Assembly (NCBI RefSeq): GCF_900103955.1
Contig: NZ_FNIL01000008.1
Span: 1-64,000, forward strand
Reading direction: 5' to 3'
Length of the DNA: 64,000 nt
From: Alkalicoccus daliensis
GTDB lineage: Bacteria > Bacillota > Bacilli > Bacillales > Salisediminibacteriaceae
Both the position numbers and the translations under genes were made by a program. The notes below the pieces were generated by a model, which was given only the letters and a program-made list of their open reading frames with translations, did not search any database and was not told where the DNA came from. Below, in pieces: positions 1 to 64,000 of this stretch. Position 1 is the stretch's first letter; each line of letters opens with the position of its first letter.

Positions 1-2
1 CA

Positions 3-119
<117 letters not shown>

Positions 120-125
120 TACCCG

Positions 126-155
126 GCACTTCATCTGCGGATGAAGTGCTTTTTT
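126..155 (+). terminator. Rho-independent terminator of the rRNA operon
   Basis: A perfect 10-bp stem GCACTTCATC / GATGAAGTGC with a TGCG loop is followed by six T. Confidence 0.93.
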
Positions 156-345
156 GTTGTTTTTTGCCGTGCTGTAAATGAAAATTTGTATATCAGCGCC
201 ATTTTTCGAAGAGAAAAGCCTGTTATTGTAAGTGCTCATGGCTGTGGAAATTTAAAAATAAGCCTAAGAGAGGGTTCTCTAATACGAAGTATAGTTAACA
301 GGAAAAGAAATAATTAAAATAGAAAAAAGATTTTATAAAAACAAC

Positions 346-485
346 ACTGCTTCTGCAGTCGAAGTGGAAATGGGCGACTGCAAGGCGAGTCGAAGATCCC
401 TTCCTCCTATCGCTCCGGAGGAAGGGATTAGCTGAGACCGGCCCGCCCGGAAAGCGCCCCCATGAATGCAAAGGCTGCAATCATC
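346..485. repeat. Intergenic interspersed repeat-like element, GC-rich hairpin
   Basis: This non-coding block is richer in GC than its AT-rich surroundings (160-680). It contains a perfect 12-bp inverted repeat, ATCCCTTCCTCC (396-407) and GGAGGAAGGGAT (417-428), with a 9-nt loop. Read on the minus strand it has the layout I remember for intergenic repeats of halophilic and alkaliphilic Bacillaceae: a GCGCTTTCCGGGCGGGCC stretch, GGTCTCAGC, a CCTCC/GGAGG hairpin, then TTCCACTTC. No second copy was found in this window. The family assignment is from memory. The rest of 160-680 shows only the promoter listed next. Confidence 0.5.
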
Positions 486-616
486 AGTGTGGAAAAATAA
501 CTATCTGAATTTCAACTATATGATATGGTAAAGAACCAATATATAACAAACACTGTTAAATGATATTATAATAAACACTACATTTCTTAAAGCACTGGGC
601 TTCTTATTTTCAAACA

Positions 617-646
617 TTGTCGAAATAGTTAGAAATAAGGTATGAT
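617..646 (+). promoter_or_regulatory. Sigma-A promoter of the trans-sulfuration gene
   Basis: TTGTCG (617-622) and TATGAT (641-646) are separated by 18 bp, about 36 bp before the start codon, with the ribosome binding site AGAAGGAGAG between. No S-box or T-box leader is visible. Confidence 0.6.
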
Positions 647-681
647 AGAAAAATAGCTGTTAGAAGAAGGAGAGATTATTT

Positions 682-1830
682 ATGCATTTTCATACTAAAA
701 ATATTCATTTTCCAAATAAGGAAAAAGCAAAAGAAGTCAGCAAAACAAAGCCGATCTATCAAACTTCCGCATTTACCTTTACAGATTTTGAGGATATGGA
801 AGATTATTATAATGGCGAAAAATCTTATTTATATACACGCATGGGGAACCCGAACAGTGATGATTTAGGAAAAGGTGTTGCAGAACTGGAAGGAGCCGAG
901 GCAGGCGTTGCATCCGCCTCCGGACTTTCCGCTATTCTTGCCGGAGTTCTTGCGGTGGCAAAAACAGGAGATCATATTATCGCAACACAGGATCTGTATG
1001 GCGGTACGTGGTCGCTGTTCTCCAGTGATCTGCAGGACTTCGGCATTGAAGTAAGTTTTGTCGATATGGAAGACAGGGAAGCAATTGAAGCAGCAGTAAA
1101 AGAAAATACCGTACTTTTGTATTCAGAGTCCATTACGAACCCGCTTCTCCGTGTAGAAGATATTGAAGGGCTTGCGCAGATTGCTTCTGCAAACAACTTG
1201 AAATTAATGATAGATAATACATTTGCGACTCCTTATTTAATCCGCCCGCTGGAAAGCGGCGCAGACATTGTGGCCCACAGTGCGACAAAGTATATCGGCG
1301 GCCATAGTGATGTCACCGCAGGGGTAGTGACAGGGTCTGCAGAATTAATGGCGAAAGCGAAAGCCAAAGTCGGCATGCTCGGCAGCAATATCGGTCCTTT
1401 TGATGCCTGGCTTGGTGTGCGCGGCCTGAAAACATTAAGTATCCGTATGCAGAAACAGTGTGAAAACGCGCAGGCACTTGCAAAAGCGCTCGACGGACTG
1501 GAAGGGATCAGCAAGGTTTACTATCCGCAGGCGGCTTCCGCGCAGGGAAATGGCGCAGTCGTAACAATAGAACTTGATACTGCGGCAGATATTATTACGT
1601 TTTCCAAAAATCTCGGCTGGATTAAAGTAGTGCCGACGCTCGCAGGCCTGGAAACGTCTGTGACTTATCCTGTGGCAACCTCCCACAGGCCGCTTCCGGA
1701 AGAACTCCGTGAAAAACTCGGAGTTACAAAGCAGATGATCCGTATTTCCGTAGGGATTGAAGATGAACGGGATATTATTGCGGCGTTTGAAGAAGCATTA
1801 AAGGAAACACTGCATAAAGCGAACGTATAA
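682..1830 (+). CDS. Trans-sulfuration family PLP-dependent enzyme (MetB/MetC/MGL fold)
   Basis: 382 residues, the normal length for the Cys/Met-metabolism PLP family (cystathionine gamma-synthase, cystathionine lyases, O-acylhomoserine sulfhydrylase, methionine gamma-lyase). Visible hallmarks are the phosphate-binding YTRMGNPN segment near residue 53, the SGLSAI segment near residue 80, MIDNTFATPYL, and HSATKYIGGH with the Schiff-base lysine at residue 203. The reaction would make or break a C-S bond of homocysteine, cysteine or methionine derivatives in the cytosol. Which one cannot be decided from motifs alone. It stands alone between the 5S gene and thiL, with its own promoter and terminator, and is not part of the usual B. 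subtilis order here. Confidence 0.88.
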   Translation: MHFHTKNIHFPNKEKAKEVSKTKPIYQTSAFTFTDFEDMEDYYNGEKSYLYTRMGNPNSDDLGKGVAELEGAEAGVASASGLSAILAGVLAVAKTGDHIIATQDLYGGTWSLFSSDLQDFGIEVSFVDMEDREAIEAAVKENTVLLYSESITNPLLRVEDIEGLAQIASANNLKLMIDNTFATPYLIRPLESGADIVAHSATKYIGGHSDVTAGVVTGSAELMAKAKAKVGMLGSNIGPFDAWLGVRGLKTLSIRMQKQCENAQALAKALDGLEGISKVYYPQAASAQGNGAVVTIELDTAADIITFSKNLGWIKVVPTLAGLETSVTYPVATSHRPLPEELREKLGVTKQMIRISVGIEDERDIIAAFEEALKETLHKANV

Positions 1831-1837
1831 TAAAATC

Positions 1838-1871
1838 GGAACGCCCTCTTGATATAAGGGCGTTCCTTTTT
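1838..1871 (+). terminator. Rho-independent terminator
   Basis: Stem GGAACGCCCT / AGGGCGTTCC, 9-nt loop, then a T-run, just after the trans-sulfuration gene. Confidence 0.92.
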
Positions 1872-1953
1872 GCGAAAAAGGGACTAGTGCTTTTCTTTCG
1901 TATCTCCTATTGATATAATGAAAGGCGACAAAATTCGGAAAGGGGCCCTGCAA

Positions 1954-2928
1954 ATGAAGAACGAATTTGAGTGGATCCGTTCAATTGCCCCATCTAAACA
2001 CCGTCGTGCGAGTGTGATAAAAGGTATTGGGGACGATGCTGCGGTTATTCGTCCGAAAGTAGGCTACGATATTGTACTTGCGGTAGATACGCTGGTCGAA
2101 GGCGTGCATTTCACGAAAAATACGATGCCGCTGAAAGCGATTGGATATAAAGCTCTTGCAGTAAATGTGAGTGACCTTGCTGCGATGGGGGCAGAACCTT
2201 TATATTATATGGTTTCTATTGCTGTTCCGAAAGAAAACTGGGAACAGGAAGAGATTAATGAAATCTATGAAGGCATGGGAGAAGCTGGAGAAGAATATGA
2301 TATGGACTTAATCGGAGGAGACACGATTTCTACGAGCCGCGACCTCGTGATTACTGTGCAGGTGACCGGCAGGGTGGAAGAGTACCGGCAGCTGCTTAGA
2401 AGCGATGCGGAAACAAATGACATTGTTTTCCTCACAGGGCCGGTGGGAATGTCTGCTGCAGGACTTGATGAGCTGCTGGAAAAAGGAAAGGACGCCTGGG
2501 GAGATGATCCGTTCATACAGGCACATCAGTGGCCGATTGCGCATGTAGAGCACGGGCGTTTTTTCGCAGAAAGCGGTGAGCGGATTGCCTTGAACGACGT
2601 AAGTGACGGCGTAGCACACGAAGCGAAGGAAATCGCAGAATCGAGCGGGGTAGACCTGCATCTGGACTGGGAAAAAATGCCGCGTCTTGATCTGTTTCAG
2701 CACGTACCACTGACAAAGCAGCGGAAATGGCTGCTGCACGGCGGAGAAGATTTTTCTCTGCTCGGCACGATGCGGGCAAGTCTTTTCCAGCAGATGAAAA
2801 AGCAGCTGCAAAAGAAAGGACTGTCCTTATACCAGATAGGGGAAGTGCGTCCCGGAAGAGGAAACGTCTGGCTCAAGCACGAAGGCACGGAAAAGCTGCT
2901 GTATGACGGCGGCTATACACATTTTTAG
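1954..2928 (+). CDS. thiL: Thiamine-monophosphate kinase ThiL
   Basis: Phosphorylates thiamine monophosphate to thiamine diphosphate with ATP, the last step of cofactor synthesis. The 324-residue protein has the PurM/SelD-like fold signature GIGDDAAVI near the N terminus, DTLVEGVHF, and the Mg-binding LIGGDTIST. The start at 1954 is preferred because a GGAAAGGGG ribosome binding site precedes it. An in-frame ATG at 1918 lies inside the likely -10 box (TATAAT, 1914-1919) and cannot be the start. First gene of the thiL-tsaE-tsaB-rimI-tsaD operon, as in B. subtilis. Confidence 0.94.
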   Translation: MKNEFEWIRSIAPSKHRRASVIKGIGDDAAVIRPKVGYDIVLAVDTLVEGVHFTKNTMPLKAIGYKALAVNVSDLAAMGAEPLYYMVSIAVPKENWEQEEINEIYEGMGEAGEEYDMDLIGGDTISTSRDLVITVQVTGRVEEYRQLLRSDAETNDIVFLTGPVGMSAAGLDELLEKGKDAWGDDPFIQAHQWPIAHVEHGRFFAESGERIALNDVSDGVAHEAKEIAESSGVDLHLDWEKMPRLDLFQHVPLTKQRKWLLHGGEDFSLLGTMRASLFQQMKKQLQKKGLSLYQIGEVRPGRGNVWLKHEGTEKLLYDGGYTHF

Positions 2929-2947
2929 TAAACTGGAGTGGAATGAT

Positions 2948-3403
2948 ATGGAAAGCCTGACCTGGGAAACCAAGTCTGCAGAGGAAACTGAGTCACTGGC
3001 AGCGAAACTGGGAGCAATACTGCAGCAGGGAGACGTTATTACCCTGTCCGGGGATCTCGGCGCAGGAAAAACAACGTTTACGAAAGCGCTGGCGAAAGCA
3101 CTGGGCGTGAAGAAAAATGTAAACAGCCCAACGTTTACAATTATGAAAGAATACCAGGGGGATCTCCCTTTTTATCATATGGATGCTTACCGGCTGGAAG
3201 ACAGCATGGAAGAAATGGGACTCGAGGAATACATCGAAGGCGACGGGGTGCTTGTGATTGAGTGGCCGGAAATGATTGAGGATCAGCTGCCGGAAACATA
3301 CCTTGCGCTGCAGCTGCATTATACAGGAGAAACGCAGCGCAGCCTGCAGGCGGAAGCGCACGGCGCCCGGTACGAGCAGGTGCTGAAGGAGTGGAACATA
3401 TGA
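2948..3403 (+). CDS. tsaE: tRNA t6A threonylcarbamoyl transfer ATPase TsaE
   Basis: ATPase partner of TsaB and TsaD in making N6-threonylcarbamoyladenosine at position 37 of ANN-decoding tRNAs. The 151-residue protein has the P-loop GDLGAGKTTF near residue 35, the SPTF segment, and the conserved YHMDAYRL motif. The start at 2948 is chosen because GGAGTGG lies 6 nt upstream; an earlier in-frame start at 2903 would overlap thiL and lacks a ribosome binding site. The stop codon overlaps the next start as ATGA. Confidence 0.93.
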   Translation: MESLTWETKSAEETESLAAKLGAILQQGDVITLSGDLGAGKTTFTKALAKALGVKKNVNSPTFTIMKEYQGDLPFYHMDAYRLEDSMEEMGLEEYIEGDGVLVIEWPEMIEDQLPETYLALQLHYTGETQRSLQAEAHGARYEQVLKEWNI

Positions 3404-4116
3404 CAAAAATCCTTGCAATTGATACTTCCACATACGTCATGGGAGTTGCGCTCACAGAAGGAGAGCAACTCGAAGCAGAAATCGTGACGAATAAAAAAGA
3501 AAATCATTCTGTCCGGCTGATGCCGGCGATTCGTTCGTTAATGGATCAAGCAGGCTGGAAGCCGGAACACCTGGACGCGATCGCGGTGGCACAGGGGCCC
3601 GGCTCTTATACAGGCGTCAGAATAGGCGTAACGACAGCAAAAAGTATGGCATGGGCATTGGATATTCCGATTATCGGCGTATCTTCCCTGGAAATACTCG
3701 CGCAGAACGGAGTGTATCACAATGGACTTGTGATGCCGTTTTTTGATGCGCGCCGGGGACAGGTCTTTACAGGTCTGTACCGCTCTGAAAATGGCCGGAT
3801 GATGCAGGTGAAGGAAGACAGAATTGTGCTCCTGGAGGAGTGGCTGCAGGAAGTCAGCGCACTGGAGGAAAATGTCCTTGCACTCGGTCCGGAGGAAGAC
3901 AAACACCGCGAAGCATTAGCAGCAGGACTGGGCAGCCTTCTTACGATTCCCGCAGCACGGGATCACGCAGCACGTCCTTCTGCGCTGGCTGCAGCAGCGC
4001 TGTATCAGCAGGATAAGACAGAAGTGCATGCTTTTGTTCCGGAGTATCTACGACTAGCAGAAGCGGAGGCGAAGTGGCGTGAGCAACAGATGGAGCGGCA
4101 GCAGAACGGGCGGTAA
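3400..4116 (+). CDS. tsaB: t6A synthesis scaffold protein TsaB
   Basis: Inactive paralogue and partner of TsaD that forms the TsaB-TsaD-TsaE complex for tRNA t6A37 synthesis. The ASKHA-fold N terminus is seen as ILAIDTST, followed by AVAQGPGSYTGVRIG, a segment typical of the family. The 238-residue length is normal. The ATG at 3400 follows AAGGAG by 8 nt and overlaps the tsaE stop (ATGA); a GTG at 3391 sits inside the ribosome binding site and is unlikely. Translation is probably coupled to tsaE. Confidence 0.93.
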   Translation: MTKILAIDTSTYVMGVALTEGEQLEAEIVTNKKENHSVRLMPAIRSLMDQAGWKPEHLDAIAVAQGPGSYTGVRIGVTTAKSMAWALDIPIIGVSSLEILAQNGVYHNGLVMPFFDARRGQVFTGLYRSENGRMMQVKEDRIVLLEEWLQEVSALEENVLALGPEEDKHREALAAGLGSLLTIPAARDHAARPSALAAAALYQQDKTEVHAFVPEYLRLAEAEAKWREQQMERQQNGR

Positions 4117-4555
4117 TGTCCGCATCCGCATGATGGACGTGATCGACATCGAAGGCGTGCTGGAAGTGGAAGCGCTCAGCTTCTCGACGCCGTGGACCAA
4201 AGAAGCGTTTTATCAGGAAATCACCAAAAATCAATTTGCCTATTATTTTATCGCGCAGCTCGGCGGGAAAATCGTCGGCTACTGCGGCCTCTGGGTGGTC
4301 GTGGAAAACGCAAATATCACGAATATTGCCGTGCATCCCGAGTACCGGAAGCAGGGGATCGGGGAAGGCCTTATGAAAGGTGCAGTCGATATGGCGAAAA
4401 TGCTCGGCGCAGAAAAGCTCAGCCTGGAAGTCCGTGTTTCCAATGAAGGGGCACAGCATTTATATAAGAAGTTCGGCTTTCAGCCAGGAGGAATCCGTAA
4501 GCGGTATTATACCGATAATCAAGAAGATGCTTTAGTAATGTGGGTGAATTTATGA
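4079..4555 (+). CDS. rimI: Ribosomal protein bS18 N-alanine acetyltransferase RimI
   Basis: GNAT-fold N-acetyltransferase, 158 residues, expected to acetylate the N terminus of ribosomal protein S18. The acetyl-CoA-binding pyrophosphate loop is seen as RKQGIGEGL, preceded by [10 protein letters not shown] and followed by [19 protein letters not shown], all typical of RimI. The GTG start at 4079 has GGAGG nine bases upstream and gives a 38-bp overlap with tsaB. An ATG at 4130 would cut off the first beta strand. The stop overlaps tsaD. Confidence 0.9.
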
Positions 4556-5574
4556 TGAAAAAAGAAACAACGATTCTTGCGATAGAAACAAGCTGTGATG
4601 AAACGGCAGCTGCTGTGATTCAAAATGGAGATACAATTCTGAGCAATGTAATCGCCTCGCAGATGGAGAGCCACAAACGGTTTGGCGGGGTAGTTCCGGA
4701 AATTGCCTCAAGGCATCATGTGGAACAGATTACGGTCACGATTGAAGAAGCAATGGCCCAGGCAGAAGTGACATTTGCAGATTTGGATGCGATGGCAGTA
4801 ACGGAAGGGCCGGGACTTGTTGGCGCACTCCTTGTCGGTGTAAACGCAGCGAAGGCGATTGCCTTTGCGCATAATCTGCCGCTCATCCCGGTGCATCACA
4901 TTGCAGGACACGTCTATGCTAATCACTTAATCGAGCCGCTTACGTTCCCGCTCATCTCGCTCGTAGTTTCCGGCGGACATACGGAACTGATTTATATGAA
5001 AGAACACGGCCATTTTGCACTGATTGGGGAAACACGGGATGACGCAGTGGGGGAAGCCTATGATAAAGTGGCCCGTACGATCGGGCTGCCGTATCCAGGC
5101 GGCCCGCAGATTGATAAACTGGCGCAGACAGGAGAAGCATCGATTGATTTTCCCCGTGCCTGGCTTGAGGATAACTCCTACGATTTCAGCTTCAGCGGTT
5201 TGAAATCTGCGGTGATTAATACGCTTCATAACGCAAAGCAGAAAGAAGTGGAGATCGCTCCGGAAGTGATCGCAGCAAGCTTTCAGGAAGCGGTCTGTGA
5301 TGTACTCGTAACGAAAACGATGCGCGCCTTAAAAGAATACAACGTCAATAAACTCGTTGTAGCAGGCGGTGTTGCCGCAAACAGCGGACTGCGCCAGGCG
5401 CTGAAGCAGGCAGCAGCAGACGCGGAGGTATCTCTTACGATTCCGCCGCTTGCCTTATGCACAGATAACGCGGCGATGATCGGCAGTGCCGCACATATTC
5501 TTTTTCTGCAGGAGAAGTTTGCAGATGACCGGTTAAACGGCGTCCCAGGACTTTCCCTCACAGAAAATGTGTAA
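4552..5574 (+). CDS. tsaD: tRNA N6-adenosine threonylcarbamoyltransferase TsaD (Gcp)
   Basis: Catalytic subunit that moves the threonylcarbamoyl group onto A37 of tRNA. About 340 residues, with the ASKHA N terminus [11 protein letters not shown], the metal-binding HIAGH motif around residue 116-120, [11 protein letters not shown], the YPGGP segment, and [12 protein letters not shown]. The start at 4552 (ATGA overlap with rimI) is preferred over the GTG at 4540; the ATG at 4555 is also possible. Last gene of the operon and convergent with the ABC-F gene. Confidence 0.95.
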
Positions 5575-5638
5575 GCATCAGCAGCGAAAAAGTATACAGA
5601 AAATACCATATGTATCTTGACAAAGATGAAGATTTTAA

Positions 5639-5674
5639 GCCCCGCAGCAGAATAATATCTGCTGCGGGGCTTTT
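5639..5674 (+). terminator. Rho-independent terminator of the thiL-tsaD operon
   Basis: A 13-bp stem, GCCCCGCAGCAGA / TCTGCTGCGGGGC, is followed by TTTT. Confidence 0.93.
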
Positions 5675-5895
5675 GTGGATAAAGTCAGAATATTTGTGAA
5701 CATTTACAGGAAAAAAGCAATGTTAATAACAATATATGAACAAGTTGTGGATAATGTGAATAAAACGTATACACAGTTGATGGACGGGGATTTGCAGTTG
5801 TTAACAGAAAATTTGTGGATAAGTCCAAAAATTGTGCATAACTTCTAAATTAGTTACGGTGCAGGCTGTTTATATGTGTATAACTCTGAGGATAA
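5674..5895 (+). promoter_or_regulatory. DnaA-box cluster between tsaD and the ABC-F gene
   Basis: Three perfect DnaA boxes, TGTGGATAA (complement of TTATCCACA), lie in the same orientation at 5674-5682, 5746-5754 and 5814-5822. Single-mismatch copies occur at 5755-5763 (TGTGAATAA), 5833-5841 (TGTGCATAA), 5875-5883 (TGTGTATAA) and 5887-5895 (TGAGGATAA). The 430-bp gap between the two convergent genes holds no ORF. From memory, the equivalent gcp-ydiF gap in B. subtilis is one of its known DnaA-binding clusters outside oriC, which would act to titrate DnaA and damp initiation. Confidence 0.82.
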
Positions 5896-5959
5896 CCCGG
5901 AGGGAAGAAAAATACTACGAAACAATGATTGACTTTTTGTAAAGATTGTTGATAGAAAG

Positions 5960-5990
5960 AGAAAACCTGTGGAAAACTGTTTCCCACAGG
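5960..5990 (-). terminator. Rho-independent terminator of the ABC-F gene
   Basis: On the minus strand CCTGTGG and CCACAGG form a 7-bp stem followed by TTTT, directly after the ABC-F stop. Confidence 0.75.
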
Positions 5991-6002
5991 CGACTTTTTC
6001 TC

Positions 6003-7904
6003 TTATTCCTGGAGCGCTTCCCATTCTTCCATCAGTGTTTCAATCTTCGTATGGGACGCCTGCAGTTTTTCATTCAGTTCCAGCGATTTTTGGTGGTCCT
6101 GAAATACTTCGGGAATACAAAGCTCTTCTTCAACCGAAGCTATCGTCTGTTCTTCCGTTTCAATCATCTGTTCAATTTCTTCAATGCGCCGCTGCTTCTG
6201 GCGTTCTTCCTTCTGCTTTTCCTTATTTTTGCGGAAATCGTTTTTCGCCGGAGGAGCGGTGTTGTTTTCCAGCGCATGTTTTTCCTCTGCGAGGCGCTTC
6301 AGTTCCTCCTGCTGAAACTTTTTCTCGACGTAGTAGTCGTAGTCGCCGAGATAGCTTGTGGCAGCCTCCTGGCGCAGTTCAATGACGCGGGTGGCCATCC
6401 GGTTCACGAAATACCGGTCGTGGGATACGAAGATGATGGTCCCCGGATAATCAATCAGCGCATTCTCAAGTACTTCCTTGCTGTCGAGATCGAGGTGGTT
6501 CGTCGGCTCATCAAGAATCAGCAGGTTGGCTTTCTGCATCATCAGCTTAGCAAGCGCGACCCGGGCTTTTTCTCCGCCGCTTAAATCCTGTACATTTTTC
6601 AGCACGTCATCCCCGGTGAATAAAAAGTTGCCGAGTACGGTGCGGATATCTTTTTCGTTCGTCTGCGGATAATCATCCCAGAGCTCCTGCAGCACTGTTT
6701 TGCTGGAATGCAGCTCGGTCTGTTCCTGGTCGTAGTAGCCGATCATGACGTTACTCCCGAGGCGGACAGAGCCGCGGAAAGGCGTAAGACGTCCTGTGAT
6801 CGCTTTTAACAGCGTGGACTTGCCGATACCATTCGGGCCGATTAACGCAACGCTCTCACCGCGTGTGAGCGTCATATTGATATTTTTAATAAGCGGGTCG
6901 ACCTCGTCATAGCTGACGGCGACGTTATCGAGCATTAATACGTCGTTACCGCTCTGGCGCTGGATGGAAAATTGAAAGTTTGCTGATTTATCGTCATCTT
7001 TCGGACGGTCCATCTTTTCCATACGCTCCAGCTGCTTGCGCCGGCTTTTTGCCCGGTTGCTTGTAGAGGCACGTGCCAGATTTCTTTGAATGAAGTCCTC
7101 GAGTTTTTTCACTTCGTCCTGCTGCTTCTCAAAGGATTTCATTTCCTGCTCCATCAGCTTGGCTTTTTCGTCCAGATAGCTGGAATAGTTCCCGGTAAAG
7201 CGGCGCGTCTGGTGGAAAGAAAGCTCGTAGACGTAGTCGACTACTTTATCCAGGATATAGCGGTCGTGGGAAACAATCAGGACGGCGCCGTCATAGGAAG
7301 ACAGATAGCCTTCCAGCCAGGTGAGCGTATCGATATCCAGATGGTTCGTCGGCTCATCGAGAATGAGGAGATCCGGCTTGGCCAGAAGCATCTTCCCGAG
7401 GGCGAGCCGTGTTTTCTGCCCGCCGCTTAAAGAGGAGACAGGGGTATTGTAGTCAAACGACTGGAAGTTCAGTCCGGAAAGAATACTGCGGATTTCCGCT
7501 TCATACTGAAAACCGCCGCGCTGCTGGAATTTCTGCTGCAGCTGGTCGTATTCTGCCAGTACCTTTTCATCTCCGGTAGCCATACGTTCTTCCAGTGCAC
7601 GAAGCTCCCGCTCCATCTGCTGAAGTCCGATAAAGACGGTAAGCATCTCCTCCCAGATAGAACGGTCGGAATCCAGCCCGCTGTCCTGTGCGAGGTAGCC
7701 GATGGAGACTTCTTTCGGAATCATTAAATGGCCTTCATCATGATTCATTTCCCCGGCGAAAATCTTCAGCAGCGTGGACTTGCCTGCGCCGTTTCTGCCG
7801 ACAAGCGCAATCCTCTCTCTGTTTTTCACTTCCATTTTTACGTTCGATAAGATTTGTTCCGATCCAAAAAACTTTGATAATTGGGCACACTGTAATAAAA
7901 TCAT
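6003..7904 (-). CDS. ydiF: ABC-F family ATPase (YdiF type)
   Basis: Soluble twin-ATPase of the ABC-F family, which acts at the ribosome rather than in transport. At 633 residues it matches YdiF-type proteins. Two P-loops are visible, GRNGAGKSTL near residue 40 and GPNGIGKSTL near residue 355, with two signatures SLSGGQKTRLALG and DLSGGEKARVALA and two ILDEPTNHLD Walker B boxes. The linker between domains is basic and charged (residues about 240-310), and a coiled-coil C-terminal tail rich in E/K/Q follows residue 540. Its place between tsaD and moaC-rex is as in B. subtilis. Confidence 0.92.
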   Translation of the reverse strand: MILLQCAQLSKFFGSEQILSNVKMEVKNRERIALVGRNGAGKSTLLKIFAGEMNHDEGHLMIPKEVSIGYLAQDSGLDSDRSIWEEMLTVFIGLQQMERELRALEERMATGDEKVLAEYDQLQQKFQQRGGFQYEAEIRSILSGLNFQSFDYNTPVSSLSGGQKTRLALGKMLLAKPDLLILDEPTNHLDIDTLTWLEGYLSSYDGAVLIVSHDRYILDKVVDYVYELSFHQTRRFTGNYSSYLDEKAKLMEQEMKSFEKQQDEVKKLEDFIQRNLARASTSNRAKSRRKQLERMEKMDRPKDDDKSANFQFSIQRQSGNDVLMLDNVAVSYDEVDPLIKNINMTLTRGESVALIGPNGIGKSTLLKAITGRLTPFRGSVRLGSNVMIGYYDQEQTELHSSKTVLQELWDDYPQTNEKDIRTVLGNFLFTGDDVLKNVQDLSGGEKARVALAKLMMQKANLLILDEPTNHLDLDSKEVLENALIDYPGTIIFVSHDRYFVNRMATRVIELRQEAATSYLGDYDYYVEKKFQQEELKRLAEEKHALENNTAPPAKNDFRKNKEKQKEERQKQRRIEEIEQMIETEEQTIASVEEELCIPEVFQDHQKSLELNEKLQASHTKIETLMEEWEALQE

Positions 7905-8059
7905 GCGTAGTCATCCTTCTCTGTTATGTGAATACCGTACGTTTACTCCACTCTTTAGTTTACACGAGGGAGAGGAGACGGGGCAACTTTCCGGATAAAG
8001 GATTATGCACATACTCGTTCAATAGTGTACAATAAAAAGTGGAAAAGAGGTGTTGGAAG

Positions 8060-8551
8060 ATGAGTGATTTGACTCACTTTAATCAGCAGGGGCGTGCGCA
8101 GATGGTGGACGTGACAAACAAAGAGACCACGTTCCGCACCGCAGCCGCAGCATCAAGTGTACGCGTCAACCAGGAAATTTATGAAAAAATTACAGCCGGC
8201 GAAATTGGCAAGGGAGATGTACTCGGTGTAGCACAGGTAGCGGGAATTATGGCTGCCAAGCAGACATCCACCATTATTCCGATGTGCCATCCACTTCCGC
8301 TTTCCGGGGTGGACGTTTCGTTTGAGTGGATTGTGAAGGAACAAACATATACACTGGAGATAGCAACTTTCGTAAAAACCACCGGGAAGACGGGAGTGGA
8401 AATGGAAGCGTTAACATGTGCTTCCGCTGTTGCACTGACTGTCTATGACATGTGTAAAGCGATCGATAAGGGCATGGTCATCGGCCCGACGTACTTAATG
8501 GAGAAAACCGGCGGGAAAAGCGGGGATTTCACCCGTGAAAACATAGAATAA
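8060..8551 (+). CDS. moaC: Cyclic pyranopterin monophosphate synthase MoaC
   Basis: Converts the MoaA product (3',8-cyclo-GTP) to cyclic pyranopterin monophosphate for molybdenum cofactor. The 163-residue protein has [14 protein letters not shown] near the N terminus, the MCHPLPLSG active-site segment, and [19 protein letters not shown], all family hallmarks. The ATG at 8060 follows an AGAGGTG ribosome binding site; an upstream in-frame GTG at 8039 lacks one. It precedes rex as in B. subtilis. Confidence 0.95.
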
Positions 8552-8585
8552 ACAATGTGTACTGCATTGACAGGGGGAATATGGA

Positions 8586-9224
8586 ATGGATATTGATCAG
8601 ACTAAAATACCGCAGGCAACTGCGAAACGGCTGCCGCTGTACTATCGTTTTCTCGAAGGATTGCAGGCATCAGGCAAGCACCGTGTTTCTTCTTCTGAAC
8701 TGAGTGAAGCAGTAAAAGTGGATTCCGCGACGATCCGCCGCGATTTTTCCTACTTCGGTGCACTCGGGAAAAAAGGCTACGGCTATAACGTAAACTATCT
8801 GCTTTCCTTTTTCCGCAAAACACTCGATCAGGATGAGCTTACAAAAGTAATTCTCGTCGGTGTCGGGAATCTGGGAACCGCCTTCCTGAAATATAACTTC
8901 AGTAAAAGCAATAATACGCGGATAGAAATGGCATTTGACGTGGATGAAAAAATTGTCGGTGAAGTGATCGGCGATGTTCCGGTGCACCATTTTAAAGACG
9001 TGCAGAAGCATATCGAAGGAAAAGTAGACGTAGCGATTCTTACCGTTCCTTCCCAGCATGCGCAGGGCATTGCAGAAGAGCTTGTGGATGCAGGAATCAA
9101 CGGTATACTAAACTTTACCCCGGCGAGACTTTCCCTGCCGGATCATGTACGCGTGCATCACATCGACCTGTCGGTGGAACTGCAGTCGCTGATTTACTTC
9201 CTGAAGCATTATCCGCTTTCGTAA
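8586..9224 (+). CDS. rex: Redox-sensing transcriptional repressor Rex
   Basis: Senses the NADH/NAD+ ratio and represses fermentation and respiration genes; DNA binding is lost when NADH binds. The 212-residue protein has an N-terminal winged helix ([22 protein letters not shown], about residues 38-60) and a Rossmann domain with [10 protein letters not shown] near residue 92. The C-terminal swapped helix is seen as [10 protein letters not shown]. It is probably cotranscribed with moaC. In B. subtilis the next genes are tatAY and tatCY; here a different set follows. Confidence 0.95.
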
Positions 9225-9274
9225 ATTAGCCCCGCGTGCCGTGGAGAAGATTTCACTGTGTGACATAAAACGCT

Positions 9275-9316
9275 GCTGTACTAAAGGAGGACTTCTTCTT
9301 TTAGTACAGCTTTTTT
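9275..9316 (+). terminator. Rho-independent terminator after rex
   Basis: Stem GCTGTACTAAA / TTTAGTACAGC followed by six T. Confidence 0.92.
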
Positions 9317-9445
9317 GTATGGAAAGTGATAGCTGTGTGCTTCTTTTCTGGAGCAGTGGGCAGGAGTTGAAATCAGAATTCCTTTCCTGCTCGTGCTATG
9401 ATAGAAAAAGAGCGTTTATTCGGGAAGCGAAGAAAGGTGTTTACT

Positions 9446-10876
9446 ATGGCAAAAATACCGCAGAAATGGCTGGTCGTCATTTCCGTACTGCTGGGTACGT
9501 TTACGATTATTTTAAATAACAGTATGTTAAATCCAGCAGTGCCGCACTTAATGCAGGTGTTTGAAGCGGATGCAGTGGCGACCGGCTGGGTAATTACGAT
9601 CTTTATGGTAACGATGGGCATGACGATGCCGCTCACGGGATACTTAGGAGATAAAATCGGTAAGAAGCAGCTGTATATGCTCGGGCTGACCGTCTTTTTA
9701 ACCGGCTCTGTCCTCGGCTCCCTTTCCTGGGATCTTTCCTCCCTCATCTTTTTCAGAGGGCTGCAGGGTGTAGGCGGCGGGGTAATGATGCCGTTGTCGC
9801 TCGCACTTATTTTTGAAGTATTTCCGAAAAAGGAGCGGGGACTCGCCACAGGAGTATGGGGGATTGCCGCAATGATGGCGCCGACCATCGGGCCCACTAT
9901 CGGCGGGGTGTTAGTAGAATTCGCGTCCTGGCAGTGGTTATTTCTCTGCAATCTGCCGACAGGAATCCTCGGGCTGATTTTTTCAATGGTCTACTTAAAA
10001 CAGACAGAGAAAGTGAAAAACATCCGTTTTGATTATAAGGGATTCATTGCGGTCTCCCTCGGGGTGGGGTCGATACTATTTGCACTCGGCAGAATGTCCG
10101 AGCTCGCCCAGCTGTATAACCCGGTGAATCTACTGCTGGTGGTCGCAGGGATGATTTCGATCGCAATTTTTGTGAAAATTGAACTGCGTGTGGAACAGCC
10201 GCTGCTCGATCTATCCGTGTTTAAGGAAAAAGCATATACCTACGCTGTGTGGGTGGCAATGATCAGTTCGATTACGCTGTTTTCGGGGATTTTCCTCCTG
10301 CCGCTGCTGATTCAGAATGTGTATGGCTACGGGGCCATCATGACAGGGATTGCTTTTCTGCCAGCCGCACTGCTCGCCGGGATATTTATGACGATCGGCG
10401 GCAGGCTGCTGGATAAAAGGGGCCCGGCAATTACCGTAACGACAGGGCTCTGCTTTACTGCCGTGGGAACCGCTGCACTCGGTTTTATGCAGATGGATAC
10501 GGCGATCTGGATTGTGATTGCGTTAAACGCACTGCGCGGAATCGGGATGGGGCTGAGCCAGATGCCAGCGATGACGGCAGGATTAAATGCGATTCCGGAT
10601 AAATTTGTCTCGCGCGGATCGGCAATGAACAACGTCTTCCGCCAGATGAGTTCGGCGCTCGGGATTGTATTTGTTTCTATCTACTTTGAAGTAAGGCGCG
10701 GCCAGGTCATGGCGGTAAACGGAAGTACACTGGAAGAGGCAAGCCTGATGGCAATTAACGAAGGCTTTCTCGTGATCGCGGTGCTTGCGTTTCTGTCGAT
10801 TCCAGCCGGGATTCTTTTGGGAAGAGAGCATAAACGACAGGAGAACGTTAGTAAACAGAAGAGAAAAGAGGCATAA
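9446..10876 (+). CDS. MFS drug exporter, DHA2 (EmrB/QacA) 14-TM family
   Basis: Proton-coupled multidrug efflux permease in the cytoplasmic membrane, 476 residues with about 14 hydrophobic segments. Motif A is seen as GYLGDKIGKKQLY after TM2, and motif C as GIAAMMAPTIGPTIGG in TM5. The GNAT- or TetR-type regulators often found next to such genes are absent. The start at 9446 has a GAAAGGTG ribosome binding site; the in-frame ATG at 9398 overlaps an extended -10 box (TGCTATGAT, 9394-9402), so it is not used. Substrate unknown. It is the first gene after the point where B. subtilis order breaks. Confidence 0.88.
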   Translation: MAKIPQKWLVVISVLLGTFTIILNNSMLNPAVPHLMQVFEADAVATGWVITIFMVTMGMTMPLTGYLGDKIGKKQLYMLGLTVFLTGSVLGSLSWDLSSLIFFRGLQGVGGGVMMPLSLALIFEVFPKKERGLATGVWGIAAMMAPTIGPTIGGVLVEFASWQWLFLCNLPTGILGLIFSMVYLKQTEKVKNIRFDYKGFIAVSLGVGSILFALGRMSELAQLYNPVNLLLVVAGMISIAIFVKIELRVEQPLLDLSVFKEKAYTYAVWVAMISSITLFSGIFLLPLLIQNVYGYGAIMTGIAFLPAALLAGIFMTIGGRLLDKRGPAITVTTGLCFTAVGTAALGFMQMDTAIWIVIALNALRGIGMGLSQMPAMTAGLNAIPDKFVSRGSAMNNVFRQMSSALGIVFVSIYFEVRRGQVMAVNGSTLEEASLMAINEGFLVIAVLAFLSIPAGILLGREHKRQENVSKQKRKEA

Positions 10877-10909
10877 AGAAGGTAGACTTCTTTATGCCTT
10901 AGTTTTTTT
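10869..10909 (+). terminator. Rho-independent terminator of the MFS gene
   Basis: A 13-bp stem, AGGCATAAAGAAG / CTTCTTTATGCCT, with a T-rich tail; it overlaps the gene's last codons. Confidence 0.92.
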
Positions 10910-11297
10910 AGGGAGAACATCTAAAATTGGAAAATGTGCCCAATTCTCGTTGTAGATAAGGGGAATTCTAGTAATTATTCTTTGAAACATTTATTAATTA
11001 ATAGAAATAAAACACGATAACATATAATGAAAGTATGTAATATTTCAATTTAGGTAAACTTCTATTGAATTGGTTTTATTTAAGAGGTTTATTATGAATT
11101 ATAATATAAATGATTTATTTTTTGTGATCACAGTACTATTAATAGATAAAAATGCTAATAGGTTGAAGTGACGGGAAGGCTAACCCATTAAAAAGAATTA
11201 GTAGAAACGGGCTTAGGTATTATCCTTTCACTGGAACCGAATAAAAATAAATGATATGATATTTATAACATTTCACTCAATTAAAGGAGTATGTATT
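10910..11297. other. AT-rich intergenic region
   Basis: No gene is supported in these 390 bases. Base composition drops sharply to AT-rich here and stays so through about 20 kb, in contrast to the core genes on the left. A likely promoter for the next gene lies near 11250 (TATGAT). A 10-bp palindrome TGTGATCACA at 11123 lacks the spacer of a Crp/Fnr box. Confidence 0.5.
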
Positions 11298-12434
11298 ATG
11301 AAACAACCAAACCAATATGTGAAGTCTTCTCCTCAATACGAAAAAATTTACAAAGAAATAAAAGCAAGTATCATAAATCAAGAGGTTAAACTCGGTGAAA
11401 AGCTCCCTACTGAAAAAGAGCTCACCACAAAATTTAATGTGAGTCGAATTACTACTAAAAAAGCATTAGACATGCTGGTATCTGATCAGCTGATTGAACG
11501 TATTCCGGGAAAAGGATCGTTTGTAACTTCCTCAGAAAACATGCTCAAAACTTCCAGCTCAAAAAAACGTAATCAAACTGTAATAGGTTATATAGTGCCA
11601 GATCTTGATGAAAGTCATGGACTTGAATTGTTTTTATCATTAGAGAATGCAGCCGCCGAAAAAAATTTTCAATTGATTATTAAGCGCACATATGGAGATA
11701 TTAATTTGGAAAAACAGGCGATACGTTCACTTATAGAATTCGAGGTAGACGGATTAATCATTCTTCCGGTTTCAGGAGAATATTATAATGAAGAAATTGT
11801 AAAATTGAATATGCAGCGTTTTCCTCATGTGTTGGTTGATAGATATTTAAAGGGTTTTGACACAACTATGATTTTTACTGATAACCGTGAAATTACTCGG
11901 AAAGCAGTAGATTATTTGTTTGATTTACAGCACAAACACATTGCTTTATTTTCACCACCTTATAAAGACACATCTGCTATTGAAGATCGTGTGGAAGGAT
12001 TTTTTCAAGCCTACGCTGAGCGGGGTATTCCTATAAATAAAAAAATTTGGCTGACCAATTTTCATTCCAGCTTTCCGTATCCAAAGTATGATTTAGAATC
12101 TATAGAGCATGATATAAAACTAATTCAAGAACATTTAAAACAGAATTCTAAAATTACTGCAGTATTCGCTATGGAATACAATATTGCAGCATTGACGTAT
12201 GAAGCTTCTAGAAGAATGAACTTAAGCATTCCTGAAGACTTATCTATTATATGCTTTGACAATCCAGAAAATAGCATAGGGCGAAAACAGTTCACTCATA
12301 TAAAGCAAAATGCAAAGGTCATGGGAAGGAAAGCAGTAGAGAGCCTAGAAGCACTTATCAAAAATGAAAGTATACCTATTAAAACAACATTGGAAGCTGA
12401 ATTAGTAGAGAAACATACTGCACGCCGAATATAA
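11298..12434 (+). CDS. GntR/LacI-hybrid transcriptional regulator (AraR type)
   Basis: Transcription factor of 378 residues with an N-terminal GntR winged helix (about residues 15-80: EKIYKEIKASI, LPTEKELTTKFNVSRIT, GKGSFV) joined to a LacI-type periplasmic-binding effector domain (about 95-378: IGYIVPDLDES, VDGLIILPVSG, HKHIALFSPPY, ALTYEASRRMNLSIPEDLSIICFDNPE). This layout is that of AraR of B. subtilis. It most likely controls the adjacent mannoside operon and responds to a sugar released by it, but the effector is unknown. The start follows AAAGGAG; an earlier in-frame ATG at 11256 has none. Confidence 0.88.
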   Translation: MKQPNQYVKSSPQYEKIYKEIKASIINQEVKLGEKLPTEKELTTKFNVSRITTKKALDMLVSDQLIERIPGKGSFVTSSENMLKTSSSKKRNQTVIGYIVPDLDESHGLELFLSLENAAAEKNFQLIIKRTYGDINLEKQAIRSLIEFEVDGLIILPVSGEYYNEEIVKLNMQRFPHVLVDRYLKGFDTTMIFTDNREITRKAVDYLFDLQHKHIALFSPPYKDTSAIEDRVEGFFQAYAERGIPINKKIWLTNFHSSFPYPKYDLESIEHDIKLIQEHLKQNSKITAVFAMEYNIAALTYEASRRMNLSIPEDLSIICFDNPENSIGRKQFTHIKQNAKVMGRKAVESLEALIKNESIPIKTTLEAELVEKHTARRI

Positions 12435-12475
12435 TAAATACTTTTCATCTGCCGAGTTCACAAAAAAGCAGTTCT

Positions 12476-12518
12476 AAGATCACATCAAAAGAGTATTTCT
12501 TTTGATGTGATCTTTTAA
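12476..12518 (+). terminator. Rho-independent terminator of the regulator gene
   Basis: A perfect 17-bp stem, AAGATCACATCAAAAGA / TCTTTTGATGTGATCTT, with a 5-nt loop and a short T-rich tail. Confidence 0.88.
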
Positions 12519-12567
12519 TTTATAAAAGATATGAATAATATAAGTGAGCAATCATTAAATAACATAT

Positions 12568-12585
12568 TATTTATTTGAATAAATA
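12568..12585. promoter_or_regulatory. Palindrome upstream of the mannoside operon, possible operator
   Basis: TATTTATT-TG-AATAAATA is a perfect 8-bp-arm palindrome about 110 bp upstream of the -35 box. It could bind the GntR/LacI regulator; the region is very AT-rich, so chance is not excluded. Confidence 0.3.
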
Positions 12586-12691
12586 CTCGTAAAAATCCTT
12601 TAATTTCAGTGTTTAAATCGTATATACACAAAAGAAAACAATTAACAAACAGAAAAACATAACAAATGTATATATAATATAATATTTTGTA

Positions 12692-12720
12692 TTGACATTA
12701 CTTTTCAGAATAATTAGTAT
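12692..12720 (+). promoter_or_regulatory. Sigma-A promoter of the mannoside operon
   Basis: TTGACA (12692-12697) and TAGTAT (12715-12720) are 17 bp apart, followed by the cre-like site. Confidence 0.65.
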
Positions 12721-12726
12721 AATAAA

Positions 12727-12740
12727 TGTAAGCGCTATTA
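12727..12740 (+). promoter_or_regulatory. cre-like catabolite repression site
   Basis: TGTAAGCGCTATTA fits the CcpA cre consensus TGWAANCGNTNWCA except at one of the last two bases, and lies just after the -10 box, at or beyond the transcription start, where CcpA binding represses. Confidence 0.6.
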
Positions 12741-12802
12741 TATAAAAAGAGGGGGGACATCGTTTATCAGTCCTGACAATAATATTAAAGGAGCGATAAA
12801 TT

Positions 12803-14089
12803 ATGAAAAAGCTTGCTAAAACAATTACTGCTTTATCAGGAAGTGCTATTTTACTCGGGGCATGTGGAAATGCAGAACAGGCGGAAGAGGAGTCATTTGA
12901 ATTAAACTGGTCTACTACGCCTTCATATTCTACACAAAACCCTACTGAGTCTCAGGCAAATTATATTGCAGATAAAGTAAGTGAATTTGAAGAAGACTAC
13001 CCACAGGTAGAATTGAATACTGATCTTCAATCTACCGATATTGATGAATCTATGACAAGGCTTTTGGAGCAGGCAAATACTGATCGTGCTCCCGATGTAG
13101 CAGCTATTGACGGGTACTTTTTTCCAAGATTTATGGATTACCTTCAGCCTTTAGATGATTTGTTTGACGAATATGAAATTGACATAGATGATTATCTTCC
13201 TTTTGTTCAGGATGTTTTAACTGGTGACGATGGACAAATATATGGTCTTTACATGAATACAGATACTAGAGTACTTTTTTACGATACAGATGTAGTGGAA
13301 GAACCTCCAACTACTTGGGACGAAGCCATTGCAACTTCCCTTGAAATTCAGGAAGAAGGTTACAACGGATTAATTTTTCCAGGAGGACGGGGAGAAGGAA
13401 CTGCTGTGACAACATTATGGCCGCTGTTTTGGGCACAGGAAGGTGAATTAGTCGACGAGGACGGTAATCCTACTTTTGGAGAAGGGGATAACTACGACAA
13501 GATGCTTAATGTACTTCAAGCTGTAAATGAAGCAGTAGAGTCTGGTGCTACTCCTCAAAGAGTCAGCAGTTATGGTGGAGAGAACGATCTTAACGAAGAA
13601 ATTGCTGGCGGTGATACAGCGATGTTTTTAGGAGGCAACTGGCAAGTGTCATTTCTGAGAGAAACTTTAGGAGATGATTTTGACAGTTGGGCAGTAGCTC
13701 CTCTTCCTCAATTGGAAGAAGGACAATTTGCAACAAGTGCCGGAGGCTGGGCATGGGGGATTTTTGCAGAAGAAGAAGAAAAGCAAGAAGCTGCATTTGA
13801 CCTTATTAACCGTCTTTTTGTAGGTGAAGAGGGTATGACAGAATGGACGAATGTCCATGGAGGTCTTCCTTCCCGTACTTCTATTTACGAGGCTGAAGAC
13901 TTAGAAGCTGGTGAATTCAGTGACACTTTTAGAGAGTATTTGGAAGATGCCAACGTAAGACCAGCTTCGCAGCACTATAATGAAATTTCCAATCAGATGC
14001 AGATTGCAGTGTCAGAAGTTATAAGTGGGGGGAAATCACCGGAAGAAGCACTTGACGACGCATGGGCTGTTGTGAATGAAGGGGAGTAA
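12803..14089 (+). CDS. Sugar ABC transporter substrate-binding lipoprotein (family 1)
   Basis: Extracellular lipid-anchored receptor of a carbohydrate ABC importer, 428 residues. Signal peptide with lipobox ending LLGAC (Cys near residue 21). The mature part is very acidic, as in halophilic or alkaliphilic bacteria, and has the SBP family 1 features (DVAAIDGYFFPRF, GLYMNTDTRVLFYDTDV, AMFLGGNWQVSF, AGGWAWGIF). The first gene of the operon with two permeases, a GH38 mannosidase and a ROK kinase. No ATPase gene is present, so a shared MsmX-type ATPase is expected to power it. The ligand is probably a mannoside or manno-oligosaccharide (inference). Confidence 0.9.
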   Translation: MKKLAKTITALSGSAILLGACGNAEQAEEESFELNWSTTPSYSTQNPTESQANYIADKVSEFEEDYPQVELNTDLQSTDIDESMTRLLEQANTDRAPDVAAIDGYFFPRFMDYLQPLDDLFDEYEIDIDDYLPFVQDVLTGDDGQIYGLYMNTDTRVLFYDTDVVEEPPTTWDEAIATSLEIQEEGYNGLIFPGGRGEGTAVTTLWPLFWAQEGELVDEDGNPTFGEGDNYDKMLNVLQAVNEAVESGATPQRVSSYGGENDLNEEIAGGDTAMFLGGNWQVSFLRETLGDDFDSWAVAPLPQLEEGQFATSAGGWAWGIFAEEEEKQEAAFDLINRLFVGEEGMTEWTNVHGGLPSRTSIYEAEDLEAGEFSDTFREYLEDANVRPASQHYNEISNQMQIAVSEVISGGKSPEEALDDAWAVVNEGE

Positions 14090-14098
14090 TGAATTAGT

Positions 14099-15019
14099 AT
14101 GAATACTTCGAATAAGCGCTCAGCACTTTCCCTTACATTAACTAAAGGAATAGGAAACTCTCCTATTCCTTGGTTAATCCCATTATCACTTATACTGCTG
14201 TTCGTATTTCTCTTTCCGGTGTTTGAGATTATACGATACAGTTTTACGGACGCTTCCTTCTTAGAAACTGACTATAGCTATACTATAAGTTCATTTGTTC
14301 GTTTGTTTACTCTTCCCGGGTTTTATCAGATGTTAATCGTTACTTTGATTTTTGTTACCGCTAGTGTGTTTTTTCAAATGTTTTTTGGGTTTTTAATTGC
14401 TCTTTTAATTGATAAAGGTCAGAAATTAAACCTTAAGGGTACGGTAATGGTTAGAACAGCAGTGTTGACAGCCTGGGCCATTCCTGGAGTAGTAATTGGA
14501 ATTATATGGAGGATAATGTATACCGAAACTCCTTCAGGTATTCTCAATTACCTTATCAGTTTTGTAGGTGTAGATATCGTACCATTTTTATCTGATCCGT
14601 ACATGGCACTTTTTGCTGTCACATTAGCGAATATATGGAGAGGAACAGCGTTTAGCATGATTCTTCTTTATGCAGGCATCCAGACACTGCCTAAAGATGT
14701 TATGGAAGCTGCGAAAATTGATGGCGCTTCAGCGATTCAGCGCCTTCTAAAAGTTATGCTTCCTATGCTGGCTCCAATAATATTAATCAATTTAATTATT
14801 ATTTCTATAGATACTTTCAATACATTTGATATGGTAATGGCTTTAACTGGTGGAGGACCAGGCCAAAGCACTGAAGTGATTGCATTAAGTATCTATAACT
14901 CGATTTTTAGAGAGTTTAATCTTGGTCATGGAGCAGCAACTGCCGTAGTTCTATTAACAATCAACGTCGGGATGACCATTGTATATCTTAGAGTTTTAGG
15001 GAAAAGGGGGGCGGCTTAA
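14099..15019 (+). CDS. Sugar ABC transporter permease, MalF type
   Basis: Inner-membrane permease, 306 residues with six hydrophobic segments; the binding-protein-dependent transport signature EAAKIDGASAIQRLLKVMLP (EAA loop) near residue 202 contacts the ATPase. It begins with a long N-terminal hydrophobic stretch (about residues 25-45) followed by FTDASF, as in MalF/UgpA proteins. Ten bases separate it from the binding-protein gene and one base from the next permease, so the three are one transcription unit. Confidence 0.92.
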   Translation: MNTSNKRSALSLTLTKGIGNSPIPWLIPLSLILLFVFLFPVFEIIRYSFTDASFLETDYSYTISSFVRLFTLPGFYQMLIVTLIFVTASVFFQMFFGFLIALLIDKGQKLNLKGTVMVRTAVLTAWAIPGVVIGIIWRIMYTETPSGILNYLISFVGVDIVPFLSDPYMALFAVTLANIWRGTAFSMILLYAGIQTLPKDVMEAAKIDGASAIQRLLKVMLPMLAPIILINLIIISIDTFNTFDMVMALTGGGPGQSTEVIALSIYNSIFREFNLGHGAATAVVLLTINVGMTIVYLRVLGKRGAA

Positions 15020-15020
15020 T

Positions 15021-15863
15021 ATGTTAAATAAAAAACAGCTGCTGTTTACGAAAATTTTTATTTATCTCTGTTATGGCACTGTTCTTGTTTTCTTCCTTTT
15101 TCCTATGCTGTGGGTCATTTCATTATCGTTGAAAACTCAACAGGAATTATTTGCCACACCACCTGCAATAATTCCGACTTCATTTGCATATGAGAATTAC
15201 CTTCACGTACTTGAGAACTCCAACGTATTGCTTTATTTGAGAAACTCGTTCATTATTGTGCTGTTTACTGTGATTTTTGCTCTTATTACAGCTATACCAG
15301 CAGCCTATGCTATTTCGCGATTTCGTTTTAAAGGGAAGAGTGCGCTGCTTGTCACTATTTTAATGACACAGATGATTTCAGCCGTTGTTATCTCAATACC
15401 CTTATATCGGTTGTTTGCTGAATGGGGACTTATTAACAATTACGTAGTTCTCATCATCGTGTACGTTGCCGTGGTACTTCCATTCTCTACTTGGTTTTTG
15501 AAGGGATATTTTGACACGATTCCTTATGAACTAGATGAGGCAGCTATTGTTGATGGATGTACAAGATTTCAAATTTTGACTAGAATTTTAATTCCTACTT
15601 GTCTTCCAGGCATCGTTTCCGTCACCATTTTAATTGCAGTCCAGAGTTGGTCGCAGTTTGTAATTCCTTTTATTCTACTGGATAATGAAAGTTTTTATCC
15701 GGTGTCTGTAGGTGTTATGAATCTTCAATCAACGCAGCAGACTATCAGTACGCATCTGCTTGCAGCAGGCAGTGTTATATCTGTACTGCCAGTAATCATT
15801 TTATTTGTTATACTGCAGCGCTTTATTGTAGGAGCACTCACCAGTGGGGCAGTAAAAGGTTAA
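15021..15863 (+). CDS. Sugar ABC transporter permease, MalG type
   Basis: Second permease of the importer, 280 residues, six membrane segments, with the EAA loop ELDEAAIVDGCTRFQILTRI near residue 172. The Cys in the loop (DGCTRF) is typical of MalG/UgpE proteins. Starts one base after the MalF-type gene stop. Confidence 0.92.
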   Translation: MLNKKQLLFTKIFIYLCYGTVLVFFLFPMLWVISLSLKTQQELFATPPAIIPTSFAYENYLHVLENSNVLLYLRNSFIIVLFTVIFALITAIPAAYAISRFRFKGKSALLVTILMTQMISAVVISIPLYRLFAEWGLINNYVVLIIVYVAVVLPFSTWFLKGYFDTIPYELDEAAIVDGCTRFQILTRILIPTCLPGIVSVTILIAVQSWSQFVIPFILLDNESFYPVSVGVMNLQSTQQTISTHLLAAGSVISVLPVIILFVILQRFIVGALTSGAVKG

Positions 15864-15883
15864 TTTAAAGGAGGAAATAAGCC

Positions 15884-18800
15884 GTGTTTTTAATGGAGCA
15901 AAAACTAAATAATAGAATAAAAGAATTGAACAAATACCGCTATATACTGCAGGAATATATTTGTAATTTTTACGTTTTTGAAGAACCAAATGATACTTCA
16001 GTAAATTCAGGAGATATATCTGACTGGGAGCTCATCGAGACGCCTTCTTATTGGAAAGGCTGGGATCGGTATTTATGGGTTGGTTTTGATATTACGGTCC
16101 CTGATATTGTAGAAGGACGTCGTCCTGTAGGTTTTTTTGATTTTGGCTCTACTGGTCATGGGAATAATTCAGGCTTTGAATCGCAGCTCTATATTGATAA
16201 TCAGCTTTTTCAAGGAGTCGATTCAAATCATCAGGAAGTATTTTTCAAAGAAAATCAATTTGGGAAACCTCTTTCTTTACGTTTTCGTCTTTGGTCAGGG
16301 CTTGATGGTATGGAGGGGAAGTACATGAAGCAGGAACATCTCCTTCATCCTGGGATGATCGGTTGGCTGGACGAAGCGACAGACGACCTTTACTTTAATA
16401 GTCGTGCAATTATTGAAGCTTGCGAATTAATGAATGAAAACGACCCAGTAAAAATTGATCTCTTAAGCCTTTTAGACAAAACCTACCTCTTTATCGACTG
16501 GTCTAATCCAGGAGACGATACCTTCTATGCTTCAATAAAACGGGCTAATACTTATCTCACTGAAGGGCTGGAACAGATGAATCGAGATTCCCCGATCACC
16601 ATTACTGCGCTTGGTCACACACATATTGATGTAGCATGGTTATGGAGACTAAAGCATACAAGAGAAAAGTGCGGGAGATCTTTTTCTACAGTACTCCGAT
16701 TAATGGAAATGTTTCCTGAGTATATCTTTCTTCAAACCCAGCCGCAGTTGTACGAATACGTAAAAGAAGATTACCCTGCTCTTTATAGTGAAATAAAGGA
16801 ACGAATCGAGGAGGGACGATGGGAAGCGGGAGGCAGCATGTGGCTGGAATCCGATGCCAATCTGCCTTCAGGTGAATCATTGGTGAGGCAACTTTTGAAA
16901 GGACAAGCCTTTTTTGACAAAGAATTCGGCGAAAACAGTCAGCTGAAATATTTATGGCTTCCCGACGTATTTGGATATTCCTGGGCACTCCCGCAAATAC
17001 TAAAAAAATCTGGAATTAGTACATTTATGACAACTAAAATCAGCTGGAACCAATACAATCGTATGCCACACGATACGTTTATGTGGCGGGGAATTGATGG
17101 GAGTGAAATACTAACGCATTTTATCACCACCCCTGATCCGAGTGGAAGATTTACCTATAATGGCATGATTGATGCAGAGTCGGTAAATGGCATTTGGGAA
17201 GAATATCAGGATAAAAATGTAAATAAAAATCTTCTATTAGCTTATGGGTATGGAGATGGGGGCGGAGGCGTTACAAGAGATATGCTTGAGATGAGACGTC
17301 GCTTCGATAAAATACCAGGTATGCCCCGTGTTAAAACTGGAAGGGCAGATGATTACTTCAATGAATTGAAAAAAACTATCGATAACACAAATGAATATGT
17401 CCATACCTGGGACGGCGAGCTTTATTTGGAATACCATCGGGGTACTTACACCAGCCAAGCTTATAATAAGAACATGAATCGTAAGCTCGAACTTCAATTA
17501 AGATATGCAGAGATTTTATTGACTCAAACGCAGGTGATTAATGGAGAAAAATATCCCTCCACGAAAAAATTAATTGATGAAGCGTGGATAATATTATTAA
17601 GAAATCAATTCCATGATATTATTCCAGGTTCTTCTATAAGGGAAGTCTATGAAGATAGTAAACAGGAATATGAGGAAGCTTTTTCACTCGTGACCCAAGC
17701 ATTATCACAAACACATCAAAAATATACAAATAATAATTCTACTAAAGAACTCACCGTTTTTAATAGTTCATCATGGGAACAATCTGATTATATAGAGCTT
17801 CCTCAGCCTGGAGAAATCGAAGGGGAGTGGAAAGATGCTTTAGGGAATGTACTTCATACTCAGATATCGAATAATGTTTCTTTAGTTTATGTAAAATCGA
17901 TTCCTGCTTTAAGCAGTGCTCGAATCGTTTTTGAGCCAGGAAAAAACACTGAGCCTGCAAATACAGTAGAATCATTTGAAATAAAAGAGCAGCAAGTTGT
18001 TACTCCATTTTATGATATTACCTGGAATGATGTTGGGCAACTTACGAAAATCAAAGATTTAGAAAACGATAAGAATGTATTAACGGGTGAACCTGCGAAT
18101 GTTTTTAAAGTATTTGAAGATAAACCATTGAATTTTGAGGCATGGGATATTGATATTTTTTACCAAAAAAAATATCAGAATGTAGAAGAACTTATCAGTA
18201 GTGAAATCATTGAAAAAGGACCTCTTCGATATACAATTCGTTTCAAATGGAATTATAAAAATTCTATCATAGAGCAGGATATGATGTTGTATTCGCAAAA
18301 TAGGAGAATTGATTTTGCTACTCGAGTGAACTGGCAGGAACACAATCAACTATTGAAAGTTGCTTTTCCGGTAAATATCCGTGCTACTGAAGCTACTTAC
18401 GATATTCAGTTCGGAAACGTTAAGCGTCCTACTCATTGGAATACAAGCTGGGATATGGCCAGATTTGAAACTGTAGCACATCAGTGGGCAGACTTGTCCG
18501 AAAGGAATTATGGTGTCAGCCTGCTCAATGACAGTAAATATGGATATGACATTAAGAATAATATTATGCGCCTTTCTTTGATTAAATCAGCTGTAAGTCC
18601 TGATGCCTCCCAAGATCAAGGAGATCACTTTTTCACATACGCTTTATATCCTCATAAAGGAGATTGGTATGAAGGCGGAACAGTAAAAGCGGCCTGGCAA
18701 TTAAACCAACCATTTCAAGTTCATGACAGCCAAAGCAGTATACCTGAAAAACAATTATTTTACGCTGACCAAGAACATATAATGATTGATGCAGTAAAAC

Positions 18801-19006
18801 CAGCTGAAGATGGAGAAGGTATAGTACTTCGTATACATGAATATTCTGGTCAGCAAAGCTCCATTACATTGAAAAGTGATTTTCGAATAAAATCCTGGCA
18901 GCACTGCGATTTGATGGAACGACCTGAAGGGACTATACAGGAGGATAGAGTTATATATGATGAGATTCAGCCTTATGAAATCAAAACTTATTTAATATAC
19001 TTCTAA
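15884..19006 (+). CDS. Alpha-mannosidase, glycoside hydrolase family 38
   Basis: Large cytoplasmic retaining exo-alpha-mannosidase, 1040 residues, without a signal peptide. The zinc-binding HTHIDVAWLW motif lies near residue 247, and the catalytic nucleophile is D361 in WLPDVFGYSW. A C-terminal GH38 beta domain follows (residues about 620-1040). The GTG start is favoured since AAAGGAGG precedes it by 9 nt; an ATG three codons later is possible. In the operon it would hydrolyse imported alpha-mannosides to mannose, which the ROK kinase downstream can phosphorylate. Composition is more AT-rich than the core genes, consistent with acquisition. Confidence 0.93.
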   Translation: MFLMEQKLNNRIKELNKYRYILQEYICNFYVFEEPNDTSVNSGDISDWELIETPSYWKGWDRYLWVGFDITVPDIVEGRRPVGFFDFGSTGHGNNSGFESQLYIDNQLFQGVDSNHQEVFFKENQFGKPLSLRFRLWSGLDGMEGKYMKQEHLLHPGMIGWLDEATDDLYFNSRAIIEACELMNENDPVKIDLLSLLDKTYLFIDWSNPGDDTFYASIKRANTYLTEGLEQMNRDSPITITALGHTHIDVAWLWRLKHTREKCGRSFSTVLRLMEMFPEYIFLQTQPQLYEYVKEDYPALYSEIKERIEEGRWEAGGSMWLESDANLPSGESLVRQLLKGQAFFDKEFGENSQLKYLWLPDVFGYSWALPQILKKSGISTFMTTKISWNQYNRMPHDTFMWRGIDGSEILTHFITTPDPSGRFTYNGMIDAESVNGIWEEYQDKNVNKNLLLAYGYGDGGGGVTRDMLEMRRRFDKIPGMPRVKTGRADDYFNELKKTIDNTNEYVHTWDGELYLEYHRGTYTSQAYNKNMNRKLELQLRYAEILLTQTQVINGEKYPSTKKLIDEAWIILLRNQFHDIIPGSSIREVYEDSKQEYEEAFSLVTQALSQTHQKYTNNNSTKELTVFNSSSWEQSDYIELPQPGEIEGEWKDALGNVLHTQISNNVSLVYVKSIPALSSARIVFEPGKNTEPANTVESFEIKEQQVVTPFYDITWNDVGQLTKIKDLENDKNVLTGEPANVFKVFEDKPLNFEAWDIDIFYQKKYQNVEELISSEIIEKGPLRYTIRFKWNYKNSIIEQDMMLYSQNRRIDFATRVNWQEHNQLLKVAFPVNIRATEATYDIQFGNVKRPTHWNTSWDMARFETVAHQWADLSERNYGVSLLNDSKYGYDIKNNIMRLSLIKSAVSPDASQDQGDHFFTYALYPHKGDWYEGGTVKAAWQLNQPFQVHDSQSSIPEKQLFYADQEHIMIDAVKPAEDGEGIVLRIHEYSGQQSSITLKSDFRIKSWQHCDLMERPEGTIQEDRVIYDEIQPYEIKTYLIYF

Positions 19007-19170
19007 TTTCTACACCTCCATGTCTTGCGTTTACGCAAAAAGGCAACTAAGTAAAGGGGAATTAGACAATATATCAAATAAAGAAAAAATTTCACTCAGT
19101 TGAAATGTAAGGCAAAAATCGTTGTTAAATATAAAGAGCTTTTTTGGAACTGTTTTAAAGGAGGGCCGTC

Positions 19171-20034
19171 ATGTTGTTTGGAGCCATAGAGGCTGGAGGA
19201 ACGAAATGTATATGCGCAGTTGCAGATGAAGAAGGGGTTATTCAGGAGCAATTCAGCCTGCCTACTGCTTCTCCTGAAATAACGTTGGATCAGATTTTAG
19301 TCTTTTTTAAAAAACATCCCATAGAAGCAATTGGGATAGGCATGTTTGGTCCAGTAAATATTGATGCTTCCAGTCCAGATTATGGACAAGTGCTTGCCTC
19401 CCCAAAAAAAGATTGGCAGCAGGTGAATGTTTATCAGTATTTTAAAGATAGAATACAAGTTCCTATCTATATAAACACAGATGTAAATATGGCAGCAATT
19501 GGAGAGTATTATTATGGAGCGGCCCGGGATGCAGAGAGTTGTGTATATATGACTGTAGGTACAGGAATAGGCGCAGGCTTTATCTTAAATGGAAAATGTC
19601 TAAATGGTACCAGTTACCACCCCGAAATGGGGCATATGTTTATAAAACCCCACCCTAAAGATTTTTTTCGAGGAAGCTGTAGTTATCACGAGCAATGTTT
19701 GGAAGGACTTGCAGCTGGTCCTTCCCTGTTTCAGCGCTACGGAAAAAAAGGAGCAGAACTCGCTGAAAACAAAGCTGTCTGGAATTTAGAAGCCTATTAT
19801 TTAGCGCAAGCCGTAAGTAATTTTCTTCTATTATTTTCTCCGGAAAAAATTATTTTAGGTGGAGGAGTTATGAAGCAGACACAGTTATATGGACTGATCC
19901 ATTCGGAAGTTGAGAAAATGTTGAATGGGTACCTGCCCTTAGATAATATAAAGGAGTTAATTGTTCCACCTTTATTAGGTGATCAACAAGCAATCAAAGG
20001 GGCGGTATGGTCCGCTTCCAATAACGTTTGGTAA
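19171..20034 (+). CDS. ROK family sugar kinase (fructokinase/mannokinase type)
   Basis: ATP-dependent hexose kinase of 287 residues. The phosphate loop is EAGGTKCICAV at the N terminus, YMTVGTGIGAGFILNG lies in the middle, and the ROK zinc motif is seen as HPEMGH plus CSYHEQCLEGLAAGP. This is the GmuE/YdhR-type fructokinase branch, which also takes mannose. With the GH38 enzyme and importer upstream, mannose 6-phosphate is the likely product. A 164-bp gap separates it from the mannosidase; no terminator with a T-run is seen there (only a small TTGCGT-TT-ACGCAA hairpin, 19025-19038), so cotranscription is plausible. Confidence 0.88.
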   Translation: MLFGAIEAGGTKCICAVADEEGVIQEQFSLPTASPEITLDQILVFFKKHPIEAIGIGMFGPVNIDASSPDYGQVLASPKKDWQQVNVYQYFKDRIQVPIYINTDVNMAAIGEYYYGAARDAESCVYMTVGTGIGAGFILNGKCLNGTSYHPEMGHMFIKPHPKDFFRGSCSYHEQCLEGLAAGPSLFQRYGKKGAELAENKAVWNLEAYYLAQAVSNFLLLFSPEKIILGGGVMKQTQLYGLIHSEVEKMLNGYLPLDNIKELIVPPLLGDQQAIKGAVWSASNNVW

Positions 20035-20401
20035 AATAATCTATCTTTTTAGAGAGGCCGACTAAAGTGATGGGGATCACAACATATATCTTCTAATAGT
20101 AAATCTTCACCACTGCTATCTTAACTACTGTTGTAACGATGTATATAATTGTTCGCATTAGAGTAGGCAGAGCCATTTCAAAATCTCGCCTGATTGCAGT
20201 GGTGTAAGGACATAAAGAGTTATTATATTTATGGATTGAAAAAAATTCAAATGATAAAAAAGTATCTCTTTCTTGTAGGAAGGTACTTTTGTCTTATAGC
20301 ACCAATGTATTTATATATATTTTATAGGTATGACTTTAACAAAAGCCTGCAGAGAAAAATTCTTCTGACATGCTCTTCAACTTTTATAAAAATTTATAAA
20401 C
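20035..20401. other. Intergenic region, nothing identified
   Basis: AT-rich stretch between the ROK kinase and the convergent chemoreceptor. No ORF with a ribosome binding site, no clear terminator hairpin. TTTATAAA occurs twice in tandem at 20383-20400, just past the chemoreceptor stop. Confidence 0.4.
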
Positions 20402-21655
20402 TTAGGAAGCCGCAAGCTTCGCGGTGGACTCCTGCAGTTCCTGAAGGGTCTGGTCCATTTCCTCCATTTCGCGCAGCTGGACGTCAATGGCGTCACTTGC
20501 TTTTTCAATCATTGCAGAATTTTTATCAGCATTCTCTGCTTCCGTGTGCATGGCAGCTGCTATTTCGCTGCTTGCCTGGGTGATGGAGCTGGTCTGCTCA
20601 TTTACTTCCTGGATTTCACTGATTTTTTCTAAAATCTTCCGAAGGATGTAATCAAAGCGGTCATTCATACTTTTTATCTGTACAGCACTTTCTTTGATTT
20701 CTGCGGTATCTGCTTTTGTCTGGGCACTCGATTCTCCGACCTGCACTCGAATGGTGTTTACCGTGTCCGTAATCTTTTTCGTAGAGGCAACGGAACTTTC
20801 CGCAAGTTTCCGGACTTCTTCTGCGACGACGGCAAACCCCCGGCCGTGCTCCCCGGCGCGGGCAGCTTCAATCGAGGCATTTAAAGCGAGCAGGTTTGTC
20901 TGCTCGGAAATATCGTTAATCAGGGAGATGACGTCTTTAATCTTTTCCACTTCACGGGAGAAATGATCCATCATCTGCTGGGTATCTTCTGCTCTGTTCG
21001 TTAAAGAAGTAATAATGGTGGAAACCTGCTGCACGTCTTCTTTTCCTGCTTCAATTTCTGCTTCCAGTGCCTGAAAATCTTCGGCTGTAGACATTAAGTG
21101 CTTGGAAATCTGGTTCATTCGCGCTTCCATCGTTTCTGTAGTGCCGAGTGTTTCCTGGAAGGTGGCAAGCTGCAGCTGGGAGCTTTCTTCCACATGATCC
21201 GTCAGCTTGTTAATGTCTTCCGTCCGTTCGGTGAGGTGTGCAATTTTAGAAGAAATGAAAGCTGCACTTTGTTCTACAGCTTGCATCTGTTCTGTTAAAG
21301 CTGCTTCAGATTTTTCTGTATTGGTAAATAACCGCTGCAGGCGTGCTTCCATCTGCGATATTTCGTCGGAACGCTTTGGTTCCAGAGTGATGCCGCGTTC
21401 TCCTTCTTCAAAACGGTTGATTTTCTCAAGCATAGAGCGGAGCGGTTTAATCACGAAAATATTTAAGAGAAAGTAAAGCAAAATAGTGGTAACAATAATA
21501 TTCATTGATGCGTTCAGCCATACGCCGAGAATCCCGAGATTTATTCCAACGGCATCTATCATCTGCAGTAAAAAATTAGAGAGGGTAGTGTTGATTAACA
21601 ATACAATAACAACGGAGGTAATAAAACGGAATGTAAGTCCCTGCCAGAATTTCAT
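20402..21655 (-). CDS. Methyl-accepting chemotaxis protein without a large sensor domain
   Basis: Chemoreceptor-like signalling protein of 417 residues. Two membrane segments (about residues 10-32 and 45-68) enclose only a short outside loop, followed by a HAMP-like stretch ([18 protein letters not shown]) and a long helical methyl-accepting domain. The hairpin tip [21 protein letters not shown] with [17 protein letters not shown] is fully conserved for CheA/CheW contact. Without an extracellular ligand domain it may sense membrane or cytoplasmic signals or act through a partner. Codon use is core-like again, unlike the mannoside operon. Confidence 0.9.
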
Positions 21656-21804
21656 GATGAGTGTTCTCCTTTTTCTAAGTAATTGTGAATTTATTTTCTA
21701 TCTATATACTTAGGATAAAATACCCTGTCAGCGGAAAAGTAAACATAAAAAATGCACTTTTTAAGAAAAAAGATACCTGTCTAATAGACTAGTAAGGAAA
21801 ACAG

Positions 21805-21845
21805 AAAAAAGCACTTTTCCTGAATGAAGGAAAGTGCTTTTATCA
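21805..21845 (-). terminator. Rho-independent terminator of ydiL-ydiK
   Basis: AAAAGCACTTT and AAAGTGCTTTT pair, with further pairing of TCCT/AGGA in the loop; on the minus strand a T-run follows. Confidence 0.8.
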
Positions 21846-21854
21846 ATTGTTATG

Positions 21855-22058
21855 CTATTTGCGTTTCTGCTCCGCTGCTCTTCCGGCTGCGCCAAAAAAT
21901 TTAAAGGCGAGGAAGTAGTCAAAGGCGGCGAACGCAATTAAGATCACCGTCAGTGCTTCCCAGCCGCTGGACTGCCCGGCGGACTGAATCGCAAGCATTA
22001 AAAATAACGTCCCCAGAAAGAAAAACAAGTAACCGTTAAAACGTGGGGATCGACTCAT
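21855..22058 (-). CDS. ydiK: Small two-TM membrane protein YdiK (DUF4305-like)
   Basis: 67-residue membrane protein with two hydrophobic helices and a basic C-terminal tail. N-terminal SRSPRFNGYLFFFLGTLF resembles B. subtilis YdiK, which sits in the same place beside ydiL and groES. The start at 22058 is chosen because GGAGG lies 10 nt upstream and it overlaps the ydiL stop (ATGA). A TTG at 22067 would be too close to that site. Function unknown. Confidence 0.82.
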   Translation of the reverse strand: MSRSPRFNGYLFFFLGTLFLMLAIQSAGQSSGWEALTVILIAFAAFDYFLAFKFFGAAGRAAEQKRK

Positions 22059-22789
22059 AGAAACCAACCTCCCAGAATCATCTGTACAGACTGTTCCATT
22101 TCTTCCATCTGCTCAAGCAGATCCTGCAGCTGTTCTCCAAAAACTACCTGTACGAGCATCACAAACGAATTGATCCCGACGTGTGCAATGATCGGCACGA
22201 TAATCCGCTTCGTTTTCACATAGAGCCAGGCGAATACTACTCCCATGGCAAGGTAGACGAGCAGGTGGGTAAAGTCAAAGTGGATGACTGCGAACATTAA
22301 ACCACTGCTTAAGGCCGCGATCCAAAAGCCGAATCGTTTATAAAGTGCGCCGAAGATAACCATCCGGAACACAATTTCTTCTACCACAGGGCCGAATACT
22401 GCCACAACAAGGATCGTAAACGGAGCGGCGTTTGCCATTTCCACGATCATTTCCGTATTTTCAGATCCCGGTTCAATGCCGAAGACGAATGTTTCAATCA
22501 TTGCGGCTGCATACTGTGCCGCAAAAGCAAGGAAAATCCCGAGGAACGACCAGAGTACCGTCTTGGGGATATCTGCTTTATTTTCCTGTAAGGCTTCGTT
22601 TGGTTTTGCGCGGAACGCAATCCAGGTAATGATAATGAAGCCGATCGTAAAGCCGATAGAGATTGCCAGTCCCTGGAGCTCTTCCATCGAACCGTCAAAT
22701 CCCATTGCAAACATAATTGGAATGATCCCGATCGGTGAAAGCTGCATTAAAATAAAGAATACTAAAATCAGCCAGTAGTGTTTGTTCAA
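22055..22789 (-). CDS. ydiL: CPBP-family intramembrane metalloprotease YdiL
   Basis: Polytopic membrane protein of 244 residues of the CAAX protease and bacteriocin-processing (Abi/MroQ) family. The three motifs are visible: GPVVEEIVFR (EExxxR), FAVIHFDF (FxxxH), and HVGINSFV (HxxxN). Family members cleave peptides in the membrane, for instance in quorum peptide processing. The substrate here is unknown. It is transcribed divergently from groESL, as in B. subtilis, and overlaps ydiK by four bases. Confidence 0.9.
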   Translation of the reverse strand: MNKHYWLILVFFILMQLSPIGIIPIMFAMGFDGSMEELQGLAISIGFTIGFIIITWIAFRAKPNEALQENKADIPKTVLWSFLGIFLAFAAQYAAAMIETFVFGIEPGSENTEMIVEMANAAPFTILVVAVFGPVVEEIVFRMVIFGALYKRFGFWIAALSSGLMFAVIHFDFTHLLVYLAMGVVFAWLYVKTKRIIVPIIAHVGINSFVMLVQVVFGEQLQDLLEQMEEMEQSVQMILGGWFL

Positions 22790-23004
22790 GCGCTGTTCTC
22801 CCCTTTATCTATAATTCTATCTCTCTTATATCTGCATGAAGCATACAAAAAACATTGTATCATAAATATTTTACAGATACCTTCTCCAGGGACCTGCGTT
22901 TACTTTGGAGAGGGAAAGGGGATAGGAAGAAGGGTTTTGTATTAATAGGAAGAGAAAAAAATTTCAGCAAAAGGGTTGCAAATTTTTTTCGTCTTGATTA
23001 TTAT

Positions 23005-23041
23005 TATAATTGTGTTAGCACTCATAGAGGTCGAGTGCTAA
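23005..23041 (+). promoter_or_regulatory. groESL promoter (-10) with CIRCE operator
   Basis: A perfect CIRCE element, TTAGCACTC-N9-GAGTGCTAA, spans 23015-23041 and is the binding site of the heat-shock repressor HrcA. A TATAAT at 23005-23010 directly precedes it; the -35 is unclear (TTGCAA at 22976 is too far). Confidence 0.95.
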
Positions 23042-23101
23042 TAAAGATATTTTTAACAAAGCACGTACATACGTGCCAAATAATAAAGGAGGGTGTTTTC
23101 C

Positions 23102-23386
23102 TTGTTAAAACCATTAGGAGATCGTCTTGTCATTGAATTAGTAAAGCAGGAAGAGAAAACAGCAAGCGGGATCGTACTGCCGGATTCTGCGCAGGAAAAG
23201 CCGCAGGAAGGGAAAGTCATCGCAGTGGGCACTGGCCGCATTACAGAAAGCGGAGACAAAGTAGCACCACAGGTAAAAGAAGATGATAAAATCCTATTCT
23301 CCAAATATTCAGGTACAGAAGTGAAGTACGAAGGAAGAGATCTATTAATTCTTCGCGAAAGCGATGTACTTGCAGTTATCGAATAA
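23102..23386 (+). CDS. groES: Co-chaperonin GroES
   Basis: 94-residue lid of the GroEL folding chamber. Sequence [13 protein letters not shown], the mobile loop [16 protein letters not shown], and [21 protein letters not shown] match the Bacillus protein closely. Translation most likely starts at TTG 23102, eight bases after AAAGGAGGG; B. subtilis groES also starts with TTG. A GTG at 23093 is inside the ribosome binding site. Heat-shock regulated through CIRCE. Confidence 0.95.
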
Positions 23387-23428
23387 TTAAAAATGAACGC
23401 TTGAAATATCACTTATAATGGAGGTTGA

Positions 23429-25069
<1,641 letters not shown>

Positions 25070-25165
25070 TACAAGCCCATTACCCTTGAAATATAGGGAA
25101 ATGTGAGCTTTAAAATCTGCTTCACCGTTTGAAAAACCACCGATATTAATAATTGATTTTGAGAG

Positions 25166-25207
25166 AGGTCTTCATCAAGTTGCAAAACTTGGTGGAGACC
25201 TTTTTTT
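25166..25207 (+). terminator. Rho-independent terminator of groESL
   Basis: Stem AGGTCTTCATCAAGTT / AACTTGGTGGAGACCT (with G-U pairs), GCAAA loop, then seven T. A similar hairpin with the same loop position is present in the decayed groEL copy at 29322-29367. Confidence 0.9.
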
Positions 25208-25303
25208 ATCGAATTTTTAAGTGTTCAATTCTTTTAGACAAGTAAGGTCGATCATTAAAAAGAAGTATATATGCTATAATAGGACAAAAAAGGAAGGAAT
25301 ATT

Positions 25304-25648
25304 ATGGGAGTTCCTGCAGGTTTACGGGAGCATAGTTTAGACCAACTACAATCGATTCTGAATGAACAGCTCGCAAATGAACATGTGCGTGTTTATTTAT
25401 TTGGTTCCTGGGCCCGTAAGGAAGAAAAACAAAGCTCTGATATTGACATAGCGATCGAATCATACTCCTCACTCTCTCCGGCTAAATGGAATAAACTGAT
25501 CGAGCAAATTGAAGAATCAACCATACCTTACAAGGTAGATTTGGTAGATTTACGTGAGGCTAATGAAGTACTTTTTAAACAAGTGAAAGAGGAGGGGGGC
25601 TTATGGAAAGATTACAACAACGATAAAAAGCTGCTGAAAAAGCGCTGA
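25304..25648 (+). CDS. MNT-domain nucleotidyltransferase (MntA-type antitoxin)
   Basis: Small minimal nucleotidyltransferase of 114 residues. The active-site motif GSWARKEEKQSSDIDIAI follows the GSx10DxD pattern near residues 40-57. Such proteins pair with HEPN RNases and, as antitoxins, inactivate them by AMP transfer to the HEPN partner. The gene is followed by, and overlaps, a HEPN gene that is interrupted. The reading frame extends across the first codons of the HEPN gene, so the last ten residues may be a late addition. Start has GGAAGGA upstream. Confidence 0.88.
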   Translation: MGVPAGLREHSLDQLQSILNEQLANEHVRVYLFGSWARKEEKQSSDIDIAIESYSSLSPAKWNKLIEQIEESTIPYKVDLVDLREANEVLFKQVKEEGGLWKDYNNDKKLLKKR

Positions 25649-26001
25649 CTGTATTTAAAAAGCTAGCAAACCTAGAAAGCCCGAATGATGTAGAACGAGA
25701 TGCAGCGATTCAACGTTTTAAATCCTCTTTCGAAGCCAGCTGGAAAGCAGCGAAGCAATATCTATATGATGTAGAAGGAGTGGAGGCCGGCTCTCCGAAG
25801 AGCGTTGTTCGTAGTTGCAGAGAGGTTCATTTATTGGAAGACGACAAAGCGATTATGGCACTGGAAATGGTAAATGATCATAATTTGACCGTCCATACCT
25901 ACAATGAAGAATTAGCCTTTAAAATCCATAAAAATTTGCCGCGTTATAATAACCTGCTTACTCAATGGGTGGAACGGATGAAGGAAAAAGTGATGGAATA
26001 G
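25603..26001 (+). pseudogene. HEPN toxin gene, interrupted (HI0074 family)
   Basis: Reading from ATG 25603 (after GGAGGGGGGC) gives MERLQQR, a TAA stop at 25624-25626, then an otherwise open HEPN frame to 26001 (KAAEKALTVFKKL, SFEASWKAAKQYLYDVEG, PKSVVRSCREVHLL, HNLTVHTYNEELA). No good start codon follows the stop for 50 codons, so only a 73-residue C-terminal piece from GTG 25780 could be made. The family motif RNxxxH reads HNLTVH, with the Arg lost. Both changes point to an inactivated toxin next to an intact antitoxin. Confidence 0.82.
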
Positions 26002-26093
26002 TTATAATAAGTGCTAATCCCAGAACTTAGCAGCTCGACCTCAAAATTGTTCATATAAAAGTTCGACTTAATGATTTCTGGTTTGTATTGCTG

Positions 26094-26139
26094 CTGTCAA
26101 TCAATCTCGTACTTTACGAGACGAATTGACAGTTTTTTT
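26094..26139 (+). terminator. Hairpin terminator before the NERD gene
   Basis: CTGTCAATCAATCTCGTA pairs imperfectly with TACGAGACGAATTGACAG and is followed by seven T. A closely similar hairpin precedes the decayed NERD copy (38659-38704). Confidence 0.85.
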
Positions 26140-26263
26140 GTGTGATTTAATGTAATTATCTGTAATTAAAGGTATAGTATAGGTAGGTAAATAGAATTAG
26201 TGACGACTGGACTTAAGTAATAATCGGAAATAATTTAAACCTGCCTAAAAGGATGTGCTGCGC

Positions 26264-27358
26264 GTGACATTAAAGAACATATACGATGCCTTATTTGACA
26301 GAAGAGATATTAAAACAGCCAAATTCAGCAAAAAATTCACAGAAACTCCGGAGAATATCATGCAGTTACAGTCTTTACTGGAAGACACGTCAGGAACGAT
26401 TGATAAGAAGCGGGTGGAGAAAGACCTGGCTTTATTTAAGATCGGGATGATTGGCGAATCGCAGGTGAACTACGAGCTGAAAAATTCAATGCTGCCGATA
26501 GTTTGTCTGCACGATGTTCGCCTGCAAGTGGAAGATTACACAGCACAGTTTGATTTTATTGTCATCACACACAGTGTTCTCTACGTAATTGAAACAAAGA
26601 AGCTTTATGGGGATATTGACGTAAATGGATCGGGAGAATTTATCCGTAAAATTAAAAACAGGTACGGAAAGATCGTAAATAGAGAAGGAATGTACAGCCC
26701 AGTCACGCAAAGCGAAAGACACAGTAGAATCCTTCAGAAAATGTTATCGGATCAGGGACTGATCAAGAAAACTCCTGTAAAACCGATTGTAGTAATGGCG
26801 AACCCAAAATCAATTATCGATAAAAAGAAAGCCCCGAAAGCTGTGCAGGATATGATCATTAAATCTGATCAGCTGGTGAATTACTTATCGAAAGATATTA
26901 AACTACATAGAAAAGACCGGTACATGCTGGATAAGTTTGTAACTGATATAAGTGATTTCATTATCTCGAGAAACAAAACGGCAGACGTAAATATAGATAG
27001 ATATAAATTAGATGTGCCGGGACGTGAATCAGTAGTATCAGAAACAGCCCCATCCTATGAACAAAAAACTAATATAGATTCTGCTCCAGTAGTTGAGCCA
27101 ACGCCTGTGATAAATGACAGACATGTTAACATGTCAAAGAAAAACGCGCTGTACAAAGAGCTGAAAGAATACCGATTAAAGCAGGCAAAGGCGGAAGAAA
27201 TGAAACCTTATCTCATCTTCTACAATTCTACTTTAGACGAGATCATTGATAAAATGCCTGGAAGTGTGGCGGACCTTATGAACGTTAAAGGTTTTGGTAA
27301 AGTAAAAGGAGAGAAGTACGGGCCGGCGATTGTGGAAATCGTAAGAAGACATCGTTGA
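26264..27358 (+). CDS. NERD-domain protein with C-terminal HRDC domain
   Basis: 364-residue protein with an N-terminal NERD (nuclease-related) domain (about residues 60-180: GMIGESQVNYEL, VEDYTAQFDFIVITHSVLYVIETKKLYG) holding the E...D...ExK nuclease-like core, and a C-terminal HRDC domain (about 295-364: YKELKEYRLKQAKAE, MPGSVADLMNVKGFGKVKGEKYG). HRDC domains bind nucleic acids in RecQ helicases and RNase D, so a DNA-processing or defence role is likely but unproven. The GTG at 26264 is chosen, ten bases after AAAAGGA; GTG 26255 is too near. A decayed second copy lies at 38659-39030. Confidence 0.85.
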   Translation: MTLKNIYDALFDRRDIKTAKFSKKFTETPENIMQLQSLLEDTSGTIDKKRVEKDLALFKIGMIGESQVNYELKNSMLPIVCLHDVRLQVEDYTAQFDFIVITHSVLYVIETKKLYGDIDVNGSGEFIRKIKNRYGKIVNREGMYSPVTQSERHSRILQKMLSDQGLIKKTPVKPIVVMANPKSIIDKKKAPKAVQDMIIKSDQLVNYLSKDIKLHRKDRYMLDKFVTDISDFIISRNKTADVNIDRYKLDVPGRESVVSETAPSYEQKTNIDSAPVVEPTPVINDRHVNMSKKNALYKELKEYRLKQAKAEEMKPYLIFYNSTLDEIIDKMPGSVADLMNVKGFGKVKGEKYGPAIVEIVRRHR

Positions 27359-27482
27359 GAGAGTATATATGAATAATTATCAATATTGTTATATTTGCTA
27401 GAAGAGGAAAACACAATTTTCATTAAAGTTTCAAAACTAAGGAATGCCTAATCCTTTTATAAATCTAAAAAGGAGTGTTAAT

Positions 27483-28121
27483 ATGGCCAATATTTATAAT
27501 ACATCAAAGGTTGATCATCATAAGATTACTATAGATGAGGAAACTTTTATAAAAGATGTAGATGTTCGATATTCTTTAACTATACCTTTTTTAAACCGGA
27601 TAGAAGGTCATTCAGTAGGAATAGTATTAATGAATCCTTCTAGAGCAAACTTAGAGAAATCCGATGGTACTGTTAATAAGCTAATTGATTTTTTTTATGA
27701 CTTTCAGTTAGATGAAAGTTATGTTAAAGATATTACTATTTGTAACATATTGCCTGTTTATGCTAGTAATACCACATCTGTTTTAGCCAAGATCAGAGAT
27801 TTACATAAAGAAAGCATGCTAGAGAAAGTTCAAAAATTAAATGAAAATAAGCTTGCAATAACTATGAAGGAGAAGAGATTTGTAGTGTTAGCTTGGGGGA
27901 AACCAGAAGTTAAAACTATTTCCAACTTATTTTATTACAAAGAAGTACTCCGCATTACTGATTTACTATCTATAACACATAAAGATGATTTATATATTTT
28001 GGATATTAAGAATGCAAATAATAGATTTACTGAACACGGAGATCCACGTCACGCAGGACGTGCAGTTGCTTTAAAAGGCTTAAAAAAGGTATACATGTCA
28101 GAATTGTTCGGTTTAAGTTAA
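27483..28121 (+). CDS. DUF1643 family protein
   Basis: 212-residue soluble protein of the DUF1643 family: GIVLMNPSRAN near residue 52, ICNILPVYA, VVLAWGKP, and C-terminal HGDPRHAGRA. The family has no firm biochemical function; members are often in phage or defence-like neighbourhoods. The ATG at 27483 follows AAAAGGAGTG. AT-rich composition unlike the core genes suggests recent acquisition. Confidence 0.85.
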   Translation: MANIYNTSKVDHHKITIDEETFIKDVDVRYSLTIPFLNRIEGHSVGIVLMNPSRANLEKSDGTVNKLIDFFYDFQLDESYVKDITICNILPVYASNTTSVLAKIRDLHKESMLEKVQKLNENKLAITMKEKRFVVLAWGKPEVKTISNLFYYKEVLRITDLLSITHKDDLYILDIKNANNRFTEHGDPRHAGRAVALKGLKKVYMSELFGLS

Positions 28122-28227
28122 ATTAGTCACATCACCAAAAATTTAAACCGATTTATATTATCAGAGAATTTCTATTAATGATTATTTCTAAAAAATCGCT
28201 CAGTGAAACTACCGAGGAGGAAATCGA

Positions 28228-28530
28228 ATGTACGAGCATTTAGTGTTTTTCAAATTCAATGAAAATCTTACCGCCGAAAAAGAAGCAGAGTTATTAGAAA
28301 CTCTGCAGGGATTTAAAGAGAAAATTCCCGGCATTGCAGCACTGACTGCAGGTATCAACGTGACGGAAGAAATAGAAAACATCAAAGGTTATACGTTAGG
28401 TCTCCGGGTCACTTTTGAAGATAAAAGCTCGCTGGACAGCTATGCAAATCACCCCGAACATTTGAAGTTTGTAGCATCGCTGGAAGGTGTAATTGAAGAT
28501 GTAATTGTCGTAGATTATCCGCTGGCTTAA
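28228..28530 (+). CDS. Dabb (stress-responsive A/B barrel) domain protein
   Basis: 100-residue single-domain dimeric alpha/beta barrel protein: YEHLVFFKFNENL at the N terminus, LTAGINVTEE, YTLGLRVTFEDKSSLDSYANHPEHLKF, as in the Dabb family. Function in bacteria is mostly unknown; the fold is shared with small-ligand-binding and oxygenase-like proteins. Good ribosome binding site (GAGGAGG). Confidence 0.88.
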   Translation: MYEHLVFFKFNENLTAEKEAELLETLQGFKEKIPGIAALTAGINVTEEIENIKGYTLGLRVTFEDKSSLDSYANHPEHLKFVASLEGVIEDVIVVDYPLA

Positions 28531-28605
28531 TTTATTCTATATCAGTATTATCATTTATTCTTTGTGAATAAAATACCATTACATTAAATTATAGGGAGCA
28601 AAACT

Positions 28606-29040
28606 ATGATAAATGAAAAACGGGCGGGGCTAGGCTCCAGGCTGGTGGCATTATTTTTGGATTCTTTTATTGTAATGACGCTTATAGCCATCATCTCTTT
28701 ATTGATAGAGCCCGGGTATACAAATACTTGGAGGACTGAAGCGTACGGCCAGGCTGTCTATGCGTTGTATATCACAATTACGCCTTTACTCTGGAGCGGA
28801 TATATTATCGGGAAAAGGATCCTGAACATCCGGGTCGTCCGTCATCAAGACGGGAAAAACGTGACGCTTGGCAATATGTTTATGCGGGAAATTGTCGGGT
28901 ATTATCTAATCGGCATTTTCACTCTTGGGATCTCCGTCATCGTGAGTTTATTCATGGTCGCATTTCGTGAAGATAAGAGAGCAGTTCATGACTTTGTCGG
29001 CGGTACCAAGGTGATTCACTCGAAGGGTTCGTTTACATAG
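28606..29040 (+). CDS. RDD family membrane protein
   Basis: 144-residue protein with three hydrophobic segments; the RDD hallmark appears as GLGSRLVALFLDSFIV at the N terminus (Arg then Asp in TM1) and KRILNIRVVRHQDGKNVT between TM2 and TM3. Family role is unclear, probably transport or ion homeostasis. The decayed groEL fragment starts directly after its stop codon. Confidence 0.88.
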   Translation: MINEKRAGLGSRLVALFLDSFIVMTLIAIISLLIEPGYTNTWRTEAYGQAVYALYITITPLLWSGYIIGKRILNIRVVRHQDGKNVTLGNMFMREIVGYYLIGIFTLGISVIVSLFMVAFREDKRAVHDFVGGTKVIHSKGSFT

Positions 29041-29372
29041 CAGCAACCGGTGAATACGAGGATTTGGTCAAATAGAAATTTAAAGCTGCACGCTCCACGC
29101 TCTAAAACGCAAGCATCCGTTTCTGCAAAGTCCCTGACTACCGAAGCAGCAGATATTTCAGAAGAAAACGGCACCATGCCAGATATAATCGGCATAGGTA
29201 AAATGGGCAGAATGATGTGATAAAATGCCCATAACCCTTGATAAACAAGAAATTTGAACTTTTACATCTGCTTGCACGATTGAAAAAACGCTGGTATTAA
29301 AATTAAATGATAAGAATGAAGAGAGGTCTTTTATCAAGTTACTAAACTTGGGGGAGGCCTCTTTTTTTATTT
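29041..29372 (+). pseudogene. Decayed second copy of the groEL 3' end and terminator
   Basis: This stretch lines up with 24864-25210, the last 200 bases of groEL plus its downstream sequence. AGCAACCGGTGAATACGAGG matches AGCAACAGGCGAATACGTGG-type sequence; AAAACGCAAGCATCCGTTTC differs from groEL by one inserted base; ACTACCGAAGCAG and AGAAGAAAACGG are identical; the AATGATGT end, the CCCAT(A/T)ACCCTTGA sequence after the stop and the final GAGAGGTCTT...CAAGTT hairpin are all kept. Inserted bases, stops and a lost Gly/Met tail make it non-coding. It borders 3.8 kb of accessory genes, so it looks like an integration or duplication scar. Confidence 0.88.
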
Positions 29373-29615
29373 CTCCTAAGGTGTGCAAATATATAAATCC
29401 TCTTATTTATCTAAAACATAGGAACAATGTATCAGAAAATTTAAACATTAACATTTTCAGGAGATAATATTAGGCTTTTTGAATTAGTCATATTATACTG
29501 GGTATAAATGTTTAGATGAACAAAGATATTCGCAATTTCAGCTTATGGAACAGAAAGTAATTTTTCTTGAAAACGTGCAATGAAAACAGAAAGATAAAAA
29601 AGGAGCAGGCGTACA

Positions 29616-31688
29616 ATGAGGAAAGAAAACAGCAGGAAGAAATCGAGAGGTATATTCTTAAAGATATTTTTAGCCAGTATTATCTGTATTATTGTTCCTT
29701 TAATCGTAAGTGGGGTCTATATGAGCCAAACCACTTCAGCAACGTTGGAGGATGATGCGAAAAGACATCTGCAGGAAATTAACAGCGAAAAAAACAAACA
29801 GATCGACACCGTGTTTGATTTAAATATGGAAATCGCCAATCAGATGGCGAGTAATACATATACGCAGACGACGTATGATCAACTAAACGAAACAGGCGAA
29901 CTGGATCCGGCAGGATATCAGTCTCTGCAGGAAGACCTGGAAAGAATGTTTAATGAAGCAGACGGCTTATACGAAAATATATTTCTCACTTATGACGACC
30001 AGATCATTATTGATGGAATTGGCGGAGCGGCAGAAGGACATGAGTTCGATCCAGAAATGGAACAATGGTATTTTGAAACATTGGAAAGAAGAGAAATGTT
30101 ATTAAGTGATTATATGATCTCTCCCGTATCAGGAAGGCCGGCGATTGTTATTTCCGCTCCAATTCTGGATGATGCTACCGGAGAGGTGCTGGGTGTATTT
30201 GCATCTCCTATCGATATGTTCACTTTAACAAACAGCTTAGTCGCTGGAGATGAGTCAGGCGAGAGCGTTAATACAATGGTGATCGATAGAGATGGGTTAG
30301 TGATCTCCTCTACTTTTGAGGAGCTGGCGCTGGAATTGAACTTAAGTCAGTCAGAAGGAGATATGAGTTCTTTCTTCAGCCAGATGCAGACAGAAGATCA
30401 GGGCTACAGCTTCTTTACATTAAACAATGAAGAGCATATCGGTTATTACAGCCTGGACGCTGAAAAAGAAACTTATATTGTGACGCACATTCCAGTAGGC
30501 CAGTACATGTCTCATATTGATTCATTACAAAGCAGCATTCTGCTTGTGGTGGTTATTAGCGGAATAATCGCAATGATTATCATCGCGCTTCTAACAAGAC
30601 GAATCACCAACCCGATCCGAATTGCCTCCCAAAAATTAAGCGGCATGGCGGGAGGAGATTTTACGCAGACATTCCCGGATAAATTTAAAAAGGGGAGTGA
30701 CGAAACAGCTTTACTCATGGCTTCCATTCATACGATGCACGAAAACGTGAAGGATATTGTCAGTACGATTACGAAAGAGTCCCATCAGACGGATCAATTT
30801 ACACAGATGACAAATGAGGATATCAACGAGTTGCAGCAGGCCGTTACGGATGTATCTGCGTTAACGAATCAAATTGTCCAAAGTATGGACGGGATCGCTG
30901 CAACAACACAGGAAATAAGTGCAAACGCGGATCAGTTAACAGATACAGTAAAAGAAATATCGGAGAATACAAAAACAGGTGTGGCAGACTCTAACGCTAT
31001 TGGAGAAAGAGCAGAAGCACTCAAAAGCACTGTGATTCAATCGCAGGAAAAAGCAGCTGCAACGAACCAAAACGTTTCTGCAAAATTAGTAGAGGCGATT
31101 GAAAAATCGAAAAAAGTAGAGCAGATCAATCAATTAACCTCCTCCATTTTGGCGATCACGGACCAGACGAACCTACTGGCGCTGAATGCGAGCATTGAAG
31201 CAGCAAGAGCAGGGGAGCATGGCAAAGGGTTTGCTGTAGTAGCGGATGAAGTGAGAAAATTAGCGGAAATGTCCAGTGCCACCGTGACAGAAATCCAGGG
31301 AACGACAGCGACTGTGATTGAAGCTGTAAAAGAAATGCAGGAGTCATCAGAAGAGCTGTTAACCTTTATGAACGAAACGGTAAGCGTGGATTATCAGACG
31401 ATGGCAGATTCCAGTGTCCAATATTCTGCAGACGCTAAAAAAATAGGGGAACAAATTAACAATTTTAATCATTATGCGGAATCGTTAATGATAGCGATCT
31501 CTGAAAGTGCCAAAGCAACTGCTGAAATTTCGCAGGAAAACACCAGCATCGCCAGTGATATTGAAGATATTTCGCAAAGAAATACAGCGATACTGGAAAG
31601 AACTGACCGATTGCGAAAACTGGCCCAGGATACGAGTGAAAGTTCCAGCAATTTAAAAGGAGCGATTAATACGTTTACAACAGAATAA
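29616..31688 (+). CDS. Methyl-accepting chemotaxis protein with dCache-type sensor
   Basis: Transmembrane chemoreceptor of 690 residues. TM1 is at about 13-35, an extracellular double-Cache-like sensor at about 40-305 ([42 protein letters not shown]), TM2 at about 308-330, HAMP at 331-385 ([14 protein letters not shown]), and the signalling domain to the end with [20 protein letters not shown] at the tip. Cache sensors of this layout often bind amino acids or organic acids. The sensor is strongly acidic. It has its own terminator and lies just right of the groEL scar. Confidence 0.92.
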
Positions 31689-31703
31689 AGGAATGAAAAG
31701 ATA

Positions 31704-31735
31704 AAAAGACATCGCTTTTGAAGGATGTCTTTTTA
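31704..31735 (+). terminator. Rho-independent terminator of the chemoreceptor gene
   Basis: AAAAGACATC and GATGTCTTTT form the stem, followed by more T. Confidence 0.85.
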
Positions 31736-31982
31736 CGTTTTTTTGAAGAAGGAATATGTAAGAATACCCGCTGTTGTAAAGAATATTCTGCCGCAGAATT
31801 TTTGGTTCCTCATTCATTTCTTTTTTCTTCGCAGTTCCTATAGGATTGAGATCTATCAGAAAAGATAATAATGTTTTTCCTCTAAAAAAGTAATCTGCTC
31901 TGTCGGTTGTGGCTTTGAGGTGCCCTTCTGTGACTCTTGTTCCTGACAGGCAACATGTGATGAAGAAGAAGTGCGCCAGCCA

Positions 31983-32013
31983 AAAAAGAGGATGACACAA
32001 AGTGTCACCCTCT
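31983..32013 (-). terminator. Rho-independent terminator of the GH43 gene
   Basis: On the minus strand AAGAGGGTGACAC pairs with GTGTCATCCTCTT around a short loop and is followed by a T-run. Confidence 0.88.
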
Positions 32014-32019
32014 TAATTT

Positions 32020-34614
32020 TTATTCTTGTGCTAATTCTGCAATTTCTGCTGGTGCCAGTACACCTTCATACACTCGTAAGTCATCCATTAACCCTCTAAA
32101 CGGCGTGTCCCACCAGTTAACGCCGAGACCAAAGGTTCCGTTTGTAGTTGTAAATACATTCGGGAAGTTGTTGCTATCATGTTTTAATTCGCCATCTATA
32201 TAAATCTTGATATTTCCTTCATCGACAGTGAATGCCACATGAGACCATTGATTTGTTGGAATCGTGCTGTTGGTTGCAGCGTCCACCCACTGGCTGCCGG
32301 ACCAAACCATTGTCTGGCCATTGCCATTCCCACCTGGGAGAAGGCTTACCCAGCTATTGTTCGTTCTTCCTCCAAAGAATGCAGTAGTATATGGTGTTAA
32401 CTGTTCAGGCTTCAGCCATAAGGATACAGAATACGTATAGCTGGAAATCAGCCCGTCAGGCAAGCGGACACCAGAATTTCCGTTAAATACCGCAGCTTCT
32501 CCACGAACACCATCTGTATAGGTAATCGTTCCGCCAGTATTATTAATTCGATTTCCTGTCACTGTACCTGCATTAAAGTTTCCTGTACTGTCTTCAAGAT
32601 TGCCTTCGAAAGCATAATGCGCTGCTAAACCAGCCGGCTGATAGGCTAACACAGTTATATCAAATGTTTTTGTCACTGTTGTGCCATCTTTTGTAATCGT
32701 TGCTGTAAGCGTAGCGGTGGCATCCTCATTCCCGACTGCCGGCCGGGTTACTTCTCCGGTGTCAGTTACTACACCAGGATCAGAGGTCTCCCAGGAAATC
32801 ACCGTATTCTGCGTACCCTCCGTAGGAAGAGTTAAATTAGAAACAATACTATCTAAGTTTCCAAGATCTAAATCATTGACTACAGCTTCAATCACTTCCT
32901 CTGCCGTGCGGTCGAGTGTTTTCGCACCCCAGACTGCTACTCCGTCATTCGACATGGCAGTAAAGGTCATGACAGTAAGCTCCGAAGCAGTGTCATATTG
33001 GCGCAGGAAGACACCATCATACGTTTCTCCATCAATTGTTAACTCTGCCTTGTTATGGCCGGTCTTTTTCCAAGTGCCGGATACATCACCTGATATGGTA
33101 TTATTTTTATTTAATGTAACGAATACAGAATCTGTCACGGCACCGGTGATGTCTTTTCCGTGGTTAACAAATTTATATTCACCAACGATATCCTGTCTAT
33201 TTACCTTATCCAGTGTTTCACCAGAATAACGGAATGGTGCAGCAACCGGCCATCCATCTTCATTCATAAAGAGTTGATGCACCCGTACTTCATGCGCTTC
33301 TCCTCGATCTGGGAAACGCGTATGAAAGACAACAAACCTTTCTCCGGTCTCCTGGTCGTAGTGGATGGAATTATGGCCAGGGGCCGCATAAGCATGCGTA
33401 TCTCCTGAACCGGGATCACCGATTTTTCTTTCAAACCTAAAGTTAGCCATCAGCTTATTCCCAAAGTCACTATGGGCATAATTTTCTACTTTATTGCCGA
33501 CTGTGCCATCATCCAGGCTGTCTGGTAAAACAGCCGGTTCTCCAGCGGCATCTACATATGGGCCCGTTGGACTTTCAGAGCGGAAAACCCGCATTTGATA
33601 TCCGCCTGTAGCTGTTAATCCTCCATAGGTTAAATATAAGTAGTAATAATCAAGCTCCTCATCGTAATAAACATATGGGCCTTCCACGGAATAGCCATAT
33701 CCTCCGGCGATTTTCTTGCCGAAATAGCGGTCAATCATTCTGCCATCCTCGGTTGTACCATCTTCCCCAGGATAGATGGGCTGGCCTGTAGCCTTATCAA
33801 GCTCATACATATAGATACCGCCGGACCATGAACCATAGGTCAGCCACAGCGTTCCATCTTCATCATAGAACATGTTCGGGTCGATGGCATTTGGATAGAG
33901 ACGGGTATTATAAACATCATCTGAGTGAAACCACTCTGGATTCGCCTCATCAAAAACACCATCTTCAATGAGTTCTGGAATATTCGTGTTTTCCCATTGT
34001 TTATTCACATTACTATTCTGGTCATATGCTTCCACTTCCGTAAAACCAGAGTAAACAATCGTATCCACATACTCATACGGACCTTCTATGTCTTGGGAAA
34101 CCGCATAGCCGACAGCAGAGCGCTGCCATGTAGAAGAAACACTATAATACATCATATAAGCACCTTTCGTGCCATCTTCATTCACATAGTCCTCATTCCA
34201 AAAAATATCCGGTGCCCAGACGGCAAATCCATTGCGGCTGTCGGCATCATTTTCTCCTGCCCATGCAAAGCTTCCGGCTAGGGTCTCCGATAAATCCCCA
34301 AATAATGTATTGTTCGTACGGGCATAACCATTGGTAAAGTTTGTCCAGTTAATCAAATCCTCAGACTTTGCAGCAGCAATATGTGTACCAAACACATAAT
34401 ACATTCCATCGGCTTTTATGATGGAAGGGTCATGAACGGATGCATTGTCAAAATCCATGGGATCTCCCTGATAATTCAAATGTGGTTTATTATTATTTTC
34501 ACTTGGGGGAACGTTTTGTTTTCCTGATTTTTCATTCGCGGAAACTGTAAGAGGCAGCATTAATAACAGTACTAACACAAGAAGAATTATTCTTTGTACA
34601 GAAGTTTTTCGCAT
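32020..34614 (-). CDS. Secreted endo-arabinanase-type GH43 enzyme with Ig-like and LamG domains
   Basis: Extracellular 864-residue glycoside hydrolase. Sec signal peptide (residues 1-26, ending TVSANE). A GH43 five-blade propeller (about 55-380) follows, with the three acidic catalytic positions seen as SVHDPSI, NAIDPNMF and SVEGPYVY. Then come a C-terminal GH43 beta domain (about 475-575), an Ig-like module (about 580-670, AVGNEDATATLTATITKDG) and a LamG/concanavalin-like module (about 675-864, HYAFEGNLEDSTGNFNAG, VSLWLKPEQL). The layout resembles Bacillus AbnB/Abn2 arabinanases of GH43 subfamily 5; it would cut alpha-1,5-arabinan outside the cell. No arabinose uptake genes are nearby. Confidence 0.85.
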   Translation of the reverse strand: MRKTSVQRIILLVLVLLLMLPLTVSANEKSGKQNVPPSENNNKPHLNYQGDPMDFDNASVHDPSIIKADGMYYVFGTHIAAAKSEDLINWTNFTNGYARTNNTLFGDLSETLAGSFAWAGENDADSRNGFAVWAPDIFWNEDYVNEDGTKGAYMMYYSVSSTWQRSAVGYAVSQDIEGPYEYVDTIVYSGFTEVEAYDQNSNVNKQWENTNIPELIEDGVFDEANPEWFHSDDVYNTRLYPNAIDPNMFYDEDGTLWLTYGSWSGGIYMYELDKATGQPIYPGEDGTTEDGRMIDRYFGKKIAGGYGYSVEGPYVYYDEELDYYYLYLTYGGLTATGGYQMRVFRSESPTGPYVDAAGEPAVLPDSLDDGTVGNKVENYAHSDFGNKLMANFRFERKIGDPGSGDTHAYAAPGHNSIHYDQETGERFVVFHTRFPDRGEAHEVRVHQLFMNEDGWPVAAPFRYSGETLDKVNRQDIVGEYKFVNHGKDITGAVTDSVFVTLNKNNTISGDVSGTWKKTGHNKAELTIDGETYDGVFLRQYDTASELTVMTFTAMSNDGVAVWGAKTLDRTAEEVIEAVVNDLDLGNLDSIVSNLTLPTEGTQNTVISWETSDPGVVTDTGEVTRPAVGNEDATATLTATITKDGTTVTKTFDITVLAYQPAGLAAHYAFEGNLEDSTGNFNAGTVTGNRINNTGGTITYTDGVRGEAAVFNGNSGVRLPDGLISSYTYSVSLWLKPEQLTPYTTAFFGGRTNNSWVSLLPGGNGNGQTMVWSGSQWVDAATNSTIPTNQWSHVAFTVDEGNIKIYIDGELKHDSNNFPNVFTTTNGTFGLGVNWWDTPFRGLMDDLRVYEGVLAPAEIAELAQE

Positions 34615-34780
34615 TAAAATTGTCTCCTATCCAAAATGAATTTTTTGAAACCATTAACCCATAAAAAAACTTAAAACCTGCAAACGTCCGTATGCTTATC
34701 GTATGGCTTTGGAAATGAAAAGACTAATTCACTTTACCATTAACCAGCCTCCCTTCTTGAAATGGCAGATCCCCTTATTT

Positions 34781-34824
34781 ACAAAGCGATTACATTAAAA
34801 ATTAATAAAATGTAAGCGCTTTAT
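34781..34824 (-). promoter_or_regulatory. Two cre-like sites upstream of the GH43 gene
   Basis: ACAAAGCGATTACA (34781-34794) and TGTAAGCGCTTTAT (34811-34824) both resemble the CcpA cre consensus and are 30 bp apart centre to centre, in the upstream region of the minus-strand gene. Their pairing suggests catabolite repression. Each deviates at two end bases. Confidence 0.5.
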
Positions 34825-34930
34825 AATTAAGTTAATAGTAATAGAATTGGTTTCACAAATCTTGAGTACAAGCACCTGACTTTTAACGTTAATAACACTA
34901 AATTACATAGTTTTTTGTAATTATTATTAA

Positions 34931-34960
34931 CTTGTATGGATAAATTCGACCATACAAGTA
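34931..34960. promoter_or_regulatory. Perfect 10-bp inverted repeat, operator or hairpin
   Basis: ACTTGTATGG-N10-CCATACAAGT lies about 320 bp upstream of the GH43 start. The half-site (ACTTGTA) resembles the ATTTGTAC half of AraR operators; a T-rich stretch follows on the plus strand, so a terminator is the alternative, though no plus-strand gene feeds it. The remaining 34961-35254 shows no ORF or structure that I can support. Confidence 0.4.
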
Positions 34961-35254
34961 CATTTTTTAACCGTATAAGTTTATATTAAAAGTTATTAAT
35001 GAAATTTAAATACGTAAGTGAAGATCAGTTCATATCCTTATATAACAATTTTCTGGTAGGTGGATTCAAGGTTTAATTTTGTTGAGCTGGAATTGGTGAT
35101 GAAGGCACGTTGGGTAAATATATTGCTGGTACCACTATCTAATTGTTTCGGGAGTTTGTGTGTGGCTCCTGAATTCCGCATGAATTATCAAATTTCTAAA
35201 ATGGCAGCCTAAATATGAAATCTGTGAATGTAGGAAGAGGAGTGCCGTGCAATA

Positions 35255-35287
35255 AAAAATAAAGCAGCCTTTGACTGCTTTATTTTT
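35255..35287. terminator. Bidirectional hairpin terminator
   Basis: AAATAAAGCAG and CTGCTTTATTT form the stem with runs of A before and T after, so it can work in both directions. It probably ends the minus-strand ric transcript. Confidence 0.75.
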
Positions 35288-35417
35288 ATTCTTCTTCTTT
35301 TCAAAGAGGCTGGACCTAATAATTCCATTGAAACTCTTAGAGATTTTATCATCACTGCAATGCTTCTTTGATTAATTATCGTATTAAAATCCCTCGTTAC
35401 CGATCATGTTAAATTTT

Positions 35418-36131
35418 TTAAGATACCTGCTCCTCCGCCAGTCTCGGAAAGAGAATATTATTTTCCAGGTGGATATGGTCAAACATATCGGACTCCAGTT
35501 CCTCGAGCTTCAGGTAGGTGAGCTGATAGGTGTTGCATGCTCCTTCGGGAATGTTGTAATCATTCGCTGCCTCGCGGATCGCAGCAAGCAGCTGGCCTGC
35601 GTGTTCATGCTCTTCCTCCAGTTCTTCCAGGGTGGCCAGTAATTTTTGCAGCGTCTCCGGCGCTTTGTCCTCTTCATACTGCTTCACTAACGGAAATAAC
35701 TGCTTTTCTTCCGCTTCCAGGTGGTGAAGAAGCTCTTCTTTCAGCTGATTGAACATTTTATAAATGATGGCAAGATGCGGCTGATTTCCGCCATGTACTC
35801 GGTATACCTTTCCCACATAGCCTGTAAGCTCCGGCAGTACCTGATAGAGGTAGCCGTGATGCCGGTCGATAATGTGATCAACGAGTTCCCCGAAATTTCT
35901 TTCGGCCCATTTATTTTTGCCGGGTTCCAGCGCATGAACGGAAGCGTACAGTTCGTTGATGGTCCCTAGAATCTCTTCTTTATCCAGACCTTTTTCCGCC
36001 AAAGCTTCTCCAAATGGCCGGTTGCCTCCGCAGCAGAAATCTATTTTGTTTTCCTTAAAGATAAAGCTTGCCTTCGGGAATTGTGTCACGATATCTCCTG
36101 TTTTTGTTTCCAAAGTAAATTGTTTTTCCAT
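35418..36131 (-). CDS. ric: Iron-sulfur cluster repair di-iron protein Ric (ScdA/YtfE)
   Basis: 237-residue cytoplasmic di-iron protein that repairs iron-sulfur clusters damaged by nitric oxide or oxidants. N-terminal DUF542 domain (FPKASFIFKENKIDFCCGGN with the CC pair near residue 33), then a hemerythrin-like helical bundle (HIIDRHHGYL, HLEAEEKQLFPL, EHEHAGQLL, HIHLENNILFPRL) with the His/Glu iron ligands. The ATG at 36131 is used since GGAGGG precedes it by 8 nt. Divergent from a radical SAM gene, with a Crp/Fnr-type box between. Confidence 0.93.
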   Translation of the reverse strand: MEKQFTLETKTGDIVTQFPKASFIFKENKIDFCCGGNRPFGEALAEKGLDKEEILGTINELYASVHALEPGKNKWAERNFGELVDHIIDRHHGYLYQVLPELTGYVGKVYRVHGGNQPHLAIIYKMFNQLKEELLHHLEAEEKQLFPLVKQYEEDKAPETLQKLLATLEELEEEHEHAGQLLAAIREAANDYNIPEGACNTYQLTYLKLEELESDMFDHIHLENNILFPRLAEEQVS

Positions 36132-36190
36132 TTTGCAGCCCTCCATATTTTTTGTACACCCTCACTGTAACTGGTTTAAGAAGAGGGTGT

Positions 36191-36206
36191 TGTGCGGTAA
36201 ATCACA
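36191..36206. promoter_or_regulatory. Crp/Fnr-family binding site between ric and the radical SAM gene
   Basis: TGTGCGGTAAATCACA matches the Fnr/Crp consensus TGTGA-N6-TCACA at nine of ten fixed positions. It lies midway between the divergent starts, 60 bp from each gene, where it could serve both. The Crp/Fnr-family regulator encoded at 37468 is the obvious candidate to bind. Confidence 0.65.
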
Positions 36207-36265
36207 GAAACGAAAAATAATTCCCTGTAGGATAAAGAGAGACATAACAGTATGGAGGGACAACA

Positions 36266-37387
36266 ATGAAACCTAACTTTGATCATAATCCGTTTATTGT
36301 TATTTGGGAGCTTACGAGAGCATGTATGCTAAAGTGTCTCCACTGCAGGGCGGACGCACAGTACCGCCGGAGCCCCGGGGAACTTTCTTTTGGTGAGGGA
36401 AAAGATCTGATTGACCAAATTTATGAGATGGGGAACCCGCTGCTCGTTATTACCGGCGGGGATCCTTTGGAAAGAGAAGATTTATTCGATTTGATCGATT
36501 ACGCTGCGCAGAAGGGTGTGCGCGTTTCCATGACACCGAGTGCCACACCGAAAGTAACGAAAGAAGCAATCGCGAAAGCAAAAGAAAAAGGGCTGTCCCG
36601 CTGGGCATTCAGCATCGATGGCCACAATAAAGAAATACACGATCATTTCCGCGGGTCGCCGGGCTCGTTTGATTTAACGATTCAGTCCATCAAATACTTA
36701 CACGAGCTGGAGATCCCGGTGCAGATTAATACGGTCATCTGCGAACATAACGTGGATTACCTAGAGGAGCTCGCCGACATGGTGGAGTCGCTCGGAGCAG
36801 TGCTGTGGAGTGTCTTTTTTCTCGTTCCTACAGGAAGAGGGGAGCTCCTGAAACCAATTTCCCCGGAACTGCACGAACAGGTGATGCACCGCCTGTACGA
36901 TTTTAAACAGGAAAGACCTTTTGATATTAAAACAACAGAGGCGCCGTTTTTCCGCAGGGTCGTTATGCAGCGAAACAAAGAAGCCCGGAAAAAAGAAAAT
37001 GTGTTTGCGCAGGGGAGAACAACGAGACAGGATGTGCTGGGCAGAGCGCCGATGGGCGTAAATGACGGGAACGGATTTTTATTTATTTCCCATACGGGAG
37101 ATGTCTATCCGAGCGGGTTCCTGCCGATTAAATGCGGGAATATCCGCGCAGAACCGCTGGCAGATGTCTACCGGCATCATCGCGTCTTTCAGGAGCTCCG
37201 CAGTCCGGACCTGTATAAAGGAAAATGCGGCGTCTGTGAGTACCGCAACATCTGCGGAGGCTCACGTGCCAGAGCGTACGCGGTGACCGGGGATTACATG
37301 GAAAGTGAACCGTACTGCACCTATATTCCGAAAGGATATGAAGGAGCGCTGCCTGAAGTTTTGAAAGAAGAAACAAGTCTGCAGTGA
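36266..37387 (+). CDS. Radical SAM/SPASM domain protein (BA_1875/AhbD-NirJ-like)
   Basis: 373-residue radical SAM enzyme. The cluster-binding CMLKCLHC motif (CxxxCxxC) lies at residues 20-27, with the SAM-binding GGDPLE near 65. A C-terminal SPASM-type region carries CGVCEYRNICGGSRARAYA and a final Cys (EPYCTYIP) for an auxiliary cluster. It resembles heme-maturation (AhbD, NirJ) and peptide-modifying enzymes; no precursor peptide was found beside it. Its neighbours (Ric, Crp/Fnr regulator, Fnr-like box) suggest use under oxygen limitation or nitrosative stress, possibly in heme d1-like or heme synthesis (inference). Confidence 0.85.
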   Translation: MKPNFDHNPFIVIWELTRACMLKCLHCRADAQYRRSPGELSFGEGKDLIDQIYEMGNPLLVITGGDPLEREDLFDLIDYAAQKGVRVSMTPSATPKVTKEAIAKAKEKGLSRWAFSIDGHNKEIHDHFRGSPGSFDLTIQSIKYLHELEIPVQINTVICEHNVDYLEELADMVESLGAVLWSVFFLVPTGRGELLKPISPELHEQVMHRLYDFKQERPFDIKTTEAPFFRRVVMQRNKEARKKENVFAQGRTTRQDVLGRAPMGVNDGNGFLFISHTGDVYPSGFLPIKCGNIRAEPLADVYRHHRVFQELRSPDLYKGKCGVCEYRNICGGSRARAYAVTGDYMESEPYCTYIPKGYEGALPEVLKEETSLQ

Positions 37388-37467
37388 AAGAAAACTGTGC
37401 ATATTTTTCTCCCTAGTCATTCGTTTATAATAAAGATAGAAAAGGGATGGCAAAGGAGCGGAGATCG

Positions 37468-38154
37468 ATGACCTATTCGAACAATTTTTTTAAGCAGTTT
37501 CCTATTTTCCGCGATCTGACAGCGGACGAACTAAAGGAAGTCGCGCAGATTGCGAGCCAAAAAGCGTATCCTCGCGGCAACACGATATTTGTGGAAGGGG
37601 AGAAACGGACAGCAGTGTATTTTATTCTTTCCGGATTGGTGAAAGTATTTAAGGTGAGCAGCGAAGGGCAGGAACAGGTGATTTCTTTTCTGCAGACGGA
37701 AGAAATGTTTCCGCATGTAGGATTCTTTGATGATACGGACTATCCTGCGACTGCCACAGCGGTGACGAACGTGCAGCTGCTGCGAATTCCGATTGACGCG
37801 TTTGATCAGCTGTTGCTGCGGAACCCCAAAATCGCGATCAAGGTGATGAAAGTGATGGGAGAGAAGCTGCTCGAGCTGCAGCAGCGGATCCAGTCGATCA
37901 CTTCCCAGGATGTATTTACAAGAATCATCGGCGCCTTAGTGAAATTTTCGCGGGAACTTGGAAAAGTGCAGACAGACGGGAAGACGATAAAAATCAATAT
38001 GCCGATGACGAATACGGACCTCGCGAATCTCATCGGCGTCACTCGGGAGTCCGTCAACCGGGCACTGAACCGCTTAAAGAAAGAAGGAATCATCGAGCAC
38101 AGCCGGAAAGAAATATTGATATTGGATATGGAGAGATTATCGGAGTATGAATGA
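37468..38154 (+). CDS. Crp/Fnr-family transcriptional regulator without cysteines
   Basis: 228-residue regulator with an N-terminal cyclic-nucleotide-type beta barrel (about 20-130) and a C-terminal winged helix (MTNTDLANLIGVTRESVNRALNRLKK, about 175-200). The recognition helix has the E-S-V-N-R pattern that reads TGTGA half-sites. No cysteine occurs anywhere, so it cannot hold an oxygen-sensing Fe-S cluster like Fnr and must sense another way. The ATG at 37468 follows AAGGAG by nine bases; the ATG at 37447 precedes that site. Probably regulates itself and the ric/radical SAM pair. Confidence 0.9.
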   Translation: MTYSNNFFKQFPIFRDLTADELKEVAQIASQKAYPRGNTIFVEGEKRTAVYFILSGLVKVFKVSSEGQEQVISFLQTEEMFPHVGFFDDTDYPATATAVTNVQLLRIPIDAFDQLLLRNPKIAIKVMKVMGEKLLELQQRIQSITSQDVFTRIIGALVKFSRELGKVQTDGKTIKINMPMTNTDLANLIGVTRESVNRALNRLKKEGIIEHSRKEILILDMERLSEYE

Positions 38155-38281
38155 GGCCGATGATCTTTCTGTTGGAAAAATTACACAGTTAGTATATAGT
38201 AAACTTACTTTCTTTATTATCTTCAAATCAATCGTAAAAAGGTAACTTCAGGGATAAAACCAGTAAAAAAAGAGGTGGCGT

Positions 38282-38548
38282 ATGACCAGACGGGGATGGA
38301 TGTTGATACTGCTCGGAGCCATTACGGCACCTATTGGAATAGTTGCTTATGCGATTTCCTTATATTTTTTACTGGGACTGGTGCTATCCAATGGCTGGGC
38401 AGGCTTCTGGGCGGTCGTTGTTACGCTGGTGATGATAGCCGCGGTAATTGTAGTTGCGGCTTTTTATGACAATACGAGAAAAGAAGAGGAAAAAGAAGCA
38501 ATCGAATTGGATAAGCAGCGTGCAGATAAGGAAAGAGAGAAGAAGTAG
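38282..38548 (+). CDS. Small two-TM membrane protein with charged tail
   Basis: 88-residue hypothetical protein: two hydrophobic helices (about residues 6-34 and 39-62) and a strongly charged C-terminal helix (KEEEKEAIELDKQRADKEREKK). An AAAGAGGTG ribosome binding site supports it. I do not recognise a family; position after the Crp/Fnr regulator gives no clear clue. Confidence 0.65.
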   Translation: MTRRGWMLILLGAITAPIGIVAYAISLYFLLGLVLSNGWAGFWAVVVTLVMIAAVIVVAAFYDNTRKEEEKEAIELDKQRADKEREKK

Positions 38549-38658
38549 CAAGAGAAAAGAATAAAAAATTGTTAGAAGCAAGGAACTGTTATTGTATGTA
38601 ATAGAAATTCTCAGAACGTTAAATTAAAAGAAAGAATTATATTAACTTATATAAGCAG

Positions 38659-38704
38659 CTGTAAATAAGTCTCGTATCATAAGAGACTTATTTACAGTTT
38701 TTTG
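38659..38704 (+). terminator. Hairpin terminator at the edge of the NERD relic
   Basis: A perfect 15-bp stem, CTGTAAATAAGTCTC / GAGACTTATTTACAG, followed by a T-run. It corresponds to the hairpin at 26094-26139 before the intact NERD gene. Confidence 0.85.
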
Positions 38705-39030
38705 TATATTTTAATGTGATGAACTGTAATTTTTTGTATAGTATAACTAGGTATACATAATTATTATTCTCAAAATTAAAAGAACAGCTATACAATATCT
38801 AGTTAAAAGGATATGTATGTATGATGACCTTAAAGATCATTTTTCAAGCTGTGACTGATAAATAAGGACATCAATTCAACCATCTTTTAAAAAAGAATTT
38901 TCGCAAACACCGTTGAATATAACGTAGGAGGAGTCTTTATTCGAAGATACATCCGGAAAATAAAAATAAGTATGACAAAACTGTAAAAAGAGAAGTTGTT
39001 GGGAGTGTAAAAAAATATCGTTAAGAAAGT
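38705..39030 (+). pseudogene. Decayed copy of the NERD-HRDC gene and its promoter region
   Basis: Sequence from the hairpin onward matches the region before and inside the gene at 26264: the promoter-like GTATAGTATA, AAAAGGAT, then codons reading MTLKIIF (intact: MTLKNIY), and later FSQTPLNIT and LFEDTSG (intact: FTETPENIM, LLEDTSG). Stops and frame changes interrupt it. After a large internal deletion the end reads GSVKKYR then stop, matching EIVRRHR then stop in the intact gene. Only the two ends survive. The next 270 bases to the BMC operon promoter hold no other gene. Confidence 0.8.
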
Positions 39031-39180
39031 GAATTTCAGTTATTACAGGTTGTTAAAGTAGAAGTGCCCCCTTCAGAACGAAATTAGAAAACCACAAAAA
39101 CTCACTTAAACCCTATAAATAATGCTGGTATTTTCTATATTTTTCATCGAAAGATACTTCACTTTGTATCAAATCAAAAA

Positions 39181-39196
39181 TAAAACAAAATAAATA
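39181..39196. promoter_or_regulatory. Putative DeoR operator, copy 1
   Basis: TAAAACAAAATAAATA is repeated exactly at 46297-46312, in front of the aldolase gene, on the other side of the DeoR gene. A-rich elements of this kind (AAAACAAA) are typical of DeoR-family operators. It is about 80 bp upstream of the likely -10 box. Confidence 0.55.
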
Positions 39197-39260
39197 AGGT
39201 AAAAACAAAAATAAAACATTGATGAAGCAAAACATTTATGGTATATTTTGTTTATATTTA

Positions 39261-39280
39261 TGAAAGCGTTTTAATATACT
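39261..39280 (+). promoter_or_regulatory. cre-like site and -10 box of the BMC transport operon
   Basis: TGAAAGCGTTTTAA (39261-39274) matches the cre consensus except at the penultimate base and lies directly before TATACT (39275-39280), so bound CcpA would block RNA polymerase. The -35 is unclear (TTGTTT near 39248). Confidence 0.6.
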
Positions 39281-39296
39281 CAGGGGAGGTTTACAA

Positions 39297-40472
39297 ATGA
39301 AAAAAAGAAATTTTAGAAAATCATTACTGGTTGCTGCTGTTTCAACAGTTTTCTTAGCAGGTTGTGGTGAAGATAATGCTGCTAGTAACGAAGAGAATAA
39401 CGGAAGTAGCAATAATCAGTCAGGAAATAATGAGGAAAATGAAAACGAAGACAATTCGAATGGTGCTGCCAGTGCTGATGAAGAAGTCCCGGAGAGATTC
39501 AGTGGCGATGAGGAAGTCGACATCCGTGTTATCCGTAAAATTGGTGGAGATGATCATACAGCACAATTTTTGGCCGGTGCAAGCGAAGAAGGAAACTCTT
39601 TAGGGTTTAATGTTGATTTATTTACTGCAGATGGGAACTCAGCACAGTTTCATGATGCAATCTCACAAGCCATTCAAGAAGAGGTAGATGGATTAGTGAT
39701 TTCTCATGGTGATGATGAGGCCACGTATGAAGCGGTGGAAGAGGCAAGGGAAGCTGGTATTGAGGTGGTAACCTTCGATTCGATTCCTGAACTGACGGAG
39801 ATTGATAATGTAACGGTTACTTCTCAGGATGATGAAGCTCTAGCTACGTTAGTACTCGATCAATTAGTGGAAGATTATGACGAAGAAGCGAATATTGTTT
39901 ACCTTTGGGTGGATGGGTTCCCGCCAATGGTAAGAAGAAACAATGTCTACTTGGATTATCTTGAAGAATATGATGGGTTGGAAGAGTTAGAACGCTTTGG
40001 TGTGGCAGCTGAAGATACAACAGTACAAACTCAAAATGCTGTAGCCTCTATGTTAAATGCAAACGAAGAAGGGGAAATCGATGCGATATTTGCAACTTGG
40101 GATGCGTTTGCGATCGGGGCAGCCAGAGCTATAAACGAGGCAGGAAGAGATGAAATTGATATTTACGGCATCGATGTATCGAACGCGGATCTTGAAATCA
40201 TGCAAGAAGAAGGAAGTCCATGGCTTTATACCGCTGCAGTTGATCCTAAGGTGATCGGAGCAGTGAACATGCGTATCCTTGCAAAGAAGCTTGCAGGTGA
40301 AGATACTCCAGATACGTATGACCTTGAAGCGGATTTAATCTCTCAAGAAGATCTCCAAAGCAGCGATGAAGCGGTGAATATGCAATCTTTGAATCAAATC
40401 ATACCAGGATGGGGCGAAACAGATGAGTTCCTTGAGGACTGGATGGAAGTGTTAAAAAGCCAAAACGAATAA
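39297..40472 (+). CDS. Ribose-type sugar ABC transporter binding lipoprotein
   Basis: 391-residue lipoprotein: signal peptide with lipobox VFLAGC (Cys23), then a long N/E/S-rich linker (about residues 24-65), then a periplasmic-binding-protein type 1 (RbsB-like, Peripla_BP_4) domain (VDGLVISHGDDEATYEAVEEAREAGIEVVTFD, AVASMLNANEEGEIDAIFATWDAFAIGAARAI). It is the receptor for the sugar fed to the BMC pathway. The ligand is unknown; by context a pentose such as 5-deoxyribose or 5-methylthioribose. First gene of the importer-kinase-isomerase operon. Confidence 0.9.
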   Translation: MKKRNFRKSLLVAAVSTVFLAGCGEDNAASNEENNGSSNNQSGNNEENENEDNSNGAASADEEVPERFSGDEEVDIRVIRKIGGDDHTAQFLAGASEEGNSLGFNVDLFTADGNSAQFHDAISQAIQEEVDGLVISHGDDEATYEAVEEAREAGIEVVTFDSIPELTEIDNVTVTSQDDEALATLVLDQLVEDYDEEANIVYLWVDGFPPMVRRNNVYLDYLEEYDGLEELERFGVAAEDTTVQTQNAVASMLNANEEGEIDAIFATWDAFAIGAARAINEAGRDEIDIYGIDVSNADLEIMQEEGSPWLYTAAVDPKVIGAVNMRILAKKLAGEDTPDTYDLEADLISQEDLQSSDEAVNMQSLNQIIPGWGETDEFLEDWMEVLKSQNE

Positions 40473-40479
40473 TAAAACT

Positions 40480-40508
40480 GAGGGGGGTTTTCACCCTCCT
40501 CTTTTTTG
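40480..40508 (+). terminator. Intra-operon terminator/attenuator
   Basis: GAGGGGGGT pairs with ACCCTCCTC around TTTC and is followed by six T. Placed between binding-protein and ATPase genes, it would let the binding protein be made in excess. Confidence 0.85.
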
Positions 40509-40524
40509 AAAGGAGATTTATAAA

Positions 40525-42039
40525 TTGGAACGAACAGTGATTGAAATGAAAAAGATCACCATTGAATTTCCAGGTGTTCGAGCGCTTGATCAAGTCGACT
40601 TTAAAACGGAAACGGGTGTATCGCATGCTTTGATTGGAGCAAACGGAGCGGGGAAGTCTACATTGATGAAAGTGCTGGCCGGAGCTTACAGCCATTACAC
40701 AGGTGATATTTTTATAAATGGTGAAAAGGTAGCGATTCGATCTCCAAAAGACGCCCAAGACTTAGGAATTCAAATCGTTTATCAAGAAGTGGATACGGCT
40801 CTGATTCCATACTTGAGCGTAGCTGAAAATATCATGCTCAATGAAACCGTGAGTGATCTAGGTAAGAAACAATTCGTTGATTGGAAGCATATCTATCGCC
40901 GTGCGAAAGAAGTACTCGACAGCATTCACGTAAATTTGTCACCGAAAAAACTCGTGAGTGAGCTCAGTCTGTCGCAAAAGCAGATGATTCTCATTGCTCG
41001 TGCCATCTCCCGAGATTGTAAACTTCTCGTACTTGATGAACCAACAGCTCCGCTAAGTTTAACGGAAACCGATGAATTATTCCGTATTGTCCGAGATTTA
41101 ATTTCACGAAATGTAGGGGTTGTTTTTATTTCTCACAGATTACCTGAATTATTCGATAATTGTGATGAAATCACCATTATGAAGAATGGAAAGTTTGTGA
41201 TTAAAGAACAGATAGCTGACACCCATGTAAATCAAGTAGTTGAACATATGCTCGGTCAAAAATTAGGAGATCAATTTCCGGATCGAGTTGCAAATATCGG
41301 AGAATTGTCCTTACAAGTTGATAATTTAAATGATCAAGAAAGTGTAAATGGAGTGACACTACACACAAAAAAAGGCGAAATTGTTGGAATCGCTGGGCTG
41401 GTAGGAGCGGGAAAAACAGAATTTTGCAAGGCGTTGTTCGGTGAGTCAAAGAAAGTGGAGGGTAAAATTACTCTTAATGGAAAAACACTCAAACTGAAAT
41501 CACCTTACGACGCTGTGAAAGAAGGCATGGCGCTTGTCCCGGAAGAACGAAGAAAAGAAGGCGTGTTGGTCGAAGAGACGGTTACCGTTAATTTCAGTGT
41601 AGCAAGTATGAACAACTTCCTGAAAGTATTCAGTTTTCTGGATTTCAAATCAGAAGCTTTAAAAGCACAAGAGATGATTCGAAAACTTGATGTTAAAACT
41701 CCGTCTGAAAAAACCATCGTTGAAAATCTGTCCGGGGGAAATCAGCAAAAGATTGCCATTGGAAAATGGCTTGTCGCAGATGCGCAAGTGTATATTTTTG
41801 ATGAACCGACAAAAGGAGTGGATGTCGGTGCAAAAAAAGATATATTCAAGCTGATCACCGAATTGGCTGATAAAGGAAAATCGGTGATTTATGCATCCAG
41901 TGAACTGGCTGAAATTATGGGAATTAGTGACAGAATCTATGTAATGTATGACGGCAAAATTGTAAAAGAAGTAATGAAAAAAGAAACAGACGAAGAAATG
42001 TTGCTTCTATATTCTACAGGAGGCGGGGCCAGTGAGTAA
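40525..42039 (+). CDS. Ribose-type ABC transporter ATPase (RbsA-like, two domains)
   Basis: 504-residue double ABC ATPase of the CUT2 class. The first P-loop is GANGAGKSTLMKVLAG near residue 38 with signature LSLSQKQMILIARAI. The second has GLVGAGKTEFCKALFG near residue 292 and LSGGNQQKIAIGKWL, followed by VYIFDEPTKGVDVG. It starts at TTG with GAAAGGAG upstream. It powers the permease encoded next. Confidence 0.93.
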   Translation: MERTVIEMKKITIEFPGVRALDQVDFKTETGVSHALIGANGAGKSTLMKVLAGAYSHYTGDIFINGEKVAIRSPKDAQDLGIQIVYQEVDTALIPYLSVAENIMLNETVSDLGKKQFVDWKHIYRRAKEVLDSIHVNLSPKKLVSELSLSQKQMILIARAISRDCKLLVLDEPTAPLSLTETDELFRIVRDLISRNVGVVFISHRLPELFDNCDEITIMKNGKFVIKEQIADTHVNQVVEHMLGQKLGDQFPDRVANIGELSLQVDNLNDQESVNGVTLHTKKGEIVGIAGLVGAGKTEFCKALFGESKKVEGKITLNGKTLKLKSPYDAVKEGMALVPEERRKEGVLVEETVTVNFSVASMNNFLKVFSFLDFKSEALKAQEMIRKLDVKTPSEKTIVENLSGGNQQKIAIGKWLVADAQVYIFDEPTKGVDVGAKKDIFKLITELADKGKSVIYASSELAEIMGISDRIYVMYDGKIVKEVMKKETDEEMLLLYSTGGGASE

Positions 42040-43021
42040 AACGAATACATCAGTCGCAAAGACTGAATTTGATTTTTTTGATTTTCTTTACCGGTATGGG
42101 ACATTGATATTAATTGTTGTTTTGATTGTCTTTTTTGCACTAATGAACCCGAATTTCTTATCAACAGGAAACATCATCAATATTTTAAGAGCTATTTCCA
42201 TTGTCACCATTATCGCAGTAGGAATTACCATTTCTTTATCTGTCAACGGCTTTGACCTGTCCGTAGGATCGGTGGCTTCCTTGTCAAATGCAGTGGTTAT
42301 CTCAATGTTTGTCTGGTACCAGCAACCCGCTCTTATAGCAATCAGTGCAGGGATTCTTGCTGCATTGGCGGTCGGTGCTTTTAACGCGTTTATGATTGTT
42401 AAAGTTAAGATCCCAGATTTGTTAATGACATTGGCAACCATGTTCATCATCCAAGGCGTTGCTTTGACTTATACACGTGGCGCAACAATTTCACAGAATA
42501 TGATTATGTCAGACGGCACCTATGCCGAAGGACAAATTACTCCATTTTTTGCGACATTGGGACAAGTCCCCTGGATTATCATCATCATGGCCGTCACTGT
42601 TCTGGTTGTACATATTTTCTTGACTTATACGAAGCATGGCAGATATATGTATGTCATCGGAGGCAACAAGGAAGCAGCAAGACTCTCTGGTATACCGGTT
42701 AATAAGTATAAAGTTGCTGCTTATTTATTATCGGCTACATTTGCAGCAATCGGTGGAATGATCCTCGCATCGCGGGTAATGACAGCAGAAATCAATGCCG
42801 GCGGTCCTTATCTAATGGACGCCGTTGCCGCAGCATTTATTGGTTTTGCCGTTCTTGGGGCAGGGAAGCCAAATGCCTTTGGAACATTTATCGGAGCTGT
42901 GTTAATTGGAATTTTGGCAAATGGACTCATCATGATGAGTGTACCGTATTATGCCATGGATATTGTAAAAGGAACAGTTCTTGCCTTGGCACTGGCATTA
43001 ACGTATTACAAAAACAAGTAG
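42032..43021 (+). CDS. Ribose-type ABC transporter permease (RbsC-like)
   Basis: 329-residue membrane permease with 8-10 hydrophobic segments. LSVNGFDLSVGSVASLSNAV near residue 70 and GGNKEAARLSGIPVNKYKV near residue 207 are the CUT2 permease motifs. GTG start, overlapping the ATPase gene by eight bases. Confidence 0.93.
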   Translation: MSKTNTSVAKTEFDFFDFLYRYGTLILIVVLIVFFALMNPNFLSTGNIINILRAISIVTIIAVGITISLSVNGFDLSVGSVASLSNAVVISMFVWYQQPALIAISAGILAALAVGAFNAFMIVKVKIPDLLMTLATMFIIQGVALTYTRGATISQNMIMSDGTYAEGQITPFFATLGQVPWIIIIMAVTVLVVHIFLTYTKHGRYMYVIGGNKEAARLSGIPVNKYKVAAYLLSATFAAIGGMILASRVMTAEINAGGPYLMDAVAAAFIGFAVLGAGKPNAFGTFIGAVLIGILANGLIMMSVPYYAMDIVKGTVLALALALTYYKNK

Positions 43022-43048
43022 CGAATGAACACCTGAGGAGGATGAAAA

Positions 43049-44326
43049 ATGACTCAAAAAGATTTCGAATCTGCTTATTTCACTATGAATGAGGACGACG
43101 TCAGACAATATGTATTAACACAAATGACTTATTTCGACAAAGATGCTGAATTGGAGGTGAATGAGATTGGAGACGGAAACCTCAACTATGTTTTTTTAAT
43201 TAAGGAGAGGAAAATGAATCGTTCTTTAATTATCAAGCAGGCAGGGCCTGTAGCCAGGATCTCGGATGAATTTGTTGTATCGCCGGACCGTAACCGAATC
43301 GAATATGACATTCTCAAGCTACAGGGAGAGTCTGCACCGGGGTTAGTACCAAAAGTTTATCACTATGATCCGATTATGAATTGCATGTCCATGGAAGATT
43401 TGTCTGATCATCAGATCATGCGTGATGCTCTTATGGAGAAGAAAACCTTTCCAAATTTTGCCGATCATATTACGACATTCATGGTAAATACACTTTTGAA
43501 TACGTCTGACGTGGTTATGAATCATAAAGAAAAGAAAGCACTGGTAAAATCATTTGTTAACCCGGATCTATGTGAGATCAGCGAGGATCTGGTCTTTACT
43601 GAACCTTTCTACGATTGTCCGAGAAATGATGTATTCAAGGGTTCAAAGGAAGTAGTTGAAAATCTGATCTGGTCTGATGAACAGTTAAAGCTGGAGACGG
43701 CCAAATTAAAATTTGAATTCATGACAAATGCTCAGTCACTGATCCACGGAGATCTTCATACGGGCTCGGTTTTCGTTACAAAGGACTCTACAAAAATCAT
43801 CGATCCCGAATTCGCATTCTACGGACCTGCAGGATATGACGTGGGAAACGTGATCGCTAACCTTATTTTTGCCTATATGAACGGCTTTGTCACAATAGAA
43901 AATGAGCAGGATAAAAAAAGTTATTTAGCATATTTATCTCAAACGATCATCGAAGTGGTGGACCTCTTCAAAGCGAAATTTGAAATAGCCTGGCGAAAAG
44001 CTGATAAAGAGAGGACTGCTGAGTATAGCGGATTTTATAATTATTATATGTCACGGTTACTAAAAGATACTGCAGGTACAGCGGGTTGCGAATTAATCAG
44101 ACGTACGGTGGGAATTGCGCATGTGAAGGATCTTACTGTTATTCAAAATCACGAGCAACGCATCTATGCAGAGACGATTTGTCTCAAGGCCGGAAAGACA
44201 TTTATTCTCGAACGAGAGACTTTCTCAACTGGGGAAGAATTCTTAAATGTGGTTACAAAGTTATTAGATAAAAATAAAGGAGCGATGAATAATGGAAGGG
44301 TTAATAATTCAATCGGTGAAGCTTGA
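43049..44326 (+). CDS. MtnK-like 5-thioribose / 5-deoxyribose kinase
   Basis: 425-residue kinase of the methylthioribose kinase family (protein-kinase-like fold). Seen are NEIGDGNLNYVF near residue 37, IIKQAGP with the ATP-contacting Lys, and the catalytic loop LIHGDLHTGSVFVT with IIDPEFAFYGPAGYD. MtnK phosphorylates C1 of 5-methylthioribose; DrdK-type relatives do the same for 5-deoxyribose. It would act in the cytosol since no encapsulation helix is present. The gene overlaps the isomerase gene by 35 bases. Confidence 0.88.
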   Translation: MTQKDFESAYFTMNEDDVRQYVLTQMTYFDKDAELEVNEIGDGNLNYVFLIKERKMNRSLIIKQAGPVARISDEFVVSPDRNRIEYDILKLQGESAPGLVPKVYHYDPIMNCMSMEDLSDHQIMRDALMEKKTFPNFADHITTFMVNTLLNTSDVVMNHKEKKALVKSFVNPDLCEISEDLVFTEPFYDCPRNDVFKGSKEVVENLIWSDEQLKLETAKLKFEFMTNAQSLIHGDLHTGSVFVTKDSTKIIDPEFAFYGPAGYDVGNVIANLIFAYMNGFVTIENEQDKKSYLAYLSQTIIEVVDLFKAKFEIAWRKADKERTAEYSGFYNYYMSRLLKDTAGTAGCELIRRTVGIAHVKDLTVIQNHEQRIYAETICLKAGKTFILERETFSTGEEFLNVVTKLLDKNKGAMNNGRVNNSIGEA

Positions 44327-45356
44327 AGACAGTCGGAATGTTCTCGTTATCCTCGATCAGTCTGTATTGCCTGAAACGGAAAAATATCTTGATTTAATAA
44401 CCGTTGAGGATGTTTGGGAGGCCATCTATGAACTGAAAGTACGCGGTGCACCAGCAATCGGAATCGCTGCAGCTTACGGGGTCTATCTGGCGGTCAAGCA
44501 GGAAAATGAAACGGATCGCGATGCTTTCACTAAAGCCTTTGCTAAGGCGAAAAATTATCTTGCGTCCTCAAGACCGACTGCCGTCAATCTCTTCTGGGCT
44601 TTGGAGCGAATGGAGAAAAGACTGCATGAAGCCTTTGCTGACGGGTTATCTGTCCCTGAAGTGAAGCAACAATTGAAAAAAGAAGCCGATAAAATCCGCA
44701 ACGAAGACGAAGAAGTCTGCAAAACTATTGGAGAACATGCATTGACACTGTTAAAGCCAGGTATGGGGATTTTAACACATTGTAATGCAGGCACTATAGC
44801 TACTGCAAAATATGGTACAGCGCTAGCACCTCTTTACCTTGGTCATCAGCAGGATTACCAGTTCAAGGTCTTCACGGATGAGACGAGGCCTTTACTGCAA
44901 GGTGCCCGCTTAACGGCATGGGAGCTGCAGAAGGCCGGCATTGATGTCACCTTAATCTGTGATAACATGGCTTCAATCGTTATGAAAGAAAACAAAATTG
45001 AAGCTGTTCTTGTCGGTTGTGACCGGGTGGCTGCCAATGGCGATACGGCTAACAAAATTGGGACATCTTCTGTAGCTATTATGGCGAAGCATTACGGTAT
45101 ACCGTTTTACGTTTGCGCCCCTATATCTACCATTGATCTAGCGTGTGAAACAGGGGAGAACATCGAAATCGAACAAAGAAGCCTGGAAGAAGTCACGGAA
45201 AAGTGGTACTCCGAACGGATGGCCCCTAAAGACGTGAAAGTCTATAACCCGGCTTTTGATGTCACTGATCATTCATTGATTACGGCAATTGTTACAGAAA
45301 AAGGGATTGCTTATCCAGGTTACCAGGAAAGTTTGCACGAACTGTTTCACAAATAA
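44292..45356 (+). CDS. MtnA/DrdI-like sugar-1-phosphate isomerase
   Basis: 354-residue aldose-ketose isomerase of the eIF2B-like MtnA family: KVRGAPAIGIAAAYGVYLA, the catalytic Cys in ILTHCNAGTIATAKYGTALA, and the catalytic Asp in VLVGCDRVAANGDTANKIGT. MtnA turns 5-methylthioribose-1-phosphate into the ribulose form; DrdI does so for 5-deoxyribose-1-phosphate. The ATAKYG segment has Lys where I recall Gly in standard MtnA, a possible substrate marker. No mtnB/mtnW/mtnX homologues follow, so the usual methionine salvage route is not encoded here. Confidence 0.88.
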   Translation: MEGLIIQSVKLEDSRNVLVILDQSVLPETEKYLDLITVEDVWEAIYELKVRGAPAIGIAAAYGVYLAVKQENETDRDAFTKAFAKAKNYLASSRPTAVNLFWALERMEKRLHEAFADGLSVPEVKQQLKKEADKIRNEDEEVCKTIGEHALTLLKPGMGILTHCNAGTIATAKYGTALAPLYLGHQQDYQFKVFTDETRPLLQGARLTAWELQKAGIDVTLICDNMASIVMKENKIEAVLVGCDRVAANGDTANKIGTSSVAIMAKHYGIPFYVCAPISTIDLACETGENIEIEQRSLEEVTEKWYSERMAPKDVKVYNPAFDVTDHSLITAIVTEKGIAYPGYQESLHELFHK

Positions 45357-45373
45357 GACTTAAATTAAAATGT

Positions 45374-45418
45374 ACCATGCTGGCACCACTCGAATAATGA
45401 ACGAGGTGACAGCACGGT
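45374..45418. terminator. Imperfect hairpin between convergent genes
   Basis: ACCATGCTGGCACCACTCG pairs with CGAGGTGACAGCACGGT, with a few mismatches. It lies between the isomerase gene and the convergent DeoR gene and may end both transcripts. Confidence 0.55.
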
Positions 45419-45430
45419 ATGAAAGGTTAA

Positions 45431-46207
45431 CTAACGTGGTGAAGGTGTATCTGCCTGATGCAAAAAGATGTTTTTCACTCTCAAGAATTCCTTCCATTCT
45501 TCTGACAATTGTCCATCAACGACAATATGTTGGATTTGGTCAAATTCGGAAATGTGGATGAAGGATGTCTTGTCGAATTTCGTATAATCTGCTACAAGAA
45601 AAACGGTATTGCCATGATCGGCAGCGATTCTCCGGATTCCAGCTTGCAGTTCATTGGAATCCGTGATCCCATGTTCCATACTCACAGACCGGCAAGAGAT
45701 AAACGCAATGTCAAAATAATAGTATTCAAGGGTTTTTTCAGACAGTCTTCCTAAATTTGATTGGGAAGAACGGGAAAACTGACCTCCTATGACCACGACA
45801 TTGACAGAAGGATTGTCATTTAAAGCTTGAACAACTTTGATGGAATTGGTTACAACTGTGAGCTTAATATCTTTTAACAGCTGTGCGATCATCAAGGAAG
45901 TCGTGGAAGCATCGAGAAAAATGGAATCGCCACTGTGGATATGTTTCAGGCACTCCTTGGCAATTTTTTTCTTTCCTTCCACATGAATATGTTCACGGAG
46001 GTTGATATCCACATCGTTTTGTACACCTTCGGAAATATAGGCACCACCATATGTCCTGGTGAGTACACCTTCTTCCTCGAGTTGCTTCAAGTCTCTTCTG
46101 ATAGTTTCTTCTGTTACTTTGAACTGATTGGTTAATGCAGCTACGGTGACACTTTTCTTCTCAATGATTAAATCTTTAATGAATTTCTTCCGTTCAATAG
46201 CCAGCAT
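45431..46207 (-). CDS. DeoR-family transcriptional regulator
   Basis: 258-residue repressor with an N-terminal HTH (ERKKFIKDLIIEKKSVTVAALTNQFKVTEETIRRDLKQLEEEG, in pieces over residues 5-47) and a C-terminal sugar-phosphate-sensing DeoRC domain (SIFLDASTTSLMIAQLL, VIGGQFSR, VFLVADYTKFDK). It sits divergent from the aldolase-BMC genes and convergent with the importer operon, and likely represses both until a pathway sugar phosphate binds. A likely own promoter on the minus strand is TTGTTT-N18-TATAAT around 46246-46275. Confidence 0.9.
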   Translation of the reverse strand: MLAIERKKFIKDLIIEKKSVTVAALTNQFKVTEETIRRDLKQLEEEGVLTRTYGGAYISEGVQNDVDINLREHIHVEGKKKIAKECLKHIHSGDSIFLDASTTSLMIAQLLKDIKLTVVTNSIKVVQALNDNPSVNVVVIGGQFSRSSQSNLGRLSEKTLEYYYFDIAFISCRSVSMEHGITDSNELQAGIRRIAADHGNTVFLVADYTKFDKTSFIHISEFDQIQHIVVDGQLSEEWKEFLRVKNIFLHQADTPSPR

Positions 46208-46296
46208 ATAAATGTCTCCTCTGTTGAATTAATTTTTATCTGTATTATACCATGATTTATTGGAAATAAACAAACGAATTACAAATGAATATAGTA

Positions 46297-46318
46297 TAAA
46301 ACAAAATAAATATTGACA
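46297..46318 (+). promoter_or_regulatory. Putative DeoR operator copy 2 and -35 box of the aldolase-BMC operon
   Basis: TAAAACAAAATAAATA (46297-46312) equals the copy at 39181-39196 and abuts TTGACA (46313-46318). A weak -10 (GAAAAT, 46336-46341) lies 17 bp on. A repressor here would occlude the -35 region. Confidence 0.55.
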
Positions 46319-46363
46319 AAAACAACACAAACAAAGAAAATAAAAGAAGGGAGGTTATTGAAA

Positions 46364-47149
46364 ATGAAAAAAACACCTTACTTATCTGATTTTGAAGCAA
46401 AGAAATTAATTTGTGAAATTGGTGACAGGATTTATAAAAAGAATTTTGTTGCAGCCAATGATGGAAATATATCTGTAAAAGTTGGCAGTGATGCCATTTG
46501 GACAACACCTACAGGAGTCAGTAAAGGATTCATGAGGCCGGAAATGATGGTCAAAATGAATCTGAAAGGAAAAGTTCTGCAAGGAAAATACAAACCTTCT
46601 TCTGAAGTGAAAATGCATTTGCGTGCTTATAACGAAAATCCTGAAATCAATGCTGTTGTTCATGCGCATCCACCAGTGGCCACTTCATTTGCTATCGCAG
46701 GAGTTGAACTCGATCGCCCTATTTCACCGGAAGCTGTTGTTTTGTTGGGCACGGTGCCGATCGCTCCTTATGCAACACCCGGAACTGAGGAAGTCCCGGT
46801 ATCAATTGCGCCTTATTGTAAGACACATAATGCCGTACTTCTAGCAAACCACGGGGCATTAACCTGGGGGAAAGACCTCACTGAGGCTTATTTCCGTTTA
46901 GAAAGCCTTGAACATTACGCATTGATGACGATGTACTCAACGAACATTCTTAAAAAAAGTAACGAACTCAATTGCAATCAAGTTTCCGATTTAATTGGTA
47001 TTCGATCGAAACTGGGATTCACAACCGGTGGGACTCCTTCATGTCGGAGTGAGGAAAGTGAAGACGAGAAAGACGCTGTTAATCTGGAAGACATAATCGC
47101 TTCTGTGACAAATGAAGTATTGAAAAATATTAAAGAAGGGAGGGCTTAA
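46364..47149 (+). CDS. Class II aldolase (fuculose/DrdA type) with BMC-targeting tail
   Basis: 261-residue zinc aldolase. The catalytic Glu is in SSEVKMH, the zinc His residues in VVHAHPP and LLANHGALTWG. It would cleave a ketopentose-1-phosphate to DHAP plus an aldehyde (acetaldehyde from 5-deoxyribulose-1-P, methylthioacetaldehyde from the thio sugar, glycolaldehyde from ribulose-1-P). After the fold, an acidic linker and a terminal amphipathic helix (NLEDIIASVTNEVLKNIKEG) look like a BMC encapsulation peptide. The ATG at 46364 follows GGGAGG; an earlier ATG at 46313 overlaps the -35 box. Confidence 0.9.
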   Translation: MKKTPYLSDFEAKKLICEIGDRIYKKNFVAANDGNISVKVGSDAIWTTPTGVSKGFMRPEMMVKMNLKGKVLQGKYKPSSEVKMHLRAYNENPEINAVVHAHPPVATSFAIAGVELDRPISPEAVVLLGTVPIAPYATPGTEEVPVSIAPYCKTHNAVLLANHGALTWGKDLTEAYFRLESLEHYALMTMYSTNILKKSNELNCNQVSDLIGIRSKLGFTTGGTPSCRSEESEDEKDAVNLEDIIASVTNEVLKNIKEGRA

Positions 47150-47150
47150 C

Positions 47151-48692
47151 GTGTCCATTTCCGAGGAAATGTTAAAGCAAATTGTCACTTCGGTGATGAA
47201 AAATGTGGAGGAAGAATTAGGACATTCAACCTCAACACCTCATCCAGGTGTTAACGTGGAAACCTTTCAAGAGAAAAAGTCGGTTCTGCCTCCATATACT
47301 CACCAGTCAGATTTAATCAGCCAAGGTCATTCCGGCATTTTTACGAAGGTAAATGATGCAGTCGATGCAGCTAAAGCAGCCCAAAAAGAATTAATGACCT
47401 ACTCCATTAAACAACGTAAAAGTATTCTGGAAACAATCAAAAAAGTCGTCGAAGAGAACAAAGAAAGTTATTCAACCATGGCAGTAGAGGAAACCGGACT
47501 AGGTTCTGTATCAGATAAAGTCGCGAAACATGAACTGGTCATTTCGAAAACCCCTGGTGTTGAAGATTTGAGAACAGAAGCAGTCAGTGGGGATTTCGGA
47601 CTGACGATTGAAGAAGATGCGCCATTTGGTGTTATTGGTGCGGTGACACCGGTGACGAATCCTACAACGACTGTGATTCATAACAGTCTGGCGATGTTGG
47701 CTGCTGGAAATACGGTGGTATTTAATGTTCATCCATCATCAAAGGCTACATGTGCCAAAGTCGTAGCGGATGTGAATCAAGGAATTAAAGGGGCAGGAGG
47801 GCCGGGAAACCTGATTACGATGATTGGAGAACCAACGTTAGAGACCGTAAATCAGCTCGCGAGTCATCCCGATGTCCAACTGCTTGTTGGCACAGGTGGA
47901 AAAGAACTGGTTAAGTCGCTCCTGAAATCTGGTAAAAAAGCCATTGGTGCCGGGGCCGGGAACCCGCCGGTAATTGTAGACGAAACGGCAGATATCGAGG
48001 CAGCCGCCAAAGCGATCATTCAGGGAGCGGCTTTCGACAATAACATCCTCTGTATTGGGGAGAAGGAAGTTTTCGTGTTGGCAGAAGTGTTTGATGAACT
48101 TGTCTATCAGTTGTTGCAGTATGGCGGTTATATGCTCAATGAAGCTGAGCTGAAACAGGTCATGGCAACCGTTTTGATTAATCAGACACCAGGTCCAGAA
48201 GCCTCTAAAGGATGTACCGTATCAGAAACGAAAAAAAGGTATCATGTGGCAAAGAAATGGATAGGAAAAAGTGCCGTAGGAATATTAAAAGAAGCAACAG
48301 GAAAGAATGATTCCCCAAGATTACTTCTTTGTGATGTGAATGAAGCCCATCCCTTCGTACAGCTTGAACAGATGATGCCGGTATTGCCTTTGGTAAAAGT
48401 TTCCACATTTGAAGAAGCAGTAGACCAGGCGGTAATCGCAGAGAAAGGCAATCGTCATACGGCGATCATTCATTCTAAAAATGTCGACAGATTAACTCAT
48501 TTTGCCCAAAGAATTCAAACAACGATTTTTGTAAAAAACGCTTCTTCTCTTGCGGGGGTAGGTTTTGGAGGAGAAGGATATACCTCTATGACCATCGCTG
48601 GGCCTACAGGAGAGGGAATTACCTCTCCAAGGACATTCACGAGAACAAGACGTTGTGTACTTGCAGAAGGCGGGTTTCGGATAATTGGCTGA
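47151..48692 (+). CDS. CoA-acylating aldehyde dehydrogenase of a BMC (PduP/EutE type)
   Basis: 513-residue NAD- and CoA-dependent aldehyde dehydrogenase that would turn the aldehyde into acyl-CoA inside the shell. The catalytic Cys301 is in FDNNILCIGEKEV; GVIGAVTPVTNPT, GAGAGNPPVIVDETAD and the C-terminal FTRTRRCVLAEGGFR are typical. The N terminus (SEEMLKQIVTSVMKNVEEEL) is an amphipathic encapsulation helix, followed by a 40-residue linker, explaining the extra length over PduP. GTG start, two bases after the aldolase, with GAAGGGAGGG upstream. Confidence 0.93.
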   Translation: MSISEEMLKQIVTSVMKNVEEELGHSTSTPHPGVNVETFQEKKSVLPPYTHQSDLISQGHSGIFTKVNDAVDAAKAAQKELMTYSIKQRKSILETIKKVVEENKESYSTMAVEETGLGSVSDKVAKHELVISKTPGVEDLRTEAVSGDFGLTIEEDAPFGVIGAVTPVTNPTTTVIHNSLAMLAAGNTVVFNVHPSSKATCAKVVADVNQGIKGAGGPGNLITMIGEPTLETVNQLASHPDVQLLVGTGGKELVKSLLKSGKKAIGAGAGNPPVIVDETADIEAAAKAIIQGAAFDNNILCIGEKEVFVLAEVFDELVYQLLQYGGYMLNEAELKQVMATVLINQTPGPEASKGCTVSETKKRYHVAKKWIGKSAVGILKEATGKNDSPRLLLCDVNEAHPFVQLEQMMPVLPLVKVSTFEEAVDQAVIAEKGNRHTAIIHSKNVDRLTHFAQRIQTTIFVKNASSLAGVGFGGEGYTSMTIAGPTGEGITSPRTFTRTRRCVLAEGGFRIIG

Positions 48693-48709
48693 GAAGGATG
48701 GTGGACACG

Positions 48710-49039
48710 ATGAATAAAGCATTAGGTATGCTCGAAGTACTCGGCTTCAGTGTTGCCATCGCTGCAGCGGATCAAGCAGTGAAATACGCAGACGTTACGA
48801 TTGAAGGAATTGACTGTAATAATCCGATAGAGGGGGACAAGGCGGAGATCCCCCTGGTTGTTCAAGTGAAATTTAGAGGGGACATAGCCAATGTGGAAAT
48901 GGCAATGCAAGCTGCAAGAACGAAAGCGCTGAACTATCTGTCTGAAGATGTTGTGAAAACAACGATTATCCCGAAAACCGATAACCGTATGGCGGGTCTA
49001 TTAACCAATGGCAAGGTGAAGAAGAAGGTGATCGGATAA
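48710..49039 (+). CDS. BMC-H shell protein, divergent (shell protein 1)
   Basis: 109-residue single BMC-domain protein forming flat hexamers. MNKALGMLEVLGFSVAIAAADQAVKYA and IANVEMAMQAARTKAL are the two helical halves of the fold. The loop that lines the hexamer pore is longer and different from PduA (CNNPIEGDKAEIP instead of KIGSG), so its pore chemistry should differ. The ATG at 48710 matches the usual BMC-H start; ATG 48698 is the alternative. Its stop overlaps the next start (TAATG). Confidence 0.88.
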   Translation: MNKALGMLEVLGFSVAIAAADQAVKYADVTIEGIDCNNPIEGDKAEIPLVVQVKFRGDIANVEMAMQAARTKALNYLSEDVVKTTIIPKTDNRMAGLLTNGKVKKKVIG

Positions 49040-49350
49040 TGAATTACGACAAGCTTTCATTCGGCTTCATTGAAGCCCGGCAGTATGTGGAGGCTTTGGT
49101 TGTTCTTGATCACATGCTCAAGTCAAATCACATTGAACTTGAGTCATTGGAACAACTCGGTTCCGGGTATCTGACAATAGTGATAAAAGGTGATTTGGCC
49201 TCGGTGCAGATGGCGGTGGAAGAAGCGATGAATTGTTCATTGACGGGTGATATCTCTGGGCGGGTTATCGCCAAGCCTTACCCGGGCTGGGAACGAATGA
49301 TAACTAAATATCAGCAGGGCATGCAAAGAGGTGATGAAGATGGTAGTTGA
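49039..49350 (+). CDS. BMC-H-like shell protein, divergent (shell protein 2)
   Basis: 103-residue BMC-domain protein: LSFGFIEARQYVEALVVLDHMLKS, pore loop EQLGSG (Gln for the usual Lys), LTIVIKGDLASVQMAVEEAM. The alpha-beta order is that of BMC-H, but sequence is far from PduA/EutM. The end overlaps the next gene by eleven bases, pointing to coupled translation. Confidence 0.85.
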   Translation: MNYDKLSFGFIEARQYVEALVVLDHMLKSNHIELESLEQLGSGYLTIVIKGDLASVQMAVEEAMNCSLTGDISGRVIAKPYPGWERMITKYQQGMQRGDEDGS

Positions 49351-49663
49351 ACAATATGATGCAATCGGCCTTATTGAAGTAAAGTATTTCACGCTGGCAT
49401 CTCAGCTTCTTGACGCCATGTGCAAGGGATCTGAAGTCGTTTTCGTCTCCAGTGAGAACGATCTCGGCGGAAGACTAGTGACGCTCGTAATTGGCGGTAC
49501 GATTGAAAATGTGCAGGCGGCCCTTGATATTGCTGTCACGATAAGCAGTCAGTTTGATGGTCACTATTTGATGAACACCGTGCTGATTTCCCAGCCATCA
49601 GATGAAATCATGAATTATCTTGGCGAAGAACGTAAAAAAAAGGAGGATACTAACAATGAGTGA
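49340..49663 (+). CDS. BMC-H-like shell protein, divergent (shell protein 3)
   Basis: 107-residue BMC-domain protein: [24 protein letters not shown], pore loop [27 protein letters not shown]. The pore has an Arg and an extra Gly in place of KIGSG. The ATG at 49340 follows GAGGTGA; the GTG at 49331 is part of that site. Charged tail ([12 protein letters not shown]). Overlaps the following gene by eight bases. Confidence 0.85.
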
Positions 49664-49961
49664 ATCTGTAGGATTTATCGAAACTAGAGGCTTAACAGCG
49701 GCCATTGAAGCAGCGGACGCCATGTTAAAAGCGGCAAATGTTCAAATTGTAGGCAGTGAGAAAATTGGATCTGGACTGGTTTCTGTTATGGTGCAGGGTG
49801 ATGTGGGTGCAGTGAAAGCAGCGACCGAAGTTGGTTCAGAAGCAGCCCAAAGAATTGGAGAACTTGTCGCTGTTCATGTCATTCCTCGTCCGCATAGTGA
49901 TTTGGCAAGACTGTTACCTAAACAAGATATAAAACAAGATGCAAAACAAGGAGGAAAATAA
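49656..49961 (+). CDS. BMC-H shell protein, PduA/EutM type (shell protein 4)
   Basis: 101-residue canonical BMC-H hexamer subunit: [23 protein letters not shown], pore loop [32 protein letters not shown]. The C-terminal tail is basic and Gln-rich ([13 protein letters not shown]). Strong AAAAGGAGG ribosome binding site, as expected for a bulk facet protein. Nearly identical in its core to the next gene, a tandem duplication. Confidence 0.95.
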
Positions 49962-49962
49962 T

Positions 49963-50238
49963 ATGAACCAGTCACTCGGGATGATTGAAACCAGAGGATT
50001 AACAGCAGCTATTGAAGCAGCAGATGCCATGCTTAAGGCAGCGAATGTGGAAGTGGTTGGCAGCGAGAAGATCGGATCCGGACTCGTCACAGTCGTGATC
50101 AAGGGCGAAGTAGGAGCTGTGAAAGCTGCTATCGATGTAGGCAGTGAAGCGGTTGAAAGAACAGGTGAACTGGTTGCTGCGCACGTAATTCCAAGACCGC
50201 ACGACGATGTAATAAAAATTTTACCCATGATGAAATAA
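49963..50238 (+). CDS. BMC-H shell protein, PduA/PduJ type (shell protein 5)
   Basis: 91-residue canonical [24 protein letters not shown], pore loop [38 protein letters not shown]. It lacks the tail of its neighbour. AAGGAGG lies eight bases before the ATG. With shell protein 4 it probably forms most of the facets. Confidence 0.95.
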
Positions 50239-50261
50239 ATGATAAGGAGTGATATGACGGT

Positions 50262-50924
50262 ATGAATCAAATGCAGATTGAGAAAGAAATCTATCGTTCG
50301 ATAACGAAGATCTTAGAAGAAAAGGGCATACAAATTGTTCTCACTCAAAAGATCCCAATCAGTGTTTCAGCCCGTCATGTTCACTTATCTCCAGAACATG
50401 TGGAAACTCTTTTTGGAAAAGGATATTCACTGACTTATTTCCGGAACATTTCCCAGCCTGGTCAATATGCATGTCAAGAAAAAGTAAGTATAGAAGGACC
50501 TAGAGGACGCATTGACAATGTCAGAATCCTTGGTCCCTCAAGAGGCCAGACACAAGTTGAGGTCTCAATGACGGATGCAAGGAAATTAGGTCTCAAACCA
50601 CCGGTGAGAAGGTCGGGAAACCTCGAAGGTTCAGAAGCCGTAACCCTGATTGCAATCAATGGCAGGAAGTTAAGCCTGTCGGAAGGGTGCATCATTGCCG
50701 ATCGTCATGTTCATATGACTCCTGAGGACGCAAGCAGGTTTCACGTTATGGATGGCGACCGGATTGCTGTGAAGGTTTCTGGTGAAAAACCAGGGATTAT
50801 GGGGAATGTCACCGTTCGCGTAAAAGACACATATAAACTTGATATGCATATAGATACAGATGATGGAAATGCCTTCCTGATCCAAGGGTCAGAATCAGGT
50901 GAAATCGTAAAAGAAAGTTGGTGA
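50262..50924 (+). CDS. pduL: Phosphotransacylase PduL with encapsulation helix
   Basis: 220-residue BMC phosphotransacylase; turns acyl-CoA plus phosphate into acyl-phosphate and recycles CoA inside the shell. Two PduL domains are seen: SARHVHLSPEHVETLFG with KVSIEGPRGRIDNVRILGP, and IADRHVHMTPEDASRF with DMHIDTDDGNAF; the His residues bind two zinc ions. The N-terminal helix (MQIEKEIYRSITKILEEKG) is a likely encapsulation peptide. The product would be acetyl-phosphate, giving ATP through acetate kinase outside. Confidence 0.94.
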   Translation: MNQMQIEKEIYRSITKILEEKGIQIVLTQKIPISVSARHVHLSPEHVETLFGKGYSLTYFRNISQPGQYACQEKVSIEGPRGRIDNVRILGPSRGQTQVEVSMTDARKLGLKPPVRRSGNLEGSEAVTLIAINGRKLSLSEGCIIADRHVHMTPEDASRFHVMDGDRIAVKVSGEKPGIMGNVTVRVKDTYKLDMHIDTDDGNAFLIQGSESGEIVKESW

Positions 50925-50929
50925 TGAAC

Positions 50930-51190
50930 ATGTTAATGGGAAAAGTCATTTCCAACGTCGTCTCGACACGAAAATTAGATTCGCTGCAGGGCTATACGCT
51001 GCTGGTCATCGAATTGATGCATCAAAAACAGAAAGAATACCGGGTTGCTGCAGATATCATCGGAGCTGGAAAAGGGGAATATGTCCTTCTGTCCACAGGT
51101 GAGCAAGTTAAACACGGGCTTCACCGCGACACCCCCGTGGATATGCTGGTCGTAGGAATTATTGATAGCAAACCTATAGTTGAAAGCTAA
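50930..51190 (+). CDS. BMC-P pentameric vertex protein (EutN/CcmL type)
   Basis: 86-residue pentamer that closes the vertices of the shell: MLMGKVISNVVSTRKLDSLQGYTLL, GAGKGEYVLLSTG, TPVDMLVVGIIDS. It is the only BMC-P in the locus, the minimum for a closed shell. The ATG at 50930 agrees with the family start; the GTG at 50918 overlaps the pduL stop. Confidence 0.93.
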   Translation: MLMGKVISNVVSTRKLDSLQGYTLLVIELMHQKQKEYRVAADIIGAGKGEYVLLSTGEQVKHGLHRDTPVDMLVVGIIDSKPIVES

Positions 51191-51912
51191 AGTCATGAAG
51201 AGAATCCTGTGGTGTTAGTTTATGAGACGGAACATCATCAGATCGACAAAATATACATTAAGGAAACCTTATATTTATCTCCATTTTTTGCCGGGATTAT
51301 GTTTGGTCCGCAGAAAAGATAAAACCCTCCTGCCCATTTGCAAGGACAACTAAGATTTCAGAAATGATGAATATCGCCAAAAACGCTAAAAGTTCTTCGT
51401 CCTGCAATGCTTTAAAGGAAGCGTCGAGTAAAATCTTTTTTTGATATTCTGTCGTAGAGGTTTTACTTCGATGTCTGTTTCTTACATAAGACAGGGCTGA
51501 TTGATTTTTGCTGGGATATTGGTGTTGAAGCCCAGGAATCGCATTGTTTATGGCAGTTCTAAGGAGACCTACGCCAGTGAGGAGTACAAAGGATCACTGC
51601 AATCCAATGTCGTCGCTTGTGACGTGAGGCGGACAGTTTGGTTTTGCGATGAACGAACAAGCTATGCGTGCTAACCGGTGTTGGCAACGACCGATGATGG
51701 AGATTCAAATCAATATCTATGGTGGCGTGTATACCCTGAACTTTTTAAAGATGTCACGAGCCATTACCGGTAAGAAGCGATAAAGGTGCGCTTTCGATAC
51801 CTCTCTACAGGGAAGGCGCGAAAGCATTTCATGGTAAAGAGACGGCAAGAGAAATGTTTGAACAAGACAAGGATGACACGCCAGCCATCCTGGTGAAGGA
51901 GGAGGAAACCCC
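51191..51912. other. Gap with decayed coding traces inside the BMC locus
   Basis: No intact gene in 720 bases. Short open stretches look like old coding sequence: one ending FFAGIMFGPQKR then stop (near 51320), one on the minus strand at about 51310-51490 (TEYQKKILLDASFKALQDEE) with no start, and one on the plus strand at about 51790-51915 (LYREGAKAFHGKETAREMF, TPAILVKEEE) ending at the next gene. I do not recognise these. The gap suggests that one or more genes were lost between the shell genes and the CoA enzymes. Confidence 0.55.
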
Positions 51913-53244
51913 ATGAAGCTTATTGTAATCGGAGGTATCGCGGCGGGAATGTCGGCCGCATCCAAGTTAAGACGGATGAATGCTGACGCAGAGATTGTCG
52001 TCTATGAGAAAGGTGCCTTCCCCACTTATGGGGCGTGTGGACTGCCGTATTATATTTCAGATGAAAATGACGACCACAGACGGATGATTGCCAGGTCAGT
52101 AGAAGAATTCCAAAAACAGAATATTCAAGTGAACTTGAACCACGAAGTTGTGAAAGTGGATTTTGACCGACAGCAGCTCATGGTGAAAGACCTGATAACG
52201 GGTTCAGTTTGGATCGATCCTTATGATCGTTTGATGATCTCCACAGGAACATCACCGATTATCCCTCCAGTGCCGGGAATAGACAATGACTATGTCCGGG
52301 TGTTAAAAACCATGGAAGATGGACTTGGTATGAAGGAACGACTTCAAGGCGATGACGTTTCCGATGTTACCGTTATCGGAGGAGGGTATATCGGGATTGA
52401 GATGGCTGAAGCGCTTCGAACGATGGGCAAACAGGTTCGTGTGATTGAAATGGCGAAGAGAATACTGATGCCTTTTGACCCGGAAATAGTAGACATTGCA
52501 CAAAAAGAGATGGAAAAGAATGGCGTCAGTCTCCATCTCTCAGAAACGTTGAAAGAGATTCATGAAACAGGTGCAAAGCGAAAGGTCGTCACAGACCGAG
52601 GAACCTACGAGACTGATTATATCGTGCTAGCCACCGGCGTACGCCCAGCGACATCTCTCTTTCATGCGACGCCGTTACGGTTGGATCAGCGAGGTGCCAT
52701 CATAGTTGATAAAGAAATGAAAACGAACATACCTGGCGTCTTTGCGGCGGGTGATTGTGCAACGGTTTATAACAAAGTAAAAGATGAAACAGATTTCATT
52801 CCCCTTGGAACCAATGCAAATAAATGCGGGAGAATCGCAGGAGAAAATATTGCCGGGGCAAGGCGTAAATATACAGGAACCCTTGGCAGTGCAGCCATAA
52901 AACTATTTAATCTGGAAATGGGTCGTACGGGTATGAGCGAGTCTGAGGCAGAAGAGCGGTATGACGAAATTTCCACGGTGACTCTGACAGCAAGAGACCA
53001 TCCTCAGTATTATCCTGGCTCCGTCCCTCTTGAATTAAAGCTGATTTGTGAGAAGCGGACGAAAAAAATCCTTGGAGGCCAAATCGTCGGTGAAAAGGGT
53101 GCCGTGTTAAGAGTAGATCTTATTGCTCTTGCTGTTCATAACGAAATGACGACAGATGAATTAGGAATGGTCGATTTTTGTTATGCACCGCCCTTTGCTG
53201 GTGTTTGGGATGCCGTTCATATTGTTAGTAACGCAGTAAAATAA
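51913..53244 (+). CDS. FAD pyridine nucleotide-disulfide oxidoreductase (CoA-disulfide reductase / Nox family)
   Basis: 443-residue flavoprotein. FAD motif VIGGIAAGMSAASKLRR at the N terminus, single active Cys in YGACGLPYY near residue 43, NAD(P)H motif VIGGGYIGIEMAEAL near residue 157, and GVFAAGDCATVY. The single-Cys arrangement fits CoA-disulfide reductases, NADH oxidases and persulfide reductases. Beside a CoA-using BMC it could keep CoA reduced or reoxidise NADH with oxygen; which of the two is not decided by sequence alone. Good AAGGAGGAGG ribosome binding site. Confidence 0.87.
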   Translation: MKLIVIGGIAAGMSAASKLRRMNADAEIVVYEKGAFPTYGACGLPYYISDENDDHRRMIARSVEEFQKQNIQVNLNHEVVKVDFDRQQLMVKDLITGSVWIDPYDRLMISTGTSPIIPPVPGIDNDYVRVLKTMEDGLGMKERLQGDDVSDVTVIGGGYIGIEMAEALRTMGKQVRVIEMAKRILMPFDPEIVDIAQKEMEKNGVSLHLSETLKEIHETGAKRKVVTDRGTYETDYIVLATGVRPATSLFHATPLRLDQRGAIIVDKEMKTNIPGVFAAGDCATVYNKVKDETDFIPLGTNANKCGRIAGENIAGARRKYTGTLGSAAIKLFNLEMGRTGMSESEAEERYDEISTVTLTARDHPQYYPGSVPLELKLICEKRTKKILGGQIVGEKGAVLRVDLIALAVHNEMTTDELGMVDFCYAPPFAGVWDAVHIVSNAVK

Positions 53245-53259
53245 TTGGAGGTCATAGAG

Positions 53260-54108
53260 ATGTCGAAACGCATGGAACTTGAAGAAGCAATCAAACAGTT
53301 TATCAGACCGGGAAGCCGGCTTTGTTTCAGCGGTAACGCGCTTCATCGTGCGCCTATGGCAGCTGTGAGAGAAATTGCCAGGCAGGAGATCAGCAAACTC
53401 AAGATCGTAAAAACAGCAGGCGCACTTGATATTGATCTGTTATGCGCAATGGGCCTGGTAGACACTGTGGATGCGGGTTTCGTCAGCTATGAATCCGTCT
53501 ACGGGCTATGCATGCACTACCGCAAAGGCGTGGAAGAAAAGCGAATCACAGGAAATGAGCATGCTTGCTACACGGTCCTATGTGCTTTGAGAGGCGCCAT
53601 CATGAATGTACCTTTTATGCCGGTTCATGGCCTGCTGTACAGTGATCTTCTCGTGGAGAATGACTATTTCAAAGTAGTCGATGATCCCTTTGGCGGTCAG
53701 GAGCCTGTTACTTTGGTTAAAACACTCAAACCAGATGTCGCGATTATCCATGTCCATCAGGCTGATGAACAGGGTAACGCCATCATCAACGGGGCAAAGT
53801 ATGATGATGAGATTATTTGGAGAGCGGCAGATCATGTGATTATCACAGCTGAAAAAATCATCCCATCATTAAAAGGCACGTACGGGAAAAAGACGATTGA
53901 TATCCCTGGCTTCATGACCGATGCGGTGATTGAAGTACCCGGTGGGGCCAAACCGTGCAGCTATGAAGGACTTTATGAAGTAGATCACCGTATGCTGAAG
54001 AAATTCCTATCGGGCAGGGAGAAAAAGGATCACCAGATTTGGCTTGATAACTATGATCAAACTGATCGAAAAGGTCTACGTCAACAAGCAGGAGGATTTA
54101 GACGATGA
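53260..54108 (+). CDS. CoA-transferase family subunit alpha (GctA/IpdA-like)
   Basis: 282-residue subunit of the family I CoA-transferase fold: FIRPGSRLCFSGNALHRAP, PDVAIIHVHQADEQGNAIINGAKYDDE, AADHVIITAEKIIP, IPGFMTDAVIEVPGGAKPCSYEG. This is the glutaconate CoA-transferase/IpdA branch. It works only with the beta subunit encoded next (ATGA overlap). The ATG at 53260 follows TTGGAGG; the TTG at 53245 is part of that site. Substrate unknown; by context an acyl-CoA from the BMC. Confidence 0.85.
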   Translation: MSKRMELEEAIKQFIRPGSRLCFSGNALHRAPMAAVREIARQEISKLKIVKTAGALDIDLLCAMGLVDTVDAGFVSYESVYGLCMHYRKGVEEKRITGNEHACYTVLCALRGAIMNVPFMPVHGLLYSDLLVENDYFKVVDDPFGGQEPVTLVKTLKPDVAIIHVHQADEQGNAIINGAKYDDEIIWRAADHVIITAEKIIPSLKGTYGKKTIDIPGFMTDAVIEVPGGAKPCSYEGLYEVDHRMLKKFLSGREKKDHQIWLDNYDQTDRKGLRQQAGGFRR

Positions 54109-54836
54109 GGGACAAAATGGCTTATACAACAGCAGATATGATGACGTGCGCGATGTCGCGGCTTCTTCAAGACGGAGAAGTAGCGTTCCACGGGGTATCT
54201 TCACATATGCCCATGGTCTCCATGATGTTAGCCAAGGCACTTCATGCTCCTTCTATGGTGCATTTGAACATCCCTGGTGGCGTGAACCCTTCAACTCTTC
54301 GAAATACAAGTTATTCCTCGGCAGGTACGGAATTGGTGCGCCACAGTGAATCCACTTTCAGTCTCCTGGACGTATTTGATCTGTCTATAAGAGGCAAATT
54401 GGACGTGGCCTTTCTCGGAGGTGTTCAATTTGATCAGCACGGTCATGTAAATGCTTCGATTATCGGTACACCGGATAATCTAAAGGTGAGACTGCCAGGA
54501 GGAGCAGGAAGCGCAGTGTTGATACCTACGGCAAAAAAGGCGATTGTCTGGAGAACGAAGCATGACGTCCGTACATTTGTAGAACATGTGGACTTCATTA
54601 CAACAAAAGGAAACTTGTGGAAAATAGTCACGCCCCTGTGTGTTTTTGATTATTTTAAAGGAAGGTTAGTTCTTGATTCCATCCACCCTGGAACGACAGT
54701 CGAAGAAGTTAAAGCCCAGACCGGATTCAAAATACACGAAACAGAAGTTCCGGTAAATGCCGCCCCAACGCAGCAGGAATTAAATACTCTAAGAAAAATT
54801 GACCCGAACAATTTACGGGCAATTGAATTTAAGTGA
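54105..54836 (+). CDS. CoA-transferase family subunit beta (GctB/IpdB-like)
   Basis: 243-residue partner of the alpha subunit: MSRLLQDGEVAFHGVSSHMPMVSMMLAKAL, KLDVAFLGGVQFDQHGHVNAS, LPGGAGSAVLIPTAKKAI, DFITTKGN, VTPLCVFDYF. The position where true CoA-transferases carry the catalytic Glu (an ExG motif around residue 50) reads LNIPGG, with no Glu. The mycobacterial IpdAB pair also lacks it and acts as a CoA-thioester hydrolase. So the product may be a hydrolase or lyase rather than a transferase (inference). Confidence 0.83.
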   Translation: MRDKMAYTTADMMTCAMSRLLQDGEVAFHGVSSHMPMVSMMLAKALHAPSMVHLNIPGGVNPSTLRNTSYSSAGTELVRHSESTFSLLDVFDLSIRGKLDVAFLGGVQFDQHGHVNASIIGTPDNLKVRLPGGAGSAVLIPTAKKAIVWRTKHDVRTFVEHVDFITTKGNLWKIVTPLCVFDYFKGRLVLDSIHPGTTVEEVKAQTGFKIHETEVPVNAAPTQQELNTLRKIDPNNLRAIEFK

Positions 54837-54841
54837 AAAAG

Positions 54842-54867
54842 GTGCCTGAAACCAGGTGCTTTTTTTG
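54842..54867 (+). terminator. Rho-independent terminator of the BMC locus
   Basis: GTGCCTG-AAAC-CAGGTGC (with two G-U pairs) and a run of seven T, just after the last gene. Confidence 0.88.
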
Positions 54868-55194
54868 TACGCCGAAAATGCCAGATCTTAATTAGAAGAT
54901 GTTAGCAATTTCATGTAAATTAACGTATACCAGAAGGGGACACAATATTTTTCGAAAAGAACTTACATATTAACCTGAGTAAAATAGAAAATTATAAGTT
55001 TCAGTTAACAAACTTTTTTTAAGAAGAATAATTCGATATTGACTATATAACACTTTGCTTATAATTTATCGATGGTCGCAACAAATGCACTGAGAGAAGT
55101 CCTGTACGCGGAGTAGATTCTGTGGGATGAATAAAGTTTATGGAACAACTGTCTAATCATTTACTCATTTATAAAGAAACAGGCTTGACTATTG
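54868..55194. other. Intergenic region, nothing identified
   Basis: AT-rich gap after the BMC terminator; no ORF, repeat or RNA structure that I can support. A likely -35 (TTGACT, 55185-55190) for the PadR gene lies at its right end. Confidence 0.4.
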
Positions 55195-55242
55195 CAGTAT
55201 TCAGTATTACTATATACTAGTAAGTAGTATTAATGAATACTG
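55195..55242 (+). promoter_or_regulatory. Inverted repeat at the padR promoter, likely operator
   Basis: CAGTATTC (55195-55202) and GAATACTG (55235-55242) form perfect arms; between them the motif AGTATTACTATATACTAGTAAGTAGTATT repeats the AGTAT unit and holds a TATACT -10 (55213-55218), shown here only as key elements. PadR repressors bind such sites and often control themselves. Confidence 0.55.
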
Positions 55243-55279
55243 TATTGCAGATTTTATGATATTTGGGAGGAGGGTTCGT

Positions 55280-55621
55280 TTGGATAACAATACGGAAATG
55301 CTCAAGGGAGTTCTGGAAGGCTGTGTACTGGAGATTATCAGCCACGGCGAGACTTACGGTTACGAAATTACGCAGCAGCTGAGAGAACTCGGTTTTGAAG
55401 ATGTGGTAGAAGGCACAGTCTACGCAATTACCATGCGGCTGGAGAAAAACAACCTGGTCGATATCGAAAAAAAGCCATCCACGAAAGGACCGCCCAGAAA
55501 ATTTTATATGCTCAATGAAGCGGGAGAAGAACACCTGAAAAATTTCTGGAAGAAGTGGGAGTTCGTATCAAGCAGAATGACTGAACTGAAAATGAATGCA
55601 AAATCGAAAGGAGAATCATGA
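55280..55621 (+). CDS. PadR-family transcriptional regulator
   Basis: 113-residue winged-helix repressor: [63 protein letters not shown]. The TTG at 55280 is taken as start, five bases after GGAGGAGGG and matching the usual family N terminus; the ATG at 55256 has no ribosome binding site. Stop overlaps the DUF1048 gene by ATGA. The PadR-DUF1048 pair is common in Bacillaceae. Confidence 0.9.
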
Positions 55622-55971
55622 TGAGTATATTTGAAAAAATTATTGGAAATCGGAAAGAGAAGCGGGAATGGAAAGCGATGGAAGCACGGGCGAAAGCTTT
55701 GCCGCTGGAGTACCAAAACGCTTATAAAGCAATTAAAGAATATTTGTGGAGCTCGGGCGGTCTGTCTGATTGGGAAGATATAAAACGAATTTTTGGCGGG
55801 ATTCTGGATATGTTCGAAGAAGGTGCAGCTGATGGAAGAAAAGTAACTGACCTTACTGGAGAGGACGTTGCCGCTTTTTGTGACGAACTGCTCAAAGATA
55901 CTGTTACCTGGCACGACAAGTACCGAGAAAAATTAAACAAAAAAATAGGGCAGAACAACGGAGAAGTATAA
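55618..55971 (+). CDS. DUF1048 family protein
   Basis: 117-residue soluble helical protein: [61 protein letters not shown]. This family nearly always follows a PadR gene and has no known activity. Translation is coupled to padR through the ATGA overlap. Confidence 0.88.
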
Positions 55972-56311
55972 TTGTCTTTTGCCCAGATTCGAGTGAATGA
56001 GCAATTTCATGAATAGTGCAGTCTCTATAGAAATTCAGCCGCAGAAGTGAAACTGAGAAAATAACAATCTTATTTTCCGGTTTTTATTTTACTTCAGTAG
56101 TCAGTAATACTGATTATCATTGTTACTATATAGTTCGGCAAAAGTACTATCTAAGCAGGTGTATTATTCTTTCCTGGATTATAACTGCAGGTTGTCCGTT
56201 TGTTCGCTGAGAACCAGAATGGAACCTTTATCGTACATGCGATCGTGAGATATTCAAATTGGAGACAGCTTCACTTGCACTGCTGATTCATAAAGGTATT
56301 TTCTTTTTATT
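55972..56311. other. Intergenic region with a padR-operator-like stretch
   Basis: No ORF supported. TCAGT-AAT-ACTGA and GTTACTATATAG near 56097-56135 recall the AGTAT/ACTATATA units of the padR promoter and may be a second binding place. The hairpin at 56312 could end a transcript from here, but I see no RNA family. Confidence 0.35.
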
Positions 56312-56350
56312 AGAATCTTCTATTCTTAGTCGAGAAGAAGATTCTTTTTT
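56312..56350 (+). terminator. Rho-independent terminator
   Basis: AGAATCTTCT pairs with AGAAGATTCT and is followed by six T. It probably ends padR-DUF1048 transcripts. Confidence 0.75.
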
Positions 56351-56390
56351 GTGTGAAAAGTGAATGTGAAGTTTACTGTACATATCACAT

Positions 56391-56425
56391 GAAAAAAAGG
56401 AAGTTCCAATTCGAGGAATTTTCTT
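56391..56425 (-). terminator. Terminator of the GNAT gene
   Basis: AAGTTCC and GGAATTT form a 7-bp stem (one G-U); on the minus strand a run of seven T follows. Confidence 0.6.
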
Positions 56426-56436
56426 TGGGAAAATAG

Positions 56437-56916
56437 TTAAAGAGCAAGGCTCTTACCTGCGCTTTTATTTAACTGCCAGTAGAGCATTTGGTTATCCTTT
56501 TTCATTTTTACCATGTTTAGTTTTTTTAGTACTTTTATGGATGGGATATTATCCTCCAGACATTCAGCTATTATTTTATGTACCGAATCAGCGTTAAATG
56601 CCCATTCAATAAGACAATTTAATGCCTCTGTTGCGTAACCCTTGTTTTGTTCTGCAGAGGTAATGCCATATCCTACTTCCAGCGAATTATCTTTATCAGG
56701 TTTCCCCTTAAACCCTATATCCCCAATGATATTATTTGTTTGTTTATCAATCACAAGCCAGACTCCCCAGCCTAAAGCAGATGCATCTTTTTTAACTTCC
56801 TCGAGATACATTTCAATGTGAGGTCCAAGCTCATATCCCTTCGTAGCATAGATTAATAATGTTTTGTCAGTACAAGGGGTAAGTATAAGCCTTTCAGTTT
56901 GCAGCGCTAAATTCAT
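56437..56916 (-). CDS. GNAT acetyltransferase, RimJ/RimL type
   Basis: 159-residue N-acetyltransferase: LQTERLILTP at the N terminus, GDIGFKGKPDKDNSLEVGYGI, the acetyl-CoA loop QNKGYATEAL, and NIPSIKVLKKLNMVK. Substrate unknown; family members acetylate ribosomal protein N termini or small amines. Good AAAGGAG ribosome binding site. More AT-rich than its right-hand neighbours. Confidence 0.88.
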   Translation of the reverse strand: MNLALQTERLILTPCTDKTLLIYATKGYELGPHIEMYLEEVKKDASALGWGVWLVIDKQTNNIIGDIGFKGKPDKDNSLEVGYGITSAEQNKGYATEALNCLIEWAFNADSVHKIIAECLEDNIPSIKVLKKLNMVKMKKDNQMLYWQLNKSAGKSLAL

Positions 56917-57507
56917 TTTCTTTCTCCTTTTTATTTTTCAATTTTACTAACATTTCTTACGAGGAGGGAACTGCCCAGCTTGGCTGATCGGATCCTCTTT
57001 AAATCTTATACAGCCGAACATTTTAAGTATACTATAATTTACTAAATTTAGGATTTGTTTTCCTTGAATAATATAGTTTTATTTCTAATAAATTCCAAGA
57101 TTATTCTGGATAATACAATTGTTTATTTAGTCCAGAATGCAAAAATTCTACAGGAGCTCTTTTGCGCCACAGTATATTTATAAAACGAAAGAGCAAAAAA
57201 TGATATTAAGTTATAAAAGAAGGAGCAGGTGGCATTTTCACAGATTTATGTCACTGATTGACCAATTTTTTAAAGTACAGCAAAAAAACCGTCCGCTGTA
57301 AGAGAGAACGAAAGCATTTATCCAGGAGCAGTGCCGGCAGATATAATAATCTTCAGCTTGAACTCAACTTGCGCACGAGAGTTATGAGAAGGCCTGAAAA
57401 GAAATACTTTCCTTGGTTGTTAACACTCTGTTCATATTGCTGTGTAAAAATAATAACTGTTGCAGTATGCTGAAGGCAGAATGTAATTGAAAGAGGAGCT
57501 GTGAGTG
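56917..57507. other. Intergenic region, nothing firm
   Basis: 590-bp region between two divergent genes. It should hold promoters for both. No ORF with a ribosome binding site, hairpin with T-run or known motif is convincing. Confidence 0.4.
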
Positions 57508-58212
57508 ATGAAACTTCCCGTGAAGATACTGATAATTGAAGATGACCCGAATATTTCTGACCTGATTTCTATGTATGTCAAAAAAATGAATTTTGAGCCG
57601 CTTATTGCAGTCGATGGTGGTGCAGGTCTGGAAATGTATTATGACATGTCCCCGCATTGTATAATCCTGGATCTGATGCTTCCGGAAATTGACGGCTGGG
57701 AAGTCTGCAGAATGATTCGTCTCGATGATAGGCATATTCCTATTCTCATGCTCACAGGAAAAGGAGAAAGCTACGATATTGTAAAAGGACTGGAAATAGG
57801 AGCAGATGATTATATGGTTAAACCATTTGATCCAAATGAACTCAGTGCAAGAATAAAAGCCATGTTAAGAAGGGCAGGGATAACGGACAATCAGCAGGAG
57901 GAACTTGTTTTTTCGAATATGGAGATTAATAAGCGTGATTTCAGGCTCCGGGTGAATGGCACAAACGTAGAAACAGCACCACGGGAGATGGAATTGCTCT
58001 ACTATTTTGCTGTACATCGAAATCAGGTGCTCTCCCGGCGGCAGCTTCTCGACAATGTATGGGGGTTTGAATTTGAGGGAGATCCCCGTACGATCGATGT
58101 ACATATAAAGCGCGTACGGGATAAGCTTCATCGTCATCAGGCATCATGGTCCATTACAACGATCCGGGGAATCGGTTACAGATTTGAGGAAATACATCAT
58201 GATAAAAACTAA
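57508..58212 (+). CDS. OmpR-family response regulator
   Basis: 234-residue DNA-binding response regulator. Receiver domain with the acidic pair in IIEDDPN, phospho-acceptor D55 in CIILDLMLPEIDG, the switch Thr in LMLTGKGE, and Lys in DDYMVKPFD. OmpR winged helix (about 135-230) with RQLLDNVWGFEFEGDPRTID. Partner of the kinase encoded next, which overlaps it by 14 bases; together they probably control the MMPL exporter downstream. ATG 57508 follows AGAGGAG. Confidence 0.93.
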   Translation: MKLPVKILIIEDDPNISDLISMYVKKMNFEPLIAVDGGAGLEMYYDMSPHCIILDLMLPEIDGWEVCRMIRLDDRHIPILMLTGKGESYDIVKGLEIGADDYMVKPFDPNELSARIKAMLRRAGITDNQQEELVFSNMEINKRDFRLRVNGTNVETAPREMELLYYFAVHRNQVLSRRQLLDNVWGFEFEGDPRTIDVHIKRVRDKLHRHQASWSITTIRGIGYRFEEIHHDKN

Positions 58213-59587
58213 AACACTTTTCACAAAACTTTTCCTCAGTTACTCAATGATTATTTTTCTATCTTTCACCTTGTTTGGACTTGTGTTCATCTACATTTTT
58301 CATTTGAATCTTTACGATGATTATGAGGAATTGTATGACTTTCATTACGAACGGCTGCAGGAACAGATTGCTCAAAGTGCAGAGGAAGGCTGGTCGGATG
58401 AGGAGACAGCGGACCTCATACAGCCGTCACTGCACCACCGGAATTACAATATATTCATCTACGATAATACAGGGGAATTGTTCATTCAGCCGGAAGGCGA
58501 CGCTGAATATGAACCGGACCAGGAAATCATTCTCACTGCTTCTGATGAATTCGTTTCTGAAGGAGCTACTATGAATGGGAATTTAAGTTATATTATTGCA
58601 GATTCCTTCTCAGTGCCTGGTAATGAAGAGACATATGTGGCTGTTATGGTGTTCCATGATCTTAATCATCAATATCAACAGATGGCACTCATGGTGCTGA
58701 TTCCTTTCATTATTACAATCGCTTTTTCCGGAGGAATTATTTATTTCATATCACAAAAAATTACAGCCCCTCTCCGGCATATGAATGAGGCAGCACTCCA
58801 GCTTGCAACCGGTGATTTTTCCCGCAGAGTAACGGTCTCTTCCCGAGATGAAATCGGACAGCTGGGAGACACGTTTAATTATATGGCGGAAGAATTGAAC
58901 AGTCTTGAAAAAATGCGCAAGGAATTCATTGCAAATGTTTCCCATGATCTGCGATCGCCGCTTACTTCAATGAAAGGATTTATTGTCGCGCTGCTCGACG
59001 GCACCATCCCGGAAAATAAACGGGACCATTATTATCTCCTGATGAAAGAAGAGACAGAACGAGTGATTCAGCTTGTAAATGACACGCTCGATATGAGCCG
59101 GCTGGAAGCAGGACAGATAGAAATTGCGCCGGCCCCATACAACTTAACGAGACAGCTGCAGCGTATCGCTGTGCTCCTCGAACCGCAGCTGGAGAGAAAA
59201 GGTGTGGGAATTCAGCTGGAGCCTGAAGATACAGACCTATTCGTGGTGGCTGATAAAGATAGAATCGAACAGGCACTCGTAAACCTGTTGCATAACGCAC
59301 TGCAGTTTTCCCTAAATGGGGAAACAATCCGTATCCAGCTTGAAACAACAGGAGATATGCTGGCAGTGCATGTCCAGGATGAAGGAAAAGGTATTCCGGA
59401 AGCACAGCTGAAGCACATTTGGGAACGATTTTATAAAGGGGAGAAGTCCCGGACGGGAAAGGGCGGCACCGGCATCGGCCTCTCTATCGTAAAATCGATA
59501 ATGGAGCTGCATAAAACGGAAATCACTGTAAAAAGCAAGCTTGGCCAAGGAACAGTCTTTACGTTTCAGCTGCCACTGAAAAAATAA
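58199..59587 (+). CDS. Sensor histidine kinase
   Basis: 462-residue membrane kinase. TM1 (about 12-34), an acidic outside domain (about 35-160), TM2 (about 167-190), HAMP (QKITAPLRHMNEAALQLATG), HisKA with the phosphorylated His249 in NVSHDLRSPLTSMKG, and HATPase with NLLHNALQFS, DEGKGIP and GGTGIGLSIVK. The Asp after the catalytic His is normal (HDLRSP). The outside domain would sense an envelope or drug signal (inference). ATG 58199 follows TGAGGAAA by nine bases. Confidence 0.92.
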   Translation: MIKTKTLFTKLFLSYSMIIFLSFTLFGLVFIYIFHLNLYDDYEELYDFHYERLQEQIAQSAEEGWSDEETADLIQPSLHHRNYNIFIYDNTGELFIQPEGDAEYEPDQEIILTASDEFVSEGATMNGNLSYIIADSFSVPGNEETYVAVMVFHDLNHQYQQMALMVLIPFIITIAFSGGIIYFISQKITAPLRHMNEAALQLATGDFSRRVTVSSRDEIGQLGDTFNYMAEELNSLEKMRKEFIANVSHDLRSPLTSMKGFIVALLDGTIPENKRDHYYLLMKEETERVIQLVNDTLDMSRLEAGQIEIAPAPYNLTRQLQRIAVLLEPQLERKGVGIQLEPEDTDLFVVADKDRIEQALVNLLHNALQFSLNGETIRIQLETTGDMLAVHVQDEGKGIPEAQLKHIWERFYKGEKSRTGKGGTGIGLSIVKSIMELHKTEITVKSKLGQGTVFTFQLPLKK

Positions 59588-59642
59588 CGTCCTGCAGCGG
59601 AGTTCATTCAATTATACGCAGTAATATATTATAAGGAGAGAA

Positions 59643-61832
59643 ATGATGAAGTTCTTATTGAGGCTTACCTCCAGCAGAAAAGCAGTATGGATAACAATTC
59701 TTCTATGGGTGTTTGCCGCCGGCGCCTTAAGCATTGCCCCTTCCGCAAATGATCATACGATAAATACAGGGGAAAATGATCTGCCTGTACAGGCAGATGC
59801 TGTGATTGCTGAAGAAAAAATACAGGAATATTTCCCGGAGGATGATGGGCAGCTGGCCCTCCTCGTCTTTACACAGGAAACAGAATGGAACAATGGATCA
59901 GGATGGGAAAATATTGCAGTGATCACCGAATGGATTGCCGATGATTTTCCTTTAGATACAATTGATGAAGCAGTGCCGTTCCATGAATTTCCAGAGGGGG
60001 CTCGTTCAGCGTTCCGATCTGAAGACGGCACTACGATGGTGCTTCCGGTTGTTTTAGAAAGCGGCCTGGCAATGGAAGAAATAAATGATACAGTAATGGA
60101 AATTATGCAGCAGGGTGAGGAAACTCTGGAACAGGGAGAGCTGTATGTTACCGGTCCTGCAGGGATAGCTTCCGATACAATTGCTATTTTTTCTAATGCA
60201 GATCTGACACTTCTTTTTTCTACGATCGGTCTCGTACTTTTACTTCTGATCATTATTTACCGATCACCACTGCTTGCATTTATTCCGTTGGCAGCGGCGG
60301 GTATTGTATATCAAATAACTGACCGCGTCCTCGGGATGTTTGCAGCAAACGAAATTTTTACGATTGAAACACAGTCGCTGTCGATTGTGATGATTCTGCT
60401 GCTAGGTGCTACCACAGATTACAGCCTGTTTATCTTTTCCCGTTTCAGGGAGGAACTCCGGCTGCAGAAAAATAAGTTTGTTTCCATGACCAAAGCCGTG
60501 GACGGCGTAGCAAAACCAATATTCTTCAGTGGAGGTACGGTGTTTGCTGCCATGCTTGTCTTATTACTGGCACAGTATGGACCTTACAATAATTTCGCAT
60601 ATACTTTTGCTGTTACTATCGCTGTAGTGCTGCTTGCTGGACTGACACTTATCCCTGCCCTTTTTACAGCAGTTGGGCGGAGGGCATTCTGGCCGATGAT
60701 TCCCAAAGTAGGTGAGAAAACACTGGAGAAGAACCGGTTCTGGGGCGGTATAGGCAGTCTCGTAACGAAGCGCCCGATACTTACCGGCAGTCTGGTACTT
60801 ATTTTTCTCGTGATCAACGCGTCAAATGTACCCACAATTCAACAATCATTTAACCTCATTAATTCTTTTCCGGAAGAAATGCAGAGCCGCGTCGGTTTTG
60901 AGGTAATGGAAGAAAGCTATCCGGCGGGGGACCTGGCACCGGTGACTGTGATATTAGAAAGTGAAGATGGTTTTGATTTACATGAAGCAGAGTGGGAGTA
61001 TATAGCAAAACTTGAACAACTTCTCCGTGCTGATGACGGAGTCTATGAAGTGACATTTCTTTCGTTGGAGGAAATAGAAGAAAATAACAATCTGGATGCA
61101 ACCGGGCACGCACTGAGCGGGCAATTGATCATGGCGCAGCATCCGTATGATCATGCTTCCCTTGATACAGTAGAACGGCTGAATCAGCAGCGGCAAGAAC
61201 TTCTTGCAGAGAGCGGCCTTCCTCCGGAAGAATTCAGTTTATTCCTGGCAGGAGAATCGGCAAAGCAGGCAGATGTCCGTGCACTAAACGAGAGAGATAC
61301 GCTCGTCGTTGCAATGACAGTGACCCTTGTGATTACGCTCATGCTGTTCTGGCAGACACGCTCGCTCATAGCACCGCTGTATATGATGGCTACGATTCTT
61401 CTTTCCTACTTGTCTGCACTGGGTCTAAGCTGGTTTATTTTCCACAACTTGTTTGGTTTTGAGGCAATGAGCTACCGGATCCCACTTTATGCATTTGTAT
61501 TTCTCGTAGCTCTTGGAGTTGACTATAATATTATGCTGATTTCCCGTATACGAGAGGAAGCAAAATACTACAGCACCAACTTTGCCGTGAAACGCGGGGT
61601 CGCACTGACCGGCGGAGTTATTTCCTCTGCAGGACTTATACTGGCCGCAACTTTCGGGGTGCTGATGACACAGCCGCTGATGGAATTATATATGTTCGGT
61701 TTTATCGTAGGTCTGGGCATTCTGCTGGATGCATTCCTCGTCCGGGGAATACTCGTACCAGCGATTGTAACGGTTCTTGGAAAATGGAACTGGTGGCCCG
61801 TCCATGAAAAAAACTTTGAAGAAAGGAAGTAG
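59643..61832 (+). CDS. MMPL/RND-family exporter (YdfJ type)
   Basis: 729-residue membrane protein with 11-12 hydrophobic helices in two repeats and two large outside loops (about 35-185 and 395-540). GATTDYSLFIFSRFREE in the first half and GVDYNIMLISRIREE in the second are the MMPL proton-relay helices (D-Y pairs). MMPL proteins export lipids, siderophores or drugs; B. subtilis YdfJ is likewise encoded beside a two-component system, though not an OmpR type. A TTG/GTG start is not needed: AAGGAGAG precedes ATG 59643. Confidence 0.9.
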   Translation: MMKFLLRLTSSRKAVWITILLWVFAAGALSIAPSANDHTINTGENDLPVQADAVIAEEKIQEYFPEDDGQLALLVFTQETEWNNGSGWENIAVITEWIADDFPLDTIDEAVPFHEFPEGARSAFRSEDGTTMVLPVVLESGLAMEEINDTVMEIMQQGEETLEQGELYVTGPAGIASDTIAIFSNADLTLLFSTIGLVLLLLIIIYRSPLLAFIPLAAAGIVYQITDRVLGMFAANEIFTIETQSLSIVMILLLGATTDYSLFIFSRFREELRLQKNKFVSMTKAVDGVAKPIFFSGGTVFAAMLVLLLAQYGPYNNFAYTFAVTIAVVLLAGLTLIPALFTAVGRRAFWPMIPKVGEKTLEKNRFWGGIGSLVTKRPILTGSLVLIFLVINASNVPTIQQSFNLINSFPEEMQSRVGFEVMEESYPAGDLAPVTVILESEDGFDLHEAEWEYIAKLEQLLRADDGVYEVTFLSLEEIEENNNLDATGHALSGQLIMAQHPYDHASLDTVERLNQQRQELLAESGLPPEEFSLFLAGESAKQADVRALNERDTLVVAMTVTLVITLMLFWQTRSLIAPLYMMATILLSYLSALGLSWFIFHNLFGFEAMSYRIPLYAFVFLVALGVDYNIMLISRIREEAKYYSTNFAVKRGVALTGGVISSAGLILAATFGVLMTQPLMELYMFGFIVGLGILLDAFLVRGILVPAIVTVLGKWNWWPVHEKNFEERK

Positions 61833-61837
61833 AGAAA

Positions 61838-62296
61838 ATGTATTCTTTATCTTATATTATTCATATTATCGGGGTGGCATTATGGCTGGGATCCTTTACT
61901 GCCTTCGGGTTCCTGCTTCAATCACTCGTCCGGGAAGACGAACCGATGAAAAATTACCGCAGTGTTATTAATAAAATCAGAATATGGATTAATTACGGGG
62001 TGCTGCCGGGAGCGGTGGTAGTGATGCTGACGGGAGTGTATATGATCCTGCAGCTCAACCGGGAGACACTGCCGTTCTACATGATCTTTATGGAGCAGGC
62101 AGGCTCCATGATTGTGCTGCTGACGGTGGTGATGCTTTCTGTGTACAGCCGCAGATTGAAGAAGAAACTGGAGGGAGAAACGCTGAAAAAAGATAAAACG
62201 CTGGAAGCATTAAGTCTGGCGCATACCAATTATATGTTCAGTTCTGCTGCACTCGTTTTGCTTGTTATCATTGTAGTAGGGATGAGAATAAATTAA
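61838..62296 (+). CDS. Four-helix membrane protein (DUF2269/CopD-like)
   Basis: 152-residue protein with four membrane helices: YIIHIIGVALWLGSFTAFGFL with a His in TM1, VLPGAVVVMLTGVYMIL, IVLLTVVMLSVY, and SAALVLLVIIVV at the end. The layout (His in TM1, G-Y in TM2) resembles DUF2269 and CopD-like proteins that may bind heme. Five bases after the MMPL gene, so part of that operon. Role unknown, possibly accessory to export. Confidence 0.75.
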   Translation: MYSLSYIIHIIGVALWLGSFTAFGFLLQSLVREDEPMKNYRSVINKIRIWINYGVLPGAVVVMLTGVYMILQLNRETLPFYMIFMEQAGSMIVLLTVVMLSVYSRRLKKKLEGETLKKDKTLEALSLAHTNYMFSSAALVLLVIIVVGMRIN

Positions 62297-62298
62297 TG

Positions 62299-62335
62299 AA
62301 AGTGCGTGTTCCAGTCAGGGACACGCACTTTGACT
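62299..62335 (+). terminator. Hairpin terminator of the two-component/MMPL operon
   Basis: AAAGTGCGTGT pairs with ACACGCACTTT; the tail TTTGACTTTT is an imperfect T-run. Confidence 0.75.
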
Positions 62336-62543
62336 TTTAACGGATATTGATCTGTGAAAAGCATAGATAAAAGAGGATTTGTATCCTCCGTAAACTACAT
62401 GGTGCGTAAGGAACCGACAAAAAATTTCTGTTTTTCTTAAAAACGAAAACTGTATACTTATGACTCTGCAAAGGAGAAAATTGAAAATCCAAACGGCCCA
62501 TGTCCTTCACAAGGTTAATAAAAAGATAGGTGCATCTGCTGTT

Positions 62544-63596
62544 TTACGCTTTGGAACGATAGTTTAAATTATGCTGTTTTAACGTCTTGTCTTTACCGAA
62601 CAGAAAATGTTTTTCCATATCCGGTGAATAGCGGGAGTTGATCGTTTCCAGACCGCAGGCTTCTGCCACTGCACGTATCATGGCAGGGGAGGCACCGCAG
62701 CACAATCCGATGTAATTGATCCCGATATCCTTTGCTTCCTTCGCCCATTCTGCCAGCTCGTACCGATTATGGGAAAGCGGCTCGAGCGCCGTCGGGAAAG
62801 TGGTTTCTGTCGGCAGGTGACAGCTGCATCCGCCATCGGGCAGATTGAAGAATGTCGGATGTTCTTCCGTCGTCCGGTAAGGAACGGGGAGGCCTCCTGT
62901 ATAGCCGGTTACCTGTTTACGTATTTTTTCTAAATACGGCTGCATCGTATCCGGTCCGCGGAAGCAGTTCATCCCTACGACCAGTGCCCCTTTTTCGGAA
63001 AGCACCTGGCAGGAATCTTCTACGGTATACCCGTCCCGCAGGATGTTTTCGCCCATCAGTCCCAGCAGAATCACCGCGGGCAGTCCCTGCTTCTGGATTT
63101 CTTCGAGGGCGATGACTGCTTCCTCGTGGTAGTAAAACGTCTCCGCATGTATATAATCCACACCCTCTTCTTTACACCAGCCGATCATCTCCGCGAACAT
63201 AGCGCGGACTTTTTCTTTCGATTCCGGGTCCTCCGGATCGAAAATATTCGTATTGGAAATATTCCCGGCAACGAGTGCTTCTTCCGTGGGGTGTTCTTTT
63301 GCCACTTCTTTCGCCAGGCGGATGGCACTTCTGTTCAGCGGTTCGAGCAGCTCTTCCTTGCCGATGATGCGCATTTTTTCTCTGTGGGCATTGTAGGTGA
63401 AAGCGAGCACCACATCAGATCCTGCCTTCATAAAATCACGGTAGGTTTCCTTCAGCGCGTCCGGATTCTCCAGTGCCACTTCCGGCACAAACGAGCCCGC
63501 CTGCAAATAGCCTCTGCGTTCCAGTTCAAATAAAAATCCTTCTCCGGCAATGACCGTTCCTTCTTGCAGTCGTTGTTCCAAGCTTCGTTTTGTCAT
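62544..63596 (-). CDS. Homocysteine S-methyltransferase (BHMT-like)
   Basis: 350-residue zinc-dependent methyltransferase that makes methionine from homocysteine and a methyl donor (betaine, S-methylmethionine or similar). GEGFLFELERRGYL at the N terminus, DVVLAFTYNAHREKM, the first zinc Cys in VVGMNCFRG, and the Cys pair in YIGLCCGASP. The extra HPTFFNLPDGGCSCHLP segment near residue 255 is a variation of the BHMT family. It is preceded by a SAM-I riboswitch, which ties it to methionine synthesis. Good ribosome binding site AAGGGGAG. Confidence 0.9.
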   Translation of the reverse strand: MTKRSLEQRLQEGTVIAGEGFLFELERRGYLQAGSFVPEVALENPDALKETYRDFMKAGSDVVLAFTYNAHREKMRIIGKEELLEPLNRSAIRLAKEVAKEHPTEEALVAGNISNTNIFDPEDPESKEKVRAMFAEMIGWCKEEGVDYIHAETFYYHEEAVIALEEIQKQGLPAVILLGLMGENILRDGYTVEDSCQVLSEKGALVVGMNCFRGPDTMQPYLEKIRKQVTGYTGGLPVPYRTTEEHPTFFNLPDGGCSCHLPTETTFPTALEPLSHNRYELAEWAKEAKDIGINYIGLCCGASPAMIRAVAEACGLETINSRYSPDMEKHFLFGKDKTLKQHNLNYRSKA

Positions 63597-63643
63597 GTTA
63601 TTCTCCCCTTTTACCTATTATCTTGCTCCCGCCATTGTCTTAT

Positions 63644-63683
63644 GAAAAAACAAACCCTCTTCTTAATCAAAAGAAGAGGGTTT
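63644..63683 (-). terminator. Regulatory terminator of the SAM-I riboswitch
   Basis: AAACCCTCTTCTT and AAGAAGAGGGTTT form a perfect 13-bp stem; on the minus strand TTTGTTTTTT follows. It lies between the riboswitch and the methyltransferase gene, so it is the expression platform: high SAM ends transcription here. Confidence 0.88.
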
Positions 63684-63702
63684 GGCGAATGACGACAAAT
63701 TG

Positions 63703-63812
63703 CTCTTCTTATCTTCAAGCCTGCTGCTTCTGGAATTAGCACAGTACTATTACTAGTCTGCTGCTGAAGTGTCAAAGGGCCAGTCCCTCCACTTCTCTGG
63801 ATAAGAAAAAAT
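63703..63812 (-). promoter_or_regulatory. SAM-I (S-box) riboswitch aptamer
   Basis: On the minus strand the conserved S-box parts appear in order: TTCTTATCC (5' side of P1), GAGAAGTGGAGGGACTGGCCC, TTTGACACTTCAGCAGC, GTGCTAATTCC, and GATAAGAAG (3' side of P1). The 3' end of P1 overlaps sequence that can pair with the terminator arm, giving the usual SAM-dependent switch. Confidence 0.93.
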
Positions 63813-63834
63813 GCATATTTAATTGGTGATTATC

Positions 63835-63863
63835 AGAATACAGCTGCAATTGGGAAAAGTCAA
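63835..63863 (-). promoter_or_regulatory. Promoter of the riboswitch-methyltransferase transcript
   Basis: On the minus strand TTGACT (63863-63858) and TATTCT (63840-63835) are 17 bp apart, about 25 bp before the riboswitch. Confidence 0.6.
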
Positions 63864-64000
63864 CCATCTAAAAACCATTTCAAAATTTCAGGACTTTTTC
63901 ACAAGCAGTTATAGGAAGAAGAGAAGATACTGACAGATCTCAAAGACAGACAGCTTCGACCCGTTTTAAAAAGTCCGCAGCAGGCAGCTGTGATATGCTG

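Follow-up and report, generated by a model that had tools for sequence, protein, structure and literature searches.

A one-directional row of predicted DnaA boxes after tsaD recurs across Bacillota and may restrain the start of replication

Behind the tsaD gene of Alkalicoccus daliensis lies a row of predicted DnaA boxes that all point in one direction, antisense to tsaD, and similarly spaced rows follow the same gene in many distantly related Bacillota. So wide a recurrence of a one-directional, regularly spaced row after tsaD would fit an ancient buffer, kept through evolution, against untimely replication starts. The boxes, their single direction, their spacings, their tie to tsaD and their wide conservation are read from genome sequences with motif and profile models. 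We infer that DnaA binds the row in A. daliensis and that restraint of initiation is the function for which this cluster was selected. Restraint by holding DnaA is the likeliest function; a switch like datA of E. coli and an effect in cis on tsaD are less likely alternatives.

The window, by which we mean the whole stretch of DNA that was analysed, comprises positions 1-64,000 of the forward strand of contig NZ_FNIL01000008.1 (A. daliensis, GCF_900103955.1). In it, tsaD closes what we take to be a tsaE-tsaB-rimI-tsaD-like run, the other three names coming from open reading frames judged by eye. It converges with a gene for an ABC-F ATPase, and both genes end in the gap between them (5575-6002). 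The features of this region are as follows, the boxes being motif matches.

4555-5574, plus strand: tsaD (gcp), NCBIfam TIGR03723, score above cut-off
5637-5672, plus strand: terminator-like hairpin of tsaD, 15 pairs, fold of -31.2 kcal/mol, z -7.3
5674-5682, minus strand: perfect DnaA box, TTATCCACA
5746-5754, minus strand: perfect DnaA box, TTATCCACA
5755-5763, minus strand: DnaA box with one mismatch, TTATTCACA, abutting the previous one (9-bp step)
5814-5822, minus strand: perfect DnaA box, TTATCCACA
5833-5841, minus strand: DnaA box with one mismatch, TTATGCACA
5875-5883, minus strand: DnaA box with one mismatch, TTATACACA, 42-bp step from the previous one
5887-5895, minus strand: DnaA box with one mismatch in the CACA end, TTATCCTCA, 12-bp step
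5968-5976, minus strand: box-like TTTTCCACA in the stem of the ABC-F terminator (motif match and fold), doubtful as a DnaA site
5812-5902, minus strand: array core, match to profile R1, 38.6 bits
5965-5991, minus strand: terminator of the ABC-F gene, by consensus scan and fold
6003-7904, minus strand: ABC-F ATPase in the YdiF position, NCBIfam NF000355, score above cut-off

The sequence-only reading of this DNA had counted three perfect and at least four single-mismatch boxes in the convergent gap, mostly in one direction. Between 5674 and 5976 we find eight predicted boxes, three perfect and five with one mismatch, and every one of them is on the minus strand, which confirms the reading. Seven is the safer count, because the box at 5968-5976 sits in the ABC-F terminator stem and may not work; terminator and DnaA site may be merged at 5965-5991. 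The start-to-start steps of the eight boxes are 72, 9, 59, 19, 42, 12 and 81 bp. From dinucleotide shuffles of the window, 16.5 boxes per 64 kb are expected when a single mismatch is tolerated, and hence 0.08 in the 303 bp of the array, for a Poisson P(≥8) of ~3e-14, a value not corrected for the stretch having been picked out. A further copy of TTATGCACA at 5455-5463 lies inside the tsaD coding sequence, recurs at about -111/-120 in several relatives, and probably represents conserved codons of tsaD.

The array is bracketed by the tsaD hairpin and the ABC-F terminator, and the short T tail of the hairpin runs into the first DnaA box. The consensus terminator scan of the gap flagged only the ABC-F terminator and not this hairpin. 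A promoter or an RNA in the gap was considered and seems unlikely: promoter-like matches number 3 against 1.2 expected (sd 1.3), and the Rfam scan of the gap returned no family at its gathering score, the two matches on the tsaD hairpin both lying far under theirs. Elsewhere in the window, 12803-19006 holds sugar-ABC-like genes followed by a large alpha-mannosidase-like open reading frame (names by eye).

The sequence-only reading had named a DnaA-binding cluster in the gcp-ydiF gap of Bacillus subtilis, and such a cluster is indeed described. In the data tabulated in PMC4447404, where the gap between gcp (tsaD) and ydiF is region 4 of Table 1, DnaA binds this site with high affinity and a preference for the ATP form; the site has 10 boxes and an apparent Kd of 0.15 uM for ATP-DnaA and 0.33 uM for ADP-DnaA, recovered 16-fold more with ATP-DnaA than with ADP-DnaA at 55 nM. 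The same source places it among the strongest B. subtilis sites, together with rpmH/dnaA, dnaA-dnaN, ywcI/vpr, trmE/jag, ywlC, yqeG/sda and yydA/yyzF. Reviews state that deleting six B. subtilis clusters outside oriC together leads to early initiation (PMC5295017, PMC13220808), and that ~10-fold overproduced DnaA causes no over-initiation in this species (PMC13220808). Such clusters have been termed inhibitory, as sequestering DnaA (PMC11019786). Most of the other B. subtilis clusters adjoin DnaA-regulated genes, whereas gcp and ydiF are absent from the eight directly DnaA-regulated gene sets listed in PMC8203912. A 2026 review, in its treatment of B. subtilis, calls it unknown whether the species has regulators of DnaA ATP/ADP interconversion and reports that datA, DARS1, DARS2 and IHF are absent from it.

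The A. daliensis array and the B. subtilis gcp/ydiF cluster share the same two convergent genes and a non-coding gap between their 3' ends, and their box numbers are similar, at 10 by position matrix in B. subtilis and 8 by mismatch count in A. daliensis. They differ in that binding has been demonstrated in B. subtilis, whereas the A. daliensis array is known from its sequence and is here likened to the published description. The other B. subtilis clusters (ywlC, yydA/yyzF, trmE/jag, yqeG/sda and ywcI/vpr) resemble it in having dense boxes outside oriC, but they adjoin genes listed as DnaA-regulated and gcp/ydiF does not. The reviews cite Okumura 2012 for the deletion of the six clusters. Our literature search turned up no account of the array's deep conservation; Okumura 2012 and Ishikawa 2007 may discuss it among Bacillus.

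The A. daliensis genome has 52 perfect boxes in 3.78 Mb, and four places have at least three of them within 460 bp. One is the tsaD array; the others are oriC, a site upstream of a ywlC-type gene, and a site between htrA-like and photolyase-like genes, with gene names read by eye from translations. Taking oriC to be a place beside dnaA/dnaN or rpmH, the tsaD array is outside it: dnaA and dnaN are on contig C27, and the array is flanked by tsaD and the ABC-F gene. The cluster upstream of the ywlC-type (TsaC-like) gene, after prmC (L111, G000:C23:43000-47000, array at 1654-1823), has steps that include 42, 41 and 12 bp. With the tsaD array it gives two t6A genes with clusters, as in B. subtilis. 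The cluster between the htrA-like and photolyase-like genes (L113, G000:C27:45500-50000, at 1961-2464) is possibly the counterpart of the yydA/yyzF cluster, which presumably also lies near an htrA-type gene. A trmE/jag cluster was sought in this genome, and the jag-like open reading frame had one perfect box past it and one one-mismatch box within it, but no cluster.

Of 30 loci from the organism's own family, 29 carry four or more antisense boxes in the 330 bp that follow tsaD, the exception being L020. Further afield in the Bacilli, the array is present in Neobacillus, Anoxybacillus, Brevibacillus, Planococcus, Lysinibacillus, Halobacillus and Kroppenstedtia, and also in some Paenibacillus, Saccharibacillus and Macrococcus bovicus. 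It had been proposed that relatives sharing the gene order but lacking boxes would refute the cluster's conservation. A few of these exist, in that Marinococcus luteus (L051) and Shouchella miscanthi (L054) have gaps of 59 and 44 bp with no array. A 30-position triple-box pattern with up to three mismatches had no match in the A. daliensis genome, even at the tsaD array, whose version of the triple has an imperfect box, and it was replaced by profile R1. R1 is a sequence-only profile of 109 positions made from 28 Bacilli arrays beside tsaD, the A. daliensis array (which has a weaker second match of 19.3 bits at 5723-5782) being one of them.

R1 was run on 200 Bacilli genomes, and since it was made from Bacilli arrays beside tsaD, the result in this class is partly circular. 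Among the matches listed, 136 have a listed tsaD place (8 of 144 without one were set aside); 72 of these fall in the 3.5 kb that follow tsaD, all but one (71) antisense to it, and 64 lie elsewhere. Together with box counts for 40 flanks, mainly ones without a near R1 match, this makes at least 95 of the 200 genomes and at least 28 of 43 families positive. A tsaD place is listed for 37 families, nine of which were never positive among the matches listed, and six further families have no listed place. In f5, which is among the nine, the contig breaks and an array stands next to the ABC-F gene on a different contig; in f40, which is among the six, G122 has an R1 array next to tsaD. In family f13, R1 and box counts found no array at tsaD. 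Two genomes of that family (G140 and G129) have R1 matches of 49.8 and 45.2 bits near an ABC-transporter-like gene (L128 and L144), possibly a relocated cluster.

From the phylum sample, which is confined to Bacillota, we set five Bacilli genomes aside and used the 114 non-Bacilli genomes, from 68 families. At least 62 of these genomes, in at least 36 families, have an R1 array within 3.5 kb after tsaD. Among the matches listed, 72 of 148 are near tsaD, with ~0.2 expected by chance, and 71 of the 72 are antisense; 32 of the 68 families have no R1 array near tsaD among these matches. The only sense-oriented near array listed for this sample is in G278. Named carriers are Alkaliphilus peptidifermentans (Clostridia) and Sporomusa malonica (Negativicutes), joined by a Clostridiaceae MAG and Clostridiales PH28_bin88; a Peptococcaceae MAG has an array by R1 and two boxes by count. 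Most of the Lachnospiraceae and Erysipelotrichaceae tsaD loci that we fetched had no cluster.

A test independent of R1 took 40 of the 114 genomes at even steps of the list, disregarding boxes, and examined 1.5 kb after tsaD. Over the first 500 bp of the 40 flanks, 123 boxes are antisense and 10 are sense, against 6 for the reversed motif, 5.1 for shuffles, and 23 on both strands at 700-1500 bp from tsaD. Three or more antisense boxes occur within 500 bp in 25 of the 40 flanks (21 of 35 families), and three or more sense boxes in none of the 40. The claim that the site itself is conserved thus stands well beyond the Bacillaceae, but the conserved unit is tsaD with its array and not the tsaD/ABC-F gap.

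That the array belongs to tsaD and not to this gap is new, and it rests on the neighbours. In the unselected non-Bacilli flanks, the next long open reading frame is co-directional with tsaD in 23 of 25 that bear an array and in 13 of 15 that do not, and the next gene after the array is of varied kind by eye. We therefore rejected ABC-F as a conserved partner. Because the next gene varies, a neighbour's promoter is also unlikely as the conserved target. The distance from tsaD to the array reaches ~2.9 kb in some genomes.

The cluster had also been described as near oriC. In 34 complete or nearly complete array-bearing genomes, the distance between tsaD and dnaA amounts to 8-29% of the chromosome (median 16%, several chromosome lengths being rounded); 22 of these genomes have tsaD on the right arm and 12 on the left, and in 33 it is a leading-strand gene. 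Among 47 genomes, the 13 counted as array-less by R1 have a median of 18%, so that proximity to oriC is not specific to array bearers. Five of these 13 (G137, G032, G131, G290 and G339) reach three or more antisense boxes by count, and if they are included the range becomes 8-36%. In G261 tsaD runs head-on to the fork and yet keeps its array antisense, and from this one case the array would follow tsaD rather than the fork.

The spacings within the arrays recur. In 64 clusters (60 from Bacilli and 4 others), pairs of boxes 9 bp apart number 69 against 10.7 expected, with 41 against 9.9 at 12 bp, 34 against 8.5 at 21 bp and 25 against 7.7 at 42 bp, all above every one of 300 random placements of boxes inside each cluster, a null that ignores kinship. 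The unselected non-Bacilli flanks give 24 against 4.0 at 9 bp, 12 against 3.6 at 12 bp, 13 against 3.7 at 21 bp and 9 against 2.1 at 43 bp, topping all 200 random placements, while 42 bp (5 pairs) stays below the null maximum of 9. Steps of 21 and 42 bp correspond to full turns of the double helix, and spacing of this kind would set boxes on one face for a cooperative complex. The oriC of Bacillota is related in kind: R1 matches oriC regions, and in 16 oriC loci the 9- and 43-bp pairs exceed the null maximum. It differs in that 32 and 54 bp do so as well, 12 and 42 bp do not, and dnaA, dnaN and rpmH are absent beside the tsaD array.

The explanation that we prefer, at a probability of roughly 0.6, is that the array is a non-coding DnaA-binding locus outside oriC, with a fixed geometry, that draws DnaA off oriC and restrains initiation. 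Head-to-tail boxes at 9, 12, 21 and 42/43 bp would nucleate a cooperative DnaA complex outside oriC; passage of the fork would double the array; the doubled array would pull DnaA, probably ATP-DnaA first, away from oriC; and the loss of DnaA from oriC would help to prevent early initiation. A non-transcriptional role is favoured because gcp and ydiF are not in the DnaA-regulated list of PMC8203912. Simple titration is weakened by the lack of over-initiation at ~10-fold DnaA overproduction (PMC13220808). It counts against the preferred explanation that a plain sink needs neither fixed spacing, nor direction, nor a constant gene neighbour, and so do the several families in which the array never appeared.

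A rival reading has the array act in cis on tsaD, with antisense-bound DnaA blocking read-through or shaping the 3' end of the transcript and so linking t6A modification to the state of replication. The array comes after tsaD irrespective of the next gene, is antisense in 71 of 72 near matches in each of the two samples (among the matches listed), keeps that orientation in G261, and a ywlC-type gene is clustered too, here and in B. subtilis. But in A. daliensis a strong hairpin precedes the array, gcp is missing from the list quoted in PMC8203912, and the array is hundreds to thousands of bp off tsaD in some genomes, and we regard a cis effect as rather unlikely. Recurring geometry could instead make bound DnaA hydrolyse or exchange its nucleotide. 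E. coli datA, DARS1 and DARS2 are likewise non-coding DnaA-box loci outside oriC with a possible restraint of initiation, datA being tied to IHF and to hydrolysis of DnaA-bound ATP. An active switch of this sort, which we judge about as improbable as the cis effect, fits the recurring spacings, the ATP-DnaA preference of the B. subtilis site (PMC4447404) and the interconversion question raised in the 2026 review, but the same review reports the E. coli loci and IHF as absent from B. subtilis.

It seems very unlikely that the boxes regulate a promoter within or next to the gap. Most other B. subtilis clusters do adjoin DnaA-regulated genes (PMC8203912), and in non-Bacilli the next gene often begins past the array, but in A. 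daliensis both genes end in the gap, its promoter-like and Rfam matches are those given above, and across genomes the downstream gene is inconstant. A chance cluster in AT-rich intergenic DNA can practically be dismissed: gap and motif are both AT-rich, but eight boxes stand against 0.08 expected, and the 40 flanks hold 133 boxes against 6 and 5.1 in the controls, with a strand bias of 123:10. We offer tentatively, as less likely than not, the further idea that the tsaD-linked array is a DnaA control locus of Bacillota as a whole, possibly present in their common ancestor: a platform of fixed geometry on which an oriC-like complex forms, the Gram-positive counterpart of datA, whose lasting place after tsaD would reflect a real coupling of t6A modification to initiation.

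In the papers that we searched, Gram-positive clusters outside oriC are discussed for B. subtilis, as sinks or as promoter sites. Here one of them, the cluster without a listed regulated gene, recurs in Bacilli, Clostridia and Negativicutes after tsaD, with its orientation and spacings preserved. The array offers a concrete place to ask whether B. subtilis has regulators that interconvert the ATP and ADP forms of DnaA, and from the survey DnaA would be expected to bind behind tsaD in many species yet to be studied.

Away from tsaD, R1 often matches oriC or else a locus, of similar box geometry, that is marked by comFC, an amino-acid ABC binding protein and/or hpf. This locus accounts for 10 of the best 30 phylum matches and 23 of 40 further ones sampled away from tsaD (L202, L203, L205, L206, L209, L218, L223, L224, L232, L239 and others), and in Bacilli for 3 of the best 30 matches and 6 of 18 newly fetched far matches (L122, L124, L143, L147, L151, L154 and L155 being Bacilli loci of this kind), several loci being assigned by a binding-protein match alone, which is a loose criterion. 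Five of 20 further far R1 matches had none of the named neighbours, and no gene of this locus is named in the B. subtilis top-20 DnaA sites as tabulated in PMC4447404. Spacings in this second array are 9, 12, 21 and 43 bp, and 34 of 47 loci have three same-strand boxes. It lies on the chromosome arm opposite tsaD in 6 of 7 complete genomes checked, and it may be the partner of the tsaD-linked array.
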